A program made the translations under genes and the position numbers. Below are positions 1 to 64,000 of a stretch of DNA of 64,000 bases, piece after piece. Origin of the DNA: Bacteroidota bacterium (GTDB lineage Bacteria > Bacteroidota > Bacteroidia > Chitinophagales > Chitinophagaceae); NCBI GenBank assembly GCA_018267965.1, contig JAFDXK010000006.1:62001-126000 (forward strand). Reading direction: 5' to 3'. Under the pieces are notes generated by a model. It was not told where the DNA came from. It saw only the letters and a list, made by a program, of their open reading frames with translations, and made no database searches. Position 1 is the first letter of the stretch; each line of letters opens with the position of its first letter.

Positions 1-1072
1 ATGTAATTTCATCAGCCTCTGTACGAATTAATGAAGGCTGCACTTTATTCATGCCTTTATAAAAATCGAGCATTTGTACGCCTTTCAATTGCTCAGGGAA
101 ATAAGATTGTAAGACAGGGTAAAAGTATTTCCAGAAATGCGCTCCCCTGCCTACACAGTTCTCCCACAAACGTGATTGAGATTCATGCACTGCCAGTGAA
201 GCTGCCGCACCTAATGGCAAACCATACTCATCCTCCGGAAGCCCTTGTTCATACAAAGCATGCCCACCTTCGTGTATGCTGCTCCATAACAAAGAAGCAT
301 AGTCGTTCTCATTTACACGTGTAGTAACACGAACATCTGATGGTGCGAATGAAGTAGTGAACGGATGTTCTGAAAGGTCTTGACGGCCGGCTTCAAAATC
401 ATAGCCCATTTTGCGTAACACTTCTTCAGAAAAATCCCATTGCGTTTGTCTGGGGTAATGTTGTGAAAAAACAGCGTCACTCACTTGTGTCGCTTTTTCA
501 ATCTTACCTAACAATGCCGGCAATTCTGCTTTTACTTTATCAAACACACTATCCAGCAAAGTAACTGTCGCGCCTCTTTCATAATCATCTACTAAAGCAT
601 CATAAGGGTGTTTGTCGTAGCCGTACAAATCTGCCTGTTGCTTTTTGAGGTCAATCATTTTGCCCAACTCAGTCTGATACACACTAAACTTGTTTTCCTT
701 GCGAGATTGAATCCACGCATTGAAACTCTTGCTGGTTTGTTGTGCCATTGCTTCTACAAAAGAGCCCGGCAGCTTTCTATTCTTCTCAAAATCTTCAAGG
801 CTTAAAGCAACATTTGCCTTTTGCTTTTCATCCAAATCAGCCCTTGATGACAGTTCGTGCAATAATGCACCATAGCTATCTGTAGTCAGCATTTCGTGCG
901 CTATTGACGCTAACGTGGCTAATTGTCTGCCACGCATCTCGAAGCCTTTTGCGGGCATATATACTTCCTGGTCCCATCCTAATACTGCCGATGCATTATT
1001 AATGTCTGCTGCTTTCTGTGTAATGTCTTTGTATTCAGTATATAAATCTGAACTGTTCTTTTTGATATTCAT
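1..1072 (-). CDS. M32 family carboxypeptidase (Taq type), 3' part cut by window edge
   Basis: Zinc metallocarboxypeptidase that removes C-terminal residues from peptides in the cytoplasm. The reverse-strand translation begins MNIKKNSSDLYTEYK at 1072 and runs without a stop for 357 codons to the window edge. It contains the M32 active site HEGGHALYEQG (HExxH) followed by ESQSRLWEN, both characteristic of the family, and ends inside the conserved RTEADEIT segment. M32 enzymes are about 500 residues, so roughly the last 140 residues lie outside. The ATG starts nine bases after the stop of the upstream RSH gene, so the two are probably co-transcribed. The family call is strong from the motifs; substrate range is unknown. 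Confidence 0.9.
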   Translation of the reverse strand, partial: MNIKKNSSDLYTEYKDITQKAADINNASAVLGWDQEVYMPAKGFEMRGRQLATLASIAHEMLTTDSYGALLHELSSRADLDEKQKANVALSLEDFEKNRKLPGSFVEAMAQQTSKSFNAWIQSRKENKFSVYQTELGKMIDLKKQQADLYGYDKHPYDALVDDYERGATVTLLDSVFDKVKAELPALLGKIEKATQVSDAVFSQHYPRQTQWDFSEEVLRKMGYDFEAGRQDLSEHPFTTSFAPSDVRVTTRVNENDYASLLWSSIHEGGHALYEQGLPEDEYGLPLGAAASLAVHESQSRLWENCVGRGAHFWKYFYPVLQSYFPEQLKGVQMLDFYKGMNKVQPSLIRTEADEIT

Positions 1073-1081
1073 GTAATGAGA

Positions 1082-3334
1082 TTAACCTTGTACTTCAAGG
1101 CGTTCAACAGTATTAATTCCTTCTAATGCTACTAATTTCTGGCAAAGCTTATCCAGCTCTTCCCTATCATGCACATACACCATTATCGTACCATCAAAGA
1201 TACCATCATGAGAGTCTATGCTCAGCGAACGCATATTCATTTTCAGTTCACCTGAAATAACGTTTGTAATTTTTTGAATCACACCCACATCGTCCAAACC
1301 TAATATACGTACACCACTGAGGAAAGAGATTTCCTTGTTCTTAGCCCATTTTGTTTTTACTACACGGTGCCCGTAGTGTGATAACAGTTGTGCGGCATTG
1401 GGACAATCTGTACGGTGTATTTTCAAGCCTTCACCCGATGTAATAAAACCAAACACATCATCACCCGGTATCGGCTGACAACATTGTGCCAGTTTATACA
1501 ATATCTTATCAGAGCTTTCACCAAATATGATGAGTTCCGCACCTTTTGCAGGTTTTTGCTTTAACAGTTCATCATCAGAAATAAGATGTTTAGTATCCAG
1601 CTTCAGTTCTTTCACCGGTTGCACCAACTTATCTCCCTGTATCTTAAACTCTTTAAGATCTTTTATCTCGACATTACCAACAGCAATAGCATAATATAAA
1701 TCAAGCGGAGATTGCTTCCTGAAATGCACACACAACTCATTAAGGTTATGCTGCGACATCGGCAGTTTCAAATGCTCCAGTTTCCTTTGCAGCATAGCCT
1801 TACCGTCTTCAGCTATAGCACGTTTCTCTTCTTTCAGGTAATATTTGATACGTGACTTAGCCTTAGCTGTTGTCACAAAACTCAACCAGTCTTCTGATGG
1901 CTTTTGTTTTGAAGAAGTGATGATCTCTACCTGGTCACCACTTTTCAATTCGTGACTCAATGGCACAAGTCGATAATTCACTTTTGCACCTATACATCTT
2001 GCCCCTAATTCGGAGTGTATATCAAAAGCAAAGTCCAGTGCAGTAGCACCTTTAGGCAACACGCGCATATCACCCTTAGGTGTATAGATATATATCTCTT
2101 CGGTAAAAAGGTCGAGCTTGAAATCCTGCAGGAAGTCGAGTGTATCTGTATCCGGATTACTCAACACTTCTCGCAGGTGCTGCAACCAACTATCCAGTTT
2201 ACTTTCTTGTGATGTCGGTGTCCCTTCTTTATATTTCCAGTGAGCTGCCAGCCCTTTCTCTGCAATCTCGTTCATACGTTCAGAACGTATCTGCACTTCT
2301 ACCCAACGGCCACCCTGCCCCATTACTGTAGTGTGCAAGGCTTCATAACCATTACCCTTAGGTACGCTTATCCAATCGCGCAAACGGTCAGGACTTGGTT
2401 TGTAAAAATTGGTAACAATGGAATATACTTTCCAGCAATCTTCTTTTTCTCTCTCCTGCGGCGAATCGAGCAATATGCGTATCGCAAACAAGTCATACAC
2501 CTCTTCAAACGCTACATGCTTGGTGCGCATCTTATTCCAGATGGAGTGTATGGCTTTAGGCCTACCGTAAATTTCAAATTTGAAACCTTGCGTCTGCAAC
2601 TCTTCCTTTATCGGCTTGATAAACTCATTGATATAACGAGAGCGTTCACGCTTGGTTTCATTCAATCCCTTCGCAATTTCCCAATAGACTTCGGGTTGGG
2701 TATATTTCAATGCGAGGTCTTCAAGCTCTGATTTGATCTCATATAAACCCAAGCGATGTGCGAGCGGCGAATAGATGTACGTTGTTTCAGATGATATCTT
2801 TAACTGCTTTTCACGGCTCATGCTCTCAAGCGTACGCATATTATGCAGCCTGTCACCCAGCTTAATCAACACTACTCTTGGGTCGTCAGCAAGTGTCAGT
2901 AATATCTTCCTGAAGTTCTCTGCCTGTGCAGTCGTATCATTCTTCAGGTCAACAACGTTTGATATTTTAGTAAGTCCATCTATTATCTTAGCAAAGCTTG
3001 CACCAAATTCCTGTTCAATATCCTCAAGTGTAATTTCAGTATCCTCTACCACATCATGCAACAATGCGCAGATAGCAGATGTAACACCAAGCCCTATTTC
3101 TTCAACAACTATTTTGGCAACAGCAAGCGGGTGCAGTATGTATGGCTCACCCGATTTTCGGCGCATATCCTTATGAGCATCAGCAGCAATCTCAAAAGCA
3201 CGCCTCAGTAATTTCTTATCTCCTTTTTTGATGCGGTGTTTTAGTACACGCAGTAGAGCCCGGTATTGTCTTAAAATGAGTTTCTTTTCCTCTTCCTCAT
3301 TCAGGTTATATGCTTCTGTAACTACACTTTCCAT
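1082..3334 (-). CDS. Bifunctional (p)ppGpp synthetase/hydrolase, RelA/SpoT homologue
   Basis: Makes and degrades the stringent-response alarmone (p)ppGpp. Domains in order: an HD hydrolase domain with HDVVEDT; a synthetase domain with YGRPKAIHSIWNKM and GYEALHTTV; a TGS domain starting IYIYTPKGDMRVLPKGA; and a C-terminal ACT domain (VRILGLDDVGVIQKIT). The synthetase segment reads RLRDW where bifunctional enzymes have basic RxKD, rather than the acidic EXDD of synthetase-only RelA, and the HD motif is intact, so both activities are expected. The open frame extends upstream to 3385, but I prefer the ATG at 3334 (MESVVTEAYNLNEEE, 750 residues), because the 17 extra residues are hydrophobic and do not resemble the family N-terminus. 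It lies 94 bases after the PorW-like gene on the same strand. Confidence 0.93.
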   Translation of the reverse strand: MESVVTEAYNLNEEEEKKLILRQYRALLRVLKHRIKKGDKKLLRRAFEIAADAHKDMRRKSGEPYILHPLAVAKIVVEEIGLGVTSAICALLHDVVEDTEITLEDIEQEFGASFAKIIDGLTKISNVVDLKNDTTAQAENFRKILLTLADDPRVVLIKLGDRLHNMRTLESMSREKQLKISSETTYIYSPLAHRLGLYEIKSELEDLALKYTQPEVYWEIAKGLNETKRERSRYINEFIKPIKEELQTQGFKFEIYGRPKAIHSIWNKMRTKHVAFEEVYDLFAIRILLDSPQEREKEDCWKVYSIVTNFYKPSPDRLRDWISVPKGNGYEALHTTVMGQGGRWVEVQIRSERMNEIAEKGLAAHWKYKEGTPTSQESKLDSWLQHLREVLSNPDTDTLDFLQDFKLDLFTEEIYIYTPKGDMRVLPKGATALDFAFDIHSELGARCIGAKVNYRLVPLSHELKSGDQVEIITSSKQKPSEDWLSFVTTAKAKSRIKYYLKEEKRAIAEDGKAMLQRKLEHLKLPMSQHNLNELCVHFRKQSPLDLYYAIAVGNVEIKDLKEFKIQGDKLVQPVKELKLDTKHLISDDELLKQKPAKGAELIIFGESSDKILYKLAQCCQPIPGDDVFGFITSGEGLKIHRTDCPNAAQLLSHYGHRVVKTKWAKNKEISFLSGVRILGLDDVGVIQKITNVISGELKMNMRSLSIDSHDGIFDGTIMVYVHDREELDKLCQKLVALEGINTVERLEVQG

Positions 3335-3428
3335 AATGTAAAATCCAACAATATGTAATTTACTAAAAATCGAAGGTCTGCGCAATAGACAAACACTAAA
3401 GCGCTATCAGCCCTATCAATAAAGGGTC

Positions 3429-6400
3429 TTATTTATAATTGAGGCTGTAAAATTTAAGATATGGCTTACTAATTCTGTCAGACATCAACTTTTGATAGTT
3501 GGTCTTTGATATCAAAACCACCTGGTATTCACCACTTTTGAATTCTTTGAACACCTCCGGTGTATCCTTCAGGATATTCATATAAATTTTGGCCGTAGTG
3601 GCATCCTTGAATGTGCCTGAAACAATTAATACATCCTGAGGCTGCAATACTACCATTTCGCAATTCAAATGTTGATTGCTGAACTTAAACTTGTTGAAGT
3701 CTGCATTAGCAGCTTTAAGTCCCATAGACCGAGACTCAACACCACTAATCAGTATAAGACAGTAATGTTCTTCACCCGGATTAAAGATATACTCTGCAGG
3801 TGCTATGTTCATTGCCGTTGGTGATGACGAAGGCAATGGTGCAGGACTTGTGATTGTGCCTGTGCTATCTTTCGTATTGCCTACTGCTACAGTGTCTCTT
3901 GGTTTGTTTGTATTAATATATATCAAAACTGCTTCTGCCCATGGTTTAAGAGAATCTGTAGGATAATCATTGACAAATTTCTTAAGCATAGAATCTGCAG
4001 GCTTGAATGCTCCTGTTTCTGCCAATGCTATACCTTCTACTATTGTAAATTTCTTTGCGTAATTAGGCTCAGTATATTTCTTTTTAGCAAGATTCACCCT
4101 GGCAAGAACACCTTGATAATCGCGCTGTACCATGAGCATATTATATGTCTCATCGTAGAATGGGGCTACGTCCTCATTCTGTCCTGCAATGCCTGTACCA
4201 GCCTCTGTAGGACGAACTAAATCTGCCCACTTCGAATCACTGTAATGTTGCAACAAATCATCAGCAAATACCTGCGCTTCTTTTATCTTATTTTGTCGCA
4301 TGCATACATAATAACGCAAGTATATCGACTCTGCTTTGTATTCGTGTTTAGGGAAACGTTTATCGAGTGTGTCAAGTGTACTTAATGCAGGCGGATAATC
4401 TTCCAATTCACGTATATAACTATTTGCAAGAGCTATGTATGCTTTTTGAATTTCCACCAATGCATCATCTTTTTGTTCCTGAGTGTTAGGGATGAAGGCT
4501 AATAAGCTCTCTTCGGTTGGCAATCCATTCTCATCTATATCCGGGTTATCATTGCTTTTATCGTCACCGTTATTATTGCTGTTATTACTAGCATTATTAT
4601 CCGGCGCAGAAGCAGAACGACGCCAATTATCGGTAAGAGGCCTGTTGCCCCATTTCCGTTTAAAATCATTCATACCCTGCTGCATCAACTGAGGATTGGA
4701 AAAATACCAGTTGGCATAAGGGCTGCTATTATTAGTATTGCTTTGAGAGCTGTTGTTCTGGTTCAAATTATTCATGGCAGCATTCTCTGCTTTAAACACG
4801 CTGTCTGACTTCTGTTGTTGCAGCCTTTTGATATACTTGCGCACTTCAGCTTTTTGTTCTTTTTCAGTCATAGCTGACAACGCCAACAAACTATCCTGCA
4901 AGTGTATAACAGTCATTGGATTGGTAACAGTCTTCAACGCAATACCACGCTTGATAGCCAATTGCACAAGACTATCACCTAAAGCTGCCTGGCTCAAAAA
5001 TGCCGCACTATCATAAGCAGATTGCGCATTGCCATAATCTCCTATCTTATAATACACGTTTCCAAGTGTAGCAAATGATAATGCTTTTTGTTTTTTAGAA
5101 GACTTGCCCGAATGGATGCTCATATTCAGGTAAGAGATAGCCTCATTATTATTGTTATTATTAGCAGACAACCTTCCGAGCACATAATACACCTGTTCAT
5201 AGTATGTGGCATACTTACCATCATTCAACACTTTCTTCAGGCTCTTGATTGCTTCTTCCTGGTCTCCGCCCGCATACATCAGATTATATGCCAAATTCTT
5301 ACGAGCATAAAAATCCATTTCTATTTTCGGATAAAGGTCAATGACCTGTTTAAAGTTATCTGCAGCGGCAGTGTAGTTACCTGCACGTTGCAATATCTGT
5401 CCGTTAATAAATGCAGCACGTATCCTTATCCAGTCAGGAGAATTATCGTCTTTTGCTATAATAGCCAGTTGCTTACTTGCTGCAGTGTAATCTTTCTCAT
5501 TTAAATCAATGAAAGCCTTTTCAATAGCAAGGCGCCCTTTCATATCCTCAGGGAAATTCTTGTCTTCCTCCAGCAAATCGAGCACTGCTTCTGCATTACC
5601 TTCCTGCCGCATTTGCGTGTAAGTATGTGCTAACCACAATATAGATTCATTGTGAACAGACCTGTGTTGCAAGAAACTTAACATCCCTTTCTTTTGTTCC
5701 TGAGCCAGCGAAAGTGGTTTGCTTGTTGAAGGACGGTCAGACTTTTTACCGGTCTTCTTCTTATCTCTCAGACTTAGAGCATACCTGAAAGATGATGCGG
5801 CTTCTTCATAGTTGCCTTTATAGAAATAGGCTTGTCCCATGATGAGATAAAGGTCATCACCCCACTTCACACGCGGGTCATGTATCTGTATACCAACAGA
5901 CACCTTACGGATGATACTATCCATATCAGGCGCCAGCATAGCCGAATCCCTATCGGGGTTAAACGGATACAGAGCTAACAGCGAATCATAATTATCCTTT
6001 TTCACCCGCTGCATATTCAGCAACGCCTCATCCATTTTTCTATCAGCATTAAAGAAATAGTTATAACGCGTAAAGGAGTTCTGCACTATTTGCCGTGGTA
6101 ACCCCCATCGCTTCTTCAGCATCGTCTCATTACTATATGCCTTGTGCTTCTTTTGGATTTTGAGTTCGAATGCAAGCTGTTTTTTCTTCTCAGCATCAGC
6201 CTCTTTAGCTTTAGCAGATTTTTCACGCTTCTCTTTTACTTTAGTAAGGCTATCAGTTCGTGTCTTCTGTTGCTTGACTACTTTCTCTGTTTTTACTTTG
6301 CGCGCTGCGGCCAAACTATCGCTTACTTTTTTTCTCGCAGCAGCCATTCTATCTGTCACCACCTTGCGTGCTGCCTTCAAACTGTCAGTTCTCAGCTTTC

Positions 6401-6965
6401 GTACAACAGCCACACTATCCGCAAAACGTTTGCTTTCCTTATACTTTCTAATAGCGGCAAGGCTGTCACTTCTTCGCTTTATTTTTGTCTTGATACTATC
6501 AGATATAGCCTTCCTCGATGCGGTGGCACTATCAACATACTTCTGCCTAACAGCTTTTATAGAATCAAGACGAGCTTTTCTAGCCTCCTGAATTATTGCC
6601 AACCTCTCTGCTTTGGCATAAGCAACGCTGTCTTTGTAATATTTACTTTCCTTGTATTCTCTTATAGCAGCCAGGCTATCACTCCTGCGCAGCCTTATTT
6701 CTCTTAAACTATCAGCTACCCTCAACCGCACTTCTCTCATACTGTCATTGATATGGGCCTGCCTCTCACGGTAGGCTTCAAGCGCTTCTATTCTTGCACG
6801 GTTCTCACTATCGCGCTTTGCCTGTGCTTGCTGGCGCAACTCCTCCTGCTTCCGCCATGCCTGACGTGCGCTATCAGCATTATAGCTTTGTGCGTATAGT
6901 TGCTGTATGCCATAGGGTCCGGCACACATTAATAATAATATTAATAAAGCTCTTTTCAGGCTCAA
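3429..6965 (-). CDS. PorW/SprE-like TPR protein of type IX secretion and gliding
   Basis: Large exported protein of 1178 residues. The N-terminus has a signal peptide ending LYAQS. Residues about 30-270 are a highly charged, probably helical region with a repeated K/R-x-x-DSL-x-A-x-R pattern. Then come the segment TRYNYFFNADRKMDEAL, typical of the SprE/PorW family, multiple TPR units, an N/S-rich linker near residues 740-800, more TPRs, and a C-terminal domain (EEHYCLILISGVE...YLKFYSLNYK) that I recognise from gliding protein SprE. SprE/PorW is a cell-envelope component needed for type IX secretion, which fits the T9SS cargo proteins elsewhere in the window. The start is TTG (caa on the plus strand at 6963-6965). 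It is preceded in frame by a stop, and the next ATG (codon 13) would destroy the signal peptide. Family members are often lipoproteins; I see no good lipobox. Confidence 0.72.
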   Translation of the reverse strand: MSLKRALLILLLMCAGPYGIQQLYAQSYNADSARQAWRKQEELRQQAQAKRDSENRARIEALEAYRERQAHINDSMREVRLRVADSLREIRLRRSDSLAAIREYKESKYYKDSVAYAKAERLAIIQEARKARLDSIKAVRQKYVDSATASRKAISDSIKTKIKRRSDSLAAIRKYKESKRFADSVAVVRKLRTDSLKAARKVVTDRMAAARKKVSDSLAAARKVKTEKVVKQQKTRTDSLTKVKEKREKSAKAKEADAEKKKQLAFELKIQKKHKAYSNETMLKKRWGLPRQIVQNSFTRYNYFFNADRKMDEALLNMQRVKKDNYDSLLALYPFNPDRDSAMLAPDMDSIIRKVSVGIQIHDPRVKWGDDLYLIMGQAYFYKGNYEEAASSFRYALSLRDKKKTGKKSDRPSTSKPLSLAQEQKKGMLSFLQHRSVHNESILWLAHTYTQMRQEGNAEAVLDLLEEDKNFPEDMKGRLAIEKAFIDLNEKDYTAASKQLAIIAKDDNSPDWIRIRAAFINGQILQRAGNYTAAADNFKQVIDLYPKIEMDFYARKNLAYNLMYAGGDQEEAIKSLKKVLNDGKYATYYEQVYYVLGRLSANNNNNNEAISYLNMSIHSGKSSKKQKALSFATLGNVYYKIGDYGNAQSAYDSAAFLSQAALGDSLVQLAIKRGIALKTVTNPMTVIHLQDSLLALSAMTEKEQKAEVRKYIKRLQQQKSDSVFKAENAAMNNLNQNNSSQSNTNNSSPYANWYFSNPQLMQQGMNDFKRKWGNRPLTDNWRRSASAPDNNASNNSNNNGDDKSNDNPDIDENGLPTEESLLAFIPNTQEQKDDALVEIQKAYIALANSYIRELEDYPPALSTLDTLDKRFPKHEYKAESIYLRYYVCMRQNKIKEAQVFADDLLQHYSDSKWADLVRPTEAGTGIAGQNEDVAPFYDETYNMLMVQRDYQGVLARVNLAKKKYTEPNYAKKFTIVEGIALAETGAFKPADSMLKKFVNDYPTDSLKPWAEAVLIYINTNKPRDTVAVGNTKDSTGTITSPAPLPSSSPTAMNIAPAEYIFNPGEEHYCLILISGVESRSMGLKAANADFNKFKFSNQHLNCEMVVLQPQDVLIVSGTFKDATTAKIYMNILKDTPEVFKEFKSGEYQVVLISKTNYQKLMSDRISKPYLKFYSLNYK

Positions 6966-7462
6966 ACAATTCAGTTTTTAAAACTACTCAAGTATATAAC
7001 CGGGTAATCAATAAAATAGTATACCTACTGGCAGTATCGACAGGGGTAAATCTGTTATCAAAAATATAAAAAACCGCCTGTTATCCCTTATCGATTATAT
7101 ATAAGGATTGTTAAACATTCGTATAGATTATTTATTAAAGTGTTATTGACTTTATATACATTACAAATAATTGTTTTATTGACATTAATAATAGCTGTAC
7201 CTAATATCAAAAATTATATCATACAAAATGTGCTTACAACATGGTAATTAAAAATGTAAATTTCATCATCTGAGAAAATAGCTTTATGTTTTATCTTGAA
7301 TGCAAATTATTGAATTTCATCAACTTATATTGTCATTAGTGCATTTGCAAGGAATGTAAAATGTCTAATAACACGTTGAAATCAGGAACTAAAAACTAAC
7401 AATAATTTGACACTATTTTTTACAAGTTTATTCTTTTAAATTGCGTTTCCTTGTTTATTTTT
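6966..7462. other. Non-coding AT-rich divergent intergenic region
   Basis: About 500 bases between two divergently oriented genes. It is strongly AT-rich, has stops in all frames and shows no convincing hairpin or RNA. Several TTGAC-like words occur (near 7145, 7177 and 7406), and TATTCTTT at 7429-7436 is a weak -7-like candidate for the plus-strand operon that starts at 7463. No element can be called firmly; promoters for both flanking operons presumably lie here. Confidence 0.4.
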
Positions 7463-7927
7463 ATGAAGACGACGCCGCAGAAGCGCAGACATATTTTCGG
7501 ACGGTTGAATACCAATTACAGGTTGGTATTTATAGACGATGAATCGCTGCAGGAAGTTGCGTCATTCAAACTTACAATGCGTAAGCTGTATATCCTGCTG
7601 AGCAGTTTATTTGTGATGGTTGCCGTGATTTCAGTTTGCATATTGCTACTAACTCCACTTAAATATTACATACCCGGGTACGGCAACAACAACTCGAGGA
7701 GACAGATTATTCAATTGAAGCAAACTGTCGATTCGCTGGCCGACCTTGCTGCAGCGCAGCAAAAATTTGAAACTAACCTGCGTAATGTTATCAACGGTGA
7801 TGTAACAGTCAAACGTGATACCAACCTGTTAGACCTTAAAAAAATTGACCAGGAAAACATGAAGAATTTAGTACCGATGAACGAAGAACTGAAGAAAGGA
7901 GCAATGCAAGACATGAAGAAGAATTAA
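7463..7927 (+). CDS. Membrane protein resembling the N-terminal stub of Bacteroidota M23 peptidases
   Basis: Protein of 154 residues. A basic cytoplasmic N-terminus (NTNYRLVFIDDESLQEV) is followed by one transmembrane helix (about residues 43-66), then PLKYYIPGYG and a heptad-like helical stretch. This arrangement, particularly YRLV...DD...F and TPL.YYIPGY, matches the N-terminal module of long Bacteroidota M23-family envelope peptidases that precede the bactofilin/atpI region. The LytM catalytic domain, expected after about residue 150, is absent and the frame stops cleanly. I chose ATG 7463 over 7451 because MKTTPQKRR gives a normal basic N-terminus. It is the first gene of a tight plus-strand run (8 bases before AtpI). 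It is probably an envelope scaffold; no enzymatic role is supported. Confidence 0.6.
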   Translation: MKTTPQKRRHIFGRLNTNYRLVFIDDESLQEVASFKLTMRKLYILLSSLFVMVAVISVCILLLTPLKYYIPGYGNNNSRRQIIQLKQTVDSLADLAAAQQKFETNLRNVINGDVTVKRDTNLLDLKKIDQENMKNLVPMNEELKKGAMQDMKKN

Positions 7928-7935
7928 GACAAGAA

Positions 7936-8148
7936 ATGCAGGATAGTAAGCAACCCAACAACTTGATGAAGTATGCAGGGCTTGGAACACAATGGCTGGT
8001 AATGCTGTTACTGGCTGTGTTAGCCGGCCACTGGCTCGACTCTAAGACGGGCTGGAAAGTTCCTGTATTCATCATTACGTTGCCGCTGGTGGCTTTGGGT
8101 ATTTCGCTATGGCAATTGATAAAAGAATTTAGTAAACCAAAAAAATGA
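7936..8148 (+). CDS. AtpI-family F0F1 ATP synthase-associated protein
   Basis: Seventy residues with two predicted membrane helices (LGTQWLVMLLLAVLAGHWLD and VPVFIITLPLVALGISLWQLI) separated by the short polar loop DSKTGWKVP, the usual AtpI/AtpZ-like hairpin with a conserved G..LD. AtpI assists assembly of the c-ring or Mg2+ supply for ATP synthase. It overlaps the next gene by four bases (ATGA), so they are translationally coupled. In many Bacteroidota this gene heads the atpB-atpE-atpF cluster, but here SprT follows instead, so the ATP synthase genes must lie elsewhere. Confidence 0.75.
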   Translation: MQDSKQPNNLMKYAGLGTQWLVMLLLAVLAGHWLDSKTGWKVPVFIITLPLVALGISLWQLIKEFSKPKK

Positions 8149-8522
8149 ATAGGTACATCATATCCATCCTCTTAGTGTTCGCTTTATTGTCAGGTATTTT
8201 TTATTACATCAATACTTCGATGCATGACCTTGGCTACCGTTTCAAGGTACTGATGGGTGGTAATATCATCATGTTCCTGCTTTCATTAACCACTTATTTC
8301 CTCGTCACAACACAACTTAGTAAAAAACCACAGGCATTTGTAAGAGGTGTATACTCATCATCGTTATTAAAACTGATGGTATGCATGTTTGCCATTTTGA
8401 TTTATACCATGATTAACAAACCCGATATTCATAAACCAACACTGTTTGTATTGTTCGGTATATATGCAGTGTACTCAGTAGTAGAAACCGTTCAATTATC
8501 TAAAATGGCAAGAACAAAATGA
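8145..8522 (+). CDS. Small four-helix membrane protein downstream of atpI
   Basis: Protein of 125 residues with four predicted transmembrane helices (about residues 5-22, 35-54, 68-85, 95-115) and a basic C-terminus MARTK. It overlaps atpI by four bases. In Bacteroidota a protein of this shape often sits between atpI and atpB and may act with AtpI in ATP synthase assembly; that role is inferred from position only. No enzymatic motif is visible. Confidence 0.6.
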   Translation: MNRYIISILLVFALLSGIFYYINTSMHDLGYRFKVLMGGNIIMFLLSLTTYFLVTTQLSKKPQAFVRGVYSSSLLKLMVCMFAILIYTMINKPDIHKPTLFVLFGIYAVYSVVETVQLSKMARTK

Positions 8523-8523
8523 T

Positions 8524-9168
8524 ATGAAAAAGCAGGAGACCTCCCTCTATTATCTCAAAAATTTTATACCTGAAAATACTTTTGAACTCATTGAGCCGTA
8601 TTTCAGGACAAATGTGATTCACCTTACGCTTACCCGTGAGCGCAAATCGGTTTTGGGTGATTATAGAAATCCTACAAAAGAGGAACCATTTCACCGCATT
8701 AGTGTTAACATTAATCTTAATAAATATAGTTTCCTCATCACATTGCTGCATGAGCTGTCGCACATGACCACTTTTAATCATTTTAAAAATGACGTGCCAC
8801 CACATGGCAAAGAGTGGAAAACACAGTTCCGTCATGTGCTGATACCATTTATAGGCAACGGTATTTTCCCGGCTGATGTGGACAAGGCATTAAAGGCTTA
8901 TCTACGCAACCCTGCTGCCAGTACCTGCACCGACCCGGGTTTGTTCAAAGCATTATATAGATATGATATCAGGAAACCTAACCACTATTTGGTAGATGAT
9001 TTAGAGGTTGGGCATTGGTTTCAGACAGAGGATGATGAAATATTTGAAATTGTGGAGCACCTGCGTACGAGAAGCAAGTGCAGGAATCTGTCTACACGCA
9101 GATTGTACTATTTCCAGGGTATTATAGAAGTAAAGCAGGTAAGGAGAGACTGGCGTAAAATAGCCTGA
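8524..9168 (+). CDS. SprT-like zinc metalloprotease domain protein
   Basis: Protein of 214 residues with the SprT signature LLHELSHM (HExxH, about residues 77-84) and a following PHGKEW, whose His is the third zinc ligand in SprT/Spartan proteins. The C-terminal half includes a small beta-rich region (VGHWFQTEDDEIFEIVEHLRT) like other Bacteroidota SprT-like proteins. Related eukaryotic enzymes cut DNA-protein crosslinks; the bacterial role is unproven. It starts one base after the upstream membrane protein and so probably belongs to the same transcript. Confidence 0.85.
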   Translation: MKKQETSLYYLKNFIPENTFELIEPYFRTNVIHLTLTRERKSVLGDYRNPTKEEPFHRISVNINLNKYSFLITLLHELSHMTTFNHFKNDVPPHGKEWKTQFRHVLIPFIGNGIFPADVDKALKAYLRNPAASTCTDPGLFKALYRYDIRKPNHYLVDDLEVGHWFQTEDDEIFEIVEHLRTRSKCRNLSTRRLYYFQGIIEVKQVRRDWRKIA

Positions 9169-9238
9169 AGAGCATTTCACCCGATTTTTCACCCTATCAG
9201 GGTAGTACTTAACCGCACTACTAAATATATTATCGTAT

Positions 9239-9246
9239 TAAATTTG
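9239..9246 (+). promoter_or_regulatory. Bacteroidota -7 promoter box (TAAATTTG) for the M13 peptidase gene
   Basis: Perfect match to TAnnTTTG, 18 bases before the ATG at 9265. No TTG/TTTG -33 element lies at the expected distance, so only the -7 part is supported. A short palindrome ACCCT-ATC-AGGGT sits just upstream at 9191-9203, after the SprT stop. Confidence 0.45.
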
Positions 9247-9264
9247 ACAGCTAAAAAATAAACA

Positions 9265-11313
9265 ATGAAACTCAAGCACACACTTGTTGCAGGAGCTGCA
9301 CTACTTGCTATGGCATCTTGCCAGCAAAACGGCAGTAAAGAGGATACTGCATCGACACGCAAATTCCTCGATCCAGCAAATATGGATACTACCGTGCGCC
9401 CGGGCGATAACTTTTTTATGTATGCAAATGGTGCATGGCTGAAAAGCAATCCTGTCCCTGCTGATAAAACACGTTGGGGCAGCTTTAACGAGTTGCAGGA
9501 AAACAACTACAAAGCATTGCACGAGTTGCTTGATGCTGCTGCTAACAATAAAGAAGCTAAAGCAGGAAGCGCCGACCAAAAAGTGGGCGACTTTTACCGC
9601 AGCGGTATGGATAGTGCTACTATTGACAAAGGAGGCATTACGCCATTAAGCAATTTATTCAAACGCATTGATGCAATTACCGATGGTAATGGCATAATGA
9701 AAGAGATAGCTACAGAGCAAGGCGAAGGTAACAGCCAACTGTTTGGTTTTTATGTAGGCCCTGATGATAAAAATGTAACAAAAAACATCTGTAATATGTC
9801 TCAAAGCGGATTGGGCTTGCCTGACCGTGACTATTATTTTGACAAAGATGAGCGTACTACTAAAATACGTGATGCATATAAGAAGTACTTGGTTGACATG
9901 CTAAAACTGATGGGCGAAGATGAAGCTACAGCTACGAAAGATGCTGCTGATATCTACAAACTGGAAGAAGCATTGGCAGCTGCATCAATGACTCGTGTTG
10001 AAATGCGCGACCCATATAAATTGTACAACAAATTCAATTTTGACGGTTTCAACAAAACAACTCCGGGCATCGACTGGAAAATGATGTTTGCTGATATGAA
10101 AGTTACAGGGCAGGATTCTTTCATTGTAGCTACTCCAAAATTCTTCGCAGAAGTGAGCAAACAATTAAAAGCTACACCTGTAGAAGTATGGAAGAAATAC
10201 CTGAAGTTCCACAATGTAAACGATATGGCTCCTTACCTCAGCAGCAATATCGACAACCTGCATTTCGATTTTTATGGTAAAACCGTACGTGGCCAACAAG
10301 AACAAAAACCTCGCTGGCAACGTGTAATGAACGTAGTTGATGGTTCTATAGGCGAATTGCTGGGACAGATGTATGTTGATAAACACTTCAAACCGGAAGC
10401 AAAGCAGCGTATGCTGGAACTATTGAAAAACCTGCAGGAAACTTATGCTGCACGTATCAAGCGTCTTGACTGGATGAGCGATGTAACTAAAGAAAAAGCA
10501 ATCACTAAGCTCAACACCTTCATGAAAAAAATCGGTTACCCTGACAAATGGAAAGATTACAGCAAACTGGAAATAGCAGGGAATGATTACGTGAAAAACA
10601 TTATGGCTGCATCTGCTTTCCAATATAATTACAACATCAACAAACTGGGCAAACCTGTTGACCGCACAGAATGGGGCATGACACCGCCTACAGTAAATGC
10701 TTATTACAACCCTGCATTTAACGAAATCGTATTCCCTGCAGGTATCTTACAATATCCTTTCTTCGACCCTAACGCTGACGACGCTGTAAACTATGGTGGT
10801 ATCGGTGGCGTAATAGGACACGAAATGACACACGGCTTTGATGACCAGGGCCGTCAATATGATGCTGATGGTAACCTGCACGATTGGTGGACAGCCGATG
10901 ATGCTAAGAAATTTACAGAGAAAGCTGATGTAGTGATTAAACAATTTGATGGCTATACAGTATTGGATACCGTTCACGTAAACGGCCACCTGACATTAGG
11001 CGAAAACCTTGCTGACCTTGGCGGTATTGCAATAGCTTATGAAGCATTCAAGAAAACCAAACAAGGACAAAGCGAAGAAAAAATAGATGGGTTTACTCCT
11101 GACCAACGTTTCTTCCTGAGCTGGGCACAAGTATGGCGTGCTAATACTAAGCCTGAAGAAATGGCACTACGTATTAAAACAGACCCGCACTCTCCAAGTG
11201 AATGGCGTTGTAACAGCCCGCTAAGCAATATGCCTGAATTCTACAAAGCATTCGGCATCAAAGAAGGCGATAAAATGTATAAGCCTGAAGCTGACAGAGC
11301 TAAAGTGTGGTAA
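9265..11313 (+). CDS. M13 family metalloendopeptidase lipoprotein (PepO/neprilysin-like)
   Basis: Zinc endopeptidase of 682 residues that cuts oligopeptides, anchored as an envelope lipoprotein. The signal peptide ends in the lipobox MASC (Cys19). The catalytic region shows GHEMTH (His519, Glu520, His523) and ENLADLGG (third zinc ligand Glu580 plus Asp584), both diagnostic of M13. The segment VNAYYNP before the active site and the C-terminal CNSPLSNMPEFYKAF, ending in KVW, are typical and show that the protein is complete. It is a single transcription unit, with a -7 box upstream and a strong terminator downstream. Function is probably nutritional peptide turnover. Confidence 0.95.
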   Translation: MKLKHTLVAGAALLAMASCQQNGSKEDTASTRKFLDPANMDTTVRPGDNFFMYANGAWLKSNPVPADKTRWGSFNELQENNYKALHELLDAAANNKEAKAGSADQKVGDFYRSGMDSATIDKGGITPLSNLFKRIDAITDGNGIMKEIATEQGEGNSQLFGFYVGPDDKNVTKNICNMSQSGLGLPDRDYYFDKDERTTKIRDAYKKYLVDMLKLMGEDEATATKDAADIYKLEEALAAASMTRVEMRDPYKLYNKFNFDGFNKTTPGIDWKMMFADMKVTGQDSFIVATPKFFAEVSKQLKATPVEVWKKYLKFHNVNDMAPYLSSNIDNLHFDFYGKTVRGQQEQKPRWQRVMNVVDGSIGELLGQMYVDKHFKPEAKQRMLELLKNLQETYAARIKRLDWMSDVTKEKAITKLNTFMKKIGYPDKWKDYSKLEIAGNDYVKNIMAASAFQYNYNINKLGKPVDRTEWGMTPPTVNAYYNPAFNEIVFPAGILQYPFFDPNADDAVNYGGIGGVIGHEMTHGFDDQGRQYDADGNLHDWWTADDAKKFTEKADVVIKQFDGYTVLDTVHVNGHLTLGENLADLGGIAIAYEAFKKTKQGQSEEKIDGFTPDQRFFLSWAQVWRANTKPEEMALRIKTDPHSPSEWRCNSPLSNMPEFYKAFGIKEGDKMYKPEADRAKVW

Positions 11314-11343
11314 TCAAGTGCAACCTATAATTTTAATATCTAA

Positions 11344-11369
11344 AGCCCCTGCTAACGTAGGGGCTTTTT
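11344..11369 (+). terminator. Rho-independent terminator after the M13 peptidase gene
   Basis: Stem AGCCCCT / AGGGGCT with loop GCTAACGT, followed by five T residues, 30 bases after the stop codon. Confidence 0.85.
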
Positions 11370-11494
11370 CATTGGCATGTCATTATACGCCGTTTTACTC
11401 ATAACACTGTCACGTTTCAAAATAGTTGCTAACAGGTTTATGGAATTCTTAAAAACTTTGCATCAGGTAATAGAACAATTTAAAAAACCTGAGT

Positions 11495-13606
11495 ATGAAA
11501 AAGCATATTATTTTACTGGTGTTGTTCTTGCACAGCATCATACAAACCAACGCGCAATCGGGCGGCATTACAGGAAAAATTACAGATGAAAAAGGCGAAC
11601 CTGTTATAGGAGCATTAGTTAAAGTATTAATGGGTGGGCTTGCAAAAGGCGCAACCCAATCTGACGAAGACGGCAATTACATTATTAAGCCATTGGCTCC
11701 GGGGAATAGCTATGAATTAGAAGTACGCTACATCAATTACAAGACACACAAAACAACAGGCATTATTGTCATCCCTGACAAGAATACAAAAGTGGATGTA
11801 CAATTAGAATTAGACAATAGCAAAAGTTTAAAAACTGTAACTGTAAAAACGTATAAAAAGCCCCTTGTCAGTGATAGGGAAGTTCGCACAGCCGAAGAAA
11901 TTGAAAAACTACCAACTAGAAGTACAAACGCTGTAGTCTCCACAACTGCAGGTGTTTATCAAAGAAACGATAATGGGGCTGTCAATCTTGGCGGTGCACG
12001 TAACGATGGAACGGCTTATATCATAGATGGTGTGCGAGCATATGGCAGCCGCGGCACAAATTTATCGCAAAGTTCTGTAGACCAGATACAAGTTGCGCCA
12101 CAAGCAGCTTACAAATCAAGACAGCAACAGGCTTATTATAACCCCAGCAATGAAAGCTACAAGAAAGACCCCGAAAACGATTTCAAAACAGTAAAAGCCA
12201 GCCCGCTTTCTACTATGGGCGTAGATGTTGACAGGGCATCATACAGTAATGTACGCAGGTTTATCAATGCGGGACAAACACCACCGGCGGATGCAGTGCG
12301 CATAGAAGAAATGGTGAATTACTTTGATTACAACTATCCTCAACCTAAAGATGATAAACCCATAGCAATTGTAACAGAATTAACCACCTGCCCGTGGAAT
12401 GCAAAACACAAACTACTGCATATAGGCATGCAAGCAGTCACCGTATCAACAGCGAATCTGCCACCATCTAATCTTGTATTTCTGGTAGATGTATCAGGCT
12501 CGATGGATGAACCAAACAAACTGCCGTTGGTAAAGCAAGCTTTGATGATGTTGATTAATCAGCTTCGTGAAGAAGATAAAGTATCAATTGTAGTATATGC
12601 AGGTAATGCAGGGCTGGTACTTGAATCAACACCGGGTAATCAAAAGAACAAAATAAGGGCGGCGATAGACAGGCTTGAAGCGGGTGGTTCTACCGCAGGT
12701 GGCGCAGGTATAAAACTGGCTTATAAAATAGCAGTAGACAATTTTGTACATGGCGGCAATAACCGTGTAATACTGGCTACTGATGGCGATTTTAATGTAG
12801 GTGTAAGCGGCGATAATGAACTGGAAGAACTGATAGTAAAAGAAAGAGCAAAAGGCGTTTATCTGACATGTCTTGGGTATGGCATGGGCAATTACAAGGA
12901 TTCTAAAATGGAAGTATTGGCTGATAAAGGCAATGGTAATTACAGCTACATAGACAATGCTGACGAAGCAGAAAAAACATTGGTGAAAGAATTTGGCGGC
13001 ACACTATTTACTGTAGCCAAAGACGTAAAATCTCAAATAGAGTTTAATCCTGCAAAAGTACAGGCATACCGCTTAGTGGGTTATGAAAACCGATTACTCA
13101 ATACAGAAGATTTTGAAGATGATAAAAAAGATGCAGGAGATATGGGCTCAGGTCATACCGTTACCATTCTTTATGAGATCATTCCAACAGGGATAGAAAG
13201 CGACGAAGTACGCCACACACCATATTTAAAATATCAAAATGGCTCATACCCTACTGCCCTTGATTACAAAAACATAAACAACGGGAATGAAGTAGCAACT
13301 ATAAAATTCAGGTATAAAAAACCTAATGGTTCTGTAAGCAAAGAAATGGTGCATGTAATCGGAGACGACACAAAAGATATAAACAGTGCCAGCGAAAATA
13401 CAAGGTTTGCATCATCTGTAGCCATGTTTGGTATGTTGCTGAAAAACTCTCAATACAAAGGAAATTGCAATTATGAAAAAGTGTTGCAACTGGCAAACAA
13501 GAGCAGAAGTTTTGACAAAGATGGTTACAGGGCTGAGTTTATTAGCCTGGTGAAAAAAGTAAAGAAGGGAGGTACTGAGGTAGCAGGGTTATTTGAAGAA
13601 GAATGA
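11495..13606 (+). CDS. YfbK-like VWA protein with carboxypeptidase-regulatory and TonB-plug-like N-terminal segments
   Basis: Secreted protein of 703 residues with signal peptide ending TNAQS. Residues about 23-105 form a CarboxypepD_reg-like beta sandwich (GGITGKITDEKGEPVIGALVKV). Residues about 125-205 resemble the TonB receptor plug (EVRTAEEIEKLPTRS, AYIIDGVRAYG, SVDQIQV). Next comes a YfbK-type N-terminal region (YSNVRRFINAGQTPP...MVNYFDYNYP), a von Willebrand A domain with intact MIDAS start DVSGSMD and a later TDGDFN, and a DUF3520-like tail. YfbK proteins bind metal through VWA; their role is not established. The first two modules look borrowed from a SusC-type receptor with no barrel attached. 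It is flanked by a terminator on each side, so it forms a single-gene unit. Confidence 0.88.
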   Translation: MKKHIILLVLFLHSIIQTNAQSGGITGKITDEKGEPVIGALVKVLMGGLAKGATQSDEDGNYIIKPLAPGNSYELEVRYINYKTHKTTGIIVIPDKNTKVDVQLELDNSKSLKTVTVKTYKKPLVSDREVRTAEEIEKLPTRSTNAVVSTTAGVYQRNDNGAVNLGGARNDGTAYIIDGVRAYGSRGTNLSQSSVDQIQVAPQAAYKSRQQQAYYNPSNESYKKDPENDFKTVKASPLSTMGVDVDRASYSNVRRFINAGQTPPADAVRIEEMVNYFDYNYPQPKDDKPIAIVTELTTCPWNAKHKLLHIGMQAVTVSTANLPPSNLVFLVDVSGSMDEPNKLPLVKQALMMLINQLREEDKVSIVVYAGNAGLVLESTPGNQKNKIRAAIDRLEAGGSTAGGAGIKLAYKIAVDNFVHGGNNRVILATDGDFNVGVSGDNELEELIVKERAKGVYLTCLGYGMGNYKDSKMEVLADKGNGNYSYIDNADEAEKTLVKEFGGTLFTVAKDVKSQIEFNPAKVQAYRLVGYENRLLNTEDFEDDKKDAGDMGSGHTVTILYEIIPTGIESDEVRHTPYLKYQNGSYPTALDYKNINNGNEVATIKFRYKKPNGSVSKEMVHVIGDDTKDINSASENTRFASSVAMFGMLLKNSQYKGNCNYEKVLQLANKSRSFDKDGYRAEFISLVKKVKKGGTEVAGLFEEE

Positions 13607-13616
13607 TTAAATCTTC

Positions 13617-13646
13617 AAAAAGGGCAAGTTGAACTTGCCCTTTTTT
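13617..13646. terminator. Bidirectional terminator between convergent genes
   Basis: Perfect inverted repeat GGGCAAGTT / AACTTGCCC with a one-base centre, flanked by A-tract and T-tract, so it can terminate the VWA gene (plus) and the DUF4846 gene (minus), whose stop codon it touches. Confidence 0.85.
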
Positions 13647-14493
13647 ATTCATTCTTAAACCGTTTCAAGTCATTGGTTGTGAAATAATATTCAGGAGTAT
13701 TTAAGTCTGTGTCTTTAGTATCAGCTTTATACCATGGAGAAAGGGCTTTATCATCCGGATTGATAAGTATCTCTATTTCCTGTGCAGGCATATAACTCTG
13801 TGCCAGCATGAATATCTTTTCCCCTTTAGCATTTTGAGCTACGTCCATTACGATGACAGCATGACCCGGCGAACCACCCCTGATAAATACATCACCGGGC
13901 TGTACGTCAGTAACACTTACAGGCTGAAGTTCTTTAGACAATGACAATGTGCCCGCATAGTTAAACACCACATCTAAATATTGCCTGAAACTTTGGTGTG
14001 TATTGGTTGGCGCTGCCGCCTTTATCCATTTCACTGCATTTCCGTCTAATCGAATTCTGTAGCCTTCCATCCACTTAGTATAGTCAGCACGAAAACCATT
14101 GGTAAAATTGAAGTGTATTTTATCATATTGTTTTGTAGTGTACAAATATTCAGCCCTAAGCCTCATAACAGCATCTGCACATTGCTCCAAGTCCTTATCG
14201 CCTATCTCCATATCTATTACTGCCGCATGAACATTCTTGTACTTTATACTGCCATCGTAATGTAAGACGTCTGCACCATCCTGTTTCAGTTTTACATTGC
14301 GCAAATAATCCGCGAATGTATTTGAAGCAGTCCTTGTATAGCCGGGCGGGAGAAGAAATCTATCTTTTAAACATTTCCCCTCTTTATCTACCAATTTTGA
14401 ATTACCTGAACCGGGTATGTAATAAGCAATAGAATTATTGCTGCAGCCTAACACTATAGCTGTTACAGCAAAGCCAATAATAAATGTGCGCAT
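13645..14493 (-). CDS. DUF4846 lipoprotein
   Basis: Protein of 282 residues with lipobox VLGC (Cys17), so a predicted envelope lipoprotein. The family signature near the C-terminus is clear: GDVFIRGGSPGHAVIVMDVA followed by FMLAQSYMPAQEIEIL, resembling papain-like/NlpC-type folds in arrangement (a conserved His in SPGHAV). Function of DUF4846 is not known to me. Transcribed alone, divergent from the GT39 gene. Confidence 0.85.
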   Translation of the reverse strand: MRTFIIGFAVTAIVLGCSNNSIAYYIPGSGNSKLVDKEGKCLKDRFLLPPGYTRTASNTFADYLRNVKLKQDGADVLHYDGSIKYKNVHAAVIDMEIGDKDLEQCADAVMRLRAEYLYTTKQYDKIHFNFTNGFRADYTKWMEGYRIRLDGNAVKWIKAAAPTNTHQSFRQYLDVVFNYAGTLSLSKELQPVSVTDVQPGDVFIRGGSPGHAVIVMDVAQNAKGEKIFMLAQSYMPAQEIEILINPDDKALSPWYKADTKDTDLNTPEYYFTTNDLKRFKNE

Positions 14494-14628
14494 AATAGTC
14501 AGTTTCTGCTAAAAACACACAGAACATAGAGTTCCATAAAGCGATGCTGTTAAAGAAAACACAATAAGAAACTGTATATCCAAGCTACTTAAACCGTAAT
14601 AGCTAATAGTTTTATATACAAGGTTTAT

Positions 14629-14636
14629 TATTTTTG
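14629..14636 (+). promoter_or_regulatory. -7 promoter box (TATTTTTG) of the GT39 gene
   Basis: Perfect TAnnTTTG only four bases before the ATG at 14641, so the transcript would be nearly leaderless. No clear -33 element. Confidence 0.45.
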
Positions 14637-14640
14637 ACGA

Positions 14641-16494
14641 ATGGAATCACAAAAAACGATAACCCTAAACCATAAACTGTGGTTGACCCTCATTATTATC
14701 ATAGGTTTATTTCTGCGCTTATGGCACATTGATTTTCAGAGTCTTTGGCTGGATGAAATGTATACCGCCCATGAAACCGACCCTGATACAAGTTGGTCTC
14801 AACTCTTTACCTATTTGAATGAAATGAATACCGGTGGACACCCACCATTACATTATATTATTGTTAAAGTATTTTTTCTATTATTCGGACAAAGTGATGC
14901 TGTTTTAAGGATTCCTTCTGCAATAGCCGGAACGTTAAGTATTTGGGCTATGTTCATGCTTGCCAGAGAATTATGGAATACCCGAATAGGATTAATTGCC
15001 GCGGCTATTACTGCCTTGAATGCATACAACATCGAATACTCTCAAGAAGGGAGGGACTATATCTTTACTTTCTTGTTCACTATATTAAGCTTCTTCTACC
15101 TTATAAAATTATTAAGACAAAGAACATTAATAAACAGTATTATATATGGCATTTTAGTATTGCTCTTAATATATACCCACTACTTCAACTTTTTTCTCAT
15201 CGCCAGCCAGGTTGTAATTATCAGTGTTTTCTTTTTCTACGTACCTAATAATCAGAGATGGGTTTATGTAAGATTTTTTTCACTCAGCGGATTAATAGCA
15301 ATAGTTGGCTATATACCATGGCTACCTTCAATGCTGTATCTTAAAGATGTAAAATCATTTTGGATATCTACAACGGAAGACGGCTTCATCTCTAATTTTT
15401 TCTTAGAATATTTTGGCTACAGCGATATGCTGAAGCCCTTATTAATAATATTTGTGTTAATATTTTTTTATAAACTATTCACCAGTCAATACGATAATAA
15501 AAAACTGACAGAGCAGCCTCTTAACTTCAGTTTTGTAATCATATTACTTTGGGTGCTTGTAACATCTCTCCTCCCCTACATACGGTCTCGATTAGTAATT
15601 CCTATGTTGATTTCACGATATACCATTTCGGTTATGCCTGCTTATATTTTGATTATAACATTGGGTATAGACTTTATAAATAACAAAACCGCCAAAAATG
15701 TGATGTTTGGTTTATTTCTATTGATGTCTTTCATAGATATTACTGTAACAAAGCAGTATTATTCTTCAATCAAGAAAGCGCAATTTAGAGAAATGACTCA
15801 GTTTATTATTGAAAACAATCACGAAAATTATCCTATAGCTGAAGAACATTATTACGCCTGGCCACAAAATTATTATTTCAAACAATTTAAAGCCGTTCCT
15901 CACTTCATTGAGATGACTAGGAACAATACAGTTGATTCTATATTACCTTTAGTAGGTACACCTAAAGAAGTTGAAGGTTTTTGGCTGGTTGCAGGGCACG
16001 TAGAAGGACCTACGTTAAGTGACGACAGAAGAGCATCACTCAGTAAATCATATATGAATGCCGGTACAAGAAACTTTTTCGGAGGATGGACAGAATTATT
16101 CTATTTATACAAAAATGATAGTACTGTAAAATTTATCACGTATCGAGAAACAAAACCTGGATATGCTTGGGGTGAAGAATTACCTGTACGAAGTAATAAT
16201 CCTACTACAATAGCAAAACTGACACTTGAAAAAGGTAAATATGTTGTTACTACTACAGCAAAATCTGCAGATGCCCTTGATACTTTTGGCAATATCAGAG
16301 TGCTTATTGATGATAAACCTCTCTATAATTTCCAGACATCATGGGTATATCAATTTTTCCAAACAACTCTAGATGTACCGGAAACAAAAGAAATGAATAT
16401 TCAGCTTGCATTGACCAATGATTATCATGACCCTATAACACATAAGGACCGTAACGGTTTTGTAAGATTCATCCGATTTAAAAAAATTGAATAA
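14641..16494 (+). CDS. GT39-family membrane glycosyltransferase (ArnT/PMT-like)
   Basis: Protein of 617 residues. The N-terminal helix is followed by RLWHIDFQSLWLDEMYTA, where the acidic pair (DE) in the first periplasmic loop is the catalytic signature of GT39/PMT-type polyprenyl-phosphate-sugar-dependent transferases. About ten hydrophobic segments follow up to residue ~360, with charged stretches such as QEGRDYIF, then a soluble C-terminal domain of about 240 residues ending in a beta-rich part. It probably transfers a sugar from a lipid carrier to an envelope acceptor; the acceptor cannot be told. It converges with marC, leaving six bases between the stops. Confidence 0.82.
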   Translation: MESQKTITLNHKLWLTLIIIIGLFLRLWHIDFQSLWLDEMYTAHETDPDTSWSQLFTYLNEMNTGGHPPLHYIIVKVFFLLFGQSDAVLRIPSAIAGTLSIWAMFMLARELWNTRIGLIAAAITALNAYNIEYSQEGRDYIFTFLFTILSFFYLIKLLRQRTLINSIIYGILVLLLIYTHYFNFFLIASQVVIISVFFFYVPNNQRWVYVRFFSLSGLIAIVGYIPWLPSMLYLKDVKSFWISTTEDGFISNFFLEYFGYSDMLKPLLIIFVLIFFYKLFTSQYDNKKLTEQPLNFSFVIILLWVLVTSLLPYIRSRLVIPMLISRYTISVMPAYILIITLGIDFINNKTAKNVMFGLFLLMSFIDITVTKQYYSSIKKAQFREMTQFIIENNHENYPIAEEHYYAWPQNYYFKQFKAVPHFIEMTRNNTVDSILPLVGTPKEVEGFWLVAGHVEGPTLSDDRRASLSKSYMNAGTRNFFGGWTELFYLYKNDSTVKFITYRETKPGYAWGEELPVRSNNPTTIAKLTLEKGKYVVTTTAKSADALDTFGNIRVLIDDKPLYNFQTSWVYQFFQTTLDVPETKEMNIQLALTNDYHDPITHKDRNGFVRFIRFKKIE

Positions 16495-16500
16495 TATACT

Positions 16501-17079
16501 TTAAACCCCTACATTGGCCCTGAACATCTTCACGGCAATCGCAAGTAAGATTACTCCAAAAAACTTACGTACTACTATTATACCTGAATGCCCCAGCAAG
16601 CGCTCGAGAAAATTGAGAGCTAATAAAGTGACATATACGAATACGAGGTTAATGAAAATCGCTATCAATATATTTACTGCAGCATAGCTGGCCTTCAACG
16701 ACATAACTGTAGTCAGCGTGCCTGAGCCTGCTATAAGCGGGAAAGCTATGGGTACAACGTTACCTGACTTATTGTCTTTCTCTGAACGAAATATCTCAAG
16801 GCCAAGGACCATTTCTAACCCCAATACAAATATTACAATACTACCGGCAATGGCAAATGAGTGAATATCCAACCCCATGAAATTGAGCACTTGCTCACCC
16901 ACAAAGAAAAACAACAGCATCAACCCACCTGACACCAATGTAGCCTGAATGGCACTGATCTCTCCCATCTTCTTTTTCAGTGAAAGCAGTACCGGAATCG
17001 ACCCCAACATATCAATAACTGCAAAAAGAGCAAATGAGACCGTAAATATTTCAGAAATGTTTATACCGTCAAAAAGCAT
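16501..17079 (-). CDS. MarC family integral membrane protein
   Basis: Protein of 192 residues with six predicted membrane helices, starting LFDGINISEIFTVSFALFAVIDMLGSIP; the early D-x-x-G-S-I-P and the later PLIAGSGTLTTVM are the two conserved MarC repeats. Length is normal for the family. Members (YhgN, MarC) were once linked to multidrug resistance but their transport substrate is unclear. A -7 box lies immediately upstream. Confidence 0.9.
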   Translation of the reverse strand: MLFDGINISEIFTVSFALFAVIDMLGSIPVLLSLKKKMGEISAIQATLVSGGLMLLFFFVGEQVLNFMGLDIHSFAIAGSIVIFVLGLEMVLGLEIFRSEKDNKSGNVVPIAFPLIAGSGTLTTVMSLKASYAAVNILIAIFINLVFVYVTLLALNFLERLLGHSGIIVVRKFFGVILLAIAVKMFRANVGV

Positions 17080-17084
17080 ATCGC

Positions 17085-17092
17085 CAAAGATA
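17085..17092 (-). promoter_or_regulatory. -7 promoter box (TATCTTTG) of marC-like gene
   Basis: Reads TATCTTTG on the minus strand, five bases upstream of the start codon. The same octamer occurs in front of folK, sdaA and the SPFH gene in this window. Confidence 0.45.
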
Positions 17093-17168
17093 CGATAGTT
17101 AAAAAGGATAACCCGTGTATAGCCACATTACCGTGGTATTAGCTATTTTTACGCCTCAATAACAAATC

Positions 17169-18419
17169 ATGTCAATAGCAGGATACAATCATACAGTAGC
17201 AGATAGGTTTATGCGTTATGTGCAGGTAGATACACAGAGCGACCCTGCTTCTCCATCTCAGCCATCAACTGAAAAGCAAAAAGACCTGAGCCGCATTTTA
17301 GTTGATGACCTGAAAGCTATTGGCATCAATGATGCAGAATTGGATGAACACGGGTATGTTTACGCTACTATCGCTGCAACAAGTAACAAGAACGTTCCTG
17401 TTTTATGCTATTGCAGCCATGTTGACACTGCACCTGATTGCAGTGGCAAAGATGTAAAACCGATATTACACAAAAACTATGATGGCAGTGATATTGTATT
17501 GCCTGATGATAAAAATGTTGTAATTACTACTAAAGAACATCCTTATTTAAAACAAAGAATAGGTGATGATATTATAACTGCATCAGGATTGACTTTATTA
17601 GGAGCTGACGACAAAGCTGGCGTAGCCATCATTATGGATTTGGCAACGTACCTCGTGCAGCATCCGGAAATACCACATGGTAAAATTCGTATCCTGTTTA
17701 CACCCGACGAAGAAATAGGGCGTGGTGTTGCAGCTGTGAGTATGGAAAAACTGGGTGCACAATTCGGCTATACATTAGACGGCGGCGAACGAGGACACCT
17801 TGAAGGTGAAACATTTAGTGCTGATGGCGCAGTGGTTACCTTTAATGGTATCAGTGCACACCCCGGTTATGCGAAAGATAAAATGGTAAGTGCCATTAAA
17901 GCAGCTTCTGCTTTTGTAGACAAATTGCCTCTTAATGAATGGTGCCCTGAAGCGACTGAAGGCAAACAAGGATTTGTCCATCCTGTGCAGATAAGTGGAG
18001 TTTTAGAGAAAGCAACAGTATCGTTTATTGTACGCGACTTTGATACTGCGATGCTTGCAAAACATGAAGAACGCCTGAAAGGTATTGCGGAAGAAACTGT
18101 AAAAGAGTTTCCGGGAGTAACGATGCAGTTCGAAGTAAAAGAACAATACCGCAATATGAAAGAAGTGCTTGACCAGCATCCGCAAGTAATGGATTATGCC
18201 GAAGAAGCGTATAAACGCGCAGGCATGAAAGCAGATCGCATGAGTGTTCGAGGCGGTACAGACGGTTCTCGCTTATCATTTATGGGTTTGCCTTGTCCAA
18301 ATTTGTTTACCGGTGAGATGGGCATACACAGCAAACAGGAATATGTAAGCGTACAGGATATGGAGAAAGCTGTAGAAACTTTAGTGCATCTGGCCCAAGT
18401 TTGGGAAGAAAACAGTTAA
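17169..18419 (+). CDS. pepT: Peptidase T (tripeptide aminopeptidase)
   Basis: Cytoplasmic M20B dizinc aminopeptidase that releases the N-terminal residue from tripeptides. The 416-residue protein carries all metal motifs in order: SHVDTAPD, GADDKAG, TPDEEIGRG, the ligand Asp in TLDGGERG, and the C-terminal RGGTDGSRLSFMGLPCPNLFTG with MGIHSKQE. Length and order match the family. It stands alone between marC and the DUF1573 gene. Confidence 0.96.
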   Translation: MSIAGYNHTVADRFMRYVQVDTQSDPASPSQPSTEKQKDLSRILVDDLKAIGINDAELDEHGYVYATIAATSNKNVPVLCYCSHVDTAPDCSGKDVKPILHKNYDGSDIVLPDDKNVVITTKEHPYLKQRIGDDIITASGLTLLGADDKAGVAIIMDLATYLVQHPEIPHGKIRILFTPDEEIGRGVAAVSMEKLGAQFGYTLDGGERGHLEGETFSADGAVVTFNGISAHPGYAKDKMVSAIKAASAFVDKLPLNEWCPEATEGKQGFVHPVQISGVLEKATVSFIVRDFDTAMLAKHEERLKGIAEETVKEFPGVTMQFEVKEQYRNMKEVLDQHPQVMDYAEEAYKRAGMKADRMSVRGGTDGSRLSFMGLPCPNLFTGEMGIHSKQEYVSVQDMEKAVETLVHLAQVWEENS

Positions 18420-18494
18420 TAATGGCTGAATACCTCTATTGAGCAATGATTCAATTAAAATCACAATTCACAAATAATAAATCATAAATAAGAT

Positions 18495-19007
18495 ATGAAT
18501 GCCCAATTAAAAACAGTTTTACTAACAGTGCTTACACTTTCTGTATTTACTATAGCATTAGTAGAGCTGAGCGGAGTAAGCAGTACGGCTTTATTTAACA
18601 AGTATGGTATTGGCGGCAGTGACAACAAAAAAACTTCAGATAGCGAACTATCTGAAATACAGCGCAAAGAAAAAATAATGCGTGCTATGCCAAAGACCAC
18701 AATTGCATTTGACAGCCTGCATCATAATTTCGGCACTATTACTGAGGGCGAAGTTGTAAAACATATTTATCATTTTAAAAACACCGGTTCGCAGCCATTG
18801 ATGATATCTAATGTCGTGGCTTCCTGCGGCTGCACTACTCCGTCATGGCCTAAAGAAGTAGTAATACCGGGTGCAGACGGCAATATAGAAGTACAGTTTA
18901 ACAGTGCTAACCGCGAAGGGCATCAGCACAAAAACATCATGATATATTCTAACGCACAGGAAGAGGCAATGTCGATAGGATTTGATGTAGACGTAAAGAA
19001 AAAATGA
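18495..19007 (+). CDS. DUF1573 domain protein, membrane-anchored
   Basis: Protein of 170 residues. An N-terminal hydrophobic helix (TVLLTVLTLSVFTIALVEL) acts as signal or anchor, followed by a charged linker and a single Ig-like DUF1573 domain (FDSLHHNFGTITEGE, FKNTGSQPLMISNV, SCGCTTPSWP). The conserved CGCT motif is present. DUF1573 proteins are abundant in Bacteroidota envelopes; function is unknown. It overlaps the UbiA gene by four bases (ATGA), indicating coupling. Confidence 0.88.
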   Translation: MNAQLKTVLLTVLTLSVFTIALVELSGVSSTALFNKYGIGGSDNKKTSDSELSEIQRKEKIMRAMPKTTIAFDSLHHNFGTITEGEVVKHIYHFKNTGSQPLMISNVVASCGCTTPSWPKEVVIPGADGNIEVQFNSANREGHQHKNIMIYSNAQEEAMSIGFDVDVKKK

Positions 19008-19888
19008 CAACAGCAAACATCACATTCGGGCAACAGGTAAAGAATTACTTATCGCTGATAAGATTCAGCCATACGGTATTTGCATTACCATTTGCCATGA
19101 TAGGCTTTACACTGGCTGTAGTGTTTGAACATAACAGCTTTGAATGGAGCATCTTTATTAAAGTATTGCTCTGCATGGTATTTGCCCGCACTGCAGCCAT
19201 GGCATTCAACAGATATTTAGACAGGAAATTCGATGCACTGAATCCTCGTACAGCTAAACGCGAAATACCGGCAGGCATCATTAAGCCTCAGCATGCGTTA
19301 TTGTTTACCATTATCAACTCTTTATTATTTATTATCACCACCTTGTTTATCAACACTACTACATTTTACCTGTCAGCAGTGGCCTTGTTTGTAATTCTGT
19401 TTTATAGCTACACCAAACGCTTTACTGCGCTCTGCCACATAGTATTAGGCATAGGTTTATCACTATCCCCAATTGGCGCATACCTTGCTGTAACAGGCAA
19501 GTTTGAATTGTTGCCTATACTATTCTCGCTAACGGTTCTTACTTGGGTGTCGGGGTTTGATATTATTTACGCCCTGCAAGACGAAGAATTCGACAAAAGC
19601 CAAAAATTACGTTCTATACCAGCTGCTCTGGGCAAGCGCAATGCGCTCACGGTATCTAATGCATTACATTTCTGCTCTGCCTGCTTTGTTATATATGCAG
19701 GTATACATGGTGGTTTTCATTGGATATACTGGTTAGGAGCAGCAGTATTCATCAGCTTATTAATATACCAGCACATGTTGGTTAAGCCTGACGATTTGAG
19801 CAAAGTGGGTATCGCATTTGGCAATACAAATGGCATAGCAAGTATTATCTTCGCTGTGTTTACCATCATTTCATTTTTTATTTCTTAG
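19004..19888 (+). CDS. UbiA-like polyprenyltransferase, probably menaquinone pathway (MqnP-like)
   Basis: Integral membrane prenyltransferase of 294 residues with about eight helices. Both Asp-rich Mg2+-diphosphate motifs are visible: NRYLDRKFDALNPRT (NxxxD..D) and DEEFDKSQKLRSIP. It most resembles the 4-hydroxybenzoate-type UbiA enzymes that, in Bacteroidota lacking ubiquinone, are thought to act in futalosine-route menaquinone synthesis; that pathway assignment is inference. It sits in a run DUF1573-ubiA-dapB with an overlap before and two bases after. Confidence 0.85.
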   Translation: MTTANITFGQQVKNYLSLIRFSHTVFALPFAMIGFTLAVVFEHNSFEWSIFIKVLLCMVFARTAAMAFNRYLDRKFDALNPRTAKREIPAGIIKPQHALLFTIINSLLFIITTLFINTTTFYLSAVALFVILFYSYTKRFTALCHIVLGIGLSLSPIGAYLAVTGKFELLPILFSLTVLTWVSGFDIIYALQDEEFDKSQKLRSIPAALGKRNALTVSNALHFCSACFVIYAGIHGGFHWIYWLGAAVFISLLIYQHMLVKPDDLSKVGIAFGNTNGIASIIFAVFTIISFFIS

Positions 19889-19890
19889 TT

Positions 19891-20622
19891 ATGAATATTG
19901 CACTGATAGGCTATGGTAAAATGGGAAAGGCCATTGAAGAAATAGCTATTGAACGCGGACACAATATCACTTTGCGTATCAGCACAGCTAACAAGCACGA
20001 GATGACACCTGACAACCTGCGCATGGCAGATGTGGCCATTGAGTTTACCAACCCTGAAGTAGCTAAAGATAATGTAGTAGCCTGCCTGGATGCGGGTGTA
20101 TCTGTAGTGTGTGGCTCAACAGGATGGAATGAACAGGTGCATGTAGCCAAAATGAAAGCAGCAGAGATGGGCAAGGCCTTTTTACAGGCATCCAATTTCA
20201 GTATTGGTGTCAACATATTTTTTGAGGTGAATAAAATGCTGGCATCACTGATGGACGATCAGCCTTCATACAATATTACAGTAGAAGAAACTCACCATAC
20301 TCAAAAGAAAGACGCTCCCAGCGGCACTGCTATAACTATAGCCGAACAGATACTGGAGAACATGAGCCGCAAAAAACACTGGGCTAAAGAAAGCACAGAT
20401 AATCCCGAAGCTTTCCCCATTATTGCCCATCGCACAGAAAACGTACCCGGCACACACAATGTTAAATACAGCTCAGAAATAGACGATATAGAAATCATAC
20501 ACACTGCGCACAACCGTAAGGGCTTTGCACTTGGAGCCGTCCTTGCCGCAGAATACATAAACGGCAAAGAAGGTATTTTTGAGATGCGTGATGTGCTGGG
20601 AATTAAGAAAGTGGAGTTATAA
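19891..20622 (+). CDS. dapB: 4-hydroxy-tetrahydrodipicolinate reductase
   Basis: Reduces 4-hydroxy-tetrahydrodipicolinate with NAD(P)H in the diaminopimelate/lysine pathway. The 243-residue protein has the nucleotide-binding GYGKMGKAIEE at its start, ASNFSIGVNIFFEVN, the catalytic EETHHTQKKDAPSGTA (His and Lys of the active site) and the dimer-forming C-terminal half. It starts two bases after the UbiA stop and is followed by a terminator, so it ends the operon. Confidence 0.95.
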   Translation: MNIALIGYGKMGKAIEEIAIERGHNITLRISTANKHEMTPDNLRMADVAIEFTNPEVAKDNVVACLDAGVSVVCGSTGWNEQVHVAKMKAAEMGKAFLQASNFSIGVNIFFEVNKMLASLMDDQPSYNITVEETHHTQKKDAPSGTAITIAEQILENMSRKKHWAKESTDNPEAFPIIAHRTENVPGTHNVKYSSEIDDIEIIHTAHNRKGFALGAVLAAEYINGKEGIFEMRDVLGIKKVEL

Positions 20623-20627
20623 AGTTT

Positions 20628-20650
20628 AAGCCCCAAAATTGGGGCTTTTA
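20628..20650 (+). terminator. Terminator after dapB
   Basis: AAGCCCCAA / TTGGGGCTT inverted repeat followed by TTA, beginning six bases after the dapB stop. Confidence 0.8.
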
Positions 20651-20691
20651 TATTATTAGTCGGTAACTTTAAGTAATCAAATCTAAGCCTT

Positions 20692-22338
20692 ATGAAAAAA
20701 TTGTTTTCACTCATACTGATTTGTTTCTCATTTACGGCACTAGCACAGCCTCCCGTATTTACCGAAGTAGATATTAATTCTGGCGCAGATAGTTCTAACC
20801 CTATGTTGTTTGTAAAATGTAATGGGAAGGTAATTTTCACAGCTAAAGCATTGTTTTGTGGTAGTGAGTTATGGATAAGCGATGGTACGGTAAGCGGCAC
20901 ACAAGTTCTAAAAGATATTTATCCAGGCGCGGCCAATGGTTCTCCTTCATACTTAACAGAATACAATGGGAAGGTATACTTTGGAGCCAGTGATGCTACG
21001 AATGGATTTGAACTTTGGGTTACTGACGGTACAGTTGCAGGAACACAAATGGTTAAGGATATTTCTTCTGGTTTTACAAGCTCAAGCCCCGCCTTGCTAA
21101 CAGTTTCAAATGGAAAACTCTATTTTATTGCTGATGATGGCATTCATGGCAACGAGCTATGGGTAACAGACGGCACTTCAGCAGGCACCACACTTGTGAA
21201 AGACATTAATCCCGGGGCTGCTTCGGCCAATATAAATTTTTTCAAAGGTTGCAATGGCAAAGTGTTTTTCAAAGCCAATGACGGTACCAACGGTGCAGAG
21301 CTATGGATGAGTGATGGTACTGCTGCCGGTACCACCATTGTAAAGGATATTAATCCGGGTGCACCGGCTTCAAATCCAAGAACCATAGCTGTAATGGGTA
21401 CTATACTGTATTTTTCTGCCAGCGACGGCTCTCATGGAACTGAACTTTGGTCAACAGATGGAACTACTGCCGGCACGGCAATGGTAAAAGATGTGAACGT
21501 AGGGCCCGGCAATGGCTTCTTTAGCCTTGAGATGGGTATATATAATGGTAAGATGTATTTCAATGGCAATGATGGCGCAACAGGTGATGAATTATGGGTT
21601 ACAGATGGCACAAGCGCAGGCACTCAGCTTGTAAAGGATATCAACACAGGATTGCCCGATGCAGACCCCGGTGCTTTTGTTGTGTTTAATAATAAACTAT
21701 TCTTTTCTGCAGCTGACGCAATCAATGGTTCTGAGTTATGGATGAGCGATGGCACTGCAAGTGGTACACAGATGATAAAAGACCTTTTGCCGGGTGCGGC
21801 AAGCAGTGTTCCTCAATCTCTTTATGTTTATAAGAAGAACATGTATTTCGAAGCATACACCGCCACTAACGACACCCGCTTGTGGCAATCCGATGGTACT
21901 GCAGCAGGCACTATGATGATAGCACCTACAGGTGCCAGTGTAGCTAATCCGTTAGGTTACAATTCACAACCGCATTTCTTCTTGTATGATGTAGATTCAA
22001 CATTGTTTGTTCCGGCAAACTTCACCGGTACAGGTAATGAGCTTTGGATACTGAAAGACACCACAGGTAGTGCTGCCGGAGTGGCGGATGTGAACAATAA
22101 TCATTCGTTCAATATTTACCCTAACCCTAATAACGGAACATTTATACTGCAATTAGATAATACCAATTTTAACGTTGGTAGTGTTTCTGTAACTGATGTT
22201 GTGGGTAAGGAAGTATATTCACACACAATTAGTTCTAAAAATAGCACTGTTATACTTTCCCAACAAGCTAAAGGCATATACTTTGTGAGGGTGCATGTAG
22301 ATAATGCAGTAATGACGAAACGCTTAACAGTTGAATAA
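20692..22338 (+). CDS. ELWxxDGT-repeat protein secreted by the type IX system
   Basis: Secreted protein of 548 residues with signal peptide ending ALAQP. The body holds seven clear copies of ELWxxDGTxxGTxxVKDI at intervals of about 45-50 residues, then a degenerate copy (RLWQSDGTAAGTMMI) and a fragment (ELWILKDTTG), predicted to build a beta-propeller-like fold. The last ~75 residues are a T9SS type A sorting domain (FNIYPNPNNGTFIL, VTDVVGKEVYS, KGIYFVRV, KRLTVE), which directs export through the T9SS and is usually removed. Function unknown, probably a surface or matrix protein. Monocistronic, after the dapB terminator. Confidence 0.92.
   Translation: MKKLFSLILICFSFTALAQPPVFTEVDINSGADSSNPMLFVKCNGKVIFTAKALFCGSELWISDGTVSGTQVLKDIYPGAANGSPSYLTEYNGKVYFGASDATNGFELWVTDGTVAGTQMVKDISSGFTSSSPALLTVSNGKLYFIADDGIHGNELWVTDGTSAGTTLVKDINPGAASANINFFKGCNGKVFFKANDGTNGAELWMSDGTAAGTTIVKDINPGAPASNPRTIAVMGTILYFSASDGSHGTELWSTDGTTAGTAMVKDVNVGPGNGFFSLEMGIYNGKMYFNGNDGATGDELWVTDGTSAGTQLVKDINTGLPDADPGAFVVFNNKLFFSAADAINGSELWMSDGTASGTQMIKDLLPGAASSVPQSLYVYKKNMYFEAYTATNDTRLWQSDGTAAGTMMIAPTGASVANPLGYNSQPHFFLYDVDSTLFVPANFTGTGNELWILKDTTGSAAGVADVNNNHSFNIYPNPNNGTFILQLDNTNFNVGSVSVTDVVGKEVYSHTISSKNSTVILSQQAKGIYFVRVHVDNAVMTKRLTVE
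20866..21912 (+). repeat. ELWxxDGT coding repeats
   Basis: Eight in-frame copies (the last one degenerate) of a unit whose core encodes ELW-x-x-DGT-x-x-GT-x-x-VKDI. The nucleotide sequences have diverged, so this is a protein-level repeat with selection on the motif rather than a recent tandem duplication. Confidence 0.85.
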
Positions 22339-22428
22339 GTAGATAGTCCCGGGAGGTGAGATACCCTATGTATTCAGTAGGTGGAGTTGTAAATAATATT
22401 TTATACTTTTCTATTTAAATAGCATATT

Positions 22429-22875
22429 ATGACACTTTCCATCTCACCTCAACTATTATTATCCGCTCCCTCGGGTGCTGAATTTTTAGTGGTATTAACT
22501 ATCATCGGTATATTTTTATTGCCATGCATTTTTTATTTAATAACCCTGCAGAATACACTAAAAGCAATCTCTTTTGAAAATAGGCAGATGCAGCCAGGTA
22601 ATGTTTGGCTCTTACTTATTCCGGTATTCAACATCGTATGGCAATTTATACTAGTCAGTAAAGTATCTCAATCCATAGAATTGGAATGTAAAAAGAGAAA
22701 TATCCCCTGCGAACCGCAACCTGCATATACTGTAGGTTTAGTTTTTTGTATTGCCAATTGTGTATCATGGATACCCTTATTGGGTTGGATAGCCGGGTTG
22801 GCAGGTTTGGTATGCTGGATATTACATTGGGTAAAAGTTGCTGAATACAAGAATAAATTCCTTGTTCAAATATAA
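22429..22875 (+). CDS. DUF4328-like membrane protein
   Basis: Protein of 148 residues with four hydrophobic segments and the pattern TLKAISFENRQMQPGNVWLLLIPVFN followed by W.F.LV.KVSQSI, similar to the core of DUF4328 proteins (ENR.M.PG.VWL..IP..N..W). Cellular role unknown. It faces the DPP IV gene convergently across a strong shared terminator. Confidence 0.6.
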   Translation: MTLSISPQLLLSAPSGAEFLVVLTIIGIFLLPCIFYLITLQNTLKAISFENRQMQPGNVWLLLIPVFNIVWQFILVSKVSQSIELECKKRNIPCEPQPAYTVGLVFCIANCVSWIPLLGWIAGLAGLVCWILHWVKVAEYKNKFLVQI

Positions 22876-22909
22876 ATAAAGAAGCCCGCAATTAGCGGGC
22901 TTCTTTATT
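22875..22909. terminator. Bidirectional terminator, 15-bp perfect stem
   Basis: Perfect 15-base inverted repeat with core AAGCCCGC / GCGGGCTT, AATAAAG and CTTTATT ends and loop AATTA. It overlaps both flanking stop codons and can end transcription from either side. Confidence 0.9.
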
Positions 22910-25178
22910 ACTTCAAATACGTATCAAAGTAGTCGGTTATCTTCTGCATCAGGTGCACACGGTCTTTACCTCGCACATTGTGTTCATAACCCGGGTAAAC
23001 AAAATAATCTACCTGCACATTTTCGTCAACTGATTTTTTGATGAAGTTGATAGAATGCTGCCAAACCACTGTAGCATCATCTGTTCCATGTATCAGCATT
23101 AACTTTCCTTTCAGGTTTTTCACTTTATCAAAAAGTGCGGAGTTTTTATACCCTTCCGGATTTTGCTGTGGCGTGTTCATATAACGCTCGGTATACATTA
23201 TTTCATACATGCTCCAGTCCATCACCGGTCCACCTGCTACGGCTACTTTAAATACTCCCGGGTGGCGCAGCATTAATGATGTAGTCATAAAACCGCCGAA
23301 GCTCCAACCATGTACACCCATGCGGTTGGCGTCTACAAAGGGTAATGATTTCAGGTACTCTACCCCTTTCAACTGGTCATCCATTTCTACAGTGCCCAGT
23401 TTGCCCCATGTAGCATTTTCAAATGCCAGTCCGCGGTTGCTGCTACCACGCCCATCCATAGTAAATACTATGTACCCGTGTTGTGCCATGTATTCATACC
23501 ACAGGTTACCACTCTCTGGGAAACTGTTACGTACTAACTGTACATGCGGACCGTTGTACAAATAAACTATCACAGGATATTTCTTCTTGTTACTGAAATT
23601 GGTTGGCAGTATCAGTTTGCCGTATAATAGTGTACCATCATCAGCAGTCAATGTTACATTACTGATTTGCGGACGGTCATAGTCTGCTAAGGTATTAGGT
23701 GCGTTCAATAATACTTTTTCATAATCTCCATTAGTTGCTAATACTTCTGAACGCTTAGGTATTGCTGCAGACTCAAAGAATGTATCATCTTTTTCTTTCT
23801 TAACACTTTCAGCTGCTCTTGGTATAACTAAACGCGGAACTACTTCGTGCTCACCACCTGATGCAACTTTTTCAGGAGCTATAGGAATAGCCCCGGCATT
23901 AAATACATCATACACATATTCTCCGCTTTCATTGCAAATGGCAGTATGTACTCCTCTTTCGTTATCTACACGATGCATCTTGCCGGTTTCCCAGTTAACA
24001 GTATAAATATGTTTTTCTAAAGGTGATTCTTTTGAAGAAGTAAATATCAATTCGTGTGCATCTTTATTTGTTCCTACCAACTCATTGACTATCCATTTGC
24101 CTTTAGTCAATTGTTTCAGCATCTCGCCTTTAGTGTTATAGAGGTACAAATGCATATAGCCGTTACGCTGGCTCCAGTAAATGAATTTATTATCGTCATT
24201 GGGCAGAAAGGTTATCGGATGCAAAGGCTCTACATATTTATCACTTTTTTCTTCCAGCAAAGTTTTTACAAACAACCCTGTCTCCGCATTGTATTGATTC
24301 AACCACATATGGTCCTGGTCGCGGTTCAACACTTGTATATAAACATATTCTTCGTCAGGGCTCCAGCTAATATTAGTCAGGTATTGGTCTTTGGCACCCT
24401 CTACTTGCATGGTCACAGTCTTACCCGTAGTTGTATTATACACCCTTAGCTGTACCTGGTGAGATATTCCGCCTGCCATGGGGTATTTTACGTTTTCATT
24501 TTTAGCCGGAGTAGTCAACCAGTTAATTATTGGATAATCTGCCACCATAGTCTGATCCATGTGATAATATGCTATCTTCTTACCATTAGGCGAAAAGAAA
24601 ATACCTTCTGCTATGCCCCACTCATTACGATGCACTTTAGAACCACCATTGATGATATTCTTATCTACATCATTACTCAGTGCCGTTACTTTTTTATTCT
24701 TATCTAACAGGTAAAGGTTATTATCAATCGTATAGGCAACATTCATACTTTTATCTACCATGATATTCTCTGCATTGTCAGGGAACGTAAACCAGTCTTC
24801 CCACATATAACCCACAGCTGTTCTTGTACCTTTTTTCAAATCATTTCCATCCTGGTAGTATACCAATCCTTTATCCAACCACTTAAAAGAGGGTAAAGAC
24901 TTAAGCTTACTTTTAGTATTGGTATTCAGCTCCTTCAATCTCAATACCGTATCTGTTTTTGCATCAGGAAAATGCATCGAAACCCAGCTCTCCCCAGCTA
25001 CCTGGTATAATTTATGTGTTCCGGGTTCCCAACTGGCCTGTTTGATACCTTTAGGTGCTAACGCGCCTGCCATACCATTCACAGCCTCGGCCATGGTGAA
25101 TTGTTTCTTTTGTGCCGAAGCATTTGTTAAAATACATGCGCCTGTCAATACAAGCAAAAACCTGTTATTCAAAAACAT
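22908..25178 (-). CDS. Dipeptidyl peptidase IV (S9B family)
   Basis: Exported serine peptidase that removes X-Pro/X-Ala dipeptides from peptide N-termini. The 756-residue protein has a signal peptide ending ASAQK, an N-terminal beta-propeller (DPPIV_N) and a C-terminal alpha/beta-hydrolase domain. The catalytic triad is visible: nucleophile Ser626 in GWSFGGF, Asp700/701 in HGTDDATV, and His733 in YEHNVRG. The oxyanion-region YNGPHVQ is present. Length is typical of bacterial DPP IV. It is transcribed alone and diverges from the secreted hydrolase gene at 25286. Confidence 0.94.
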   Translation of the reverse strand: MFLNNRFLLVLTGACILTNASAQKKQFTMAEAVNGMAGALAPKGIKQASWEPGTHKLYQVAGESWVSMHFPDAKTDTVLRLKELNTNTKSKLKSLPSFKWLDKGLVYYQDGNDLKKGTRTAVGYMWEDWFTFPDNAENIMVDKSMNVAYTIDNNLYLLDKNKKVTALSNDVDKNIINGGSKVHRNEWGIAEGIFFSPNGKKIAYYHMDQTMVADYPIINWLTTPAKNENVKYPMAGGISHQVQLRVYNTTTGKTVTMQVEGAKDQYLTNISWSPDEEYVYIQVLNRDQDHMWLNQYNAETGLFVKTLLEEKSDKYVEPLHPITFLPNDDNKFIYWSQRNGYMHLYLYNTKGEMLKQLTKGKWIVNELVGTNKDAHELIFTSSKESPLEKHIYTVNWETGKMHRVDNERGVHTAICNESGEYVYDVFNAGAIPIAPEKVASGGEHEVVPRLVIPRAAESVKKEKDDTFFESAAIPKRSEVLATNGDYEKVLLNAPNTLADYDRPQISNVTLTADDGTLLYGKLILPTNFSNKKKYPVIVYLYNGPHVQLVRNSFPESGNLWYEYMAQHGYIVFTMDGRGSSNRGLAFENATWGKLGTVEMDDQLKGVEYLKSLPFVDANRMGVHGWSFGGFMTTSLMLRHPGVFKVAVAGGPVMDWSMYEIMYTERYMNTPQQNPEGYKNSALFDKVKNLKGKLMLIHGTDDATVVWQHSINFIKKSVDENVQVDYFVYPGYEHNVRGKDRVHLMQKITDYFDTYLK

Positions 25179-25285
25179 ATAAAAATGATTGGAGGCCTAA
25201 ATTATTAATATTTGGCTGTAAACCTATGCCCCTAAAAGGGTTAACAGTTTTTAAACCTTTTTATGGTTAAGTTCGTTTATAGATT

Positions 25286-26353
25286 ATGCGCATACTAACT
25301 ATTATTTGTCTTTTATGTTTTTCCCTCAGCTCGGGGGCACAACACAATAATAATCCTATAGCCAATTTCAACAGCGATAGTTATTGGCAAAAAACAAGGC
25401 TTATTCATCATTTGCCTGCTTATGCCATTACGAATAATGATACTCCTATGGTTGTTATCAGCAATCGCAAACTGACAGATGACAGTATACGTTACATGAG
25501 TGAGTCGAGATGTGAAAGTGGCGTATTGTATTTTTTCGTTTTTACACATAATGGTATTTGGAATGTTTTGCCTGTTCCCTCACTGGAAGTAGCAATACAG
25601 TATATGCCTGACAAAAACCGCGATTGGGTAGCCTATACCGAAGGAATGGGCAAGTTGTTTACTACTGATTTGAATAGAGGCCTATCTCTTGCAGCTCAAT
25701 ACGATGTCAATGTCATCATGTTTGATTATCCGAGCATTACAACTACTAAAAAATCATTGGGCAATTATTTCTTTGCCATGGGTAATGCACACAAAGCTTA
25801 CCGATATTTTCTACCTGCAATAGGTACTATTAAAGACCTGCAGACAGCCGGCAAAATGGGGACCGGTAAACTTACACTGTTTTATCATAGTATGGGCAAT
25901 CATGTGGCGAGAGGAATTGTAAAACACCATAAGCTGGATGCCATTAATGATGTTGTTTGGGTTGACAACCTGGTATTGAATGCTCCGTGTGTGCCCCGCC
26001 GTGGCCACAAACGCTGGATCAACCAGATAAAATTTGCAAAGCGTATATACATTAATTACAACAATAACGATTTCACGCTTGGTGGCGCATACCTTGTTAG
26101 TAAGAAATTGCAATTGGGACATAGACCGATACGCAACATCAGTCATGAAGCTAATGTAAACTATATCAACTTCAACACCTTGTGTGGACAAGGACATAGT
26201 AACTTCCTCACGCTTACAGGTGTTCAGGTGTGCAAGCCGCGCTCCAGAGATCTTTATAGTGCACAGCTACACGGTAATGATGTGAATGTTCACGATACAA
26301 CTTTGTTTACACAAAGCCATTTCAAACATATAGGTTGGGAGCTGAAGCCTTAG
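25286..26353 (+). CDS. Secreted alpha/beta-hydrolase-like protein
   Basis: Protein of 355 residues with a signal peptide ending SSGAQ. The central region reads VNVIMFDYPS then KLTLFYHSMGNHVARG, an alpha/beta-hydrolase nucleophile elbow (Ser202) in which the first glycine of GxSxG is Tyr. Later segments VWVDNLVLNAPCVP and RIYINYNNNDFTL fit strands before the acid, and CGQGHSNFL could supply the His. This resembles DUF900-type hydrolases; substrate unknown. Its stop overlaps the stop of kdsB, tail to tail, by four bases. Confidence 0.65.
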   Translation: MRILTIICLLCFSLSSGAQHNNNPIANFNSDSYWQKTRLIHHLPAYAITNNDTPMVVISNRKLTDDSIRYMSESRCESGVLYFFVFTHNGIWNVLPVPSLEVAIQYMPDKNRDWVAYTEGMGKLFTTDLNRGLSLAAQYDVNVIMFDYPSITTTKKSLGNYFFAMGNAHKAYRYFLPAIGTIKDLQTAGKMGTGKLTLFYHSMGNHVARGIVKHHKLDAINDVVWVDNLVLNAPCVPRRGHKRWINQIKFAKRIYINYNNNDFTLGGAYLVSKKLQLGHRPIRNISHEANVNYINFNTLCGQGHSNFLTLTGVQVCKPRSRDLYSAQLHGNDVNVHDTTLFTQSHFKHIGWELKP

Positions 26354-27093
26354 GCGATATTCATCAATCGCAACACCTTCTCTACATCTTCAGGCGTATC
26401 GATGCAGTGACTGTCGAAATGAGTAACAGCGCATTTTATCCTGAAGCCTTTTTCTAACCAGCGCAGTTGTTCCAATGATTCGGCTTTCTCTAAAGAAGAT
26501 ACCGGCAGTTTACAAACCTGCTCCAATACATCGGCACGGTAGGCATACATACCCACATGACGGTAATACGGGTGATGTGTATGCCAGTCTTTTTGTTCTA
26601 CTCCTTTAATATAAGGTATCACCATACGGCTGAAGTACATCCCTTCCATATTATCGTTCAGCACTACCTTCACTTCGCCCATATCAAATAATACTTCATG
26701 GCTATCAACAGGAATAATAAGTGTAGCTAATTCTGTTGTGCCATCTTTCAGCACACTGCAAAGCGTATCTATTTGTGATGGGTCGATAAATGGCTCATCG
26801 CCCTGTATATTGATAATGTATTGATAATCCCCTGCAACCTGCTGCAACGCATCCCAACAGCGGTCAGTACCACTTGGGTGATTTTCTGCTGTCATCACTA
26901 CCTCACCGCCAAACGACACAACATGCTCAGCTATACGCACATCATCTGTAGCTACCACTACTTTATCCAGCGAACCACACTTCGTAGCTTGTTCATACAC
27001 ACGCTGTATCATACTCTTGCCTTTGATGTCTATCAAAGGTTTGCCGGGGTAACGGGTCGAGGCGTATCGTGCAGGAATGATTCCAACTATCAT
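26350..27093 (-). CDS. kdsB: CMP-Kdo (or CMP-8-amino-Kdo) synthetase
   Basis: Activates Kdo-type sugars with CTP for transfer to lipid A. The 247-residue protein begins IVGIIPARYASTRYPGKPL, the nucleotidyltransferase signature, and contains NIQGDEPFIDP (metal-binding Asp), HVGMYAYRADVL and a C-terminal CIDTPEDVEKV. Because kdnA and kdnB lie in the same gene run, the physiological substrate may be 8-amino-Kdo, as in Shewanella; sequence alone cannot decide this. The start codon shares one base with the stop of the phosphatase gene (TAATG), so translation is coupled. Last gene of the Kdo run. Confidence 0.93.
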   Translation of the reverse strand: MIVGIIPARYASTRYPGKPLIDIKGKSMIQRVYEQATKCGSLDKVVVATDDVRIAEHVVSFGGEVVMTAENHPSGTDRCWDALQQVAGDYQYIINIQGDEPFIDPSQIDTLCSVLKDGTTELATLIIPVDSHEVLFDMGEVKVVLNDNMEGMYFSRMVIPYIKGVEQKDWHTHHPYYRHVGMYAYRADVLEQVCKLPVSSLEKAESLEQLRWLEKGFRIKCAVTHFDSHCIDTPEDVEKVLRLMNIA

Positions 27094-27788
27094 TATTCTT
27101 CTATAATTTTTGAATCCTTACTACTATAAAATGATGGCATTTGCTGATTTCTCATTTCAATATAACTGCGATAGGTCTCTGTATAGTTCATACGATTATC
27201 TATCGTTTCGTTGTATTTACCACTTAAACCTATTAACAACTCTAACGCTTCACGTACTGCGCCATTACCACCTTCACACACTGTGAGGTAATCTACCATG
27301 TTATGTTGTACAGCATATTCCACCAGCAACGGATTACAGGCACGCGGTATCATAATACGTAAACCCACAGCAGCAGCTACTGAAAAATCCAATACATCAT
27401 CAAACACAAAACATACTTCTTCAGGCTTTATACCATGATGCTCGCAAATATGATTCAAGGCTTCAGCCTTAAACTTAATACCGCTATACACGCCATGAAA
27501 GCTCTCACGCTTCGCCAGCGTCCATGCCATTGCATTACGTTCGCCTGATATGATAGCCACAATCGGCAATTCATTATTGCGCAGGTAATGATTAAAACGC
27601 ACCAGGTTAGTACCCATGGCATCTACCTCACTGAATGAGCTTGTACCATTTTCGTCCTTCACACCATTATTGAATACGCCATCCCAATCAAACACAAATG
27701 CCTTGATACCTGATAGCTTTGCTGCTATCTCTTCAGCAGGGGTTATAAAACTGCCTTTAAAATGACTGACTACTGTATTGATATCCAT
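27093..27788 (-). CDS. KdsC-like HAD phosphatase (Kdo 8-phosphate phosphatase)
   Basis: Predicted to remove phosphate from Kdo 8-phosphate. The 231-residue protein is a C0-type HAD without a cap: motif I FVFDWDGVFNNG (nucleophile and acid Asp), motif II IISGE, a Lys in IKFKAE, and motif IV FVFDDVLDF (Asp pair). The DGVxxxG sequence and the order match KdsC. It carries about 40 extra N-terminal and C-terminal residues beyond a minimal KdsC (about 170-190 residues), including a hydrophilic tail. Position between the transaldolase-CBS gene and kdsB supports the role. An AT-rich inverted repeat precedes it. Confidence 0.83.
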   Translation of the reverse strand: MDINTVVSHFKGSFITPAEEIAAKLSGIKAFVFDWDGVFNNGVKDENGTSSFSEVDAMGTNLVRFNHYLRNNELPIVAIISGERNAMAWTLAKRESFHGVYSGIKFKAEALNHICEHHGIKPEEVCFVFDDVLDFSVAAAVGLRIMIPRACNPLLVEYAVQHNMVDYLTVCEGGNGAVREALELLIGLSGKYNETIDNRMNYTETYRSYIEMRNQQMPSFYSSKDSKIIEE

Positions 27789-27797
27789 TTTGAAATT

Positions 27798-27879
27798 CTA
27801 ATTTCTAACGTCGAAATCCTAATTAAAGTTATAAAAGAAAAATCCTAAATAGCGTAGCCATTTAGGATTTAGAAATTAG
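27798..27879. repeat. Nested AT-rich inverted repeat between the transaldolase-CBS and kdsC-like genes
   Basis: Contains a perfect 11-base stem AAATCCTAAAT (27840-27850) / ATTTAGGATTT (27860-27870) around a nine-base loop. An outer pair CTAATTTCTA (27798-27807) / TAGAAATTAG (27870-27879) flanks it. Read on the minus strand, the inner stem is followed by a T-rich run, so it could be a weak terminator or a processing hairpin inside the Kdo run. The nested design also looks like a small mobile palindrome. Confidence 0.55.
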
Positions 27880-27889
27880 TATTTAGAAT

Positions 27890-28903
27890 TTAAAGCCCTT
27901 TAAGGTCTTGTATATCCAGCATACCTACAGGTTTACCGTTTTCAGTAACCAGTATGGTATCTACATTTGTTTTCTTGAATATTGCAGCGGCATCATTCAG
28001 TAATGCATTCGCATCTACACTAATAGGCGCCTTGTATTCCATATCACCCATTTTCTTGCCCAGTATATGCTCACCATCTTTTTGCAACAAACGGCGGATA
28101 TCGCCATCAGTGAATACACCCTTCACAGTACCATCAGCATTAGTAACCGTTACTGCGCCAAAACCATAACCAGTCATTTTCACCAATGCACTTTGCAGTG
28201 TATCATCAGCAGACACAACAGGGTTCACGCCATTAGCCGCTTCTTTCACACGTACGGTCATCATACGCGTATCTACAAGGAACTGCTCTGTACCTACGGT
28301 GGTAAAGTTATTTTCAGTTAAGCCTTTCAATACTTTCAACGGAACAGTGATGGTATGCACACCTATATTGATAGCGTTACGCACGTGTTCTGCATGGCGT
28401 ACCGAGCTGAACATGATTTTGGTATCATAACCATAACCTTCTACAGCATCCACACATTGTTCAACAAGCGCCAATGCATCGTGTCCCTGGTCTTGCAAAC
28501 GGCCTACCAATGGACAAACGTAAGTAGCGCCTGCATGCATAGCCATGTAAGCCTGTTGCAGTGTATATACAAGGTGCACATTCACCAGCAAACCTTCTTT
28601 ACGCAGCATATAGCAAGCACGAACACCTTCGAGAGACACAGGTATTTTAAATACGGTCTTCTTAGGATCTAGTCCTAAATCCAGTTGACGCTTGGCTTCT
28701 TTCAGCACATCTTCAGCTGTATTACCCAATGCTTCTATCTGCAACACAGGCACCATTTTGCTCAACTTCACTATTGTGCCGTCGATATCAGTGATACCTT
28801 CACGCTGCATAAAAGTAGGCGTAGTGGTCAACCCGTTTAAGAAACCCAGTTTAAAACCTTCTTCAATCTCCTTGAGATTGGCGGAGTCTAAGTATAATTC
28901 CAT
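27890..28903 (-). CDS. Transaldolase/FSA-like barrel fused to a KdsD-type CBS pair
   Basis: Protein of 337 residues. Residues 1-~212 form a fructose-6-phosphate-aldolase/TalC-like barrel: it starts MELYLDSAN, with Asp6 and Thr26, the Schiff-base lysine is Lys86 in FKIPVSLEG, and ATYVCPLVGRLQDQG matches the FSA active-site strand. Residues ~215-337 are two CBS motifs (GVFTDGDIRRLL; TILVTENGKPVGMLDIQDL) that closely resemble the tail of KdsD arabinose-5-phosphate isomerase. Compared with E. coli FSA as I recall it, Asn28 is Thr, Gln59 is Glu57, Thr109 is His110, Ala129 is Cys130 and Tyr131 is Leu132. It lies 21 bases after kdsA. No KdsD is present in the run, so I infer that this protein supplies or controls arabinose 5-phosphate. 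Domain calls are firm; the reaction is a hypothesis. Confidence 0.85.
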   Translation of the reverse strand: MELYLDSANLKEIEEGFKLGFLNGLTTTPTFMQREGITDIDGTIVKLSKMVPVLQIEALGNTAEDVLKEAKRQLDLGLDPKKTVFKIPVSLEGVRACYMLRKEGLLVNVHLVYTLQQAYMAMHAGATYVCPLVGRLQDQGHDALALVEQCVDAVEGYGYDTKIMFSSVRHAEHVRNAINIGVHTITVPLKVLKGLTENNFTTVGTEQFLVDTRMMTVRVKEAANGVNPVVSADDTLQSALVKMTGYGFGAVTVTNADGTVKGVFTDGDIRRLLQKDGEHILGKKMGDMEYKAPISVDANALLNDAAAIFKKTNVDTILVTENGKPVGMLDIQDLKGL

Positions 28904-28924
28904 AGAGAGTGCAAAAGTAATTGA

Positions 28925-29758
28925 TTATTTCCTGTATTTCACCTCAAGGTTATGAAGCTCAATTAAGGGTTTTAAATATTCTTCCAAATCATATACACAA
29001 AGCTGGCTGGCAGCATCACAGAGGGCTTTTTCTGGCTCAGGGTGCGTTTCTATAAATACACCATCTACGCCTGCAGCTACACCTGCCCTACCCAATACAG
29101 GCAGGAATTCGCGTGCACCACCCTTGGCATCGGCACTTGGTATACCATATTTGCGTATGGAGTGTGTAATATCAAACACAACAGGATAACCTAGTTGTGC
29201 CATATGATAGAATGCACGAGGGTCAACCACAAGGTCATTGTACCCCATAGTATAACCGCGTTCTGTCAGTATTATTTTATCATTACCTGCATCCACACAT
29301 TTACCTACAGGGTGTTTCATGTTTTCAGGTGCTAAAAACTGTCCGTGCTTGATATTGATTACAGCACCCGTTGCAGCCGCAGCTTTCAACAAACCCGATT
29401 GCATACACAGGTATGCAGGTATCTGTAACACATCGCACACCTCGGCAGCAGGTGCTGCCTGGTCAGGGTAATGTATATCTGTCAGCACAGGGAAACCAAA
29501 TTGTTCTTTAACCTTAGCCAATATCTTCACGCCTTTATCCAATCCCGGACCGTCATAATATTTCAGGCTGCTGCGGTTGTCTTTGGTGAATGATGATTTG
29601 TAGATGATCTGTATGTTCAACTTCTCACCTACTTTTTTCAGCGTTTCAGCTGTTTTCATCATCGTGTTTTCATCTTCTATCACACATGGGCCTGAGATGA
29701 GGAACAACTCATCCGCGCCGCACTCTATATTGCCAACTTTAATCTTCTTTGCGCTCAT
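28925..29758 (-). CDS. kdsA: Kdo 8-phosphate synthase, metal-dependent type
   Basis: Condenses arabinose 5-phosphate with phosphoenolpyruvate to Kdo 8-phosphate in the cytoplasm. The 277-residue TIM barrel shows LISGPCVIEDE, IYKSSFTKDNRSS, VLTDIHYPDQ, IKHGQFLAPENM, FDITHSIR and FIETHPEPE, all family motifs. Cys25 in GPC marks the metal-dependent class; the metal-independent enzymes have Asn there. It starts three bases after the kdnB stop. Its sugar substrate is the expected product of the neighbouring transaldolase-CBS protein if that acts as a KdsD substitute. Confidence 0.95.
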   Translation of the reverse strand: MSAKKIKVGNIECGADELFLISGPCVIEDENTMMKTAETLKKVGEKLNIQIIYKSSFTKDNRSSLKYYDGPGLDKGVKILAKVKEQFGFPVLTDIHYPDQAAPAAEVCDVLQIPAYLCMQSGLLKAAAATGAVINIKHGQFLAPENMKHPVGKCVDAGNDKIILTERGYTMGYNDLVVDPRAFYHMAQLGYPVVFDITHSIRKYGIPSADAKGGAREFLPVLGRAGVAAGVDGVFIETHPEPEKALCDAASQLCVYDLEEYLKPLIELHNLEVKYRK

Positions 29759-29761
29759 AAA

Positions 29762-30841
29762 TTACATTCGCTTGTAAAGCTCTTTAATAGTATCAATTGT
29801 TATTTTCTCTTTCCAGTTTGTACCAATGGCATGGTTCCACATGTGGTGCAAATTATATGCCACATGCGCCATTGCCGTTATCGTTTCATCGCTCCAATCC
29901 TTGCTCAATCCCTGTGGCAATGTGATGTTGTGCTTCTTCAACATGGTTTTAAACTCTGCTACTCCCTCTCCGTAGTAATCATGCAAATGCTGGAACGCCA
30001 CACAGTTGGCATAACAGTGTTTTTCACCTAGTATTTTTGAAAGGCCATAGGATAAGGCATGACAAACACCTACTTCAGAATAGGTCAAACTCAATCCACC
30101 CATCAGCGACGCTACCATTAGTTTATCATCATTTTCAGCGGTTTGACCAGCAACATCGCCCAGATAGATATCACGGCAAAGTTTCAATGCCTGTTCGGCA
30201 TAGGCATGGCTGAATGCATTATTCAGCTGACCGTTTTCAGATTCTATACAATGTATGTACGTGTCCATACCGGTATAGAACCATTTATCGCGCGGTACGC
30301 TTGCTATCAGTTCAGGGTCAAGTATTACCTGGTTAAAAACTGTCCAGTCACATTTCAATCCCAGTTTTTTTTCAGGGCCTGTAAGTACTGCGGTCATAGA
30401 GACCTCCGCACCCGTACCTGAAATAGTTGGCACACCTAAGTGATATATACCAGGTTTTTTGATCAGGTTCAAACCCTGGTATAACGTAGACGAACCCTCG
30501 TTGGTAAACATCAGCGATAATGCTTTGGCAATATCCATAATACTGCCACCGCCTATACCTACTACACCCGATGGCAATCCTTTACTACCCAGTATCTGGT
30601 CGCGAAGGCCATCAATTTGTTCTGTAGTTGGTTCGCTCGGGTCTACATCTATATACTCAATCACATCTCCCACTTTTGTAGGAATACGTTTTGCGAGTTC
30701 ACTATTCAGAAAGTAGTTATCTACAAGAAACACCATGAAACCCGCATTTTCTTTACGTACAGGCTCCAGTATACTATCCATAGTATCGAACGCACCGCGC
30801 CCGTATACTACTTTCTCAATGTTCTTAAAATTCTTATGCAT
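29762..30841 (-). CDS. kdnB: Kdo 8-oxidase (iron-type alcohol dehydrogenase fold)
   Basis: Predicted to oxidise C8 of Kdo to the aldehyde, the first step toward 8-amino-Kdo. The 359-residue protein has the group III alcohol dehydrogenase NAD site GIGGGSIMDIAKA, PTISGTGAEVS, and metal ligands in GMDTYIHCIES (Asp, His), GVCHALSYG (His) and HHMWNHAIG (His). These and the adjacency to kdnA match the characterised Shewanella KdnB. It overlaps kdnA by eight bases and is followed by kdsA after three, so translation is tightly coupled. Confidence 0.9.
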   Translation of the reverse strand: MHKNFKNIEKVVYGRGAFDTMDSILEPVRKENAGFMVFLVDNYFLNSELAKRIPTKVGDVIEYIDVDPSEPTTEQIDGLRDQILGSKGLPSGVVGIGGGSIMDIAKALSLMFTNEGSSTLYQGLNLIKKPGIYHLGVPTISGTGAEVSMTAVLTGPEKKLGLKCDWTVFNQVILDPELIASVPRDKWFYTGMDTYIHCIESENGQLNNAFSHAYAEQALKLCRDIYLGDVAGQTAENDDKLMVASLMGGLSLTYSEVGVCHALSYGLSKILGEKHCYANCVAFQHLHDYYGEGVAEFKTMLKKHNITLPQGLSKDWSDETITAMAHVAYNLHHMWNHAIGTNWKEKITIDTIKELYKRM

Positions 30842-32042
30842 GTGCCGGTGCTAATGCTTTAGTAACGCTATCAGAAATTTTCGCTGCCAGTTCGCGCACT
30901 TGTTCTTCTGTCCAAGTGCAACGGATACCGAACGAAATCAAACGTCCTATCACGTTTTGTGTTTTAGGTATATCAAGATTGTTATAATCCTGCGGAGCGC
31001 CCAATATTTGTATCGGTAGTCTTGATGCAGTATCCAGATTCTTTACATGGTCCCATTGGTTGATGAAGTGATACATATTCTTAAACCAATAATCAAAACC
31101 AACAACACCATTATCATTGAACGCATCCACCACACGTTGCGCAGCTTCAGGGGTTTCCATTAATAAATTCAGAAAAGTTGCTGAGTCACCATCAGGGTCT
31201 GCAATTTTTGCAAAGCCTATACCCGGCGTTTTCGACAATAGTTCCGTCAACATTTTTTTGTGCTTGCGGTTAGCAGCCAATACCTGTGGCACGCGACGTG
31301 TTTGCGCTACTGCTACTGCTGCATTCAATTCACCTATACGGTAGTTGAAACCCAACACAGGGTGTGGCTCCATACCTCGCTTGGCACCTATGTGAGAGTG
31401 CCCGTGGTCTGAATAGTATTCTGCTTTCTTGTACGTCTCTTCGTCATTAGTAACTAGTATACCGCCTTCGCCTGCTGTTGCTATCTTGAAGAAGTCGAAA
31501 GAGAATGCGCCAGCTTTACCCCAAAGACCTGTAGCCTTACCTTTGTACGATGCTGCGAATGCTTGTCCGGCATCATCCACCAATGTCAGGTTGTGTTCAT
31601 TTATCACCTGCATGATGCTATCCATGTCGCCCATACCACCACACATATGCACCAGGCAAACAGCCTTAGTTTTTGGCGTGATGGCTTTCTTAATGCCCTC
31701 AGCACTCAAGCACAATGTTTCGTCTATTTCTGCAAACACAGGTAGCGCACCAATGAAAAGTACCGCTTCGATAGTTGCGATAAATGTAAACGGCGGAACG
31801 ATCACTTCATCACCCGCACCTATACCTGCAGCTGCAAGCGCAGTGATAACCGCAGTAGAACCGCTGCTGGTTGCCAGTGCATATTTAGCGCCTGTTATTT
31901 TCTTAGCTTCTTCTTCAAATTCTTTTGCTTTCCAATGGCCATTGCGTTGTGCATCGTGTCCGTAACGAAAAAGGACACCTGTTTCCAACACATCATTGAC
32001 TTCCTTGCGTTCTTCTGCACCAAACAGTTCGGTACCGGGCAT
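30834..32042 (-). CDS. kdnA: 8-amino-3,8-dideoxy-manno-octulosonate transaminase
   Basis: PLP-dependent DegT-family aminotransferase that aminates 8-oxo-Kdo with glutamate to give 8-amino-Kdo. The 402-residue protein matches the Shewanella KdnA sequence closely from its first residues (MPG-ELFG-EE--EV) through GAGDEVIVPPFTF, AEIDETLCLS and SDHGH-H-G. The PLP lysine is Lys186 in SFDFFKIATAGEGG. Known KdnA/KdnB products place an amine on the inner-core sugar, which lowers negative charge and contributes to polymyxin resistance in Shewanella. A -7 box in the 66-base gap upstream suggests a promoter for the kdnA-kdsB genes separate from waaA. Confidence 0.94.
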   Translation of the reverse strand: MPGTELFGAEERKEVNDVLETGVLFRYGHDAQRNGHWKAKEFEEEAKKITGAKYALATSSGSTAVITALAAAGIGAGDEVIVPPFTFIATIEAVLFIGALPVFAEIDETLCLSAEGIKKAITPKTKAVCLVHMCGGMGDMDSIMQVINEHNLTLVDDAGQAFAASYKGKATGLWGKAGAFSFDFFKIATAGEGGILVTNDEETYKKAEYYSDHGHSHIGAKRGMEPHPVLGFNYRIGELNAAVAVAQTRRVPQVLAANRKHKKMLTELLSKTPGIGFAKIADPDGDSATFLNLLMETPEAAQRVVDAFNDNGVVGFDYWFKNMYHFINQWDHVKNLDTASRLPIQILGAPQDYNNLDIPKTQNVIGRLISFGIRCTWTEEQVRELAAKISDSVTKALAPAHA

Positions 32043-32061
32043 ATATTCAAAATTTAGACCG

Positions 32062-32069
32062 CAAAATTA
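32062..32069 (-). promoter_or_regulatory. -7 promoter box (TAATTTTG) upstream of kdnA
   Basis: Perfect TAnnTTTG on the minus strand, 19 bases upstream of the kdnA start and inside the largest gap near the front of the Kdo run. A TTG lies 25 bases further upstream, slightly too far for a standard -33. Confidence 0.45.
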
Positions 32070-32108
32070 AGCATTATAACCGAGACAGGAAAGCCAACGC
32101 AATGCCCG

Positions 32109-33359
32109 TTATTTCAGTATTTCAGCAGAAATTATTCGCATTATTTTAACAGTTGCCCCTGTTTGCTGCTGCATATATGATTTTATTGCGTTTTGTATGG
32201 TTTGCAAACGATGAGAATCAGACATTAACTGTTCAAACCAACCTTTTAATTCGGCAGCATTGTTGACCGGGAATGCGTATTGATGAGCCACCATTTGATT
32301 TGCTTCTACGAACTTCTGATATGTCGGTCCAAAAAATACTGGTAGCCCAAAAATAGCCGGCTCCAGTATATTATGTATACCCCCTTTGTCAAAACCACCT
32401 CCTATATAAGCCAACTCTCCATACCTGTATAATGATGACAACATACCTATATTGTCTATCAACACTACCCTATGAGCGGTATGTTTTTCGGGTAATTCTG
32501 AATAACATACAACATCATTACGGAAAAGTTCCTTTAACTGGTTAATGTGTTTATTATCTATTTCATGAGGAGCGAGTACCAACTTCCAGTCATCGGGCAT
32601 GGATGATAAACACTCTTTAAGAACTCTTTCATCCCCTGGCCATGTACTCCCTGCTATCAATAACTTATGCTTGTCTTTATACTGTTGAATTAAAGGAAAT
32701 TCTTTTGCCTGTTTAGCAATTTCGGCTACCCTGTCGTAACGGGTATCACCCGATACTATTACCCCGTTTGTCAACCCTATCTTTTCCAACAACTTCACTG
32801 AAGCATCTTCCTGCACAAAAAGATAATTGAAACACCTCAACATTTTTCTAAACAGCCCACCATAAGGCTGAAAGAATATCTGCGATGACCTGAACGTAGC
32901 AGATATCAATATCGTTGGTATATTATTTTTCTTTAGCTGGTTGAGATAATGATACCAGAATTCATACTTCACGAATATGGCAAGTGATGGGTTGATGAGT
33001 TTTATAAAACGTTTAGCGTTCAACACACCATCCATCGGCAGATAGAAAACATAATCTGCCAGTTCATAATTCTTTCTTATCTCATAACCTGATGGCGAAA
33101 AGAATGTGAGTACAATTTTATACTCAGGATGTTCTTTTTTCAGTGCTTCGATTATCGGACGCCCTTGCTCAAACTCACCAAGCGATGAAGCATGTATCCA
33201 GATACGTTTTTCTGTATTACCTGATACAGCGTTGGCTATTTTATCAAATATGCCTTGCCTTCCCTGTACACCTAGTTTTATCTTAGAATTGAACAATGCA
33301 GCTATCCTCATGCCTATGCGCATGAGAAACAGAAAGAGGTTATAAAATAATAACTGCAC
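32109..33359 (-). CDS. waaA: Kdo transferase (lipid A Kdo/Kdo8N transferase)
   Basis: Transfers Kdo or 8-amino-Kdo from its CMP form to lipid A precursor at the inner membrane. The 416-residue protein begins with a membrane-anchoring helix (FYNLFLFLMRIGMRIAALF), then IWIHASSLGEFEQGRP with the catalytic Glu62, VFYLPMD, FVKYEFWYHYL, and the C-terminal GT-B half with AGSTWPGDE, APHEID and GGGFDKGGIHNILEPA. The start is GTG at 33359; the first ATG (33323) would remove most of the anchor helix. It follows the DUF3857 gene by 11 bases. Confidence 0.93.
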   Translation of the reverse strand: MQLLFYNLFLFLMRIGMRIAALFNSKIKLGVQGRQGIFDKIANAVSGNTEKRIWIHASSLGEFEQGRPIIEALKKEHPEYKIVLTFFSPSGYEIRKNYELADYVFYLPMDGVLNAKRFIKLINPSLAIFVKYEFWYHYLNQLKKNNIPTILISATFRSSQIFFQPYGGLFRKMLRCFNYLFVQEDASVKLLEKIGLTNGVIVSGDTRYDRVAEIAKQAKEFPLIQQYKDKHKLLIAGSTWPGDERVLKECLSSMPDDWKLVLAPHEIDNKHINQLKELFRNDVVCYSELPEKHTAHRVVLIDNIGMLSSLYRYGELAYIGGGFDKGGIHNILEPAIFGLPVFFGPTYQKFVEANQMVAHQYAFPVNNAAELKGWFEQLMSDSHRLQTIQNAIKSYMQQQTGATVKIMRIISAEILK

Positions 33360-33370
33360 GAATTAAATCA

Positions 33371-35290
33371 TTACTGTTTTAAAAAAACAACACTATTATC
33401 ACCAGACCTCAAAGATACCTGTTTAAGAAATTTCAAATACTCAGCGTACAAATATGCTTCATATTCTCCTTCATATAGTTTTAAAGTCTTAGTAACGACA
33501 AGCTTATTAACATTGTCAAAGGCTGCTTTACTTGTAAATGTTCCAAATCGATAATCAATTTGTACATCTTTCGGCATCATCTCTGATTTATATATCCCTT
33601 CAAAAGAATAAGCAATTGTATCAACAACCTGGTACGACCTTGACAAGTAAAAAGATTTTTCTCTTTTTTCATTCGAAGGCATCTTAGGTAACGGTAATTC
33701 CATTATAAAGGGACTCACAAACACCCTATCTCCAGATGTATTTATTTTAGCATCGCCTTCAAAAACAATCGATTCGTATTGTATAGGAATTTTTGATACT
33801 ACCGTTGAACTGGGTTCATATTTAATAAGCTTAAATGATGAAATATCAATATCGCTGTTAAACTTACTTTCAATATCCTTTTTCGATGCACTTTTCAGGA
33901 AATACTCCTCAGCTAGCCAAAATTCTGCTTTTCTTGTAAACCAACCTTTGCCAGTAAGTCCTCCTGACGCGTTTACTTGTATTTCCAACTTTCTTATTAA
34001 CAGATTATTATCAACAGAATATTTAGGCGTCCGTACCAATATCCCGCCATCTGGTGTAATCAACAGTGCATCTCTGTTATCTGTAAATTCCGACAAATAA
34101 CCTGCATTAAGATTGTCAGACGTACATTCAATCCAAGTGGTATCATTATTAACTGGAACACAGAGTATAACATGATTAAACATATCAACCGGAAAGTCTT
34201 TATCAACAACCCTTTTAAAGTCATTACCGCCATATATCAAGGCTGCATACGGTGTAAAGCCTGCCTCTTTAAGTATCGCCATCATATAATTGCTCAAAGC
34301 CTTGCAATCACCGTACCCATATTGAATCACAGACTTAGCATCCTTGGTTTGCCATCCTCCAATACCTAGCTGCACACTTATATATCTTGTATTCTCTTTC
34401 AAGTAATCATAAAGTAAATCGATTCTTTTTCTGTATAATTTACATGTATCAATAATGGAATGAATAACTCTTTTATTATCGTCTGTAAGATTGTCTCTGT
34501 TCTTGTTCAGTTCATAAAAAAATTTACCATAATCCTTCCAATTTGTCATATTGCCTGACAAACCACCCATTTCAACTTTATCAACACAAAGAGCAACAGC
34601 GGGAAAGTAAAATGTTTGCCTGGTAGCTAGCAGATCTTTTTCTTTTGCCGGAATATTATTTACATTAAGAGACATTCTTTTTCTACCTTCTGTAATTGTC
34701 TCATTGGCTTTTACATCAATATTATATAGCTTATATTTCAATGATAAATCATTTGGGTATTCTATTTCAAAACTCGAATTCTGTACTGCGCAATTATAAT
34801 CATCCTGAAATGCATATTCATTCACAAAATAAAATGAGGAATACTGCTTTTCTATTTCAAATTCAACTGTATAGGGGTAATCTGCGTAATTAAAGTCATA
34901 ATACATCTTTCTAAAATCGTCAGCCATATTATGTGTATCCATAGCAGCATCATTAACATCCCGCTTTTTCATCTTTTTCACAATATTCCCATCTTTATCA
35001 TACAATCTTCCACTAATATCAGTTATTTTAAATAGGCTACTGTAGTATTCACTAAGATGTGATTCTTTATTACCCTCATCATTTAGAATTGTGATTGCGT
35101 ATTTGGCTACAACAACAATATCTGTATTAGACTTGATATTGATCTTATATTCACTGTTCCTAATAACAAGATTAGCTTTTTCTAATAGTTTTGCCGGGAT
35201 ATTTGATATGGCATACTTATAATCATGAGATGCAAAGCCAGCACTTCCAGACAAGATTACAATCAACAATGTAAAGCAAAAATTCTTCAT
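33371..35290 (-). CDS. DUF3857/transglutaminase-like exported protein with intact catalytic residues
   Basis: Protein of 639 residues with signal peptide (ending GSAGFAS). The N-terminal half is the DUF3857 beta-sandwich (AKYAITILNDEGNKES, VEFEIEKQYSSFY), followed by a transglutaminase-like domain with YGYGDCKALSNYM (Cys329) and DMFNHVIL (His373), with an Asp near residue 390 (WIECTSDN), and then a C-terminal beta domain. Such proteins are common in Bacteroidota; substrate unknown. It is paired with a homologue one base upstream, in which the cysteine is missing. Confidence 0.85.
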   Translation of the reverse strand: MKNFCFTLLIVILSGSAGFASHDYKYAISNIPAKLLEKANLVIRNSEYKINIKSNTDIVVVAKYAITILNDEGNKESHLSEYYSSLFKITDISGRLYDKDGNIVKKMKKRDVNDAAMDTHNMADDFRKMYYDFNYADYPYTVEFEIEKQYSSFYFVNEYAFQDDYNCAVQNSSFEIEYPNDLSLKYKLYNIDVKANETITEGRKRMSLNVNNIPAKEKDLLATRQTFYFPAVALCVDKVEMGGLSGNMTNWKDYGKFFYELNKNRDNLTDDNKRVIHSIIDTCKLYRKRIDLLYDYLKENTRYISVQLGIGGWQTKDAKSVIQYGYGDCKALSNYMMAILKEAGFTPYAALIYGGNDFKRVVDKDFPVDMFNHVILCVPVNNDTTWIECTSDNLNAGYLSEFTDNRDALLITPDGGILVRTPKYSVDNNLLIRKLEIQVNASGGLTGKGWFTRKAEFWLAEEYFLKSASKKDIESKFNSDIDISSFKLIKYEPSSTVVSKIPIQYESIVFEGDAKINTSGDRVFVSPFIMELPLPKMPSNEKREKSFYLSRSYQVVDTIAYSFEGIYKSEMMPKDVQIDYRFGTFTSKAAFDNVNKLVVTKTLKLYEGEYEAYLYAEYLKFLKQVSLRSGDNSVVFLKQ

Positions 35291-35291
35291 A

Positions 35292-37316
35292 CTACTTCTT
35301 ATACTTTAACACAACAATTTGAGTGATTTCTTTGTACATCTTTTCATACATCTCTTTAATATCATCATATTCCCGAGGAGCATATATACAACCCGATCTC
35401 TTAAAATTTGTATTTATACCCAATGTCCTTGTTGTACTGTCATAAGAAATCATATGCTTGAAATTAATGTCCTCCCCATAGTCCAAAATAGCAGACTTAG
35501 GGATATCTTCTGCATCAATATTTTGAGGCAAATTTGCATTAAAAACATACACGTGCTCTTCCGGGAAATCTAATTCAACAGGGGTTCTGCGCTTCATTGT
35601 CTTAAACGGCACATTTGGTATTGCTTTTACTAAGTCAGTTGATAAGTAAAAAACATCAAGTGGCTTTTCAAAGTTTTGAACGATAGTGTATTTTATTTTC
35701 AAATTAGTATCAGGATTATTTTGAAAATCCATCGACAAGCTATCTATACCAGCACCAGAATGCAGTCCCTGGGCTATTGCCTTCAATTGTCTGGTAAATT
35801 CACTGCTATCTTTTTTAACCAGGGTTCTCAATTCTCTCGATTTATTCATTCCCAAATATTCAGATATACGGACGATAAAAGATGTATCAGTAATGGAAAT
35901 CACATTTGCCATTACTACGTCCTTTTCTTTATTGTCTTTAGGCAGAATATCTATCGGATATCCCCCATCTTTATTAATTACCCTGGCGTACCCAGTATAG
36001 CAGTAATAAGGGAGCCTGCCGAAAGCATTATATTTACCTGATGCATCAAGATAATATCTAGCTGTCCCTATCTGCAACAAACAAACTGCATGATTAAATC
36101 TATCTAATAAGGGAAACTGTGGTGTGGCTTTGGGTCTGCCCTTAGTACTTAATACTAATGGCGACGCATTCAATCCAGCTTTACATAACATTTCGGTCAA
36201 TAGTAAATTAATCTCTGCTGCATTACCTTCTTTATTTTCAAAAACAAATACCATGTCTTCATGAGGAGTAATTGCAATTTCATCAATGCAATGCATCCTG
36301 CTTCTTACATACCTAAAAATTGCTTTTGCCCTGGCTAAATCATCTTGGTGAACTTTCATTATCGAATCAACGTCTCCTTTTAAAAACCTGCTACCCAACT
36401 CCAGTTGCTTGCCAAAATATTTGTACTCCCAAAGTGTTTTAGTAAACCCTTTCCATGCTTTCTGAGAACCTGCGCTGTCTACATTGCTGACGTTATAGTC
36501 AGGAGGTTGAACTTGCACGTTAATACGTTCACGATAATCATCAACATTGCCAGAATAAGGCTCCTGTGTTAATGCACTGATATTTTTTCTTACCCAAATT
36601 ATATTATTAGGCACACCTGCTCCATACTCTTCAACATTTACAATGTAAGCTTGTGCATCAGACTGTTCTGCTTCCTTTTTACTTTTAAACTCACGAAAAG
36701 TAGGCAACGCCTGACCAACAGTCACAAAAGGGAAACCCCTTGGAATACTAATTTCATATTCACTCGTTAATGTAGGATATTCATTCTGAAAATACCAAGG
36801 TCTAAAGGAAAGAGAAGCAGGAGAATATATTTGATACGAATAATCAATTATTGAACCTAAACCCACAGCAGGTAAAGCAAATTTTAATTGATATACCACA
36901 TCGTTATACCTGTTATTAAAAACAGCAGATTTTGCCATTTCTGTTTTTGTTAAAGTACCGTTCTTAAGATAGTAGGTAGTACCAGTCACATACTTAACCT
37001 TACCTTCTATTGCTGCGTTAGAATAATAATAATCCTGAATATTGGCTTCATTAATAGCATCCTCTTTCAATATCTTGATAACCCGGTGTACGGTATAAAT
37101 TTGCGCATAGTGTTCATAATTTCCTATTACTTCTCTTACTATTTCAACTGAACCTTTTTCGAAAAGCACTACTGCTGACGCATCAGAGTCAGATAAAAAC
37201 ACGTTTGTTTTAATATATTTTTTTACATACTGATTTGTGTCTTGCGCAAATAGTGAGTTGGAGCAGAAAAGTATAAATATTGTAATAATATAAAGGGCGA
37301 GGAGAGGGTATTTCAC
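35292..37316 (-). CDS. DUF3857/transglutaminase-like exported protein lacking the catalytic Cys
   Basis: Protein of 674 residues, GTG start at 37316 giving a normal signal peptide (LFCSNSLFAQ). Domain order is the same as in the following gene: DUF3857 sandwich, then a transglutaminase-like fold. Where active members read GDC/GNC, this one reads GNAAEINLL, with Ala366 in the cysteine position, while RFNHAVCLL (His) and YYLDASG (Asp) are kept. It is therefore probably non-catalytic as a transglutaminase. The one-base gap to the active homologue suggests that the pair are made together. Confidence 0.8.
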   Translation of the reverse strand: MKYPLLALYIITIFILFCSNSLFAQDTNQYVKKYIKTNVFLSDSDASAVVLFEKGSVEIVREVIGNYEHYAQIYTVHRVIKILKEDAINEANIQDYYYSNAAIEGKVKYVTGTTYYLKNGTLTKTEMAKSAVFNNRYNDVVYQLKFALPAVGLGSIIDYSYQIYSPASLSFRPWYFQNEYPTLTSEYEISIPRGFPFVTVGQALPTFREFKSKKEAEQSDAQAYIVNVEEYGAGVPNNIIWVRKNISALTQEPYSGNVDDYRERINVQVQPPDYNVSNVDSAGSQKAWKGFTKTLWEYKYFGKQLELGSRFLKGDVDSIMKVHQDDLARAKAIFRYVRSRMHCIDEIAITPHEDMVFVFENKEGNAAEINLLLTEMLCKAGLNASPLVLSTKGRPKATPQFPLLDRFNHAVCLLQIGTARYYLDASGKYNAFGRLPYYCYTGYARVINKDGGYPIDILPKDNKEKDVVMANVISITDTSFIVRISEYLGMNKSRELRTLVKKDSSEFTRQLKAIAQGLHSGAGIDSLSMDFQNNPDTNLKIKYTIVQNFEKPLDVFYLSTDLVKAIPNVPFKTMKRRTPVELDFPEEHVYVFNANLPQNIDAEDIPKSAILDYGEDINFKHMISYDSTTRTLGINTNFKRSGCIYAPREYDDIKEMYEKMYKEITQIVVLKYKK

Positions 37317-37341
37317 TTTTTCTTTGAAAAGTAATCAATTA

Positions 37342-38766
37342 TCAACATTCAGGCAAGCTGAGCGGTATATGTAATGCCAACCCGCCTTCTGCAGTCTCTT
37401 TGTATTTATGGTTCATGTCTAGTGCGGTGTGCCACATGGTACTCACTACGTGGTCAAGCGACACTTTCGCATTATATGGATTGCTTTGTAACGCTAATTG
37501 CGATGCCGTTATTGCCTTTATCGCTCCCATTGTGTTACGCTCAATACATGGCACTTGTACCAAACCGCCTATCGGGTCACAGGTAAGACCCAGGTGGTGT
37601 TCCATAGCTATTTCAGAAGCCATCAGGCATTGCTGTTCCGTACCACCCAGCGCGTCGGTCAATGCAGCTGCAGCCATTGATGAGGAAACGCCTATCTCTG
37701 CCTGGCATCCACCCATAGCTGCGGATATCGTAGCACCTTTTTTGAAGATGCTTCCTATTTCAGAAGCTGTAAGCAGGAAGCGGATTATTTTATCATCATC
37801 ATAACCATCACAAAACGCGATAAAATATTGCAGCACGGCAGGTATTACACCAGCGGCACCATTAGTAGGTGCTGTTACCACACGGCTGAAAGAAGCATTC
37901 TCTTCATTCACCGCCAATGCAAAACAACTTACCCAATCCAATATATACTGGAATCCCTGTCCACCTGCACGAATAGCATCTATCCACTCTTTATAATTAT
38001 TGTATTCGCGTCCGTTTAATAACCTTTTATTCAATGCAGCAGCACGGCGTGTCACATTCAGTCCTCCCGGCAATTCACCTGTTACATGGCAACCACGATA
38101 GGTGCAATCGCGCATCGTTTCCCAAATCTTCAATACACCTTTCTTGGTTTCTGCTTCGCTTCGCCAAGCCATTTCGTTCTCCATCACCACACCGGCAATA
38201 CGTAAACCAGTTTTACGGCACCAGTGTAATAAGTCTTCTGCATTCTCAATCGGAAAGTGCAGGTCAACAAAGTTGGCTGCATTTTTATCTTCTCCTTCTT
38301 TTACTACAAAACCGCCACCTATAGAATAATACGTTTGCGCTACTTTATGTCCATCACTGAACTCGCATAAAAAAGTCAAAGCATTAGGATGAAAAGGCAG
38401 GCTTTCATCCATCAGGAATTCCACATCGACCGAAGGGTTGAAATCAATTTCTTTCTGTCCACCCAATATCATTTTCTTTTGGGTACTTATCCGGTTGATG
38501 CTAGGGGTAATTTCATTTACATCAAACGTCACAGGGTCTTCACCACATAAACCCAATATCACAGCTACATCTGTACCGTGCCCTTTACCCGTCTTTGCTA
38601 GCGAGCCGTACAGCAACACTTTTACAGATGTTACATTATCAATGCCTTTTTCTTTCAAAGTATCAATGAAACGAAGGGCTGCACGCCATGGGCCAAGTGT
38701 ATGCGAGCTGCTGGGACCAACTCCTATCTTAAAAATATCGAATACCGAAATCTGTTCTCTTTTCAC
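37342..38766 (-). CDS. sdaA: L-serine ammonia-lyase (iron-sulfur, single chain)
   Basis: Deaminates L-serine to pyruvate and ammonia using a 4Fe-4S cluster. The 474-residue protein is a fused beta-alpha form: [24 protein letters not shown] at the start, [18 protein letters not shown] in the middle, and [17 protein letters not shown] and [18 protein letters not shown] with cluster cysteines near the C-terminus. The start codon is GTG; no in-frame ATG precedes it. It lies 25 bases before the DUF3857 pair and may share transcription with them. A -7 box and a hairpin leader lie upstream. Confidence 0.95.
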
Positions 38767-38780
38767 GCTAAATAAAAAAA

Positions 38781-38802
38781 TGGGCGAATAAAAATCCGCC
38801 CA
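38781..38802 (-). terminator. Hairpin with T-tract: fasciclin terminator or sdaA leader hairpin
   Basis: TGGGCG / CGCCCA inverted repeat with a ten-base AT loop, followed on the minus strand by TTTTTTTA. It can terminate the fasciclin gene (stop at 38837). The sdaA -7 box abuts it, so the same hairpin would also be at the very 5' end of the sdaA transcript. Confidence 0.7.
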
Positions 38803-38808
38803 AAGATA
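38801..38808 (-). promoter_or_regulatory. -7 promoter box (TATCTTTG) of sdaA
   Basis: TATCTTTG on the minus strand, 34 bases upstream of the sdaA GTG and overlapping the base of the terminator-like hairpin by two bases. No proper -33 at 19-23 bases. Confidence 0.45.
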
Positions 38809-38836
38809 CTATGAAGCTTACAAAAACCCTTGTTAA

Positions 38837-39400
38837 TTATGGCATTAATACGTGGTCAATCACATGTATTACACCATTGCTTTGATTTACATCCTTAATC
38901 GTCACTTTAGCCACTCCGCCTTTAGCATCTTTAATCCATAATGATTTATCCTTCCACATAAAAGTTAATTCTTCGCCTTGTACAGTTTTTGCCTTGTACA
39001 TACCGTTGCCTTTTTTCACTGCATCCATTATCTGCTCAGCACTCCAACGGCCTGCCACAACATGATAAGTCAGCACACTTGTCAATGTACCTTTGTTTTC
39101 TGGTTTCAACAGGTTGTCAACTGCACCTGCAGGCAGCATATTGAATGCTTCGTTAGTAGGTGCAAACACTGTGAACGGACCTGCGCTTTGTAAGGTCTCA
39201 ACCAAGCCCGCAGCTTTTACAGCAGCTACCAATGTTGTATGGTCTTTAGAGTTCACTGCATTTTCTACAATGTTCTTAGAAGGGTACATTGCAGCACCGC
39301 CCACCATTACTGTTTTCTCGCCTTTCTTAGCGAAGGTAGCCTGAGGAGTGATAGCTAATACTGCAGCCGCAAGCACCGGGATAAACATGATACGTTTCAT
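38837..39400 (-). CDS. Fasciclin-domain secreted protein
   Basis: Protein of 187 residues with signal peptide (ending TFAKK) and one FAS1 domain: KDHTTLVAAVKAAGLVETLQSAGPFTVFAPTNEAFNML, TYHVVAGRW and NGVIHVIDHVLMP are the conserved H1 and H2 boxes. FAS1 domains mediate adhesion. It is the first minus-strand gene before sdaA and is separated from it by a terminator-like hairpin, so it is probably its own unit. Confidence 0.94.
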   Translation of the reverse strand: MKRIMFIPVLAAAVLAITPQATFAKKGEKTVMVGGAAMYPSKNIVENAVNSKDHTTLVAAVKAAGLVETLQSAGPFTVFAPTNEAFNMLPAGAVDNLLKPENKGTLTSVLTYHVVAGRWSAEQIMDAVKKGNGMYKAKTVQGEELTFMWKDKSLWIKDAKGGVAKVTIKDVNQSNGVIHVIDHVLMP

Positions 39401-39580
39401 AATTGTTCAGTTTTAATTGTTTTTGGTTTATTAATTCAGTTACAATTACATCTACGGCAACTTTTTAGTTTTGGATTTGCAGATTTGAAAAAAATATTTG
39501 AGTACAATGGTTGCAACGTACCAACAAGGTATTGTTAGGTCAGATTTCTCTAAAAAAATGCTAGTAAAACCAAAAAATGA

Positions 39581-39967
39581 TTATTCAATAACAGGGGCAC
39601 AAGGAGACAATAAATTATCATCATGTTCAGTAAGGATACCCTTAGCAAGTCTGTAAACAAGAAACTTATTATTTAACTCACTATCTTCTGGTAATCGTAA
39701 ATAAAGCAAGCCATAGCTTCCTCTCGCTATTTTTCCTACTTCACGAAAAAGATTTATTACATCATCACTATATCCATTATCATGATTATGTACAGAACTC
39801 ACATGTAAAGTGTTAATGAAGTTTTGTTGCTTTATTTCACAGGTCTGGAAATATTTTTTATATGGCAATAAAAGAGCCTCCAGCGCAAAAAACATCTCAG
39901 TTTCATCTTGTTCTACAGAATCTGAATCATCCATATGCAAGACTATCCAGCCAAAAAAACAAACCAT
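39581..39967 (-). CDS. Imm7-family immunity protein, orphan
   Basis: Protein of 128 residues resembling immunity protein 7 of polymorphic-toxin systems: it begins MVCFFGWIVLH (family: short start then F-GW) and carries VSSVHNHD, LFREVGKIARGSYGLLYLR and LLSPCAPVIE, which are the family's conserved C-terminal core. The open frame reaches 39988, but ATG 39967 fits the family start. Such proteins neutralise a cognate toxin delivered by neighbouring cells. No toxin gene is adjacent; the flanks are fasciclin and sppA. The Imm7 call is from memory of the family pattern. Confidence 0.7.
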   Translation of the reverse strand: MVCFFGWIVLHMDDSDSVEQDETEMFFALEALLLPYKKYFQTCEIKQQNFINTLHVSSVHNHDNGYSDDVINLFREVGKIARGSYGLLYLRLPEDSELNNKFLVYRLAKGILTEHDDNLLSPCAPVIE

Positions 39968-40044
39968 TGATTTTGCTCTGTATGTCATGCAGATAAATTA
40001 ATTATGCCTGGGCAGCTAACCTAAAGATACTACTTACCCATATT

Positions 40045-40077
40045 AATAAAGCCCCCTGAAAATCAGGAGGCTTTATT
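40045..40077 (-). terminator. Terminator after sppA
   Basis: Fifteen-pair stem with one mismatch (AATAAAGCCcCCTGA / TCAGGaGGCTTTATT), three-base loop, lying between sppA (stop at 40099) and the Imm7 gene. Confidence 0.8.
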
Positions 40078-40098
40078 ATGTTATAAATTACCAATCAA

Positions 40099-41883
40099 CT
40101 ATTTCGTCTCCCAGGAAAATGGCAATAACATTTGAATTTTGCCATTCATGTTTTTCAGTTCTTTCACTTTTTTATACCATTGGTATTCATCACCCATTTC
40201 TTCCTGCATAGCAGCTTTCACTACTTGTGCAGATGCCTTATTGCCTTTGAATTTCTTAATGAAACTTTCAAATTTATCTATAGGCTCAGGGTAGGTAATT
40301 ACCCTATAATCCGTCAATTTAGCCAGTTTAGCCGCACTTGCTACCGCCCTGTCTATTCCGCCTAAACCATCTACTAAATGTATATCCAGCGCATCTGTAC
40401 CTGTCCATACACGGCCTTGTGCAAAACTATCAACTAGCGCCACATCCATTTTACGGCCTGCAGCTACACGAGATTTGAATATAGTATATATATTATCAAC
40501 AGAGCGTTGCATTTTTGCCGCTTCTTCAGGCGTTAGTGCCCTGATACCGTTCGGGAAATCGGCATAAGGAGCATTTTTTACGCCATCGAATGTGACACCT
40601 AATTTGTTCTTCATCAGGTTTTCGATATTGAACATCATACCGAACACACCAATGCTACCTGTTATGGTATTAGGCATAGCGAAGATGCTGTCTGCAAGGC
40701 TTGATATATAATAACCGCCGGATGCTGCCACATCTCCCATAGATACCACTAATGGTTTCTTTTGTTTCAGCAATTGCAATTCACGAAGTATCACTTCAGA
40801 GGCTAATGCACTGCCACCCGGAGAGTTAACACGTAATACTACCGCTTTTACTTTATCATTATTAGCGAGCTTGCGTATGTGCTCTATAAAGTCTTCTGAT
40901 GCTATCCCTTCATCATCGTCGCTTTCTCCATCGGATATAGTACCCTCTGCAACCAATATAGCTATTCTTGAATCTTTGGTTGTACTATTGCTTCTTGCAT
41001 GTTCAGCATAATCATCCAATGAAACATATTTTATCTTATCCTCATTGTCTACACCTGCTTTAGCTTTTATACGATCCTCTACCTGGTCCCAGTACAATAG
41101 TCCATCTACCAGTTTATATTTCAATGCATCTGCAGGAAATTCTATAGTACCTGCAGTAGTGAGGTTTTGCAATTCGGCCTCACTTACTTTGGTATGAGAA
41201 GAAACCGCGTGTAAAAATTCATTCCAGAAATCTTTTTGAAACTCCGTTACCTGCTGGCGGTTAGCATCGCTCATTTTATCTGTACGGAAAGGCTCTGTGG
41301 CACTTTTGAATTTACCTGCGTAGAATATTTCTGGTTGTATTTCCAGTTTATCAAGTGTTCCTTTAAAGAAGGAAAGAATGGTGGCAAAACCTTTCAGGTC
41401 CATATCGCCCACCGGGTTAAGGTAAATGCTGTCAGCGGCAGTGCCAACGTAATATGCCCCCTGGCTGATAACCTGGCCGTAAGCATAAACAAATTTGCCT
41501 CCGGATTTAAAATCAATTATTGACTTACGAAGTTGCTGCGATGTAGCCCATCCGTTAACATTGGGATTGAGTTTTATCAGGATACCTTTTATCCTGTTGT
41601 CATTGGCAGCTTTATCTATTGCCTTACAAACATCATAAAGGCCTGCATTGAATGAACTACCGTCTGCAAATACTGCAAAAGAATTGCTTTGGCTGCGTTC
41701 ACGTATTCTGTCACTAAGGTCTATCACTAATACGCTGTTGTTAGCTATAACTACTTCTTTTTCTGTCTTTACAGATTTAGATACAGCAGCCACCATTATG
41801 CCTATCAGCACCCCAAACACTATAACGCCTGCTACTATCATTGCCAGTAATGAGGCGAAAAACATCTTAAAAAACTGTTTCAT
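40099..41883 (-). CDS. sppA: Signal peptide peptidase SppA, 67K type
   Basis: Inner-membrane serine protease that degrades cleaved signal peptides in the periplasm. The 594-residue protein has one N-terminal membrane helix (FASLLAMIVAGVIVFGVLIGIMV) and two tandem ClpP-like repeats, as in the 67K enzyme of E. coli. The catalytic lysine region is in the N-terminal repeat (FVYAYGQVISQGAYYVG). The serine is in the C-terminal repeat in GDVAASGGYYISS, followed by TITGSIGVFG. A -7 box precedes the gene and a terminator follows, so it stands alone. Confidence 0.93.
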   Translation of the reverse strand: MKQFFKMFFASLLAMIVAGVIVFGVLIGIMVAAVSKSVKTEKEVVIANNSVLVIDLSDRIRERSQSNSFAVFADGSSFNAGLYDVCKAIDKAANDNRIKGILIKLNPNVNGWATSQQLRKSIIDFKSGGKFVYAYGQVISQGAYYVGTAADSIYLNPVGDMDLKGFATILSFFKGTLDKLEIQPEIFYAGKFKSATEPFRTDKMSDANRQQVTEFQKDFWNEFLHAVSSHTKVSEAELQNLTTAGTIEFPADALKYKLVDGLLYWDQVEDRIKAKAGVDNEDKIKYVSLDDYAEHARSNSTTKDSRIAILVAEGTISDGESDDDEGIASEDFIEHIRKLANNDKVKAVVLRVNSPGGSALASEVILRELQLLKQKKPLVVSMGDVAASGGYYISSLADSIFAMPNTITGSIGVFGMMFNIENLMKNKLGVTFDGVKNAPYADFPNGIRALTPEEAAKMQRSVDNIYTIFKSRVAAGRKMDVALVDSFAQGRVWTGTDALDIHLVDGLGGIDRAVASAAKLAKLTDYRVITYPEPIDKFESFIKKFKGNKASAQVVKAAMQEEMGDEYQWYKKVKELKNMNGKIQMLLPFSWETK

Positions 41884-41924
41884 CAGCTTGTATTTTATTG
41901 TGTATGTTATGTATTATAACAGCG

Positions 41925-41932
41925 CAAATATA
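41925..41932 (-). promoter_or_regulatory. -7 promoter box (TATATTTG) of sppA
   Basis: Perfect TAnnTTTG on the minus strand, 41 bases upstream of the sppA ATG. A TTTG lies 27 bases further upstream, longer than the usual spacing. Confidence 0.45.
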
Positions 41933-42131
41933 CACGGTTATCCTTACGTGTAATAATATCAAAACCTTATTGCAGGGGCATTTTTAGTGTTATTTCAGCC
42001 AACACGCCAATATAGTCGGTAAATGCATGTTGTTGGTCGGTAGTAAATTTCCGTTACACCCAACATTAACAAAGCTTTCATTTAAAAAATAGTTTTGAGG
42101 CTCCTGAAACGGTTATTATATTTACTTATCG

Positions 42132-42752
42132 ATGCGCGCTATCCTACTGGTATGCTTTTGTTTTTGTTTTTACTCCGCCTCTGCACAGACAGAAGCCAAG
42201 GCAAAACTGCATCCTGTTATACCCTTTGCAGAAAAGCTACAATTGAGCTATGAATTTCTGATGAAGAATCCTTTGGCTATCGCATCGCAGATAGATTTTT
42301 TAGAACACTTTCCTAAAACCAAAGACGATTTTATTACCGTTTTTAACCCTGATGATTATAAAGAGCTGTACAATGTAAGTCATAAATATATTGCGGCTTT
42401 TAAAATGATAGGTGATAAACTACCTGACAGTGTGTTGAAAATTGGTTTTGCCATTGGTAACCAATTAGAATGGAGCAGTGGTCCGTCTGACGAATTACAA
42501 CACGCATTACTTACCATAGCATCAAACCATATCGAGGCTTTTGTTGACCAGATATATAAACTGAAGAAAAAAGAGATTGACGGACTGGTACATTACCTGG
42601 CCGATGTTGAATACAACCCTCAGTGTTCCATATACAATGACCTTGTAAAAAACCTGCAGGAAGCCGGCGCATATAATATTGCAGGCAAACTGGTGCGCGA
42701 CAGAAGATTTACACACGAGAAACACAATGACGACATTACCGATATACAATAA
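42132..42752 (+). CDS. Secreted protein of unknown function
   Basis: Protein of 206 residues with a signal peptide ending SASAQ and a mature helical, soluble body containing NPLAIASQIDFLEHFP and a charged C-terminus (HEKHNDDITDIQ). I do not recognise a family. Its last 26 bases overlap the start of the downstream methyltransferase gene in another frame, so the two are probably translated together. Confidence 0.65.
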   Translation: MRAILLVCFCFCFYSASAQTEAKAKLHPVIPFAEKLQLSYEFLMKNPLAIASQIDFLEHFPKTKDDFITVFNPDDYKELYNVSHKYIAAFKMIGDKLPDSVLKIGFAIGNQLEWSSGPSDELQHALLTIASNHIEAFVDQIYKLKKKEIDGLVHYLADVEYNPQCSIYNDLVKNLQEAGAYNIAGKLVRDRRFTHEKHNDDITDIQ

Positions 42753-43515
42753 AATAGGTACTGGCTACAACACCACCCGACGTGCAGACCCATATATAGT
42801 TAGCAGAATGCTCGCTAATCTCAATCCAAATAATCAAGGCAAGTACATTGACATTGGTAGTGGCACCGGCAACTACACCAATGCATACGCACAACAAGGA
42901 TTTCATTTCATAGGAGCAGAACCATCAGACAGAATGATTGGTGAAGCAAGAAGTAAATATCCGGGTATCGAATTCATACAAACTAAAGCAGAAGATCTGC
43001 AGCTTGAAGATGAAAGCTTTGATGGGGCAACGGGTACTTTCACCTTACATCATTGGGATAGTATGGAGCAAGGCCTCATGCAAGTTTGCCGTGTATTGAA
43101 GCGGGGAACAAAAGCCGTGTTCCTCAGTTTCACACCAGAACAAATATTCGGTTACTGGCTCTGTCATTATTTTCCGGAGACGATGAGAAACTCAGCAGCA
43201 GTAGCTCCTTCTATCGAAGACATGACGGCTATCTTTCTCAAAGCAGGATTTAAAAGTATAAGTACAGAAAAATACTTTGTGCATGATGAACTTCAAGACC
43301 ATTTTCTGTACAGTAATAAAAATCGCCCTGAGCAATACCTGCGCCCCGAAGTGCGTAACGGCGCCTCTTCATTTACACTTTATGCCAACCAGGAAGAAGT
43401 AGCTGCGGGATTAATACAATTAGAAAAAGATATAGCCAACGGAGAAGTTTGGGATATTATTAAACAATACGAAAACGACCTGGGCGATTATTTGTTTTAT
43501 GTAGCGCAGAAATAG
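42727..43515 (+). CDS. SAM-dependent class I methyltransferase
   Basis: Protein of 262 residues with the Rossmann SAM site DIGSGTGNYTNAYA, the acidic end of strand 2 in IGAEPSDRMI, motif II region EDLQLEDESFDGATGTFTLHHW and VCRVLKRGTKAVFLSF; this is the Methyltransf_11 layout. Substrate unknown. I chose ATG 42727 rather than an upstream in-frame TTG (42679), since the latter lies deeper inside the preceding gene. Confidence 0.88.
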   Translation: MTTLPIYNKIGTGYNTTRRADPYIVSRMLANLNPNNQGKYIDIGSGTGNYTNAYAQQGFHFIGAEPSDRMIGEARSKYPGIEFIQTKAEDLQLEDESFDGATGTFTLHHWDSMEQGLMQVCRVLKRGTKAVFLSFTPEQIFGYWLCHYFPETMRNSAAVAPSIEDMTAIFLKAGFKSISTEKYFVHDELQDHFLYSNKNRPEQYLRPEVRNGASSFTLYANQEEVAAGLIQLEKDIANGEVWDIIKQYENDLGDYLFYVAQK

Positions 43516-43624
43516 ATATTTACAATTCGTAAATAAATGCAATAAGTATAAAATAATTTTAAGTCATTTTATATACACTGTAAGAAAATAACTCCAGTAA
43601 GAACAAACCTATAGGCTTTCTTAA

Positions 43625-44014
43625 CTAATCAATTTTTGACACTTCACATGTCAATTGAAAATCGGCAAAGTTTACAGTTGTAGTTTGAACGTAAGAATCT
43701 TTCTTAGCCTCAATAATCGTAGTAGTAAAAACAGCATTAGACGGCAAATCCGGCATCACTTTGAAAGTTTCTGCTGTTGGTGTTAATGTATAAGTACACT
43801 GATTAATCCATTTTACAATAAAAACGGCAGTATCTCTTTTACCTTTCATAACCTCAGTCTGCCTGTCATCATTTCGATGAATGATCCATGTGTTATTAAA
43901 CTTGTCTATGATTTTAAACTTACCATTAGTAAACATACCGCAGCTTACATGCTGATCATCTGAGTACGATGTATTCACAGTTAATAATAAGAATAGTAAA
44001 AAAATGATTCTCAT
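43625..44014 (-). CDS. Small secreted protein of unknown function
   Basis: Protein of 129 residues starting MRIIFLLFLLLTVNTSYS (signal peptide). The mature part has SCGMFTNGKFKI, WIIHRNDDRQTE and VKWINQCTYTLTPT, a Cys...Cys and W/Y pattern that I have seen in small exported Bacteroidota proteins with no known role. ATG 44014 is preferred to an in-frame TTG at 44029. It diverges from folK. Confidence 0.6.
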   Translation of the reverse strand: MRIIFLLFLLLTVNTSYSDDQHVSCGMFTNGKFKIIDKFNNTWIIHRNDDRQTEVMKGKRDTAVFIVKWINQCTYTLTPTAETFKVMPDLPSNAVFTTTIIEAKKDSYVQTTTVNFADFQLTCEVSKID

Positions 44015-44049
44015 GTGTATGTTATTCAATACTTAGCTAAAGATAACTT

Positions 44050-44057
44050 TATCTTTG
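44050..44057 (+). promoter_or_regulatory. -7 promoter box (TATCTTTG) of folK
   Basis: Perfect TAnnTTTG seven bases upstream of the folK ATG; the transcript would have a very short leader. Confidence 0.45.
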
Positions 44058-44064
44058 CGCATCG

Positions 44065-44550
44065 ATGATTAAAGCTTACCTCCTTCTCGGCAGCAACGAA
44101 GGCAATCGTATTGATTGGCTCAACAAAGCTATGGCTGCATTAGAGCAAAGCATTGGCAAAATCGTTGCGAAGTCATCGCTCTATGAAACCGCTGCATGGG
44201 GCAAAGAAGACCAACCCGATTTCCTGAACATGGCGTTGTGTATCGAAACACAATTATCACCACAGCAACTATTACAATCCATCCTGCAAACAGAGATACA
44301 ACTCGGCCGCCATCGCACTGTTAAATGGGGGCAGCGTACCATTGATATTGATATCCTGTTTTATGGCAACGAGGTAATAGACACCCCCGATTTGAAAGTG
44401 CCTCACCCTTATATACAGGAGCGCCGTTTTGCCCTAGTACCCATGAATGAAATAGCCCCTGAATTGCTGCATCCCATACTACAAAAGACCATCGCAGAGC
44501 TGCTTGTTTCCTGCCCCGATAAACTGGAAGTAAGGTTAAAAGAATTTTAA
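44065..44550 (+). CDS. folK: 2-amino-4-hydroxy-6-hydroxymethyldihydropteridine diphosphokinase
   Basis: Transfers pyrophosphate from ATP to the pterin in folate synthesis. The 161-residue protein has LLLGSNEGNR at the start, QPDFLNMAL, the HPPK signature KWGQRTIDIDILFYG with the Mg-binding Asp pair, and HPYIQERRFALVPMNEIAP. Length is normal and the gene is complete. Confidence 0.96.
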   Translation: MIKAYLLLGSNEGNRIDWLNKAMAALEQSIGKIVAKSSLYETAAWGKEDQPDFLNMALCIETQLSPQQLLQSILQTEIQLGRHRTVKWGQRTIDIDILFYGNEVIDTPDLKVPHPYIQERRFALVPMNEIAPELLHPILQKTIAELLVSCPDKLEVRLKEF

Positions 44551-44694
44551 CCGTCAGTTAATTAGTAATTATTATAAAAGCTTGCATGTTTGTTAAGCTT
44601 TCCTTAACTTACTAATCGTTAACTTCGCGAGCCTTTCGACAATTGAAATCGCATTATTATATAATAATAGACCGATAGCCGAGGGTTTGGAATA

Positions 44695-44702
44695 TACGTT
44701 TG
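44695..44702 (+). promoter_or_regulatory. -7 promoter box (TACGTTTG) of recQ
   Basis: Perfect TAnnTTTG 17 bases before the recQ ATG; no suitable -33 element seen. Confidence 0.4.
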
Positions 44703-44719
44703 GCAAAAAATAGTGATAT

Positions 44720-46939
44720 ATGGGTGCCGTTACCTCGAAGACTAAATTGAATCTCAAAAAGTCGTTGCAAGACCATTTCGGTTTTGAAGCTTTCAAAGGA
44801 GAACAGGAAAAGATAATCAAAAGCATACTGTCCGGTAAAGACACTTTTGTTATTATGCCAACGGGCGGTGGCAAATCTCTTTGCTACCAGCTACCAGCTT
44901 TGTTAAGCGAAGGTGTAGCCCTTATCGTTTCGCCGCTCATAGCCCTGATGAAAAATCAGGTAGATCTGATACGAAGCTACAGCAGCAAAGACCATGTGGC
45001 ACATTTTCTCAACTCTACCCTAACCAAAGCACAGCAAAAAAAGGTAAAGACCGACTTACTGGAAGGCCGCACCAAGATGCTGTACGTAGCACCCGAAACA
45101 CTAACGAAAAAAGAAAATATCGATTTCTTCTCTGATATAAATATTTCATTCGTAGCAGTTGACGAAGCACACTGTATATCTGAGTGGGGGCATGACTTCC
45201 GCCCGGAATATCGCAAGCTGCGTGATATGATTGATGAGATAAACCCCGAATTACCAATTATAGCACTTACCGCTACGGCTACACCTAAAGTGCAGGACGA
45301 TATCGTAAAGAACCTTGCACTACGCAAGCCTAATATTTTTATTGATTCTTTCAACCGTCCTAACCTTTATTATGAAATTGTACCTAAGGGCAAAAAAGAC
45401 CAGGTACTCAAAAACATAGTGAAGTTCATTCACGGCATGAAAGGGAAAAGCGGTATCATTTACACCCTCAACCGCAAAACAACTGAAGAACTCGCCAATA
45501 CACTGGTGGCTAATGGTATATCTGCTGTGGCATATCACGCGGGACTGGATGCTCCGTTACGTGCGCAAAGGCAAGACCAGTTCTTGATGGAAGAGGTAGA
45601 TGTTATTGTTGCAACAATTGCATTTGGAATGGGCATTGATAAACCCGATGTCCGTTTTGTGATACACTACAACATACCTAAGTCTTTAGAAAACTATTAT
45701 CAGGAGACAGGACGTGCAGGGCGCGACGGGCTGGAAGGCAAATGTATATTGTACTATTCTCATAAAGACGTTCAGAAATTGGAACACCTGATGCGTGATA
45801 AGCCTTTGAGCGAGCGTGAAATGGGTGCACAATTGATTTCTGAAACGGTAGCCTATGCCGAAAGCAGTGTATGCCGCAGAAAACTGTTGCTCTACTATTT
45901 TGGTGAAGAACTAAAACAGGATAATTGCGGCAACTGTGACAACTGCCTGAACCCTAAAGAAAAACTGGAAGTGCGCGACAGCTCTAAGATAGTATTAGAT
46001 ACCATCAACGAGTTGGATGAACGCTTTAATATAGATTACGTAGTAAATGTAATACTGGGTAAATCGAACCCGCAGATACAAACATTCCGTCATGATAAAC
46101 TCAAATCATTCGGTAGTGGTTTGATAATGAAGATGGAAGATAACTTCTGGTATTCGCTTATTCGACAGATGATGCTGGAAGGCCTGGTTCGTAAGGATAT
46201 TGAAGAATATGGCCTGCTGAAGATAACAGAGAAGGGGCAGAAATTCCTGAAAAAGCCATTCTCTATCATGGTATCGCTGAATCATAATTATGAAGATGCC
46301 GACGGTGATGATGAAGAAGTGAGCGGTGGCGGCGGCACAGCAAGTGTAGACCCTGTGTTGTTCGAAATGCTGAAGGATATACGCAAGCAAGTAGCTAAAG
46401 AAAAAGGGCTGCCTCCGTTTGTGATATTCCTTGAGAATTCTCTGGAAGATATGGCTATCAACTATCCTACTACAATGGATGAGTTGGAGAAGATACAGGG
46501 TGTTAGTAAAGGTAAAGCACTTCGTTTCGGACGCAAGTTCATTGACCTGATTGCAAAATATGTGGAAGAGAATGATATAGTGAAGCCGGATGATTTTGTA
46601 ATGAAGAGCGTGGTGAATAAGAGTGGCATGAAAGTGTTCATCATTCAAAATATTGATAAGAAGATACCGCTGGAAACCATTGCACGTAATAAAGATCTTT
46701 CATTGCAAGACCTGTTGGTAGAGATGGAAACCATTGTAGCCAGCGGCACCAGGCTTAATCTTGACTATTGTCTGGAACAAGAGTTGGATGAGAATGAGCA
46801 GGAAGACATCTTTGATTTCTTCCGTGGCAGCCATGACGATAATCTTGATGACGCATATGAGGAATTCAAAGACCGCGATGTAACGATTGAACAGTTGCAA
46901 ATGATGCGCATCAAGTTCATGAGCGAATATGCTAACTAA
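44720..46939 (+). CDS. recQ: ATP-dependent DNA helicase RecQ
   Basis: 3'-5' helicase for recombination and repair. The 739-residue protein has HFGFEAFKGEQE (motif 0), Walker A PTGGGKSLC, DEAH in VDEAHCISEWGHDFRPEY, LTATAT (motif III), a helicase C domain with FGMGIDKPDVR and YYQETGRAGRDG, a Cys-rich zinc site (CRRKLL...NCGNCDNC), an RQC winged helix and an HRDC domain (about residues 535-610; TTMDELEKIQGVSKGKALRFG). An extra acidic C-terminal region follows. It is followed by a clear terminator. Confidence 0.95.
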   Translation: MGAVTSKTKLNLKKSLQDHFGFEAFKGEQEKIIKSILSGKDTFVIMPTGGGKSLCYQLPALLSEGVALIVSPLIALMKNQVDLIRSYSSKDHVAHFLNSTLTKAQQKKVKTDLLEGRTKMLYVAPETLTKKENIDFFSDINISFVAVDEAHCISEWGHDFRPEYRKLRDMIDEINPELPIIALTATATPKVQDDIVKNLALRKPNIFIDSFNRPNLYYEIVPKGKKDQVLKNIVKFIHGMKGKSGIIYTLNRKTTEELANTLVANGISAVAYHAGLDAPLRAQRQDQFLMEEVDVIVATIAFGMGIDKPDVRFVIHYNIPKSLENYYQETGRAGRDGLEGKCILYYSHKDVQKLEHLMRDKPLSEREMGAQLISETVAYAESSVCRRKLLLYYFGEELKQDNCGNCDNCLNPKEKLEVRDSSKIVLDTINELDERFNIDYVVNVILGKSNPQIQTFRHDKLKSFGSGLIMKMEDNFWYSLIRQMMLEGLVRKDIEEYGLLKITEKGQKFLKKPFSIMVSLNHNYEDADGDDEEVSGGGGTASVDPVLFEMLKDIRKQVAKEKGLPPFVIFLENSLEDMAINYPTTMDELEKIQGVSKGKALRFGRKFIDLIAKYVEENDIVKPDDFVMKSVVNKSGMKVFIIQNIDKKIPLETIARNKDLSLQDLLVEMETIVASGTRLNLDYCLEQELDENEQEDIFDFFRGSHDDNLDDAYEEFKDRDVTIEQLQMMRIKFMSEYAN

Positions 46940-46954
46940 GAAATAACCATTCAT

Positions 46955-46980
46955 AAGCCGCAACAGCCCGGTTGCGGTTT
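46955..46980 (+). terminator. Terminator after recQ
   Basis: AAGCCGCAAC / GTTGCGGTTT stem with loop AGCCCG, followed by ACTTTT, 15 bases after the recQ stop. Confidence 0.75.
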
Positions 46981-47011
46981 ACTTTTATACTATATCAGAA
47001 CATAAAACAGG

Positions 47012-48397
47012 ATGAAATATTTAAGCCTATTCGCAATTGCTTTTCTATTACTTAACACTGCACAAGCCCAACAATACGATTTCAAAAACAATGACATCCA
47101 AACCATTGATAATGCCAACACCAGCGGCATCGAATGGTTCAATATCCATTTTCAGACAACTTACGTTTATCAATACAAACCTGCCTTCAATTCTCCGTAC
47201 CAGGGAGGCAATAGCCTATCCGGATTTGAAGACAACGAGAACTCACTTACGGCTACCATGTTCTTTGGATTTCGTTTGTGGAAAGGAGCAGAAGTATATG
47301 TAAACCCTGAGCTTGCGGGTGGCAGTGGATTAAGCAGTGCATTGGGGATGGCAGGCTCATCAAATGGCGAGACCTTTCGTGTGGGCAACCCGGCACCAAC
47401 GCTCTACTTAGCACGTGGTTATTTACAACAGACTTTTGCATTACGCAACAAACACGCCCGTAAGATTGGCGTACTAAACAGGGAACAAGTAGAAAGCGAT
47501 GCCAATCAACTGGCAGGCTATCAACCAAAGAACTACTTACGTTTTTATGTCGGTAAGCTTTGCCTCGGCGACTTATACGATAACAACGAATACGGCAATT
47601 CGCCCCGCACACAATTCCTCAACTGGTCTTTAGTGAACAACGGCGCATGGGACTATGCTGCCAATGTAAGAGGTTACACGTACAACTTTACTACAGAGCT
47701 GCGATTGGGCAAGATGAACTACAAAGCAAGTATCGCTACGCTACCAACTGTAGCAAATGGTGCCAAACTTAATACTGATATTTCCCAAGCATATTCCATC
47801 AATGCACAAATAAGCCGTACCATAACAATACATAAACGCCCGGGTAATATTCGTTTATTGGGCTATTTCAATAATGCCAACATGGGTACTTACTCATTAG
47901 CGAGTGCTATGACCACTCCTACTACTGTACCAGACATTACTAAAACAGAAGTGTTCGGGAATACTAAATATGGCTTCGGACTTAACTTCGACCAGCAGTT
48001 GAGCAACACCTTCGGTGTCTTCTCTCGCATCGGTTGGAATGATGGCAAGCATGAAACATGGTGTTTTACCGAAATAGACCAAACGGCATCCATCGGGTTA
48101 AGTGCCAACGGCCATAAATGGAAACGCCCTAATGACAATTGCGGTTTAGCTTTCGTTGCAAATGGCTTATCTAAAGACCATCAAACATACCTTGCACTTG
48201 GTGGAGAAGGTTTTATACTTGGCGATGGCAAACTGAGCTATGCTCCCGAATTCATCGGCGAGTTCTATTACAGTTTCAAACCTCTGAAACAGGGATTTTG
48301 GTTTACTGCTGATTACCAGTATTGCATGAACCCGGGATGTAACACAGACCGCGGCCCTGTGAGCATCTTCTCATTCAGAGCGCACGTAGAACTGTAA
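47012..48397 (+). CDS. OprB-like carbohydrate porin
   Basis: Outer-membrane beta-barrel of 461 residues with signal peptide ending AQAQQ. It shows the OprB-type order: FNIHFQTTYVYQYKPAF near the start, SLTATMFFGFRLWKGAEVYVNPEL, LARGYLQQTF, FYVGKLCLGDLYD, and alternating amphipathic strands up to FSFRAHVEL ending in a terminal hydrophobic residue. Such porins let carbohydrates through; the ligand is unknown. Convergent with ricT. Confidence 0.78.
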   Translation: MKYLSLFAIAFLLLNTAQAQQYDFKNNDIQTIDNANTSGIEWFNIHFQTTYVYQYKPAFNSPYQGGNSLSGFEDNENSLTATMFFGFRLWKGAEVYVNPELAGGSGLSSALGMAGSSNGETFRVGNPAPTLYLARGYLQQTFALRNKHARKIGVLNREQVESDANQLAGYQPKNYLRFYVGKLCLGDLYDNNEYGNSPRTQFLNWSLVNNGAWDYAANVRGYTYNFTTELRLGKMNYKASIATLPTVANGAKLNTDISQAYSINAQISRTITIHKRPGNIRLLGYFNNANMGTYSLASAMTTPTTVPDITKTEVFGNTKYGFGLNFDQQLSNTFGVFSRIGWNDGKHETWCFTEIDQTASIGLSANGHKWKRPNDNCGLAFVANGLSKDHQTYLALGGEGFILGDGKLSYAPEFIGEFYYSFKPLKQGFWFTADYQYCMNPGCNTDRGPVSIFSFRAHVEL

Positions 48398-48444
48398 TTT
48401 AGAACCGCGATTAGCTGGATTAAAGGATTAACTCGGCAAATCCT

Positions 48445-49929
48445 CTAATCCTTTGAATCCTGGTTCTTATCCCCCTGAGGACGGTTACCACCTTGCGGAC
48501 GATTACCCTGCGGACGTTGCTGGTTAGGATTACGTTGCTGGTTACCACCACCCTGTTGATTAGGACGGTTACCCTGCGGACGTTGCTGCTGATTGCCTCC
48601 ACCCTGCTGATTAGGACGGTTACCTTGCGGACGCTGTTGATTTCCTCCCTGTTGGTTTGGATTGCGTTGCTGGGTACCACCTCCTTGTTGTTGTGGACGG
48701 TTCTGCTGTTGAGGGCGTTGTTGGTTAGGATTACGTTGCTGATTGCCGCCTTGTTGATTTGGTCTACCATTTGCACGTTGTCCGCCTCCTTTGTTCTGTT
48801 TCTTTTTATTGCTTCCTTTCTCTAATGATTTCAGGCTTATTTGCCCTACGTCATTTACAAAGCCCACATCCACTTTCACTTTCTGCTTAGCTTCCCTGCC
48901 GGCAGTCAGTGCTTCCAACTCTACAGGTTGCAGTTCTTCAGGCTTAATACCGTTTCGGTTCTGCTGTTGTATTTCTTTTACACGCTGTATAGTCAGAGGA
49001 TATTGCTTGTTGCTATCGCTAAAGCTATACCACATCAGGCTTTTGAAGATATCTCGTTTTTGCAGATGTGCTACTCCTTTTATGGTCTCGATACTATCTG
49101 CATTTTCAGGGAATACACGAAGCGCATCCATATAAGTATCCAACTCATAGTTCAGGCAGCATTTAAGCCTGCCGCACTGGCCACTAAGTTTAGCTTGATT
49201 GATAGATAGGTTTTGATAACGTGCTGCTGTAGTGTTCACACTCTTGAAATCACTTAACCATGTGCTGCAACACAATTCGCGTCCGCAACTACCTATGCCA
49301 CCTACTTTACCGCTTTCCTGCCTTGCACCTATCTGCTTCATTTCTACGCGCACCTTAAAATCGTTGGCGTATACTTTTATAAGTTCACGGAAATCGACGC
49401 GTTGGTCGGCGGTATAAAAGAAAGTCGCTTTTTTGCCATCAGCCTGAAGCTCTACTTCGCAGAGTTTCATTTCCAGCTTCAGATTGCGTGCCATAGCACG
49501 AGACTGAATCAGCAATTCCGGTTCGCGTTGTTTGTTCTTATCCAGTAGTGCCAAATCATCATCGGTAGCCTTGCGCAATACCCTTTTGATATCGGCATTA
49601 TCTTCAGCACCGTATTTTTTCATCTGGAGTTTTACCAGCTCGCCAGTAAGGCTTACCTGTCCAATATCGAAACCACTAACACCCTCTACTGCTATCCATT
49701 CTCCTTTTTCAAGAATATGATTAGCATTATTGCGGTAGAAATCTTTTCTGCTTCCTTTATTAAAACTTACCTCTATAATAGGGTAAGGTTTTGCTGTATC
49801 ATAAAGAGGCAAAGCGCTTAACCAATCGAAAACGTTCATACGGTTGCAACCACCACTACTACATCCACCGTTACTTTTGCATCCCGCGGGTTTTCCGTTA
49901 GCACCTGTGCCACAGTTGCCACATCCCAT
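48445..49929 (-). CDS. ricT: RicT/YaaT-like PSP1 domain protein with long Q/N/R/G-rich tail
   Basis: Member of the RicT (YaaT, PSP1) family, which in Bacillus forms an iron-sulfur complex with RicA/RicF. The 494-residue protein starts with a cysteine-rich stretch (MGCGNC, CKSNGGC, GGC), then the PSP1 region with TADQRVDFRELIKVYA, IGARQESGKVGGIGSCGRELCC and GQCGRLKCCLNYELD; the Cys clusters are conserved. From about residue 380 it ends in a low-complexity tail of repeated NQQ, RPQ, GNRP and GGG units. In Bacteroidota the gene is often near holB and gldH. The role of the tail is unknown. Confidence 0.85.
   Translation of the reverse strand: MGCGNCGTGANGKPAGCKSNGGCSSGGCNRMNVFDWLSALPLYDTAKPYPIIEVSFNKGSRKDFYRNNANHILEKGEWIAVEGVSGFDIGQVSLTGELVKLQMKKYGAEDNADIKRVLRKATDDDLALLDKNKQREPELLIQSRAMARNLKLEMKLCEVELQADGKKATFFYTADQRVDFRELIKVYANDFKVRVEMKQIGARQESGKVGGIGSCGRELCCSTWLSDFKSVNTTAARYQNLSINQAKLSGQCGRLKCCLNYELDTYMDALRVFPENADSIETIKGVAHLQKRDIFKSLMWYSFSDSNKQYPLTIQRVKEIQQQNRNGIKPEELQPVELEALTAGREAKQKVKVDVGFVNDVGQISLKSLEKGSNKKKQNKGGGQRANGRPNQQGGNQQRNPNQQRPQQQNRPQQQGGGTQQRNPNQQGGNQQRPQGNRPNQQGGGNQQQRPQGNRPNQQGGGNQQRNPNQQRPQGNRPQGGNRPQGDKNQDSKD
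48475..48790 (-). repeat. Minisatellite-like coding repeats in the ricT tail
   Basis: Imperfect copies of a unit of about 50 bases (on the plus strand containing GATTAGGACGGTTACC and TGCGGACG) occur in tandem, encoding NQQRPQGNRPNQQGGG-like units. Copies near 48550 and 48604 are almost identical, which suggests that copy number changes by slippage or recombination. Confidence 0.75.
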
Positions 49930-49982
49930 GTATATATATTATTTATGTTGACAGCATATGCCCGGGTAAATCTATCATTACG

Positions 49983-50002
49983 ATCCCGAAAGCAATCGGG
50001 AT
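49983..50002. repeat. Palindrome ATCCCGA-AAGCAA-TCGGGAT in the ricT leader region
   Basis: Perfect seven-base stem with six-base loop between ricT and the T9SS cargo gene. The motif resembles dispersed palindromes that I have seen in Bacteroidota intergenic DNA. It has no T-tract and so is not a good terminator. Confidence 0.5.
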
Positions 50003-50156
50003 AAATAACCAAGCCTCACGATACCCACATCAAGCCGAATTTGCGAAAATAGTTTATTTAATCGTTAAATGTTTAATATAGTTAAATAGTTGATTTGTCA
50101 AGGGGCAGAAATAAGGTATTGATAATATCCCTACTTAACAGGTACTATAACAAGAA

Positions 50157-50179
50157 ACAGCCCTGAATTACAGGGCTGT
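50157..50179 (-). terminator. Terminator of the T9SS cargo gene
   Basis: ACAGCCCTG / CAGGGCTGT nine-base perfect stem, loop AATTA, followed on the minus strand by TTCTTGTT, 23 bases after the stop codon. Confidence 0.8.
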
Positions 50180-50202
50180 TCGTCATTAAAATGAAGGATA
50201 TT

Positions 50203-52590
50203 CTATTTGGTAACTACCATCTTTTTGGTGTCTACCTCTTGTCCGTCAACTATTAATGAATAGAGATATTGGCCCGGCACCAATTTTTCGCCACTTACAG
50301 TTATACTGCCTTTACCTTTTGCGGTTACGTGGTAGCGATATAACTCCCTGCCATTTAAATCATAAATAGCTATGTATGCAGATTGTTGCATCTTCACAAT
50401 ACTGAAACCGATACTGGTTTCTGCACCAAATGGATTAGGCGTATTCTGATACAGTTCATTATTAATACCTGGCGCTTGCGTATCTGATTTACCAGAATTA
50501 CTGGTCAATTGTGCTAACCTTGCGTTGATGGTATTTAGTTCTGATTGCAATTGTTCATTCCTTAATTTCTGTTCTTCCAATTGCTTTTTAACATCATCAA
50601 TATTTTGCTTCATCATACCTAAACCGCCATCACCAAGTATGGCTTGTATATCATCACTCTTAATGCCACTATTAAATACATAACCTTGCGGGTCTACAAC
50701 TATTACTTCACCATTGTTTGGTGGTAAATTTTCGAAACGAATACCTGAAGGTGCTGTTGGATTAGCAGGATTAGACGCATCTACATGCATACTAGTAGTT
50801 GGTAAACCTGAAAGATGCCATCCAAAATTACCTGCATGGTCAAAAACACCTCTTGACACGCCGTCGGTACGGATATCTATATCTTGACCTGTTGTTGTAG
50901 TAATACCAAAGATACTTGTTGATGGAGCAGTATTACCCGTGTAATCCCATGAATTAGATGTAGAAACCGTCGTCGACAGTGTTTTATTAGTATTATAAAC
51001 ATATCCGTTCGCATCAATACCCAGTAATTTCAATTCGTTATTATTTACCTCTAATCCCTGGAATCTGATATCTGATAGTCCATTATTTTCGTTGCCACCA
51101 CTACAATCCACATGCAATCTTGCGGTTGGTGCACCGTTATTGATACCCACAAAACCTTCCTCCCAAGCATTAGAAGGTGAGCCATTAATTATCATCCTAG
51201 GCACAGGTGAAGTCGTACCCTTATTCGTAAATATCTTTAATGGGTTATTATTGATCGTACCTAACCAATCGTTACTACCTGTACTATTACCCGATAAATT
51301 CCATGCAGTAACACCACTTCCAATAGTATTGATATCAATATTGGTATTATATACATAACCTTGTGCATCTATAGATAGTATTTTACCTTCTGCTTTCTGT
51401 TCCAATGCTTCAAAGCGAATATCAGATAGCGTAGGATTATATCCATTACTGCTATTACCTCCATTACAGTTTACATGTAAACGCGCAGTAGGGCTCATGG
51501 TATTCCAACCCAAGAAACCACCATCATCTGTATTATAACCTCCTTTGATAACGCCTCTGAATGCACCACCACATCCACTTAAGTTCGATGCTATTCGTAT
51601 GTCAAAATCATTTATTGTTCCAAATATATTATCATTAACATTCCCGATATTATTACCCTTTAGCCTCCAGAAACAACTCTCATCGCATAGGTCAGCAACT
51701 GGCGGGCATGGATTGGAACAATTAGGATCAAGATCGTTTACAATACTACTGGCATTCGATATATCCCAGATGGTACCACATAAGTTCATACCATGAGGGT
51801 TAGCTTCTCCGGGCGTATTAAAATTAACAATATCGATATCTATATAATGTCCACCTGCAGCTAAATGTTTAAGAAACCAATTGTTGGGTGATGGAGTTGA
51901 TGGGATAACAGTTACAACTTGAAAGGTGTCATAATATCCAGGAACATGTCCTGCAGTCTGAGGTATCCTGGTTAATGAAACCGGAGCCCCATCTACGCGT
52001 ATTTGATAACAATAATTATCGCATGCCAGTACGAAATTGAAACTAAAATCACCATCCTGACAAGTAGTAAATTCACGCCTGAATGTGGTAGTATAAGCTC
52101 TAGGCGTGGCATCTGTAGTCATAGGCCAAGTATAACCGTTTACATAGTTTGCAGGGGTTATCCAATGACTTTCATGCCAATCAGGACAACATATGCCACT
52201 ATTATGATGACAAGTATTTGTACCACTAGCCGAAAAGTTAGCGTTATCAAGATGCCAAGATGCACATGGTGGAACAATACGTGCATTATAACCAAATGAA
52301 GTTATTCCCAACAGTGAGGCCAATGGAGTTGTAACAGATACTATTTTCCATCTTCTGTCGTTATGAGGGCCTTGTGATGTCAATGGGTCTCTTCTACAAG
52401 GCAGGTCATAGGGGCCTGATGGATAACTTGGATTAATGTGCCTGTTCTCTATAGCTCCGGTGCTAATATTGAGACCACTACTCATACATTGAGCGAATCC
52501 ATTACTGAAGGGTGTAAGCAACAGTAGCACAAACCCAACATATGTGGCAATATACCTTGCAAGTGGATTTCTTAAAGTTTGTTTTTTCAT
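50203..52590 (-). CDS. Large T9SS-secreted adhesin-like protein with three tail-fibre-like repeats
   Basis: Secreted protein of 795 residues with a signal peptide ending NGFAQ. Residues ~35-300 are Cys-rich and beta-like. Next come three repeats of about 100 residues (roughly 307-420, 420-540, 540-640). Each has the order W-x-x-x-GN, GT, I-R/P-L-x-I, ARLHV-C-x-GG, IRFE/Q-x-L, and ends VDxxGYVYN(T/S). The third is degenerate (MHVDASN, VVDPQGYVFN). A coiled coil (MMKQNIDDVKKQLEEQKL) follows, then a T9SS type A sorting domain (NTPNPFGAETSIGFSI, IYDLNGREL, VPGQYLYSLIVDG, KKMVVTK). The layout resembles trimeric tail-fibre or adhesin stalks. Function unknown. Confidence 0.82.
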   Translation of the reverse strand: MKKQTLRNPLARYIATYVGFVLLLLTPFSNGFAQCMSSGLNISTGAIENRHINPSYPSGPYDLPCRRDPLTSQGPHNDRRWKIVSVTTPLASLLGITSFGYNARIVPPCASWHLDNANFSASGTNTCHHNSGICCPDWHESHWITPANYVNGYTWPMTTDATPRAYTTTFRREFTTCQDGDFSFNFVLACDNYCYQIRVDGAPVSLTRIPQTAGHVPGYYDTFQVVTVIPSTPSPNNWFLKHLAAGGHYIDIDIVNFNTPGEANPHGMNLCGTIWDISNASSIVNDLDPNCSNPCPPVADLCDESCFWRLKGNNIGNVNDNIFGTINDFDIRIASNLSGCGGAFRGVIKGGYNTDDGGFLGWNTMSPTARLHVNCNGGNSSNGYNPTLSDIRFEALEQKAEGKILSIDAQGYVYNTNIDINTIGSGVTAWNLSGNSTGSNDWLGTINNNPLKIFTNKGTTSPVPRMIINGSPSNAWEEGFVGINNGAPTARLHVDCSGGNENNGLSDIRFQGLEVNNNELKLLGIDANGYVYNTNKTLSTTVSTSNSWDYTGNTAPSTSIFGITTTTGQDIDIRTDGVSRGVFDHAGNFGWHLSGLPTTSMHVDASNPANPTAPSGIRFENLPPNNGEVIVVDPQGYVFNSGIKSDDIQAILGDGGLGMMKQNIDDVKKQLEEQKLRNEQLQSELNTINARLAQLTSNSGKSDTQAPGINNELYQNTPNPFGAETSIGFSIVKMQQSAYIAIYDLNGRELYRYHVTAKGKGSITVSGEKLVPGQYLYSLIVDGQEVDTKKMVVTK

Positions 52591-53144
52591 TTTTAAAAGT
52601 TTTAGGTTAAAAATTGTTTAAATAGTCTGATGGTTAGGTGAGCTTTTATTTCAGCATAGGCAACATGTTTTAGGTTTAAATAGATGATATTGTCAAATGT
52701 ATACCCCGGTGGGTGATGAAAAATCTTTACCTGCACTAAAAGCAGAGTTGATAATACCAATAGCCATTTTTACGACATGAACAAACCATCTCACTAAGCA
52801 GTTTTTATTATTTTATAGACCATTACTATATATAATTATGTATATTTGCTATAATAAAATAGCTTATATGCTACTTGTAAACCACCATTATCTTTACTAT
52901 ACCTTCCCTCATTAGCGTGAGATTGCCACATTACCTATTTACGTTCGTAAATACTTCATTCGCAATGACAGGAGAAGGGAACAGAAAGTGCAAAACCTGC
53001 AACATTTCGCAACAAAATGCAACAATTCGCTTCACAATTCATTGATAACCAATAGCACTAAAATAAACCCTTCAAAAACGCAACAATTCGCAACAAAACA
53101 CAACATTTTAACCACCCTCCAAAAAACGCCCTATTTTCGTACTG
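52591..53144. other. Divergent intergenic region with a 10-bp periodic tract
   Basis: About 550 bases between two divergent genes. It contains TACATTTG (minus, 52694-52701), a perfect -7 box that could serve the secreted adhesin-like gene with a leader of about 100 bases, and a tract of phased GCAACAwwwy units (52999-53109) upstream of the VWA gene. No ORF in it is convincing. The middle is AT-rich without clear structure. Confidence 0.5.
52999..53109 (+). repeat. Two blocks of 10-bp phased GCAACA repeats
   Basis: Block 1: GCAACATTTC, GCAACAAAAT, GCAACAATTC (52999-53028). Block 2: GCAACAATTC, GCAACAAAAC, ACAACATTTT (53080-53109). The two three-unit blocks are about 50 bases apart, and every unit is ten bases, about one DNA turn. 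This could be a protein-binding array ahead of the VWA gene at 53145. Confidence 0.6.
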
Positions 53145-54203
53145 ATGATGCGTTACCTCTTATGTGTATTGTTTTATTTTGCCTGCATAGGTTATGCTTT
53201 TGCACAACAACGGCACAGGGTACTTATCGTGCTGGATGCATCCGTAGGGATGAGCCAAGCCCTTGATGGCAATGACAGTAAATTCAGGGCTGCGGGGAAG
53301 CTCATCATGCAGCTAATAGATAGTGTATATGCACGCAATAGTGAGGTAGAATTCGGGCTGCGTGCTTTCGGGCAACAATACCCTGTAAATGAGAACAACT
53401 GTTTTGATACAAAACTGGAAGTGCAATTCAGCATGAACAATTATACTCAGATGGGGTTGAGGTTAAATAGTCTGCGCAACATAGGTAGAGCACCTGTAGC
53501 ATTTGCCACGAATGAAGCCTTGGATTATGATGCCGTCAACACAGGAAGATATATTTATCATATCATACTAATAACTGGCAAAGACAGTACTTGTGACGGA
53601 GACCTGTGTAAACTGGTGAAAAAAATGGCTGATAAACATATTCCGCCTGCCTGTATTATTGGTGTAGGCAAGAGTGAAGCCAATGATAAATACAAATATA
53701 ACTGTATCGGTTCTTACAAAACATTGAATTCATCTATGAGTATTACCAAAACAGTGAATGAAATACTTAACGAATGCTGCCGGATACCTTATTTGGTAAA
53801 GGGCGTATACACAGCACAAAACGATAGCATTGAAGTATATAAGCCTTTGCCTAAAGAAATTGTTCCTGCCAAAATGAAAACTGCAGTAACTAAAAAACCT
53901 GACCCTATTAAAGCAAACAACGCTGTTGTAAATACGGTACAAGAACCCGGTGTACTCAACCCAGACAAGATGGGTTTTCTGAAACTGATAAATCTACCTG
54001 GTGTAGAAAAAATACGGCTCTATTATACCACTGTTGATACCAACTATAGGTTCTACTGCGAAATAAGAATAGGTTATTCCATAGCAGATAAACACATCAA
54101 ATTACCGGTTGGAAAATTCCGTCTTTTATATAACGATGGAGAAACGGATGTTAAAAAGGAATTTATTGTTAGAAGCAAAAAGACAGTTGAGATTAGTCTG
54201 TAA
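53145..54203 (+). CDS. Secreted VWA-like domain protein
   Basis: Protein of 352 residues with signal peptide ending YAFAQ. Residues about 23-190 form a von Willebrand A-like domain (HRVLIVLDASVGMSQAL, FRAAGKLIMQLIDSV, HIILITGKDSTCDGD). The metal site normally reads DxSxS, but here DASVG lacks the second Ser, so Mg binding may be weakened. A Pro/Lys linker and a C-terminal beta domain (about 255-352) follow. Role unknown. Its stop overlaps the convergent O-antigen-ligase-like gene by 11 bases. Confidence 0.8.
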   Translation: MMRYLLCVLFYFACIGYAFAQQRHRVLIVLDASVGMSQALDGNDSKFRAAGKLIMQLIDSVYARNSEVEFGLRAFGQQYPVNENNCFDTKLEVQFSMNNYTQMGLRLNSLRNIGRAPVAFATNEALDYDAVNTGRYIYHIILITGKDSTCDGDLCKLVKKMADKHIPPACIIGVGKSEANDKYKYNCIGSYKTLNSSMSITKTVNEILNECCRIPYLVKGVYTAQNDSIEVYKPLPKEIVPAKMKTAVTKKPDPIKANNAVVNTVQEPGVLNPDKMGFLKLINLPGVEKIRLYYTTVDTNYRFYCEIRIGYSIADKHIKLPVGKFRLLYNDGETDVKKEFIVRSKKTVEISL

Positions 54204-55425
54204 CTTTAAAATCCTTCTTCTTTATAAAATCGGGGAAGATATTAGAGAACACCAATAGCCATATCAGATACTCGGTAGTATTGGTAATGTAGCTGCCTGT
54301 AAATTGGTAAATGAAGATGAATACGAACAACCACAACCTGAATGGATTAGCGTATACTTTTGTCCTGAAGAAAAAGAAAATTTCTATCAGCAAACGTATG
54401 ACCAAGCCTACGTAGCCAAAATAGATAATGGTTTCGGCAGAAGCATTAGGAATTCGGATTACATCAGGCATGCGGGTATAACTGTAATATTCTATCACAA
54501 TACTTCTCCCTAAAAGTTTGATTTGCCCGGGCCCTATGCCCCATAGCATACTCTTTTGTTGAATGATCTTGTTGGCAAGAATAAATGCTTCGTACGTTCT
54601 GCCTCTGGCAGAAGTATCATCCCCGTGATAAATATTGGCAATACGTAGAAAGACCGGGTTATCAGGAAAAAACACAAACAATACAATCAACAGAATGACC
54701 AGTAAAATGAAAATGAATAGAAATATATTTTTTCTTCGTGTGTTATGAAATATCCTGGATGAATAAGAGACCAAAACAATAACTGTACTCATTAATAATG
54801 CCCCTAATACACCAAATGAAAAAGATAGTATTAGCGGTATACTCACTATCAGGAAATTGTATAAGACCCCTTTGCCCTTGAAAAACAGCATCCTGCTATA
54901 GAAATAAATAGCCAGCGGACAAAACAAGAGACTGTAATGAGATGCTTCTGAAGTAAATAATTTAAGGCGCGGTAAATTATCAAGATGTTCTGATATTGGC
55001 AGCGTATACCATACCAGGGGTTTCAAGACAGGAATAAACAAGATAAAGATACTCAAAAGCGTAAGTGTGAAATTGAGTATGGTGATGTTTCTAAAAATCT
55101 TGTCCCAATTAACGGAAGTATCATTTATGTAATCATTTGCGACTATCAGAAAAGCGATTGTGCAAACAATTATGGCGTCTGAAATAATATATCTGGTTAT
55201 TGCAACACCCTGACTAAAATGCAATACAGCAAACAATAGCAGCGGAATCATTAAACCCAAAAACAGCCTGACCCTTTTGTGCACGGCAATCAGGTATAGC
55301 CAAACAGGAGTAAGTAATAATGTAAACGTAACACTTTGGGGCAGAAAGGCTGTGTTAAAAAAGAAAAGGAACAGCACTATAAAACCTACCCATATATTTT
55401 TTAAGTGTTGGTTAGTTGCTTCCAT
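54193..55425 (-). CDS. O-antigen ligase/polymerase-like membrane protein
   Basis: Protein of 410 residues with about ten to twelve membrane helices and a large periplasmic loop (residues ~255-325) containing the feature GRTYEAFILANKIIQQKSMLWGIGPGQ, which is typical of Wzy/WaaL-type O-antigen ligase proteins (a conserved R..E and G.GPG). It is expected to ligate or polymerise lipid-linked polysaccharide. It is the last of three overlapping minus-strand genes (25-base overlap with the flippase gene), so it belongs to one operon. Confidence 0.78.
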   Translation of the reverse strand: MEATNQHLKNIWVGFIVLFLFFFNTAFLPQSVTFTLLLTPVWLYLIAVHKRVRLFLGLMIPLLLFAVLHFSQGVAITRYIISDAIIVCTIAFLIVANDYINDTSVNWDKIFRNITILNFTLTLLSIFILFIPVLKPLVWYTLPISEHLDNLPRLKLFTSEASHYSLLFCPLAIYFYSRMLFFKGKGVLYNFLIVSIPLILSFSFGVLGALLMSTVIVLVSYSSRIFHNTRRKNIFLFIFILLVILLIVLFVFFPDNPVFLRIANIYHGDDTSARGRTYEAFILANKIIQQKSMLWGIGPGQIKLLGRSIVIEYYSYTRMPDVIRIPNASAETIIYFGYVGLVIRLLIEIFFFFRTKVYANPFRLWLFVFIFIYQFTGSYITNTTEYLIWLLVFSNIFPDFIKKKDFKVTD

Positions 55426-56876
55426 CTTTCTTTATTAATAATAGCAGATAAATAAAACCGCCATAGCATTCGAGCTACCAATATCGCCAACAATATACTT
55501 AGCCATATATTCTGAACATATATCAATGCAATACCTGCATAGATAGGTGCCATCTCAAGCAGTGTATTCTCTATCGAAACCGACTGGTACAATTTGCGTT
55601 GAACAATCACACTAACGAATGGTGCGGCAATACACAAGCCTACCATCATACCTTCTATCATTGCCGAAGGCGTATGAAACAAAAACAAGCCAGAAAGCAT
55701 ACAAGCATAGCAGAGCGCACAATATATTAAAGTAACGAGCGTAGCAGATATTTCTTTTCCGGAAGCATTAAGATAGAACACCGGCATAATGGTATAGGCA
55801 AATACTAATTCAAAGCCAATAAAATCGCGGATATAACTTGCTATATGGCTGTAGGTTTCGTCTCCCACCCAATAATGAAACAATACAGGAGATACGTAAA
55901 AGAAGAATACCAAAGAAAAAATAACTATTGCACTCAGCGCTCCCTTTACGCTTTTATATAGCGCAGCAGGATTAAGACCCTTCGACGTCATGGAAGATAT
56001 ACGTGGTAATACCCATATAGCAATAGCTGTAAAAATGATATGGATATGGTTGAACATAGTTGATACCAGACCATACCCTGACACAGTACTCAGTCCACTA
56101 AATTGAGAAACCCAAAACCTGTCAGTCTGAAAAGTAAGAATTACAATAACAGATTGCAGCCATGGCCAAACACTGAAATTAAGCAGTAGTTTAAATTCTT
56201 GCTTATCTCTCACCCTACCTAATGCATAGCCCGGCACAATCTTTTTTATCACCACAAATTGCAATCCGAGGTAAAGCAGAGTATACGTAGCATTTGCTAA
56301 AAGAATACTGAGCAGAGGCATTTTCTTAATGGCCAGCAGCAACGTGATGCCTAATAACCCAAAACGAAATATCATATTGAGAATGGCAGCTGTCTTAAAC
56401 CTTTCTGTAGCTTTAATAATATTTTGAAACACCTGGTCTACAAAACGTAAACCTGCTATTGCTGCAGCTACCACAATGCATTGAGCAACATGTACGACTG
56501 AAGATGTTGCTACATTCCACCAATTAAACTTAACTGCAAAATGAGACAATCCAAAGCCTGCAAGCGCGACAACAATCAGCAAAACGGCAGTAATGTGCAA
56601 GATGCCGTTAATAGCATCATTCACACGTTTAGCATCATTTTTAGCCAGTTCGAACGATACATTTTTAATAGCTGTAACGCCTAAATTGAAATTAAATAAC
56701 TGTAATACTGTGATGATGGTTGTCAGCAATACCCATAGCCCGAATACTTCCATACCCATGTTACGCATTAATAAAGGCACTACAGCCATATACGCTACGG
56801 GGTATAAGGCAGCATCAAACACACTCCACAGAGAGTGATTCAATCCTTTGGGCAACTTTATTCTATTCCATACCAC
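55401..56876 (-). CDS. Wzx-like polysaccharide flippase (MOP superfamily)
   Basis: Protein of 491 residues with about twelve to fourteen membrane helices and a polysaccharide-synthesis-protein N-terminus (LYPVAYMAVVPLLMRNMGMEVFGLWVLLTTI), expected to move lipid-linked sugars across the inner membrane. Start codon is GTG at 56876, inside the 3' end of the Wzz-like gene (14-base overlap), so translation is coupled. No glycosyltransferase genes are adjacent, so the sugar repeat unit is made elsewhere. Confidence 0.82.
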   Translation of the reverse strand: MVWNRIKLPKGLNHSLWSVFDAALYPVAYMAVVPLLMRNMGMEVFGLWVLLTTIITVLQLFNFNLGVTAIKNVSFELAKNDAKRVNDAINGILHITAVLLIVVALAGFGLSHFAVKFNWWNVATSSVVHVAQCIVVAAAIAGLRFVDQVFQNIIKATERFKTAAILNMIFRFGLLGITLLLAIKKMPLLSILLANATYTLLYLGLQFVVIKKIVPGYALGRVRDKQEFKLLLNFSVWPWLQSVIVILTFQTDRFWVSQFSGLSTVSGYGLVSTMFNHIHIIFTAIAIWVLPRISSMTSKGLNPAALYKSVKGALSAIVIFSLVFFFYVSPVLFHYWVGDETYSHIASYIRDFIGFELVFAYTIMPVFYLNASGKEISATLVTLIYCALCYACMLSGLFLFHTPSAMIEGMMVGLCIAAPFVSVIVQRKLYQSVSIENTLLEMAPIYAGIALIYVQNIWLSILLAILVARMLWRFYLSAIINKERWKQLTNT

Positions 56877-57750
56877 TCCTGAAGAAATTAATAATTACAG
56901 ATAGCAAACAAGACGTAACTAAAGCCAACCCAATCAAACCAAACAAAAATTCTTTAGTAGTACGTACGGGTCTATCGGCAGGAGTGAAGCCATGAATGAC
57001 TTCAATAGAATTATGAACGGCGTTGTAATATTCTTTATCTAATTTCTTGTCTTGCAAAACATCCTTGTATGCTAATAAGGAAGTAATCGCTGTAAACCCG
57101 GTAATACTATCGGATTGTGTATGTACATTTTTAAGATAGCGGGTATAAGCATCAACAAGCGAATCTATCTGCGCCATGCTCCTGTCTATGTACCATATTT
57201 TTTCCTCCCTGGTATGACGCTCTATTTCACTCCTTACCTTTCTATAAGGAGTATTGTTGAGATAGTTTACAATACCCTCTTGCAGGGGTTTATAAACATC
57301 TCTGTCTAACGACAATACAGTAATATAAATCGGGAACCGTAAAGATAAGTTAGCATTATCAGAATAGTCATCATATAACGGGCTACCCAACGAGTTAGTA
57401 GGAATTACACGAAGTATTGAGCCAGCTTGTTTTTGCGATATATTTAATATTTCAGATAGTTCTCCTACAGAATGAACTTTGGCGAGGTCGTCCAACTTTT
57501 TAAGCATTTCGCCATAAGTTTTTTGATGCATGTGATTGTACGAACAGACAAGGTCGGATTCAAAATATGGTGGCTTTAAATACCAATAAGTAAATGCGGC
57601 AGCCGAAAGCAGTAAAAACATAGAGACAGTAAGCACCATCTGCCTGCGAATGGATGTAAACATAAAACGAACTAACCTGCTAATGAAACCTGTAAAACCA
57701 GACAAAAAAGCGGCTACTTCCTTTTTATTAATCAATTCATATTCATCCAT
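56863..57750 (-). CDS. Wzz-like chain-length determinant protein
   Basis: Protein of 295 residues with a membrane helix after about residue 36 (MVLTVSMFLLLSAAAFTYWYL), a periplasmic alpha-helical domain and a second helix near the C-terminus (FLFGLIGLALVTSCLLSVII). Two flanking helices with a periplasmic middle is the Wzz/PCP arrangement. No cytoplasmic kinase domain is present. It would set polysaccharide chain length and is the first gene of the Wzz-Wzx-ligase set. Confidence 0.7.
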   Translation of the reverse strand: MDEYELINKKEVAAFLSGFTGFISRLVRFMFTSIRRQMVLTVSMFLLLSAAAFTYWYLKPPYFESDLVCSYNHMHQKTYGEMLKKLDDLAKVHSVGELSEILNISQKQAGSILRVIPTNSLGSPLYDDYSDNANLSLRFPIYITVLSLDRDVYKPLQEGIVNYLNNTPYRKVRSEIERHTREEKIWYIDRSMAQIDSLVDAYTRYLKNVHTQSDSITGFTAITSLLAYKDVLQDKKLDKEYYNAVHNSIEVIHGFTPADRPVRTTKEFLFGLIGLALVTSCLLSVIINFFRSGME

Positions 57751-57917
57751 GAATCAGTCATTTGAGTTAAATAAACAGCAATAGTAAATTGAACACCAAT
57801 GGTGTAAGGAGTCGATAAGTAAGGCGGCGCTACAAATAAGTCAATATTATCTGAATATACAAATATACTTAGCCCAACAGGCTTTTGAAGGAGACCAATC
57901 AGCCGAAGATGATATAA

Positions 57918-59060
57918 TTACCCCACCTGCAAGGGTAGCGCCTTATTTTGAATAAAATAGATAAGCTTTATAGATAACGCATGTAACTGTGTTTTACTAT
58001 GTGCATTTCGTTCGATGTGATATATGGTTTGGGATATTTCTTCAGCCATCTGCTGCATAGCCGTAAAGGAAATATTGGTAACCGCCAATTTTTGCACAAA
58101 AGCAGCTTCTTCAGGGGGTAACGGCACATTGTTTTGTGGCATATACCTGTTACGAATAGCATGCTCTAACAAGCTTACAACATAATGCAGCAGATTTTTC
58201 TGCTGCTCTCTACCTGCCTTACTCCACTCTTCTACGAATTTCGATACTGCAATACCATTATTAGTGAAAATAGCGTTGAACCATGTACGCACATCAGGAA
58301 ACAGGTCATTCTGTGCGTGTTGCACTAGTTTTAAAGCCTCAGTAAAGCTACCATTTGCCATGTGGCCAACTTGTATAGCCTTTTTTTCATCTGCCAGCTG
58401 ACGGTGAAAAAGCGCATCCGCTATCTCGGTAGCCGATATAGGCGACAGCCTTATTAATTGTGTACGGGACAGTATAGTTGCAAGTATATCTTCTATATCT
58501 TCTGCTATGAATAGTAGTATAGTATCAGCAGGTGGTTCTTCAATCAGCTTTAAAAGAATATTGCCTTCTTTGCCCAGGTATTCTGGCCGCCAGAGAATGA
58601 GTATTTTTTTGCCTCCTTCGTAAGACTTGAGATTAAGCGTATCTATTATCTCCCGGCATTCTTCAGCTGTGATATTACCTTGCTTATTTTCGGCATTGAT
58701 GAATTGCAGCCAGTCATAAGTAGTACCGTAAGGTGTTTGAGATATGAACTCCCTGAAATCCGAGATATAGTGCCTGCTCATAGCCTTAGTGCCGGGTTTT
58801 GGCGGAATAGAGGGAAAGCTGATATGCAAATCGGCATGTTCTAATTTGCTGACTTTGCTACAATTGCTGCATTGCCCGCAAGAATCATTTGCAGCTTTGT
58901 TTTCGCAGAGTATATATTGGGCAACTGCTAAAGCCAATGGTAAACCACCCGTACCTTCATGCCCGGTCAACATCAGTGCATGCGGGAAATGACCGCTGTT
59001 TTGCATGTTGATCAACCCATCTTTTGCCAATTGCTGGCCAACTATCTGTGAAAACTTCAT
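57918..59060 (-). CDS. holB: DNA polymerase III delta' subunit
   Basis: Clamp-loader subunit of 380 residues. It begins MKFSQIVGQQLAKDGLI and has the clamp-loader P-loop region HALMLTGHEGTGGLP (degenerate Walker A, as usual for delta'), a zinc-binding set CGQCSNCSK, the SRC-like SRTQLI and LLKLIEEPP. The ATG at 59060 is better than the in-frame TTG two codons upstream. It stands alone, divergent from the 59196 gene. Confidence 0.92.
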   Translation of the reverse strand: MKFSQIVGQQLAKDGLINMQNSGHFPHALMLTGHEGTGGLPLALAVAQYILCENKAANDSCGQCSNCSKVSKLEHADLHISFPSIPPKPGTKAMSRHYISDFREFISQTPYGTTYDWLQFINAENKQGNITAEECREIIDTLNLKSYEGGKKILILWRPEYLGKEGNILLKLIEEPPADTILLFIAEDIEDILATILSRTQLIRLSPISATEIADALFHRQLADEKKAIQVGHMANGSFTEALKLVQHAQNDLFPDVRTWFNAIFTNNGIAVSKFVEEWSKAGREQQKNLLHYVVSLLEHAIRNRYMPQNNVPLPPEEAAFVQKLAVTNISFTAMQQMAEEISQTIYHIERNAHSKTQLHALSIKLIYFIQNKALPLQVG

Positions 59061-59118
59061 CCTCAAAAATAGAAAGAAAAACAGACAGCAGTAGCCAAAA
59101 CTTTAACAGTCATTTTAC

Positions 59119-59146
59119 CCACAGGTGTCAATAAAAAAACCTGTGG
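59119..59146. promoter_or_regulatory. Inverted repeat CCACAGGT / ACCTGTGG upstream of the 59196 gene
   Basis: Eight-base perfect inverted repeat with a 12-base spacer in the divergent region between holB and the unknown gene. It could be an operator or a leader hairpin; nothing else supports either. Confidence 0.35.
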
Positions 59147-59195
59147 CATTGAATTTGAGTGTATTAAATTAGGATTAGATAAAAATCGAAAGGCT

Positions 59196-59912
59196 ATGAA
59201 ACTGAGCGAAACATGGTTCATGGAAGGCTATATAGATTTTGAGTTGCAGAAGTATAAACTATTAGCCTACCTGCAAGACGTAAATACTTATTTCAACGAG
59301 AATAAGTTATACCCACAACTAAGTGATGTTATTTTTCACTACAACAACCTCACCTCTTTCAGAAACAATAAAAAATTCATACAGGACAGTTTCCCTAAAC
59401 AGCTAACAAGCGTGAATGTTCAAAAGCTGGAACTGGTATACGAAAAAATGCTGCAGGACAATGACATTATGCAGGAACTGGAGCAAATAACCAATTATGC
59501 TCTTGAAGAAATGAAATGTACATTGAATAACGGTGCAGAGCTATATGAACTGCTGGAAAAACAAATACATATAGAGCCTGTGGGCATTATGCCGTTGTAT
59601 AAAAACGAAGGCTATATACTTATTCACTACAGCAAGCTGGCTGAAGTACGTGCCTACAATTATTCTGTAACACTATTCGAACATAAAGATGCAAGATATA
59701 GAGGGGTAAGAGTAGACTTTGTAGACACATGGGATAAAAACCTCGTTAACACAAACGAAAGCATCAAACGAGATATCATACGCGGCATACGCACCTTGCC
59801 TAATCCTGCCGTTTACAGCATTGAAAGCAGCTTACAGCTACCCTTGCATGAAACATTACTACCTATGGCCAAGAGGATGCTGGTGCGGATTATAGAGCCG
59901 GGTGTAGCATAA
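59196..59912 (+). CDS. Uncharacterised protein with no recognised domain
   Basis: Protein of 238 residues, no signal peptide or membrane segment. The N-terminal ~100 residues are helical and charged (FELQKYKLLAYLQDVNTYF); the C-terminal half is mixed (IEPVGIMPLYKNEGYILIHYS, YNYSVTLFEHKDARYRGVRVDFVDT). The balanced codon use and length suggest a real cytoplasmic protein. I do not recognise the family. It converges with the NDH-2 gene, leaving two bases between stops. Confidence 0.7.
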   Translation: MKLSETWFMEGYIDFELQKYKLLAYLQDVNTYFNENKLYPQLSDVIFHYNNLTSFRNNKKFIQDSFPKQLTSVNVQKLELVYEKMLQDNDIMQELEQITNYALEEMKCTLNNGAELYELLEKQIHIEPVGIMPLYKNEGYILIHYSKLAEVRAYNYSVTLFEHKDARYRGVRVDFVDTWDKNLVNTNESIKRDIIRGIRTLPNPAVYSIESSLQLPLHETLLPMAKRMLVRIIEPGVA

Positions 59913-59914
59913 GG

Positions 59915-61216
59915 TTATTTCTTCCCATCTGCCTCCATAGAATGATGCATAATGCCTAACTCTACTTGCTTTTTTGTAGGCAACAAAATGAGCCTGAGCG
60001 TGGTATCATTTGTAAAATAACTGATAGCCCAGTTAATAAATATTATCAGCTTGTTTTTGGCATTCAATATCAGCATCAGATGTAAGAACATCCATACCAG
60101 CCAAGCCAGACCGCCCTGAAAGCTTATGAAAGGCAAATCAACTACAGCTTTCCTTTTGCCAATCGTAGCCATACTGCCAGGTGATTTGTAAGTAAATGGC
60201 AACATCTTTTTGCCTGCAAATAAGCGCTTGAAATTCTGTGCCAGATGTGTTGCCTGTTTACCTGCAACATTTGCCAGTTGCGGATGCCCATTGGGCCAAT
60301 CTTTGGTTTCAGTATATGCCACATCGCCGATAACGAAAACGGAGCCATCGCCTGTCATTCGGCTAAATTCATCTGTTTTTATACGATTGCCCCTTACTAT
60401 ATTTTCTTTTGAGATACCTTCCGGCACATTACCCATAACACCCGCTGCCCATATCAAATTGCTTGTGGCTATTGTTCTGCCATCTTTTACGGTGGCCATT
60501 TTACCATCATAATTTTCGAGTATAGCATTCGTCCATACTTTCACGCCTAAGCGTTCGAGGTATTGCTGTGATTTATGCTGAGAAGCTTCGCTCATTGCAC
60601 CCAGAGTATGTTCGCCACCTTCCAGCAAATAAATATTGAGCTTCGAAAAATCCATTTCCGGATAATCTTTAGGCAACACATTTTTTTTCATTTCTGCCAA
60701 TGCCCCGCTTAGCTCCACACCAGTAGGACCTCCACCTACCACTACAATATTCATTAACCGTTCCAATTCATCGGGCTCCGCTTTCAACGCATCTTCAAAA
60801 TTCAACAAAATGCGATTGCGAAGTGTAATAGCTTCAGGAGTTGACTTCATTGTATATGCGTACTTAGCTACATTATCATTACCAAAAAAGTTGGTTGTAC
60901 AGCCAGTAGCTATTACTAAATAATCATAACCGAAATCACCATCATCGGTATGCACTATTTTAGAGCTTACATCTACGTTTCTCACTTTTGTAATACGCAC
61001 ATTTACATTATGTGCGTGCTGAAATATTTTTCGGAGCGGGAAAGAAATGGAACTCGGCTCGAGGCGGGCTGTTGCTACCTGATAAAAAAGCGGTTGGAAC
61101 TGGTGAAAATTAAACTGGTCGATAAGCAATACATCACATTTGCTTTTCCTGAGCTTTTTGGCTACCTGCAATCCTGCAAAGCCGGCACCCAATATCACTA
61201 TTTTCGGGGTTGCCAT
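59915..61216 (-). CDS. Type II NADH:quinone oxidoreductase (NDH-2)
   Basis: Single-subunit flavoenzyme that passes electrons from NADH to menaquinone without pumping protons. The 433-residue protein has two Rossmann sites: GAGFAGLQVAKKL near residue 8 (FAD) and VVGGGPTGVELSGAL (NADH). It also has FHQFQPLFYQVATARLEPSSIS, YDYLVIATGCTTNFFG, SVFVIGDVAY and PQLANVAGKQATHLA. A C-terminal amphipathic or membrane segment (LAWLVWMFLHLMLIL) suits membrane attachment. ATG 61216 is preferred because the Rossmann strand follows directly (MATPKIVILGAG). Confidence 0.92.
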   Translation of the reverse strand: MATPKIVILGAGFAGLQVAKKLRKSKCDVLLIDQFNFHQFQPLFYQVATARLEPSSISFPLRKIFQHAHNVNVRITKVRNVDVSSKIVHTDDGDFGYDYLVIATGCTTNFFGNDNVAKYAYTMKSTPEAITLRNRILLNFEDALKAEPDELERLMNIVVVGGGPTGVELSGALAEMKKNVLPKDYPEMDFSKLNIYLLEGGEHTLGAMSEASQHKSQQYLERLGVKVWTNAILENYDGKMATVKDGRTIATSNLIWAAGVMGNVPEGISKENIVRGNRIKTDEFSRMTGDGSVFVIGDVAYTETKDWPNGHPQLANVAGKQATHLAQNFKRLFAGKKMLPFTYKSPGSMATIGKRKAVVDLPFISFQGGLAWLVWMFLHLMLILNAKNKLIIFINWAISYFTNDTTLRLILLPTKKQVELGIMHHSMEADGKK

Positions 61217-61356
61217 TATTCTATAATTAATACACAAAGTTACAGTCAGACGCCGGAACACGAAATAAATGCTTTTGATAGTAACACACTTTTACTCTAT
61301 ATAGTATTCTCAATACACATTGCACAATAGCATAAATTGCCCGACCTTTAATACTT

Positions 61357-62007
61357 ATGAAAATTACAGTAACAGGTGCCACGGGTATGGTGGGAGCCGA
61401 AGTAATAAGACAAGCTATTGCCGACAATGACATTGAAAGTATTACGGCTATTGTTCGCCGCCCACTGTCAGTGCAACACCCCAAACTAAAAACTGTTATC
61501 CACTCTCAGTACCTTGATTACAGAGGACTTGAAGAAGTTTTCAAAGAGAATGATGCCTGCATCTGGTGTTTGGGTATCTCTCAATCGCAGGTGAGTAAAG
61601 AAGAGTATAAACTGATTACTTATCACTATACGATGGCAGCTGCAAATGCAATGGTAGCAGCCAACCCCGATATAAAGTTTATTTTTCTAAGCGGTGATGG
61701 TGCAGACCAAACCGAAAAAAGCAGTACGCTCTTTGCCCGCATAAAAGGGGAAACGGAAAACGGGTTAAAGACCATTGGTTTAAGAACCCTGGTATTTGCA
61801 AGGCCGGGGGGAATATGGCCTGTACACACCAACCCTAAAGCTCCATTTATATACAGGCTGCTTATTCCTTTGTTCCCTTTGCTGGCTAAGCTGTTCCCCA
61901 AGAAAGTTATCAAATCGGATATAGTAGCAAGGGCATTAATAAAACTGGCAAAAGAAGGCAGCAATACCCAAATAGTAGAAAATGAAGCGCTGAAAGCTTT
62001 AGCATAG
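61357..62007 (+). CDS. NAD(P)-binding epimerase-like (atypical SDR) protein
   Basis: Protein of 216 residues with KITVTGATGMVGAEVI (TGxxGxxG NAD(P) site), CIWCLGISQSQVSKEEY and FIFLSGDGADQTEKSS, an NAD(P)H-binding/YeeZ-like layout. The usual catalytic YxxxK is not obvious. Substrate unknown. A terminator follows. Confidence 0.8.
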   Translation: MKITVTGATGMVGAEVIRQAIADNDIESITAIVRRPLSVQHPKLKTVIHSQYLDYRGLEEVFKENDACIWCLGISQSQVSKEEYKLITYHYTMAAANAMVAANPDIKFIFLSGDGADQTEKSSTLFARIKGETENGLKTIGLRTLVFARPGGIWPVHTNPKAPFIYRLLIPLFPLLAKLFPKKVIKSDIVARALIKLAKEGSNTQIVENEALKALA

Positions 62008-62035
62008 TAAAACCAATAAATAATATCTATTGAAG

Positions 62036-62059
62036 TCACCCCTGAGAGGGTGATTTTTT
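62036..62059 (+). terminator. Terminator after the epimerase-like gene
   Basis: TCACCC / GGGTGA stem followed by TTTTTT, 29 bases after the stop. Confidence 0.75.
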
Positions 62060-62067
62060 GTTAATGA

Positions 62068-62100
62068 TTTGGCGGAACGAAAAAAGCGTTAGTATCTTTG
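62068..62100 (+). promoter_or_regulatory. Complete Bacteroidota promoter (TTTG -21- TATCTTTG) of the SPFH operon
   Basis: TTTG at 62068-62071 and TATCTTTG at 62093-62100, with 21 bases between, which fits the -33/-7 consensus of Bacteroidota sigma-70-type promoters. It is the best promoter in the window. The start of transcription would fall a few bases after 62100, in the palindrome at 62103-62117. Confidence 0.7.
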
Positions 62101-62102
62101 TG

Positions 62103-62117
62103 ATATCAAAATGATAT
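62103..62117. promoter_or_regulatory. Candidate operator ATATCA-AAA-TGATAT
   Basis: Palindrome of two six-base half-sites with a three-base centre, located at the expected transcription start of the SPFH promoter. The downstream gene at 63026 encodes a ribbon-helix-helix protein, a class that binds such short palindromes, so autoregulation is plausible but unproven. Confidence 0.4.
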
Positions 62118-62149
62118 TAAACTGACATTTAACAATAAACAACGCAAAT

Positions 62150-63013
62150 ATGGAAAAAGTAAAAAAACCGATGAATGGTTACCTGGCACTGGTACTTTCA
62201 TTATTATTATTAGCATCTGCTATTTACATGTTTACCCAGGCACCTGAAAATCCTGTGATAGTAGTACCCGGCATACTGTGTTTTGCTGCTACGCTATTCT
62301 TATGGAAAGGCCTGATGATCATTCAGCCTAACCATGCACGTGTACTTAACTTTTTTGGTAAGTATGTAGGCAGCGTAAAAGAGAATGGTTTGTTCTTTGT
62401 AAACCCATTGTATGCAACCATTAAAATATCGCAACGTGCACAAAACATGGCGATACCGACACTGAAGGTGAATGACAAAATGGGTAACCCAATTGAGATA
62501 GCCTCAGTGATTGTATGGCAAATATCTGATACTTACAAAGCAGCTTATGAAGTATCTGATTACATGGCCTATGTAAAAACACAAAGCGAGGCTGCTTTGC
62601 GTAACCTTGCTACCAGCTTTGCATATGATAATATAGAAGACGAAACAGCCACCATTACACTGCGTGACGGCGGACAAAAAGTAAATGAACTATTAGAACA
62701 AGAATTGAATGACCGCTTATCTACTGCGGGTATCATTATCAAAGAAGCGCGCATCAGCCACCTTGCTTATGCACAAGAGATTGCGGGTGCTATGCTGCAA
62801 CGCCAGCAAGCTACAGCGATAGTAGCAGCTCGTTATAAAATTGTAGAAGGTGCAGTAGGCATGGTGGAAATGGCACTGCAACAACTGAGCAAAAAGAATA
62901 TTGTAGAACTGGATGAAGAGAAAAAAGCAACCATGGTAAGCAACCTGATGGTAGTATTATGCGGCGAACGTGGTGCACAACCGGTACTGAACACAGGTAG
63001 TTTATATTCATAA
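62150..63013 (+). CDS. SPFH/band 7 domain membrane protein
   Basis: Protein of 287 residues with two N-terminal membrane helices (LALVLSLLLLASAIYMF and PVIVVPGILCFAATLFLW), then an SPFH domain (IIQPNHARVLNFFGKYVGSVKENGLFFVNPL, AQNMAIPTLKVNDKMGNPIEI, VIVWQI) and a long C-terminal helix with RQQATAIVAARYKIVEGAVGM. Such proteins form membrane microdomain scaffolds; this subfamily usually travels with a small Arc-like protein, as here. It has its own promoter. Confidence 0.9.
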   Translation: MEKVKKPMNGYLALVLSLLLLASAIYMFTQAPENPVIVVPGILCFAATLFLWKGLMIIQPNHARVLNFFGKYVGSVKENGLFFVNPLYATIKISQRAQNMAIPTLKVNDKMGNPIEIASVIVWQISDTYKAAYEVSDYMAYVKTQSEAALRNLATSFAYDNIEDETATITLRDGGQKVNELLEQELNDRLSTAGIIIKEARISHLAYAQEIAGAMLQRQQATAIVAARYKIVEGAVGMVEMALQQLSKKNIVELDEEKKATMVSNLMVVLCGERGAQPVLNTGSLYS

Positions 63014-63025
63014 TAACAATAAGGT

Positions 63026-63205
63026 ATGTCGAAGAAAAGTTTTGTACTGCGAATAGATGAGGAAACATTCAAAGCCATTGAGAAATGGGCTGCAGATGAG
63101 TTTCGTAGTGCAAACGGGCAGATAGAATGGATATTAGATAAAGCATTGAAAGATGCCGGCAGAAAAAAAGGAGACAAGAAACCTACAACAGATAAAAAAG
63201 CATAA
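63026..63205 (+). CDS. Small Arc-type ribbon-helix-helix DNA-binding protein
   Basis: Protein of 59 residues: MSKKSFVLRIDEETFKAIEKWAADEF, then SANGQIEWILDKALKDAG and a Lys-rich tail. The short strand SFVLRID followed by two helices is the ribbon-helix-helix pattern (MetJ/Arc), and SANGQIEWIL matches Arc-like family members. It starts 12 bases after the SPFH stop (TAAGGT before the ATG), so it is co-transcribed with it. It probably represses its own operon. Confidence 0.85.
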   Translation: MSKKSFVLRIDEETFKAIEKWAADEFRSANGQIEWILDKALKDAGRKKGDKKPTTDKKA

Positions 63206-63268
63206 ACAAAGCCCTCGTAAGGGTAACTATATACCAGTTGGGACAAGGGGCAATCATGATATAATAAT

Positions 63269-63276
63269 TATATTTG
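63269..63276 (+). promoter_or_regulatory. -7 promoter box (TATATTTG) for the small membrane protein
   Basis: Perfect TAnnTTTG seven bases before the ATG at 63284; no -33 at the expected distance. Confidence 0.4.
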
Positions 63277-63283
63277 CATACAT

Positions 63284-63448
63284 ATGAGAAGGCTGTTAGG
63301 TATAGTCATGATAATTTGTGGTGCTATCCGTTCATGCGATTATACGTCATTCAAGGAAAACCCTAACGAAAGAGCTATCTTATTTATTGGGGGTGCGCTA
63401 CTGTTACTATCGGCGTATATATCGGACAATAAAAAGCCAATGAAATAG
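63284..63448 (+). CDS. Small predicted membrane or lipoprotein, 54 residues
   Basis: Encodes MRRLLGIVMIICGAIRSCDY and then ERAILFIGGALLLLSAYISDN. A basic N-terminus and two hydrophobic stretches suggest a small membrane protein. There is no recognised family. A -7 box just upstream is the main support for it being real; its stop abuts the stop of the convergent 63449 gene. Confidence 0.5.
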   Translation: MRRLLGIVMIICGAIRSCDYTSFKENPNERAILFIGGALLLLSAYISDNKKPMK

Positions 63449-63598
63449 CTATTTCTTCTCTTTAGGTTTCGCCACTTTCTTACTTGCCTGCTTAACGCTT
63501 ATAGCAATCATTTCTTCAAAGCTACCGTCAAACGATACTTTCTTTTCATATTCCGATGCACGGGGCTTTATGACTTTCTTTTTAGCTGCTTTTGCCAT
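63449..63598 (-). CDS. Small basic protein, 49 residues
   Basis: Encodes MAKAAKKKVIKPRASEYEKK, then VSFDGSFEEMIAISVKQASKK and a Lys-rich tail. It is lysine-rich at both ends with a conserved-looking central helix. I have seen short proteins of this shape in Bacteroidota but know no function; it may bind nucleic acid. Convergent with the 63284 gene, with no gap. Confidence 0.5.
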   Translation of the reverse strand: MAKAAKKKVIKPRASEYEKKVSFDGSFEEMIAISVKQASKKVAKPKEKK

Positions 63599-63789
63599 AG
63601 TAATAAAGTTACTTACCTTTGTAAAACAAACAACCCTGTTAATATTATTCCTAATGAGAGAATTTTACTAACAGGTTCGCAGTACATACTTTGATACTGC
63701 TATTGTCCTTACAACATTATCAAGATTTTCAAGAGTTATCAAGACATACGGCCCACAGCCGTATATCTTGTTTTGTTCATCTAAAATCA
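63599..63789. other. AT-rich intergenic segment
   Basis: About 190 bases between the minus-strand genes at 63449 and 63790. The sequence has stops in all frames and I see no hairpin of note. It should hold the promoter for the 63449 gene; CTTTG at 63618-63622 and similar words are too weak to call. Confidence 0.35.
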
Positions 63790-64000
63790 TTAAGCAGACC
63801 TGCGTATAGCAATTTTTATTTTAGGTTTTGGTCTAGCGCCTAAATAATTTACATCAAATTCATTTTCTGTAATGTGCAATATGTTTGCTAGTTCTGCTTT
63901 GTTATATCCTAAATCTTCAATGTAGGTATCAATTATTTCACGTAACAACGAAGGCTTATCCGCTTCTATATCTATAGGCTCATTCTTTTTATATCCTTTA
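63790..64000 (-). CDS. C-terminal part of a possible HTH/ImmA-IrrE-type regulator, cut by window edge
   Basis: The reverse strand gives 69 residues up to a TAA at 63790: SLLREIIDTYIEDLGYNKAE, then LANILHITENEFDVNYLG and RPKPKIKIAIRRSA. The end resembles the tails of Bacteroidota HTH or ImmA/IrrE metallopeptidase proteins, but the catalytic or HTH part would be beyond position 64000. The start is missing, so the call is tentative. Confidence 0.45.
   Translation of the reverse strand, partial: KGYKKNEPIDIEADKPSLLREIIDTYIEDLGYNKAELANILHITENEFDVNYLGARPKPKIKIAIRRSA

What the first reader, a model, noticed from the sequence alone, without database searches (positions are those of the whole stretch)
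27890..28903. Transaldolase/FSA-like barrel fused to the CBS tail of KdsD in a Kdo operon that lacks kdsD
Seen: the FSA-like barrel (MELYLD start, Lys86 in FKIP) is followed by two CBS motifs (GVFTDGDIRRLL, PVGMLDIQDL) that look like the C-terminus of KdsD, and it is the next gene after kdsA. Known: KdsD is an SIS-domain isomerase with this CBS pair that makes arabinose 5-phosphate for KdsA. Inference: here the SIS domain has been replaced by a transaldolase barrel, so the protein is a new type of regulated arabinose-5-phosphate source. FSA enzymes are known to make arabinose 5-phosphate from glycolaldehyde and glyceraldehyde 3-phosphate, which makes the chemistry believable.
Basis: partly seen in the sequence, partly recalled or inferred. 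Interest (0 to 1): 0.85.

Follow-up and report, generated by a model that had tools for sequence, protein, structure and literature searches.

The report
Substitute arabinose-5-phosphate enzyme in endotoxin operon
Some Bacteroidota bacteria seem to have swapped the standard first enzyme of endotoxin-sugar (Kdo) synthesis for an unrelated transaldolase-like enzyme that carries the standard enzyme's regulatory tail, which would be a new way to make an essential cell-surface building block and can be tested in one complementation experiment.

Summary
The 99.99%-complete genome has no KdsD. In 563 Bacteroidota genomes, 25 of 27 fusion carriers lack KdsD (2 have both); 417 genomes have KdsD. All 6 carriers of a 395-genome phylum draw have KdsA. 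One genome (G286) carries the same operon without the fusion and has KdsD; its KdsA nests inside the fusion-type KdsA clade. The fusion goes with KdsA rather than KdnB. The barrel keeps the lysine and phosphate-site residues, but four donor-pocket residues (N28, T110, S130, F132) read T, H, C, L in 106 of 106 fusion rows (86 distinct) and N, T, S, F in 19 of 19 ordinary transaldolases. Best reading: a non-homologous replacement of KdsD that makes arabinose 5-phosphate through a C1 imine on Lys86, with a KdsD-type regulatory tail. Whether it uses ribose 5-phosphate (favoured) or glycolaldehyde plus glyceraldehyde 3-phosphate is open. No activity has been shown.

The parts
27890..28903 (-). TAL/FSA barrel + CBS-pair fusion, 337 aa (the proposed arabinose-5-phosphate-supplying enzyme)
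   Evidence: AlphaFold2 mean pLDDT 89.6, pTM 0.61
28256..28903 (-). Barrel domain, residues 1-216, Lys86 at 28646-28648
   Evidence: Pfam TAL_FSA 3-201; Foldseek top hits 1vpx, 3r8r, T. acidophilum TAL
28508..28822 (-). Span holding four switched active-site residues: Thr28 (N in TAL), His110 (T), Cys130 (S), Leu132 (F)
   Evidence: 106 of 106 fusion rows (52 of 52) against 19 of 19 ordinary TALs
27902..28222 (-). KdsD-type CBS pair, residues 228-334
   Evidence: PDB best sequence hits are KdsD CBS pairs 4o9k and 3k2v; by fold, 3k2v, 4o9k and 3fna take ranks 1, 2, 3 and 5
28925..29758 (-). KdsA, Kdo-8-phosphate synthase
   Evidence: TIGR01362 328.1 bits over cut-off 314; PDB 6mdy 2.8e-74
29762..30841 (-). 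KdnB, Kdo 8-oxidase
   Evidence: PDB 5k8c 3.7e-125
30834..32042 (-). KdnA, 8-amino-Kdo transaminase
   Evidence: PDB 5k8b 4e-125
32109..33359 (-). KdtA/WaaA, Kdo transferase
   Evidence: Pfam Glycos_transf_N
27093..27788 (-). Divergent KdsC-like HAD phosphatase
   Evidence: KdsC PRK09484 65.7 bits, below cut-off 208
26350..27093 (-). KdsB, CMP-Kdo synthetase
   Evidence: kdsB TIGR00466 216.9 bits over 155.2

Best explanation
The fusion is a non-homologous replacement for KdsD: it supplies D-arabinose 5-phosphate (A5P) to KdsA in organisms that have no SIS-type A5P isomerase. Lys86 forms an imine with C1 of an aldopentose 5-phosphate held by the retained phosphate site (Arg135, Ser167, Arg169), while the pocket that holds the donor in transaldolases is rebuilt (Thr28, His110, Cys130, Leu132). 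Within this, I favour conversion of ribose 5-phosphate to A5P (C2 epimerisation through the C1 imine, by proton transfer or by retro-aldol and re-addition), about 0.4, over net aldol addition of free glycolaldehyde to glyceraldehyde 3-phosphate, about 0.28 (listed again as the first rival); the confidence below covers both. The KdsD-type CBS pair probably carries over the end-product control of KdsD. Shown by computation: architecture, operon, absence of KdsD, anti-correlation, residue switch. Inferred: the reaction, its substrate and the CBS ligand.
For: Own genome: KdsA but no KdsD. 563 genomes: 27 carriers, 25 without KdsD; Fisher p about 1e-13 for the union and 6e-10 among the 289 KdsA-positive genomes of the phylum draw, relatedness ignored. 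All 6 carriers of that draw have KdsA. In four genera (g1, g195, g206, g28) one sampled congener has the fusion only and another KdsD only. G286 has the operon without the fusion, and has KdsD; its KdsA nests in the fusion-type clade beside G227 (97/83), so the two genes stand in for each other behind the same KdsA type. Fusion goes with KdsA, not KdnB: G329 has fusion and KdsA but no KdnB-like match at 1e-60, and 25 of 25 genomes with a KdnB-like match and no fusion have KdsD. Residue switch 106 of 106 rows against 0 of 19. FsaA makes A5P from glycolaldehyde and GA3P, and TalB F178Y also makes ribose 5-phosphate (PMC9947464, passages), so this fold can form both aldopentoses. Tail nearest to KdsD CBS by sequence and fold.
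Against: No activity was measured. Two of 27 carriers (G497, G538) also have KdsD; in G538 it lies in a neighbourhood shared with congener G427, so it looks native. Genomes are not independent and the operon seems to move as a package, so the anti-correlation partly reflects package replacement. Fusion-type KdsA is a long-branched clade with KDNRSS in place of KANRS/T, so its substrate is not certain. G061 has KdsA but neither gene, so another route may exist. In 34 of 80 loci with at least 1.2 kb upstream KdsA was not found in the locus. Many residues besides the four differ between fusions and TALs, so tying the switch to the donor pocket is a choice. No coordinates were at hand; active-site geometry was not measured.
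Confidence: 0.7

Rival explanations
1. FSA-like A5P aldolase: the barrel joins glycolaldehyde (donor imine on Lys86) to glyceraldehyde 3-phosphate and makes A5P directly. (A sub-case of the best explanation.)
For: FsaA does this (PMC9947464, passages). The phosphate site is kept and the donor side is altered, as expected for a shorter donor.
Against: No obvious glycolaldehyde-producing gene among the operon genes labelled (unlabelled neighbours were not examined one by one). The FSA proton-shuttle Tyr131 (Phe in TAL) is Leu here. PMC9947464 concludes that FsaA's affinity for glycolaldehyde is not sufficient to carry flux in vivo (passage).
Confidence: 0.28
2. Direct A5P isomerase: ribulose 5-phosphate is isomerised through an enediol with Lys86, His110 and Glu57 as acid-base residues, a convergent KdsD.
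For: The new invariant His110 lies at the position of FSA Thr109, which helps hold the catalytic water (PMC13259622, passages). Ribulose 5-phosphate is KdsD's own substrate.
Against: Carbon spacing from imine carbon to phosphate fits aldopentose C1-C5 (as F6P C2-C6), not ribulose C2-C5 (my inference). Lys86 is strictly kept (106 of 106), which suggests imine chemistry.
Confidence: 0.12
3. The fusion is not the A5P source; another SIS protein such as GlmS moonlights as A5P isomerase and the fusion is a CBS-regulated transaldolase.
For: Most eukaryotic GFATs tested complement an E. coli API mutant; T. cruzi GFAT and the unoptimised L. major gene did not (PMC11301363, section 5). The own genome has a GlmS-like and a PGI/PMI-like protein.
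Against: E. coli kdsD gutQ mutants are A5P auxotrophs although E. coli has GlmS (recalled). An ordinary transaldolase-type gene exists elsewhere in the genome. The residues of the transaldolase donor pocket are replaced. It would not explain why the fusion stands in for KdsD.
Confidence: 0.12
4. The package makes a different octulosonate: fusion-type KdsA uses another aldose phosphate supplied by the barrel.
For: Fusion-type KdsA is a divergent clade with KDNRSS.
Against: The window KdsA passes the curated Kdo8P-synthase cut-off. KdsA of G286, within this clade, occurs in a genome with KdsD, without a fusion match, and with one KdsA match.
Confidence: 0.07

Closest known systems
KdsD/KpsF/GutQ arabinose-5-phosphate isomerases (SIS + CBS pair)
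   Same: CBS-pair tail is closest to theirs by sequence and fold; place in the Kdo pathway
   Different: No SIS domain; barrel of another fold and chemistry
Class I transaldolase / fructose-6-phosphate aldolase (TalC/FSA, Pfam PF00923)
   Same: Fold, Schiff-base lysine, Asp6, Glu57, Asn108 and phosphate-site residues
   Different: N28T, T110H, S130C, F132L in every fusion examined; CBS tail; Kdo operon; the window protein scores below the NCBIfam cut-offs of all FSA/TAL models it matches
KdnA/KdnB 8-amino-Kdo pathway (PDB 5k8b, 5k8c; of Shewanella, recalled)
   Same: The window operon holds clear KdnA and KdnB
   Different: 25 of 25 genomes with a KdnB-like match (E 1e-60 or better) and no fusion have KdsD instead
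TalB F178Y / FsaA synthetic A5P aldolases (PMC9947464, passages)
   Same: Transaldolase-fold enzyme that makes A5P
   Different: Engineered or promiscuous use outside Kdo synthesis; position 132 is Tyr there, Leu here

Membership tests
KdsD (A5P isomerase) | SIS domain (PF01380) | tested here: not met
   Pfam finds TAL_FSA and CBS only
KdsD (A5P isomerase) | C-terminal CBS pair of KdsD type | tested here: met
KdsD (A5P isomerase) | Ribulose 5-phosphate to A5P activity | not testable with these tools
   needs enzyme assay
TAL/FSA (PF00923) | Barrel fold with Schiff-base lysine position | tested here: met
   116.9 bits over cut-off 27; fold match; Lys86 in 106 of 106 rows
TAL/FSA (PF00923) | Donor-pocket residues N28, T110, S/A130, F/Y132 | tested here: not met
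   T, H, C, L in 106 of 106 fusion rows; N, T, S, F in 19 of 19 TALs
Fructose-6-phosphate aldolase equivalog TIGR00875 | Score over curated cut-off 245.95 | tested here: not met
   163.7 bits
8-amino-Kdo operon | KdnA and KdnB with KdsA and KdsB | tested here: met
KdsA (Kdo8P synthase) | Over curated TIGR01362 cut-off | tested here: met
   328.1 against 314

The most novel reading that the evidence does not exclude
A transaldolase-fold ribose-5-phosphate 2-epimerase (imine on C1 of an aldopentose phosphate), end-product-regulated through a KdsD-type CBS pair, has replaced an essential lipopolysaccharide enzyme and spreads between lineages with its own KdsA: a second, non-homologous origin of arabinose 5-phosphate and a new reaction for the transaldolase fold.
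Probability: 0.4. Interest if true: 0.88.

Novelty: new variant of a known kind. Interest (0 to 1): 0.74.

Why it matters
A5P synthesis is the entry to Kdo and normally rests on one enzyme type. A non-homologous replacement would fill a pathway hole in carriers of this operon, show a domain swap in which a regulatory tail was kept while the catalytic fold changed, and give synthetic biology a natural dedicated A5P-forming transaldolase fold; PMC9947464 (passage) names finding a better A5P aldolase as a way forward. It can be decided with one complementation test and one coupled assay.

Tried and rejected
Rejected: (1) artefact or chimera - recurs in 27 of 563 genomes and in 80 of 80 loci kept of 491 relatives. 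(2) KdsD hidden elsewhere in the own genome - SIS and KpsF searches find none. (3) Fusion as an 8-amino-Kdo enzyme - G329 has it without a KdnB-like match, and 25 of 25 genomes with such a match and no fusion have KdsD. (4) Ordinary transaldolase - an ordinary one exists and the pocket differs. (5) Spread on plasmids - 166 PLSDB records have hits, none covers 80% of the query.

Exceptions checked: of the 5 KdsA-positive genomes without either gene (G061, G237, G309, G339, G394), G309 has a KdsD-type CBS fragment that stops where its contig seems to end, G237's KdsA is near a contig end, G339 and G394 are 91% and 66% complete (one search's draw); these are possible, not proven, explanations. 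G061 stays unexplained; I looked at its KdsA neighbours by eye only and saw no candidate. Not tested for lack of searches: whether G497 and G538 have a second KdsA; KdsA in the 9 family-draw genomes with neither gene and in G028 and G037; other phyla; the other 411 of 491 genome contigs relatives.

Dropped before counts: 6 of the 12 hits were barrel-only (212-222 residues) and not counted as fusions. KdsD was counted at E 1e-40 or better; that is 21 genomes (20 over the cut-off plus G035, a partial match), which gives 417; one search used 416 and repeats it with 417. The table was tallied by hand. The TAL control holds the 19 ORFs that passed a motif filter, from 25 loci given. The fusion set lacks L116 and L250, whose frame lacked the start motif; L116 is among the 52. 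The KdsA tree has 31 rows of 32 loci given (L095 fell out by the length filter) and treekit warns of long branches. Paper searches gave nothing useful.

Full report
OBSERVATION. The ORF at 27890-28903 is on the minus strand and encodes 337 aa. Residues 3-201 match Pfam TAL_FSA (1.4e-33) and two stretches near the C-terminus match CBS. The tail scores best against KdsD, KpsF and GutQ models. With the fusion's own tail as query, 35 KdsD proteins score 25.8-64.2 bits; four other CBS proteins score 37.1 (the G309 fragment, itself KdsD-like), 16.6 (own IMP dehydrogenase), 11.3 and 7.1 (own CBS-nucleotidyltransferase). AlphaFold2 gives a barrel followed by a CBS pair (mean pLDDT 89.6, pTM 0.61); Foldseek's best PDB matches are the T. 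maritima, B. subtilis and T. acidophilum transaldolases. A model of the tail alone (pLDDT 87.2; its alignment includes four KdsD tails) matches KdsD CBS pairs 3k2v and 4o9k first. The title of 4o9k is cut off after 'in com'; I recall that its ligand is CMP-Kdo, which no call shows.

OPERON. Order on the minus strand: KdtA, KdnA, KdnB, KdsA, fusion, KdsC-like HAD, KdsB. Gaps: KdsA to fusion 21 nt, fusion to HAD 101 nt; KdnA/KdnB and HAD/KdsB overlap. In 80 loci from genome contigs (the best 80 of 491 relatives, 79-94% identity), 70 hold at least one other gene of this operon: HAD in 58, KdsB in 56, KdsA in 45 (same strand in 45 of 45), KdnB in 40, KdnA in 39, KdtA in 23; no KdsD was found in the 80 loci. 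Some loci are cut by contig ends. Most record titles name Bacteroidota (Chitinophagaceae, Flavipsychrobacter, Taibaiella and others); one MAG is named Azovibrio and one only 'bacterium'.

KdsD. The own genome's three SIS hits are two in a GlmS-like protein and one in a 345-aa PGI/PMI-like protein (names mine). Among 39 relatives, 12 carry the fusion and 20 carry KdsD over its cut-off, none both; within the own genus 11 of 15 carry the fusion and the other 4 carry KdsD. In a phylum draw of 395, 6 carry the full-length fusion, 283 KdsD (E 1e-40 or better) and 289 KdsA; all 6 fusion genomes have KdsA, none has KdsD. In a family draw of 152, 14 carry the fusion, 131 KdsD, 2 both (G497, G538) and 9 neither. 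Union: 563 genomes, fusion only 25, both 2, KdsD only 415, neither 121; Fisher p about 1e-13, not corrected for relatedness (with 414 and 122). Of 20 genomes queried with the window KdsA, 16 have it; G026, G032, G036 and G038, which lack fusion and KdsD, lack KdsA too, while G061, G237 and G309, picked because they have KdsA without either gene, have it again, and G035 has KdsA with a partial KdsD.

CONTRARY CASES. G497 and G538 hold the fusion within the operon and KdsD elsewhere. Three of G538's KdsD neighbours match those of its congener G427 at 69-88% identity, so this KdsD is likely native. I read both as acquisitions beside a retained native enzyme, which is inference. Five KdsA genomes in the phylum draw have neither gene; four have possible assembly explanations and G061 does not.

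NATURAL SWAP. The window KdsA is 73-85% identical to KdsA of six fusion genomes from other genera (three of its family, two of other families of the class, one outside the class), but 45-48% identical to KdsA of the four KdsD-bearing members of its own genus. The tree (31 rows) puts fusion-type KdsA in one clade (100/100) on a long branch. G286 carries KdsB-HAD-KdsA-KdnB-KdnA at 45-76% identity to the window, in the same order, without the fusion, and has a KdsD; its KdsA nests in the fusion clade beside G227 (97/83). So behind the same KdsA type either KdsD or the fusion occurs. This is the strongest argument that they do the same job and that this KdsA uses A5P.

ACTIVE SITE. In 106 fusion rows (86 distinct sequences; 52 of 52) against 19 ordinary TALs: kept are Asp6, Thr26, Glu57, Lys86, Asn108, Arg135, Ser167, Arg169; switched in every row are Asn28 to Thr, Thr110 to His, Ser130 to Cys, Phe132 to Leu, and Ser30 to Thr. 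Other positions also differ consistently (for example 31, 55, 56, 58, 83, 113, 164-166). PMC13259622 (passages) describes the FSA equivalents Asp6, Asn28, Gln59, Thr109 and Ala129 as clustering around the donor pocket, Gln59-Thr109-Tyr131 as holders of the catalytic water, and selects Ser30, Ser166 and Lys168 in connection with a putative phosphate-recognition region. Thus the phosphate side is largely kept and the donor and water side is rebuilt.

MECHANISM (inference). From imine carbon to phosphate-bearing carbon, F6P (C2-C6) and an aldopentose 5-phosphate (C1-C5) have the same spacing; ribulose 5-phosphate does not. An aldopentose with its C1 on Lys86 would fit the old site minus the C1 hydroxymethyl, and the donor side is what changed. 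That fits both the glycolaldehyde + GA3P aldolase and a ribose-5-phosphate 2-epimerase. PMC9947464 (passages) states that FsaA makes only A5P from glycolaldehyde and GA3P while TalB F178Y also makes ribose 5-phosphate, so the fold can form both epimers. No obvious glycolaldehyde source travels with the gene, hence my preference for pentose phosphate.

LITERATURE. Searches of the held open-access library for a transaldolase-CBS or aldolase A5P enzyme in Kdo synthesis found none: 0 papers; 7 papers; passages of PMC9947464 and PMC8208507 seen, others as listing; 3 papers, listing; 6 papers; PMC11301363 passages and section 5 seen, others as listing; 1 paper, PMC10448790, passages; 69 papers, 20 seen as listing. 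Most subscription papers are not held, so this is not proof of absence. PMC11301363 shows eukaryotic GFATs rescuing an E. coli API mutant, which keeps GlmS moonlighting open as a rival. For P0001 no NCBIfam model of June 2026 reaches its cut-off; the other 10 fusions scanned match the same leading families, their cut-off status was not shown.

VERDICT. The role as A5P source is well supported by genomics (about 0.8, imine and enediol readings together); imine chemistry is likely (0.7); the substrate is open.

Noticed in passing
window 29762-32042: KdnB and KdnA: an 8-amino-Kdo operon in this Bacteroidota genome; KdnB-like matches (E 1e-60 or better) occur in 30 of 395 phylum genomes.
   Followed up: partly
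window 28925-29758: Fusion-type KdsA is a long-branched clade with KDNRSS (15 of 15 rows) where the other KdsA rows that fit the search pattern have KANRS/T; possible substrate or regulatory change.
   Followed up: partly
L222:7644-12603: G286: same operon order without the fusion, in a genome with KdsD; natural swap.
   Followed up: yes
L239:9399-10226: G061 has KdsA but neither KdsD nor the fusion although listed as 100% complete; a third A5P route or a gap.
   Followed up: partly
L269:10176-10595: A PIN-domain ORF lies between KdsA and the fusion in G432; in 16 of 45 loci with KdsA this gap is 516-772 nt.
   Followed up: no
L268:3285-4186: KdsA of G443 appears as two ORFs; left as it is.
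   Followed up: no
L102: A record titled Azovibrio restrictus MAG carries a 92% identical fusion; probably mislabelled or mixed.
   Followed up: no
window 33371-37316: Two adjacent DUF3857 proteins lie just upstream of KdtA on the same strand.
   Followed up: no
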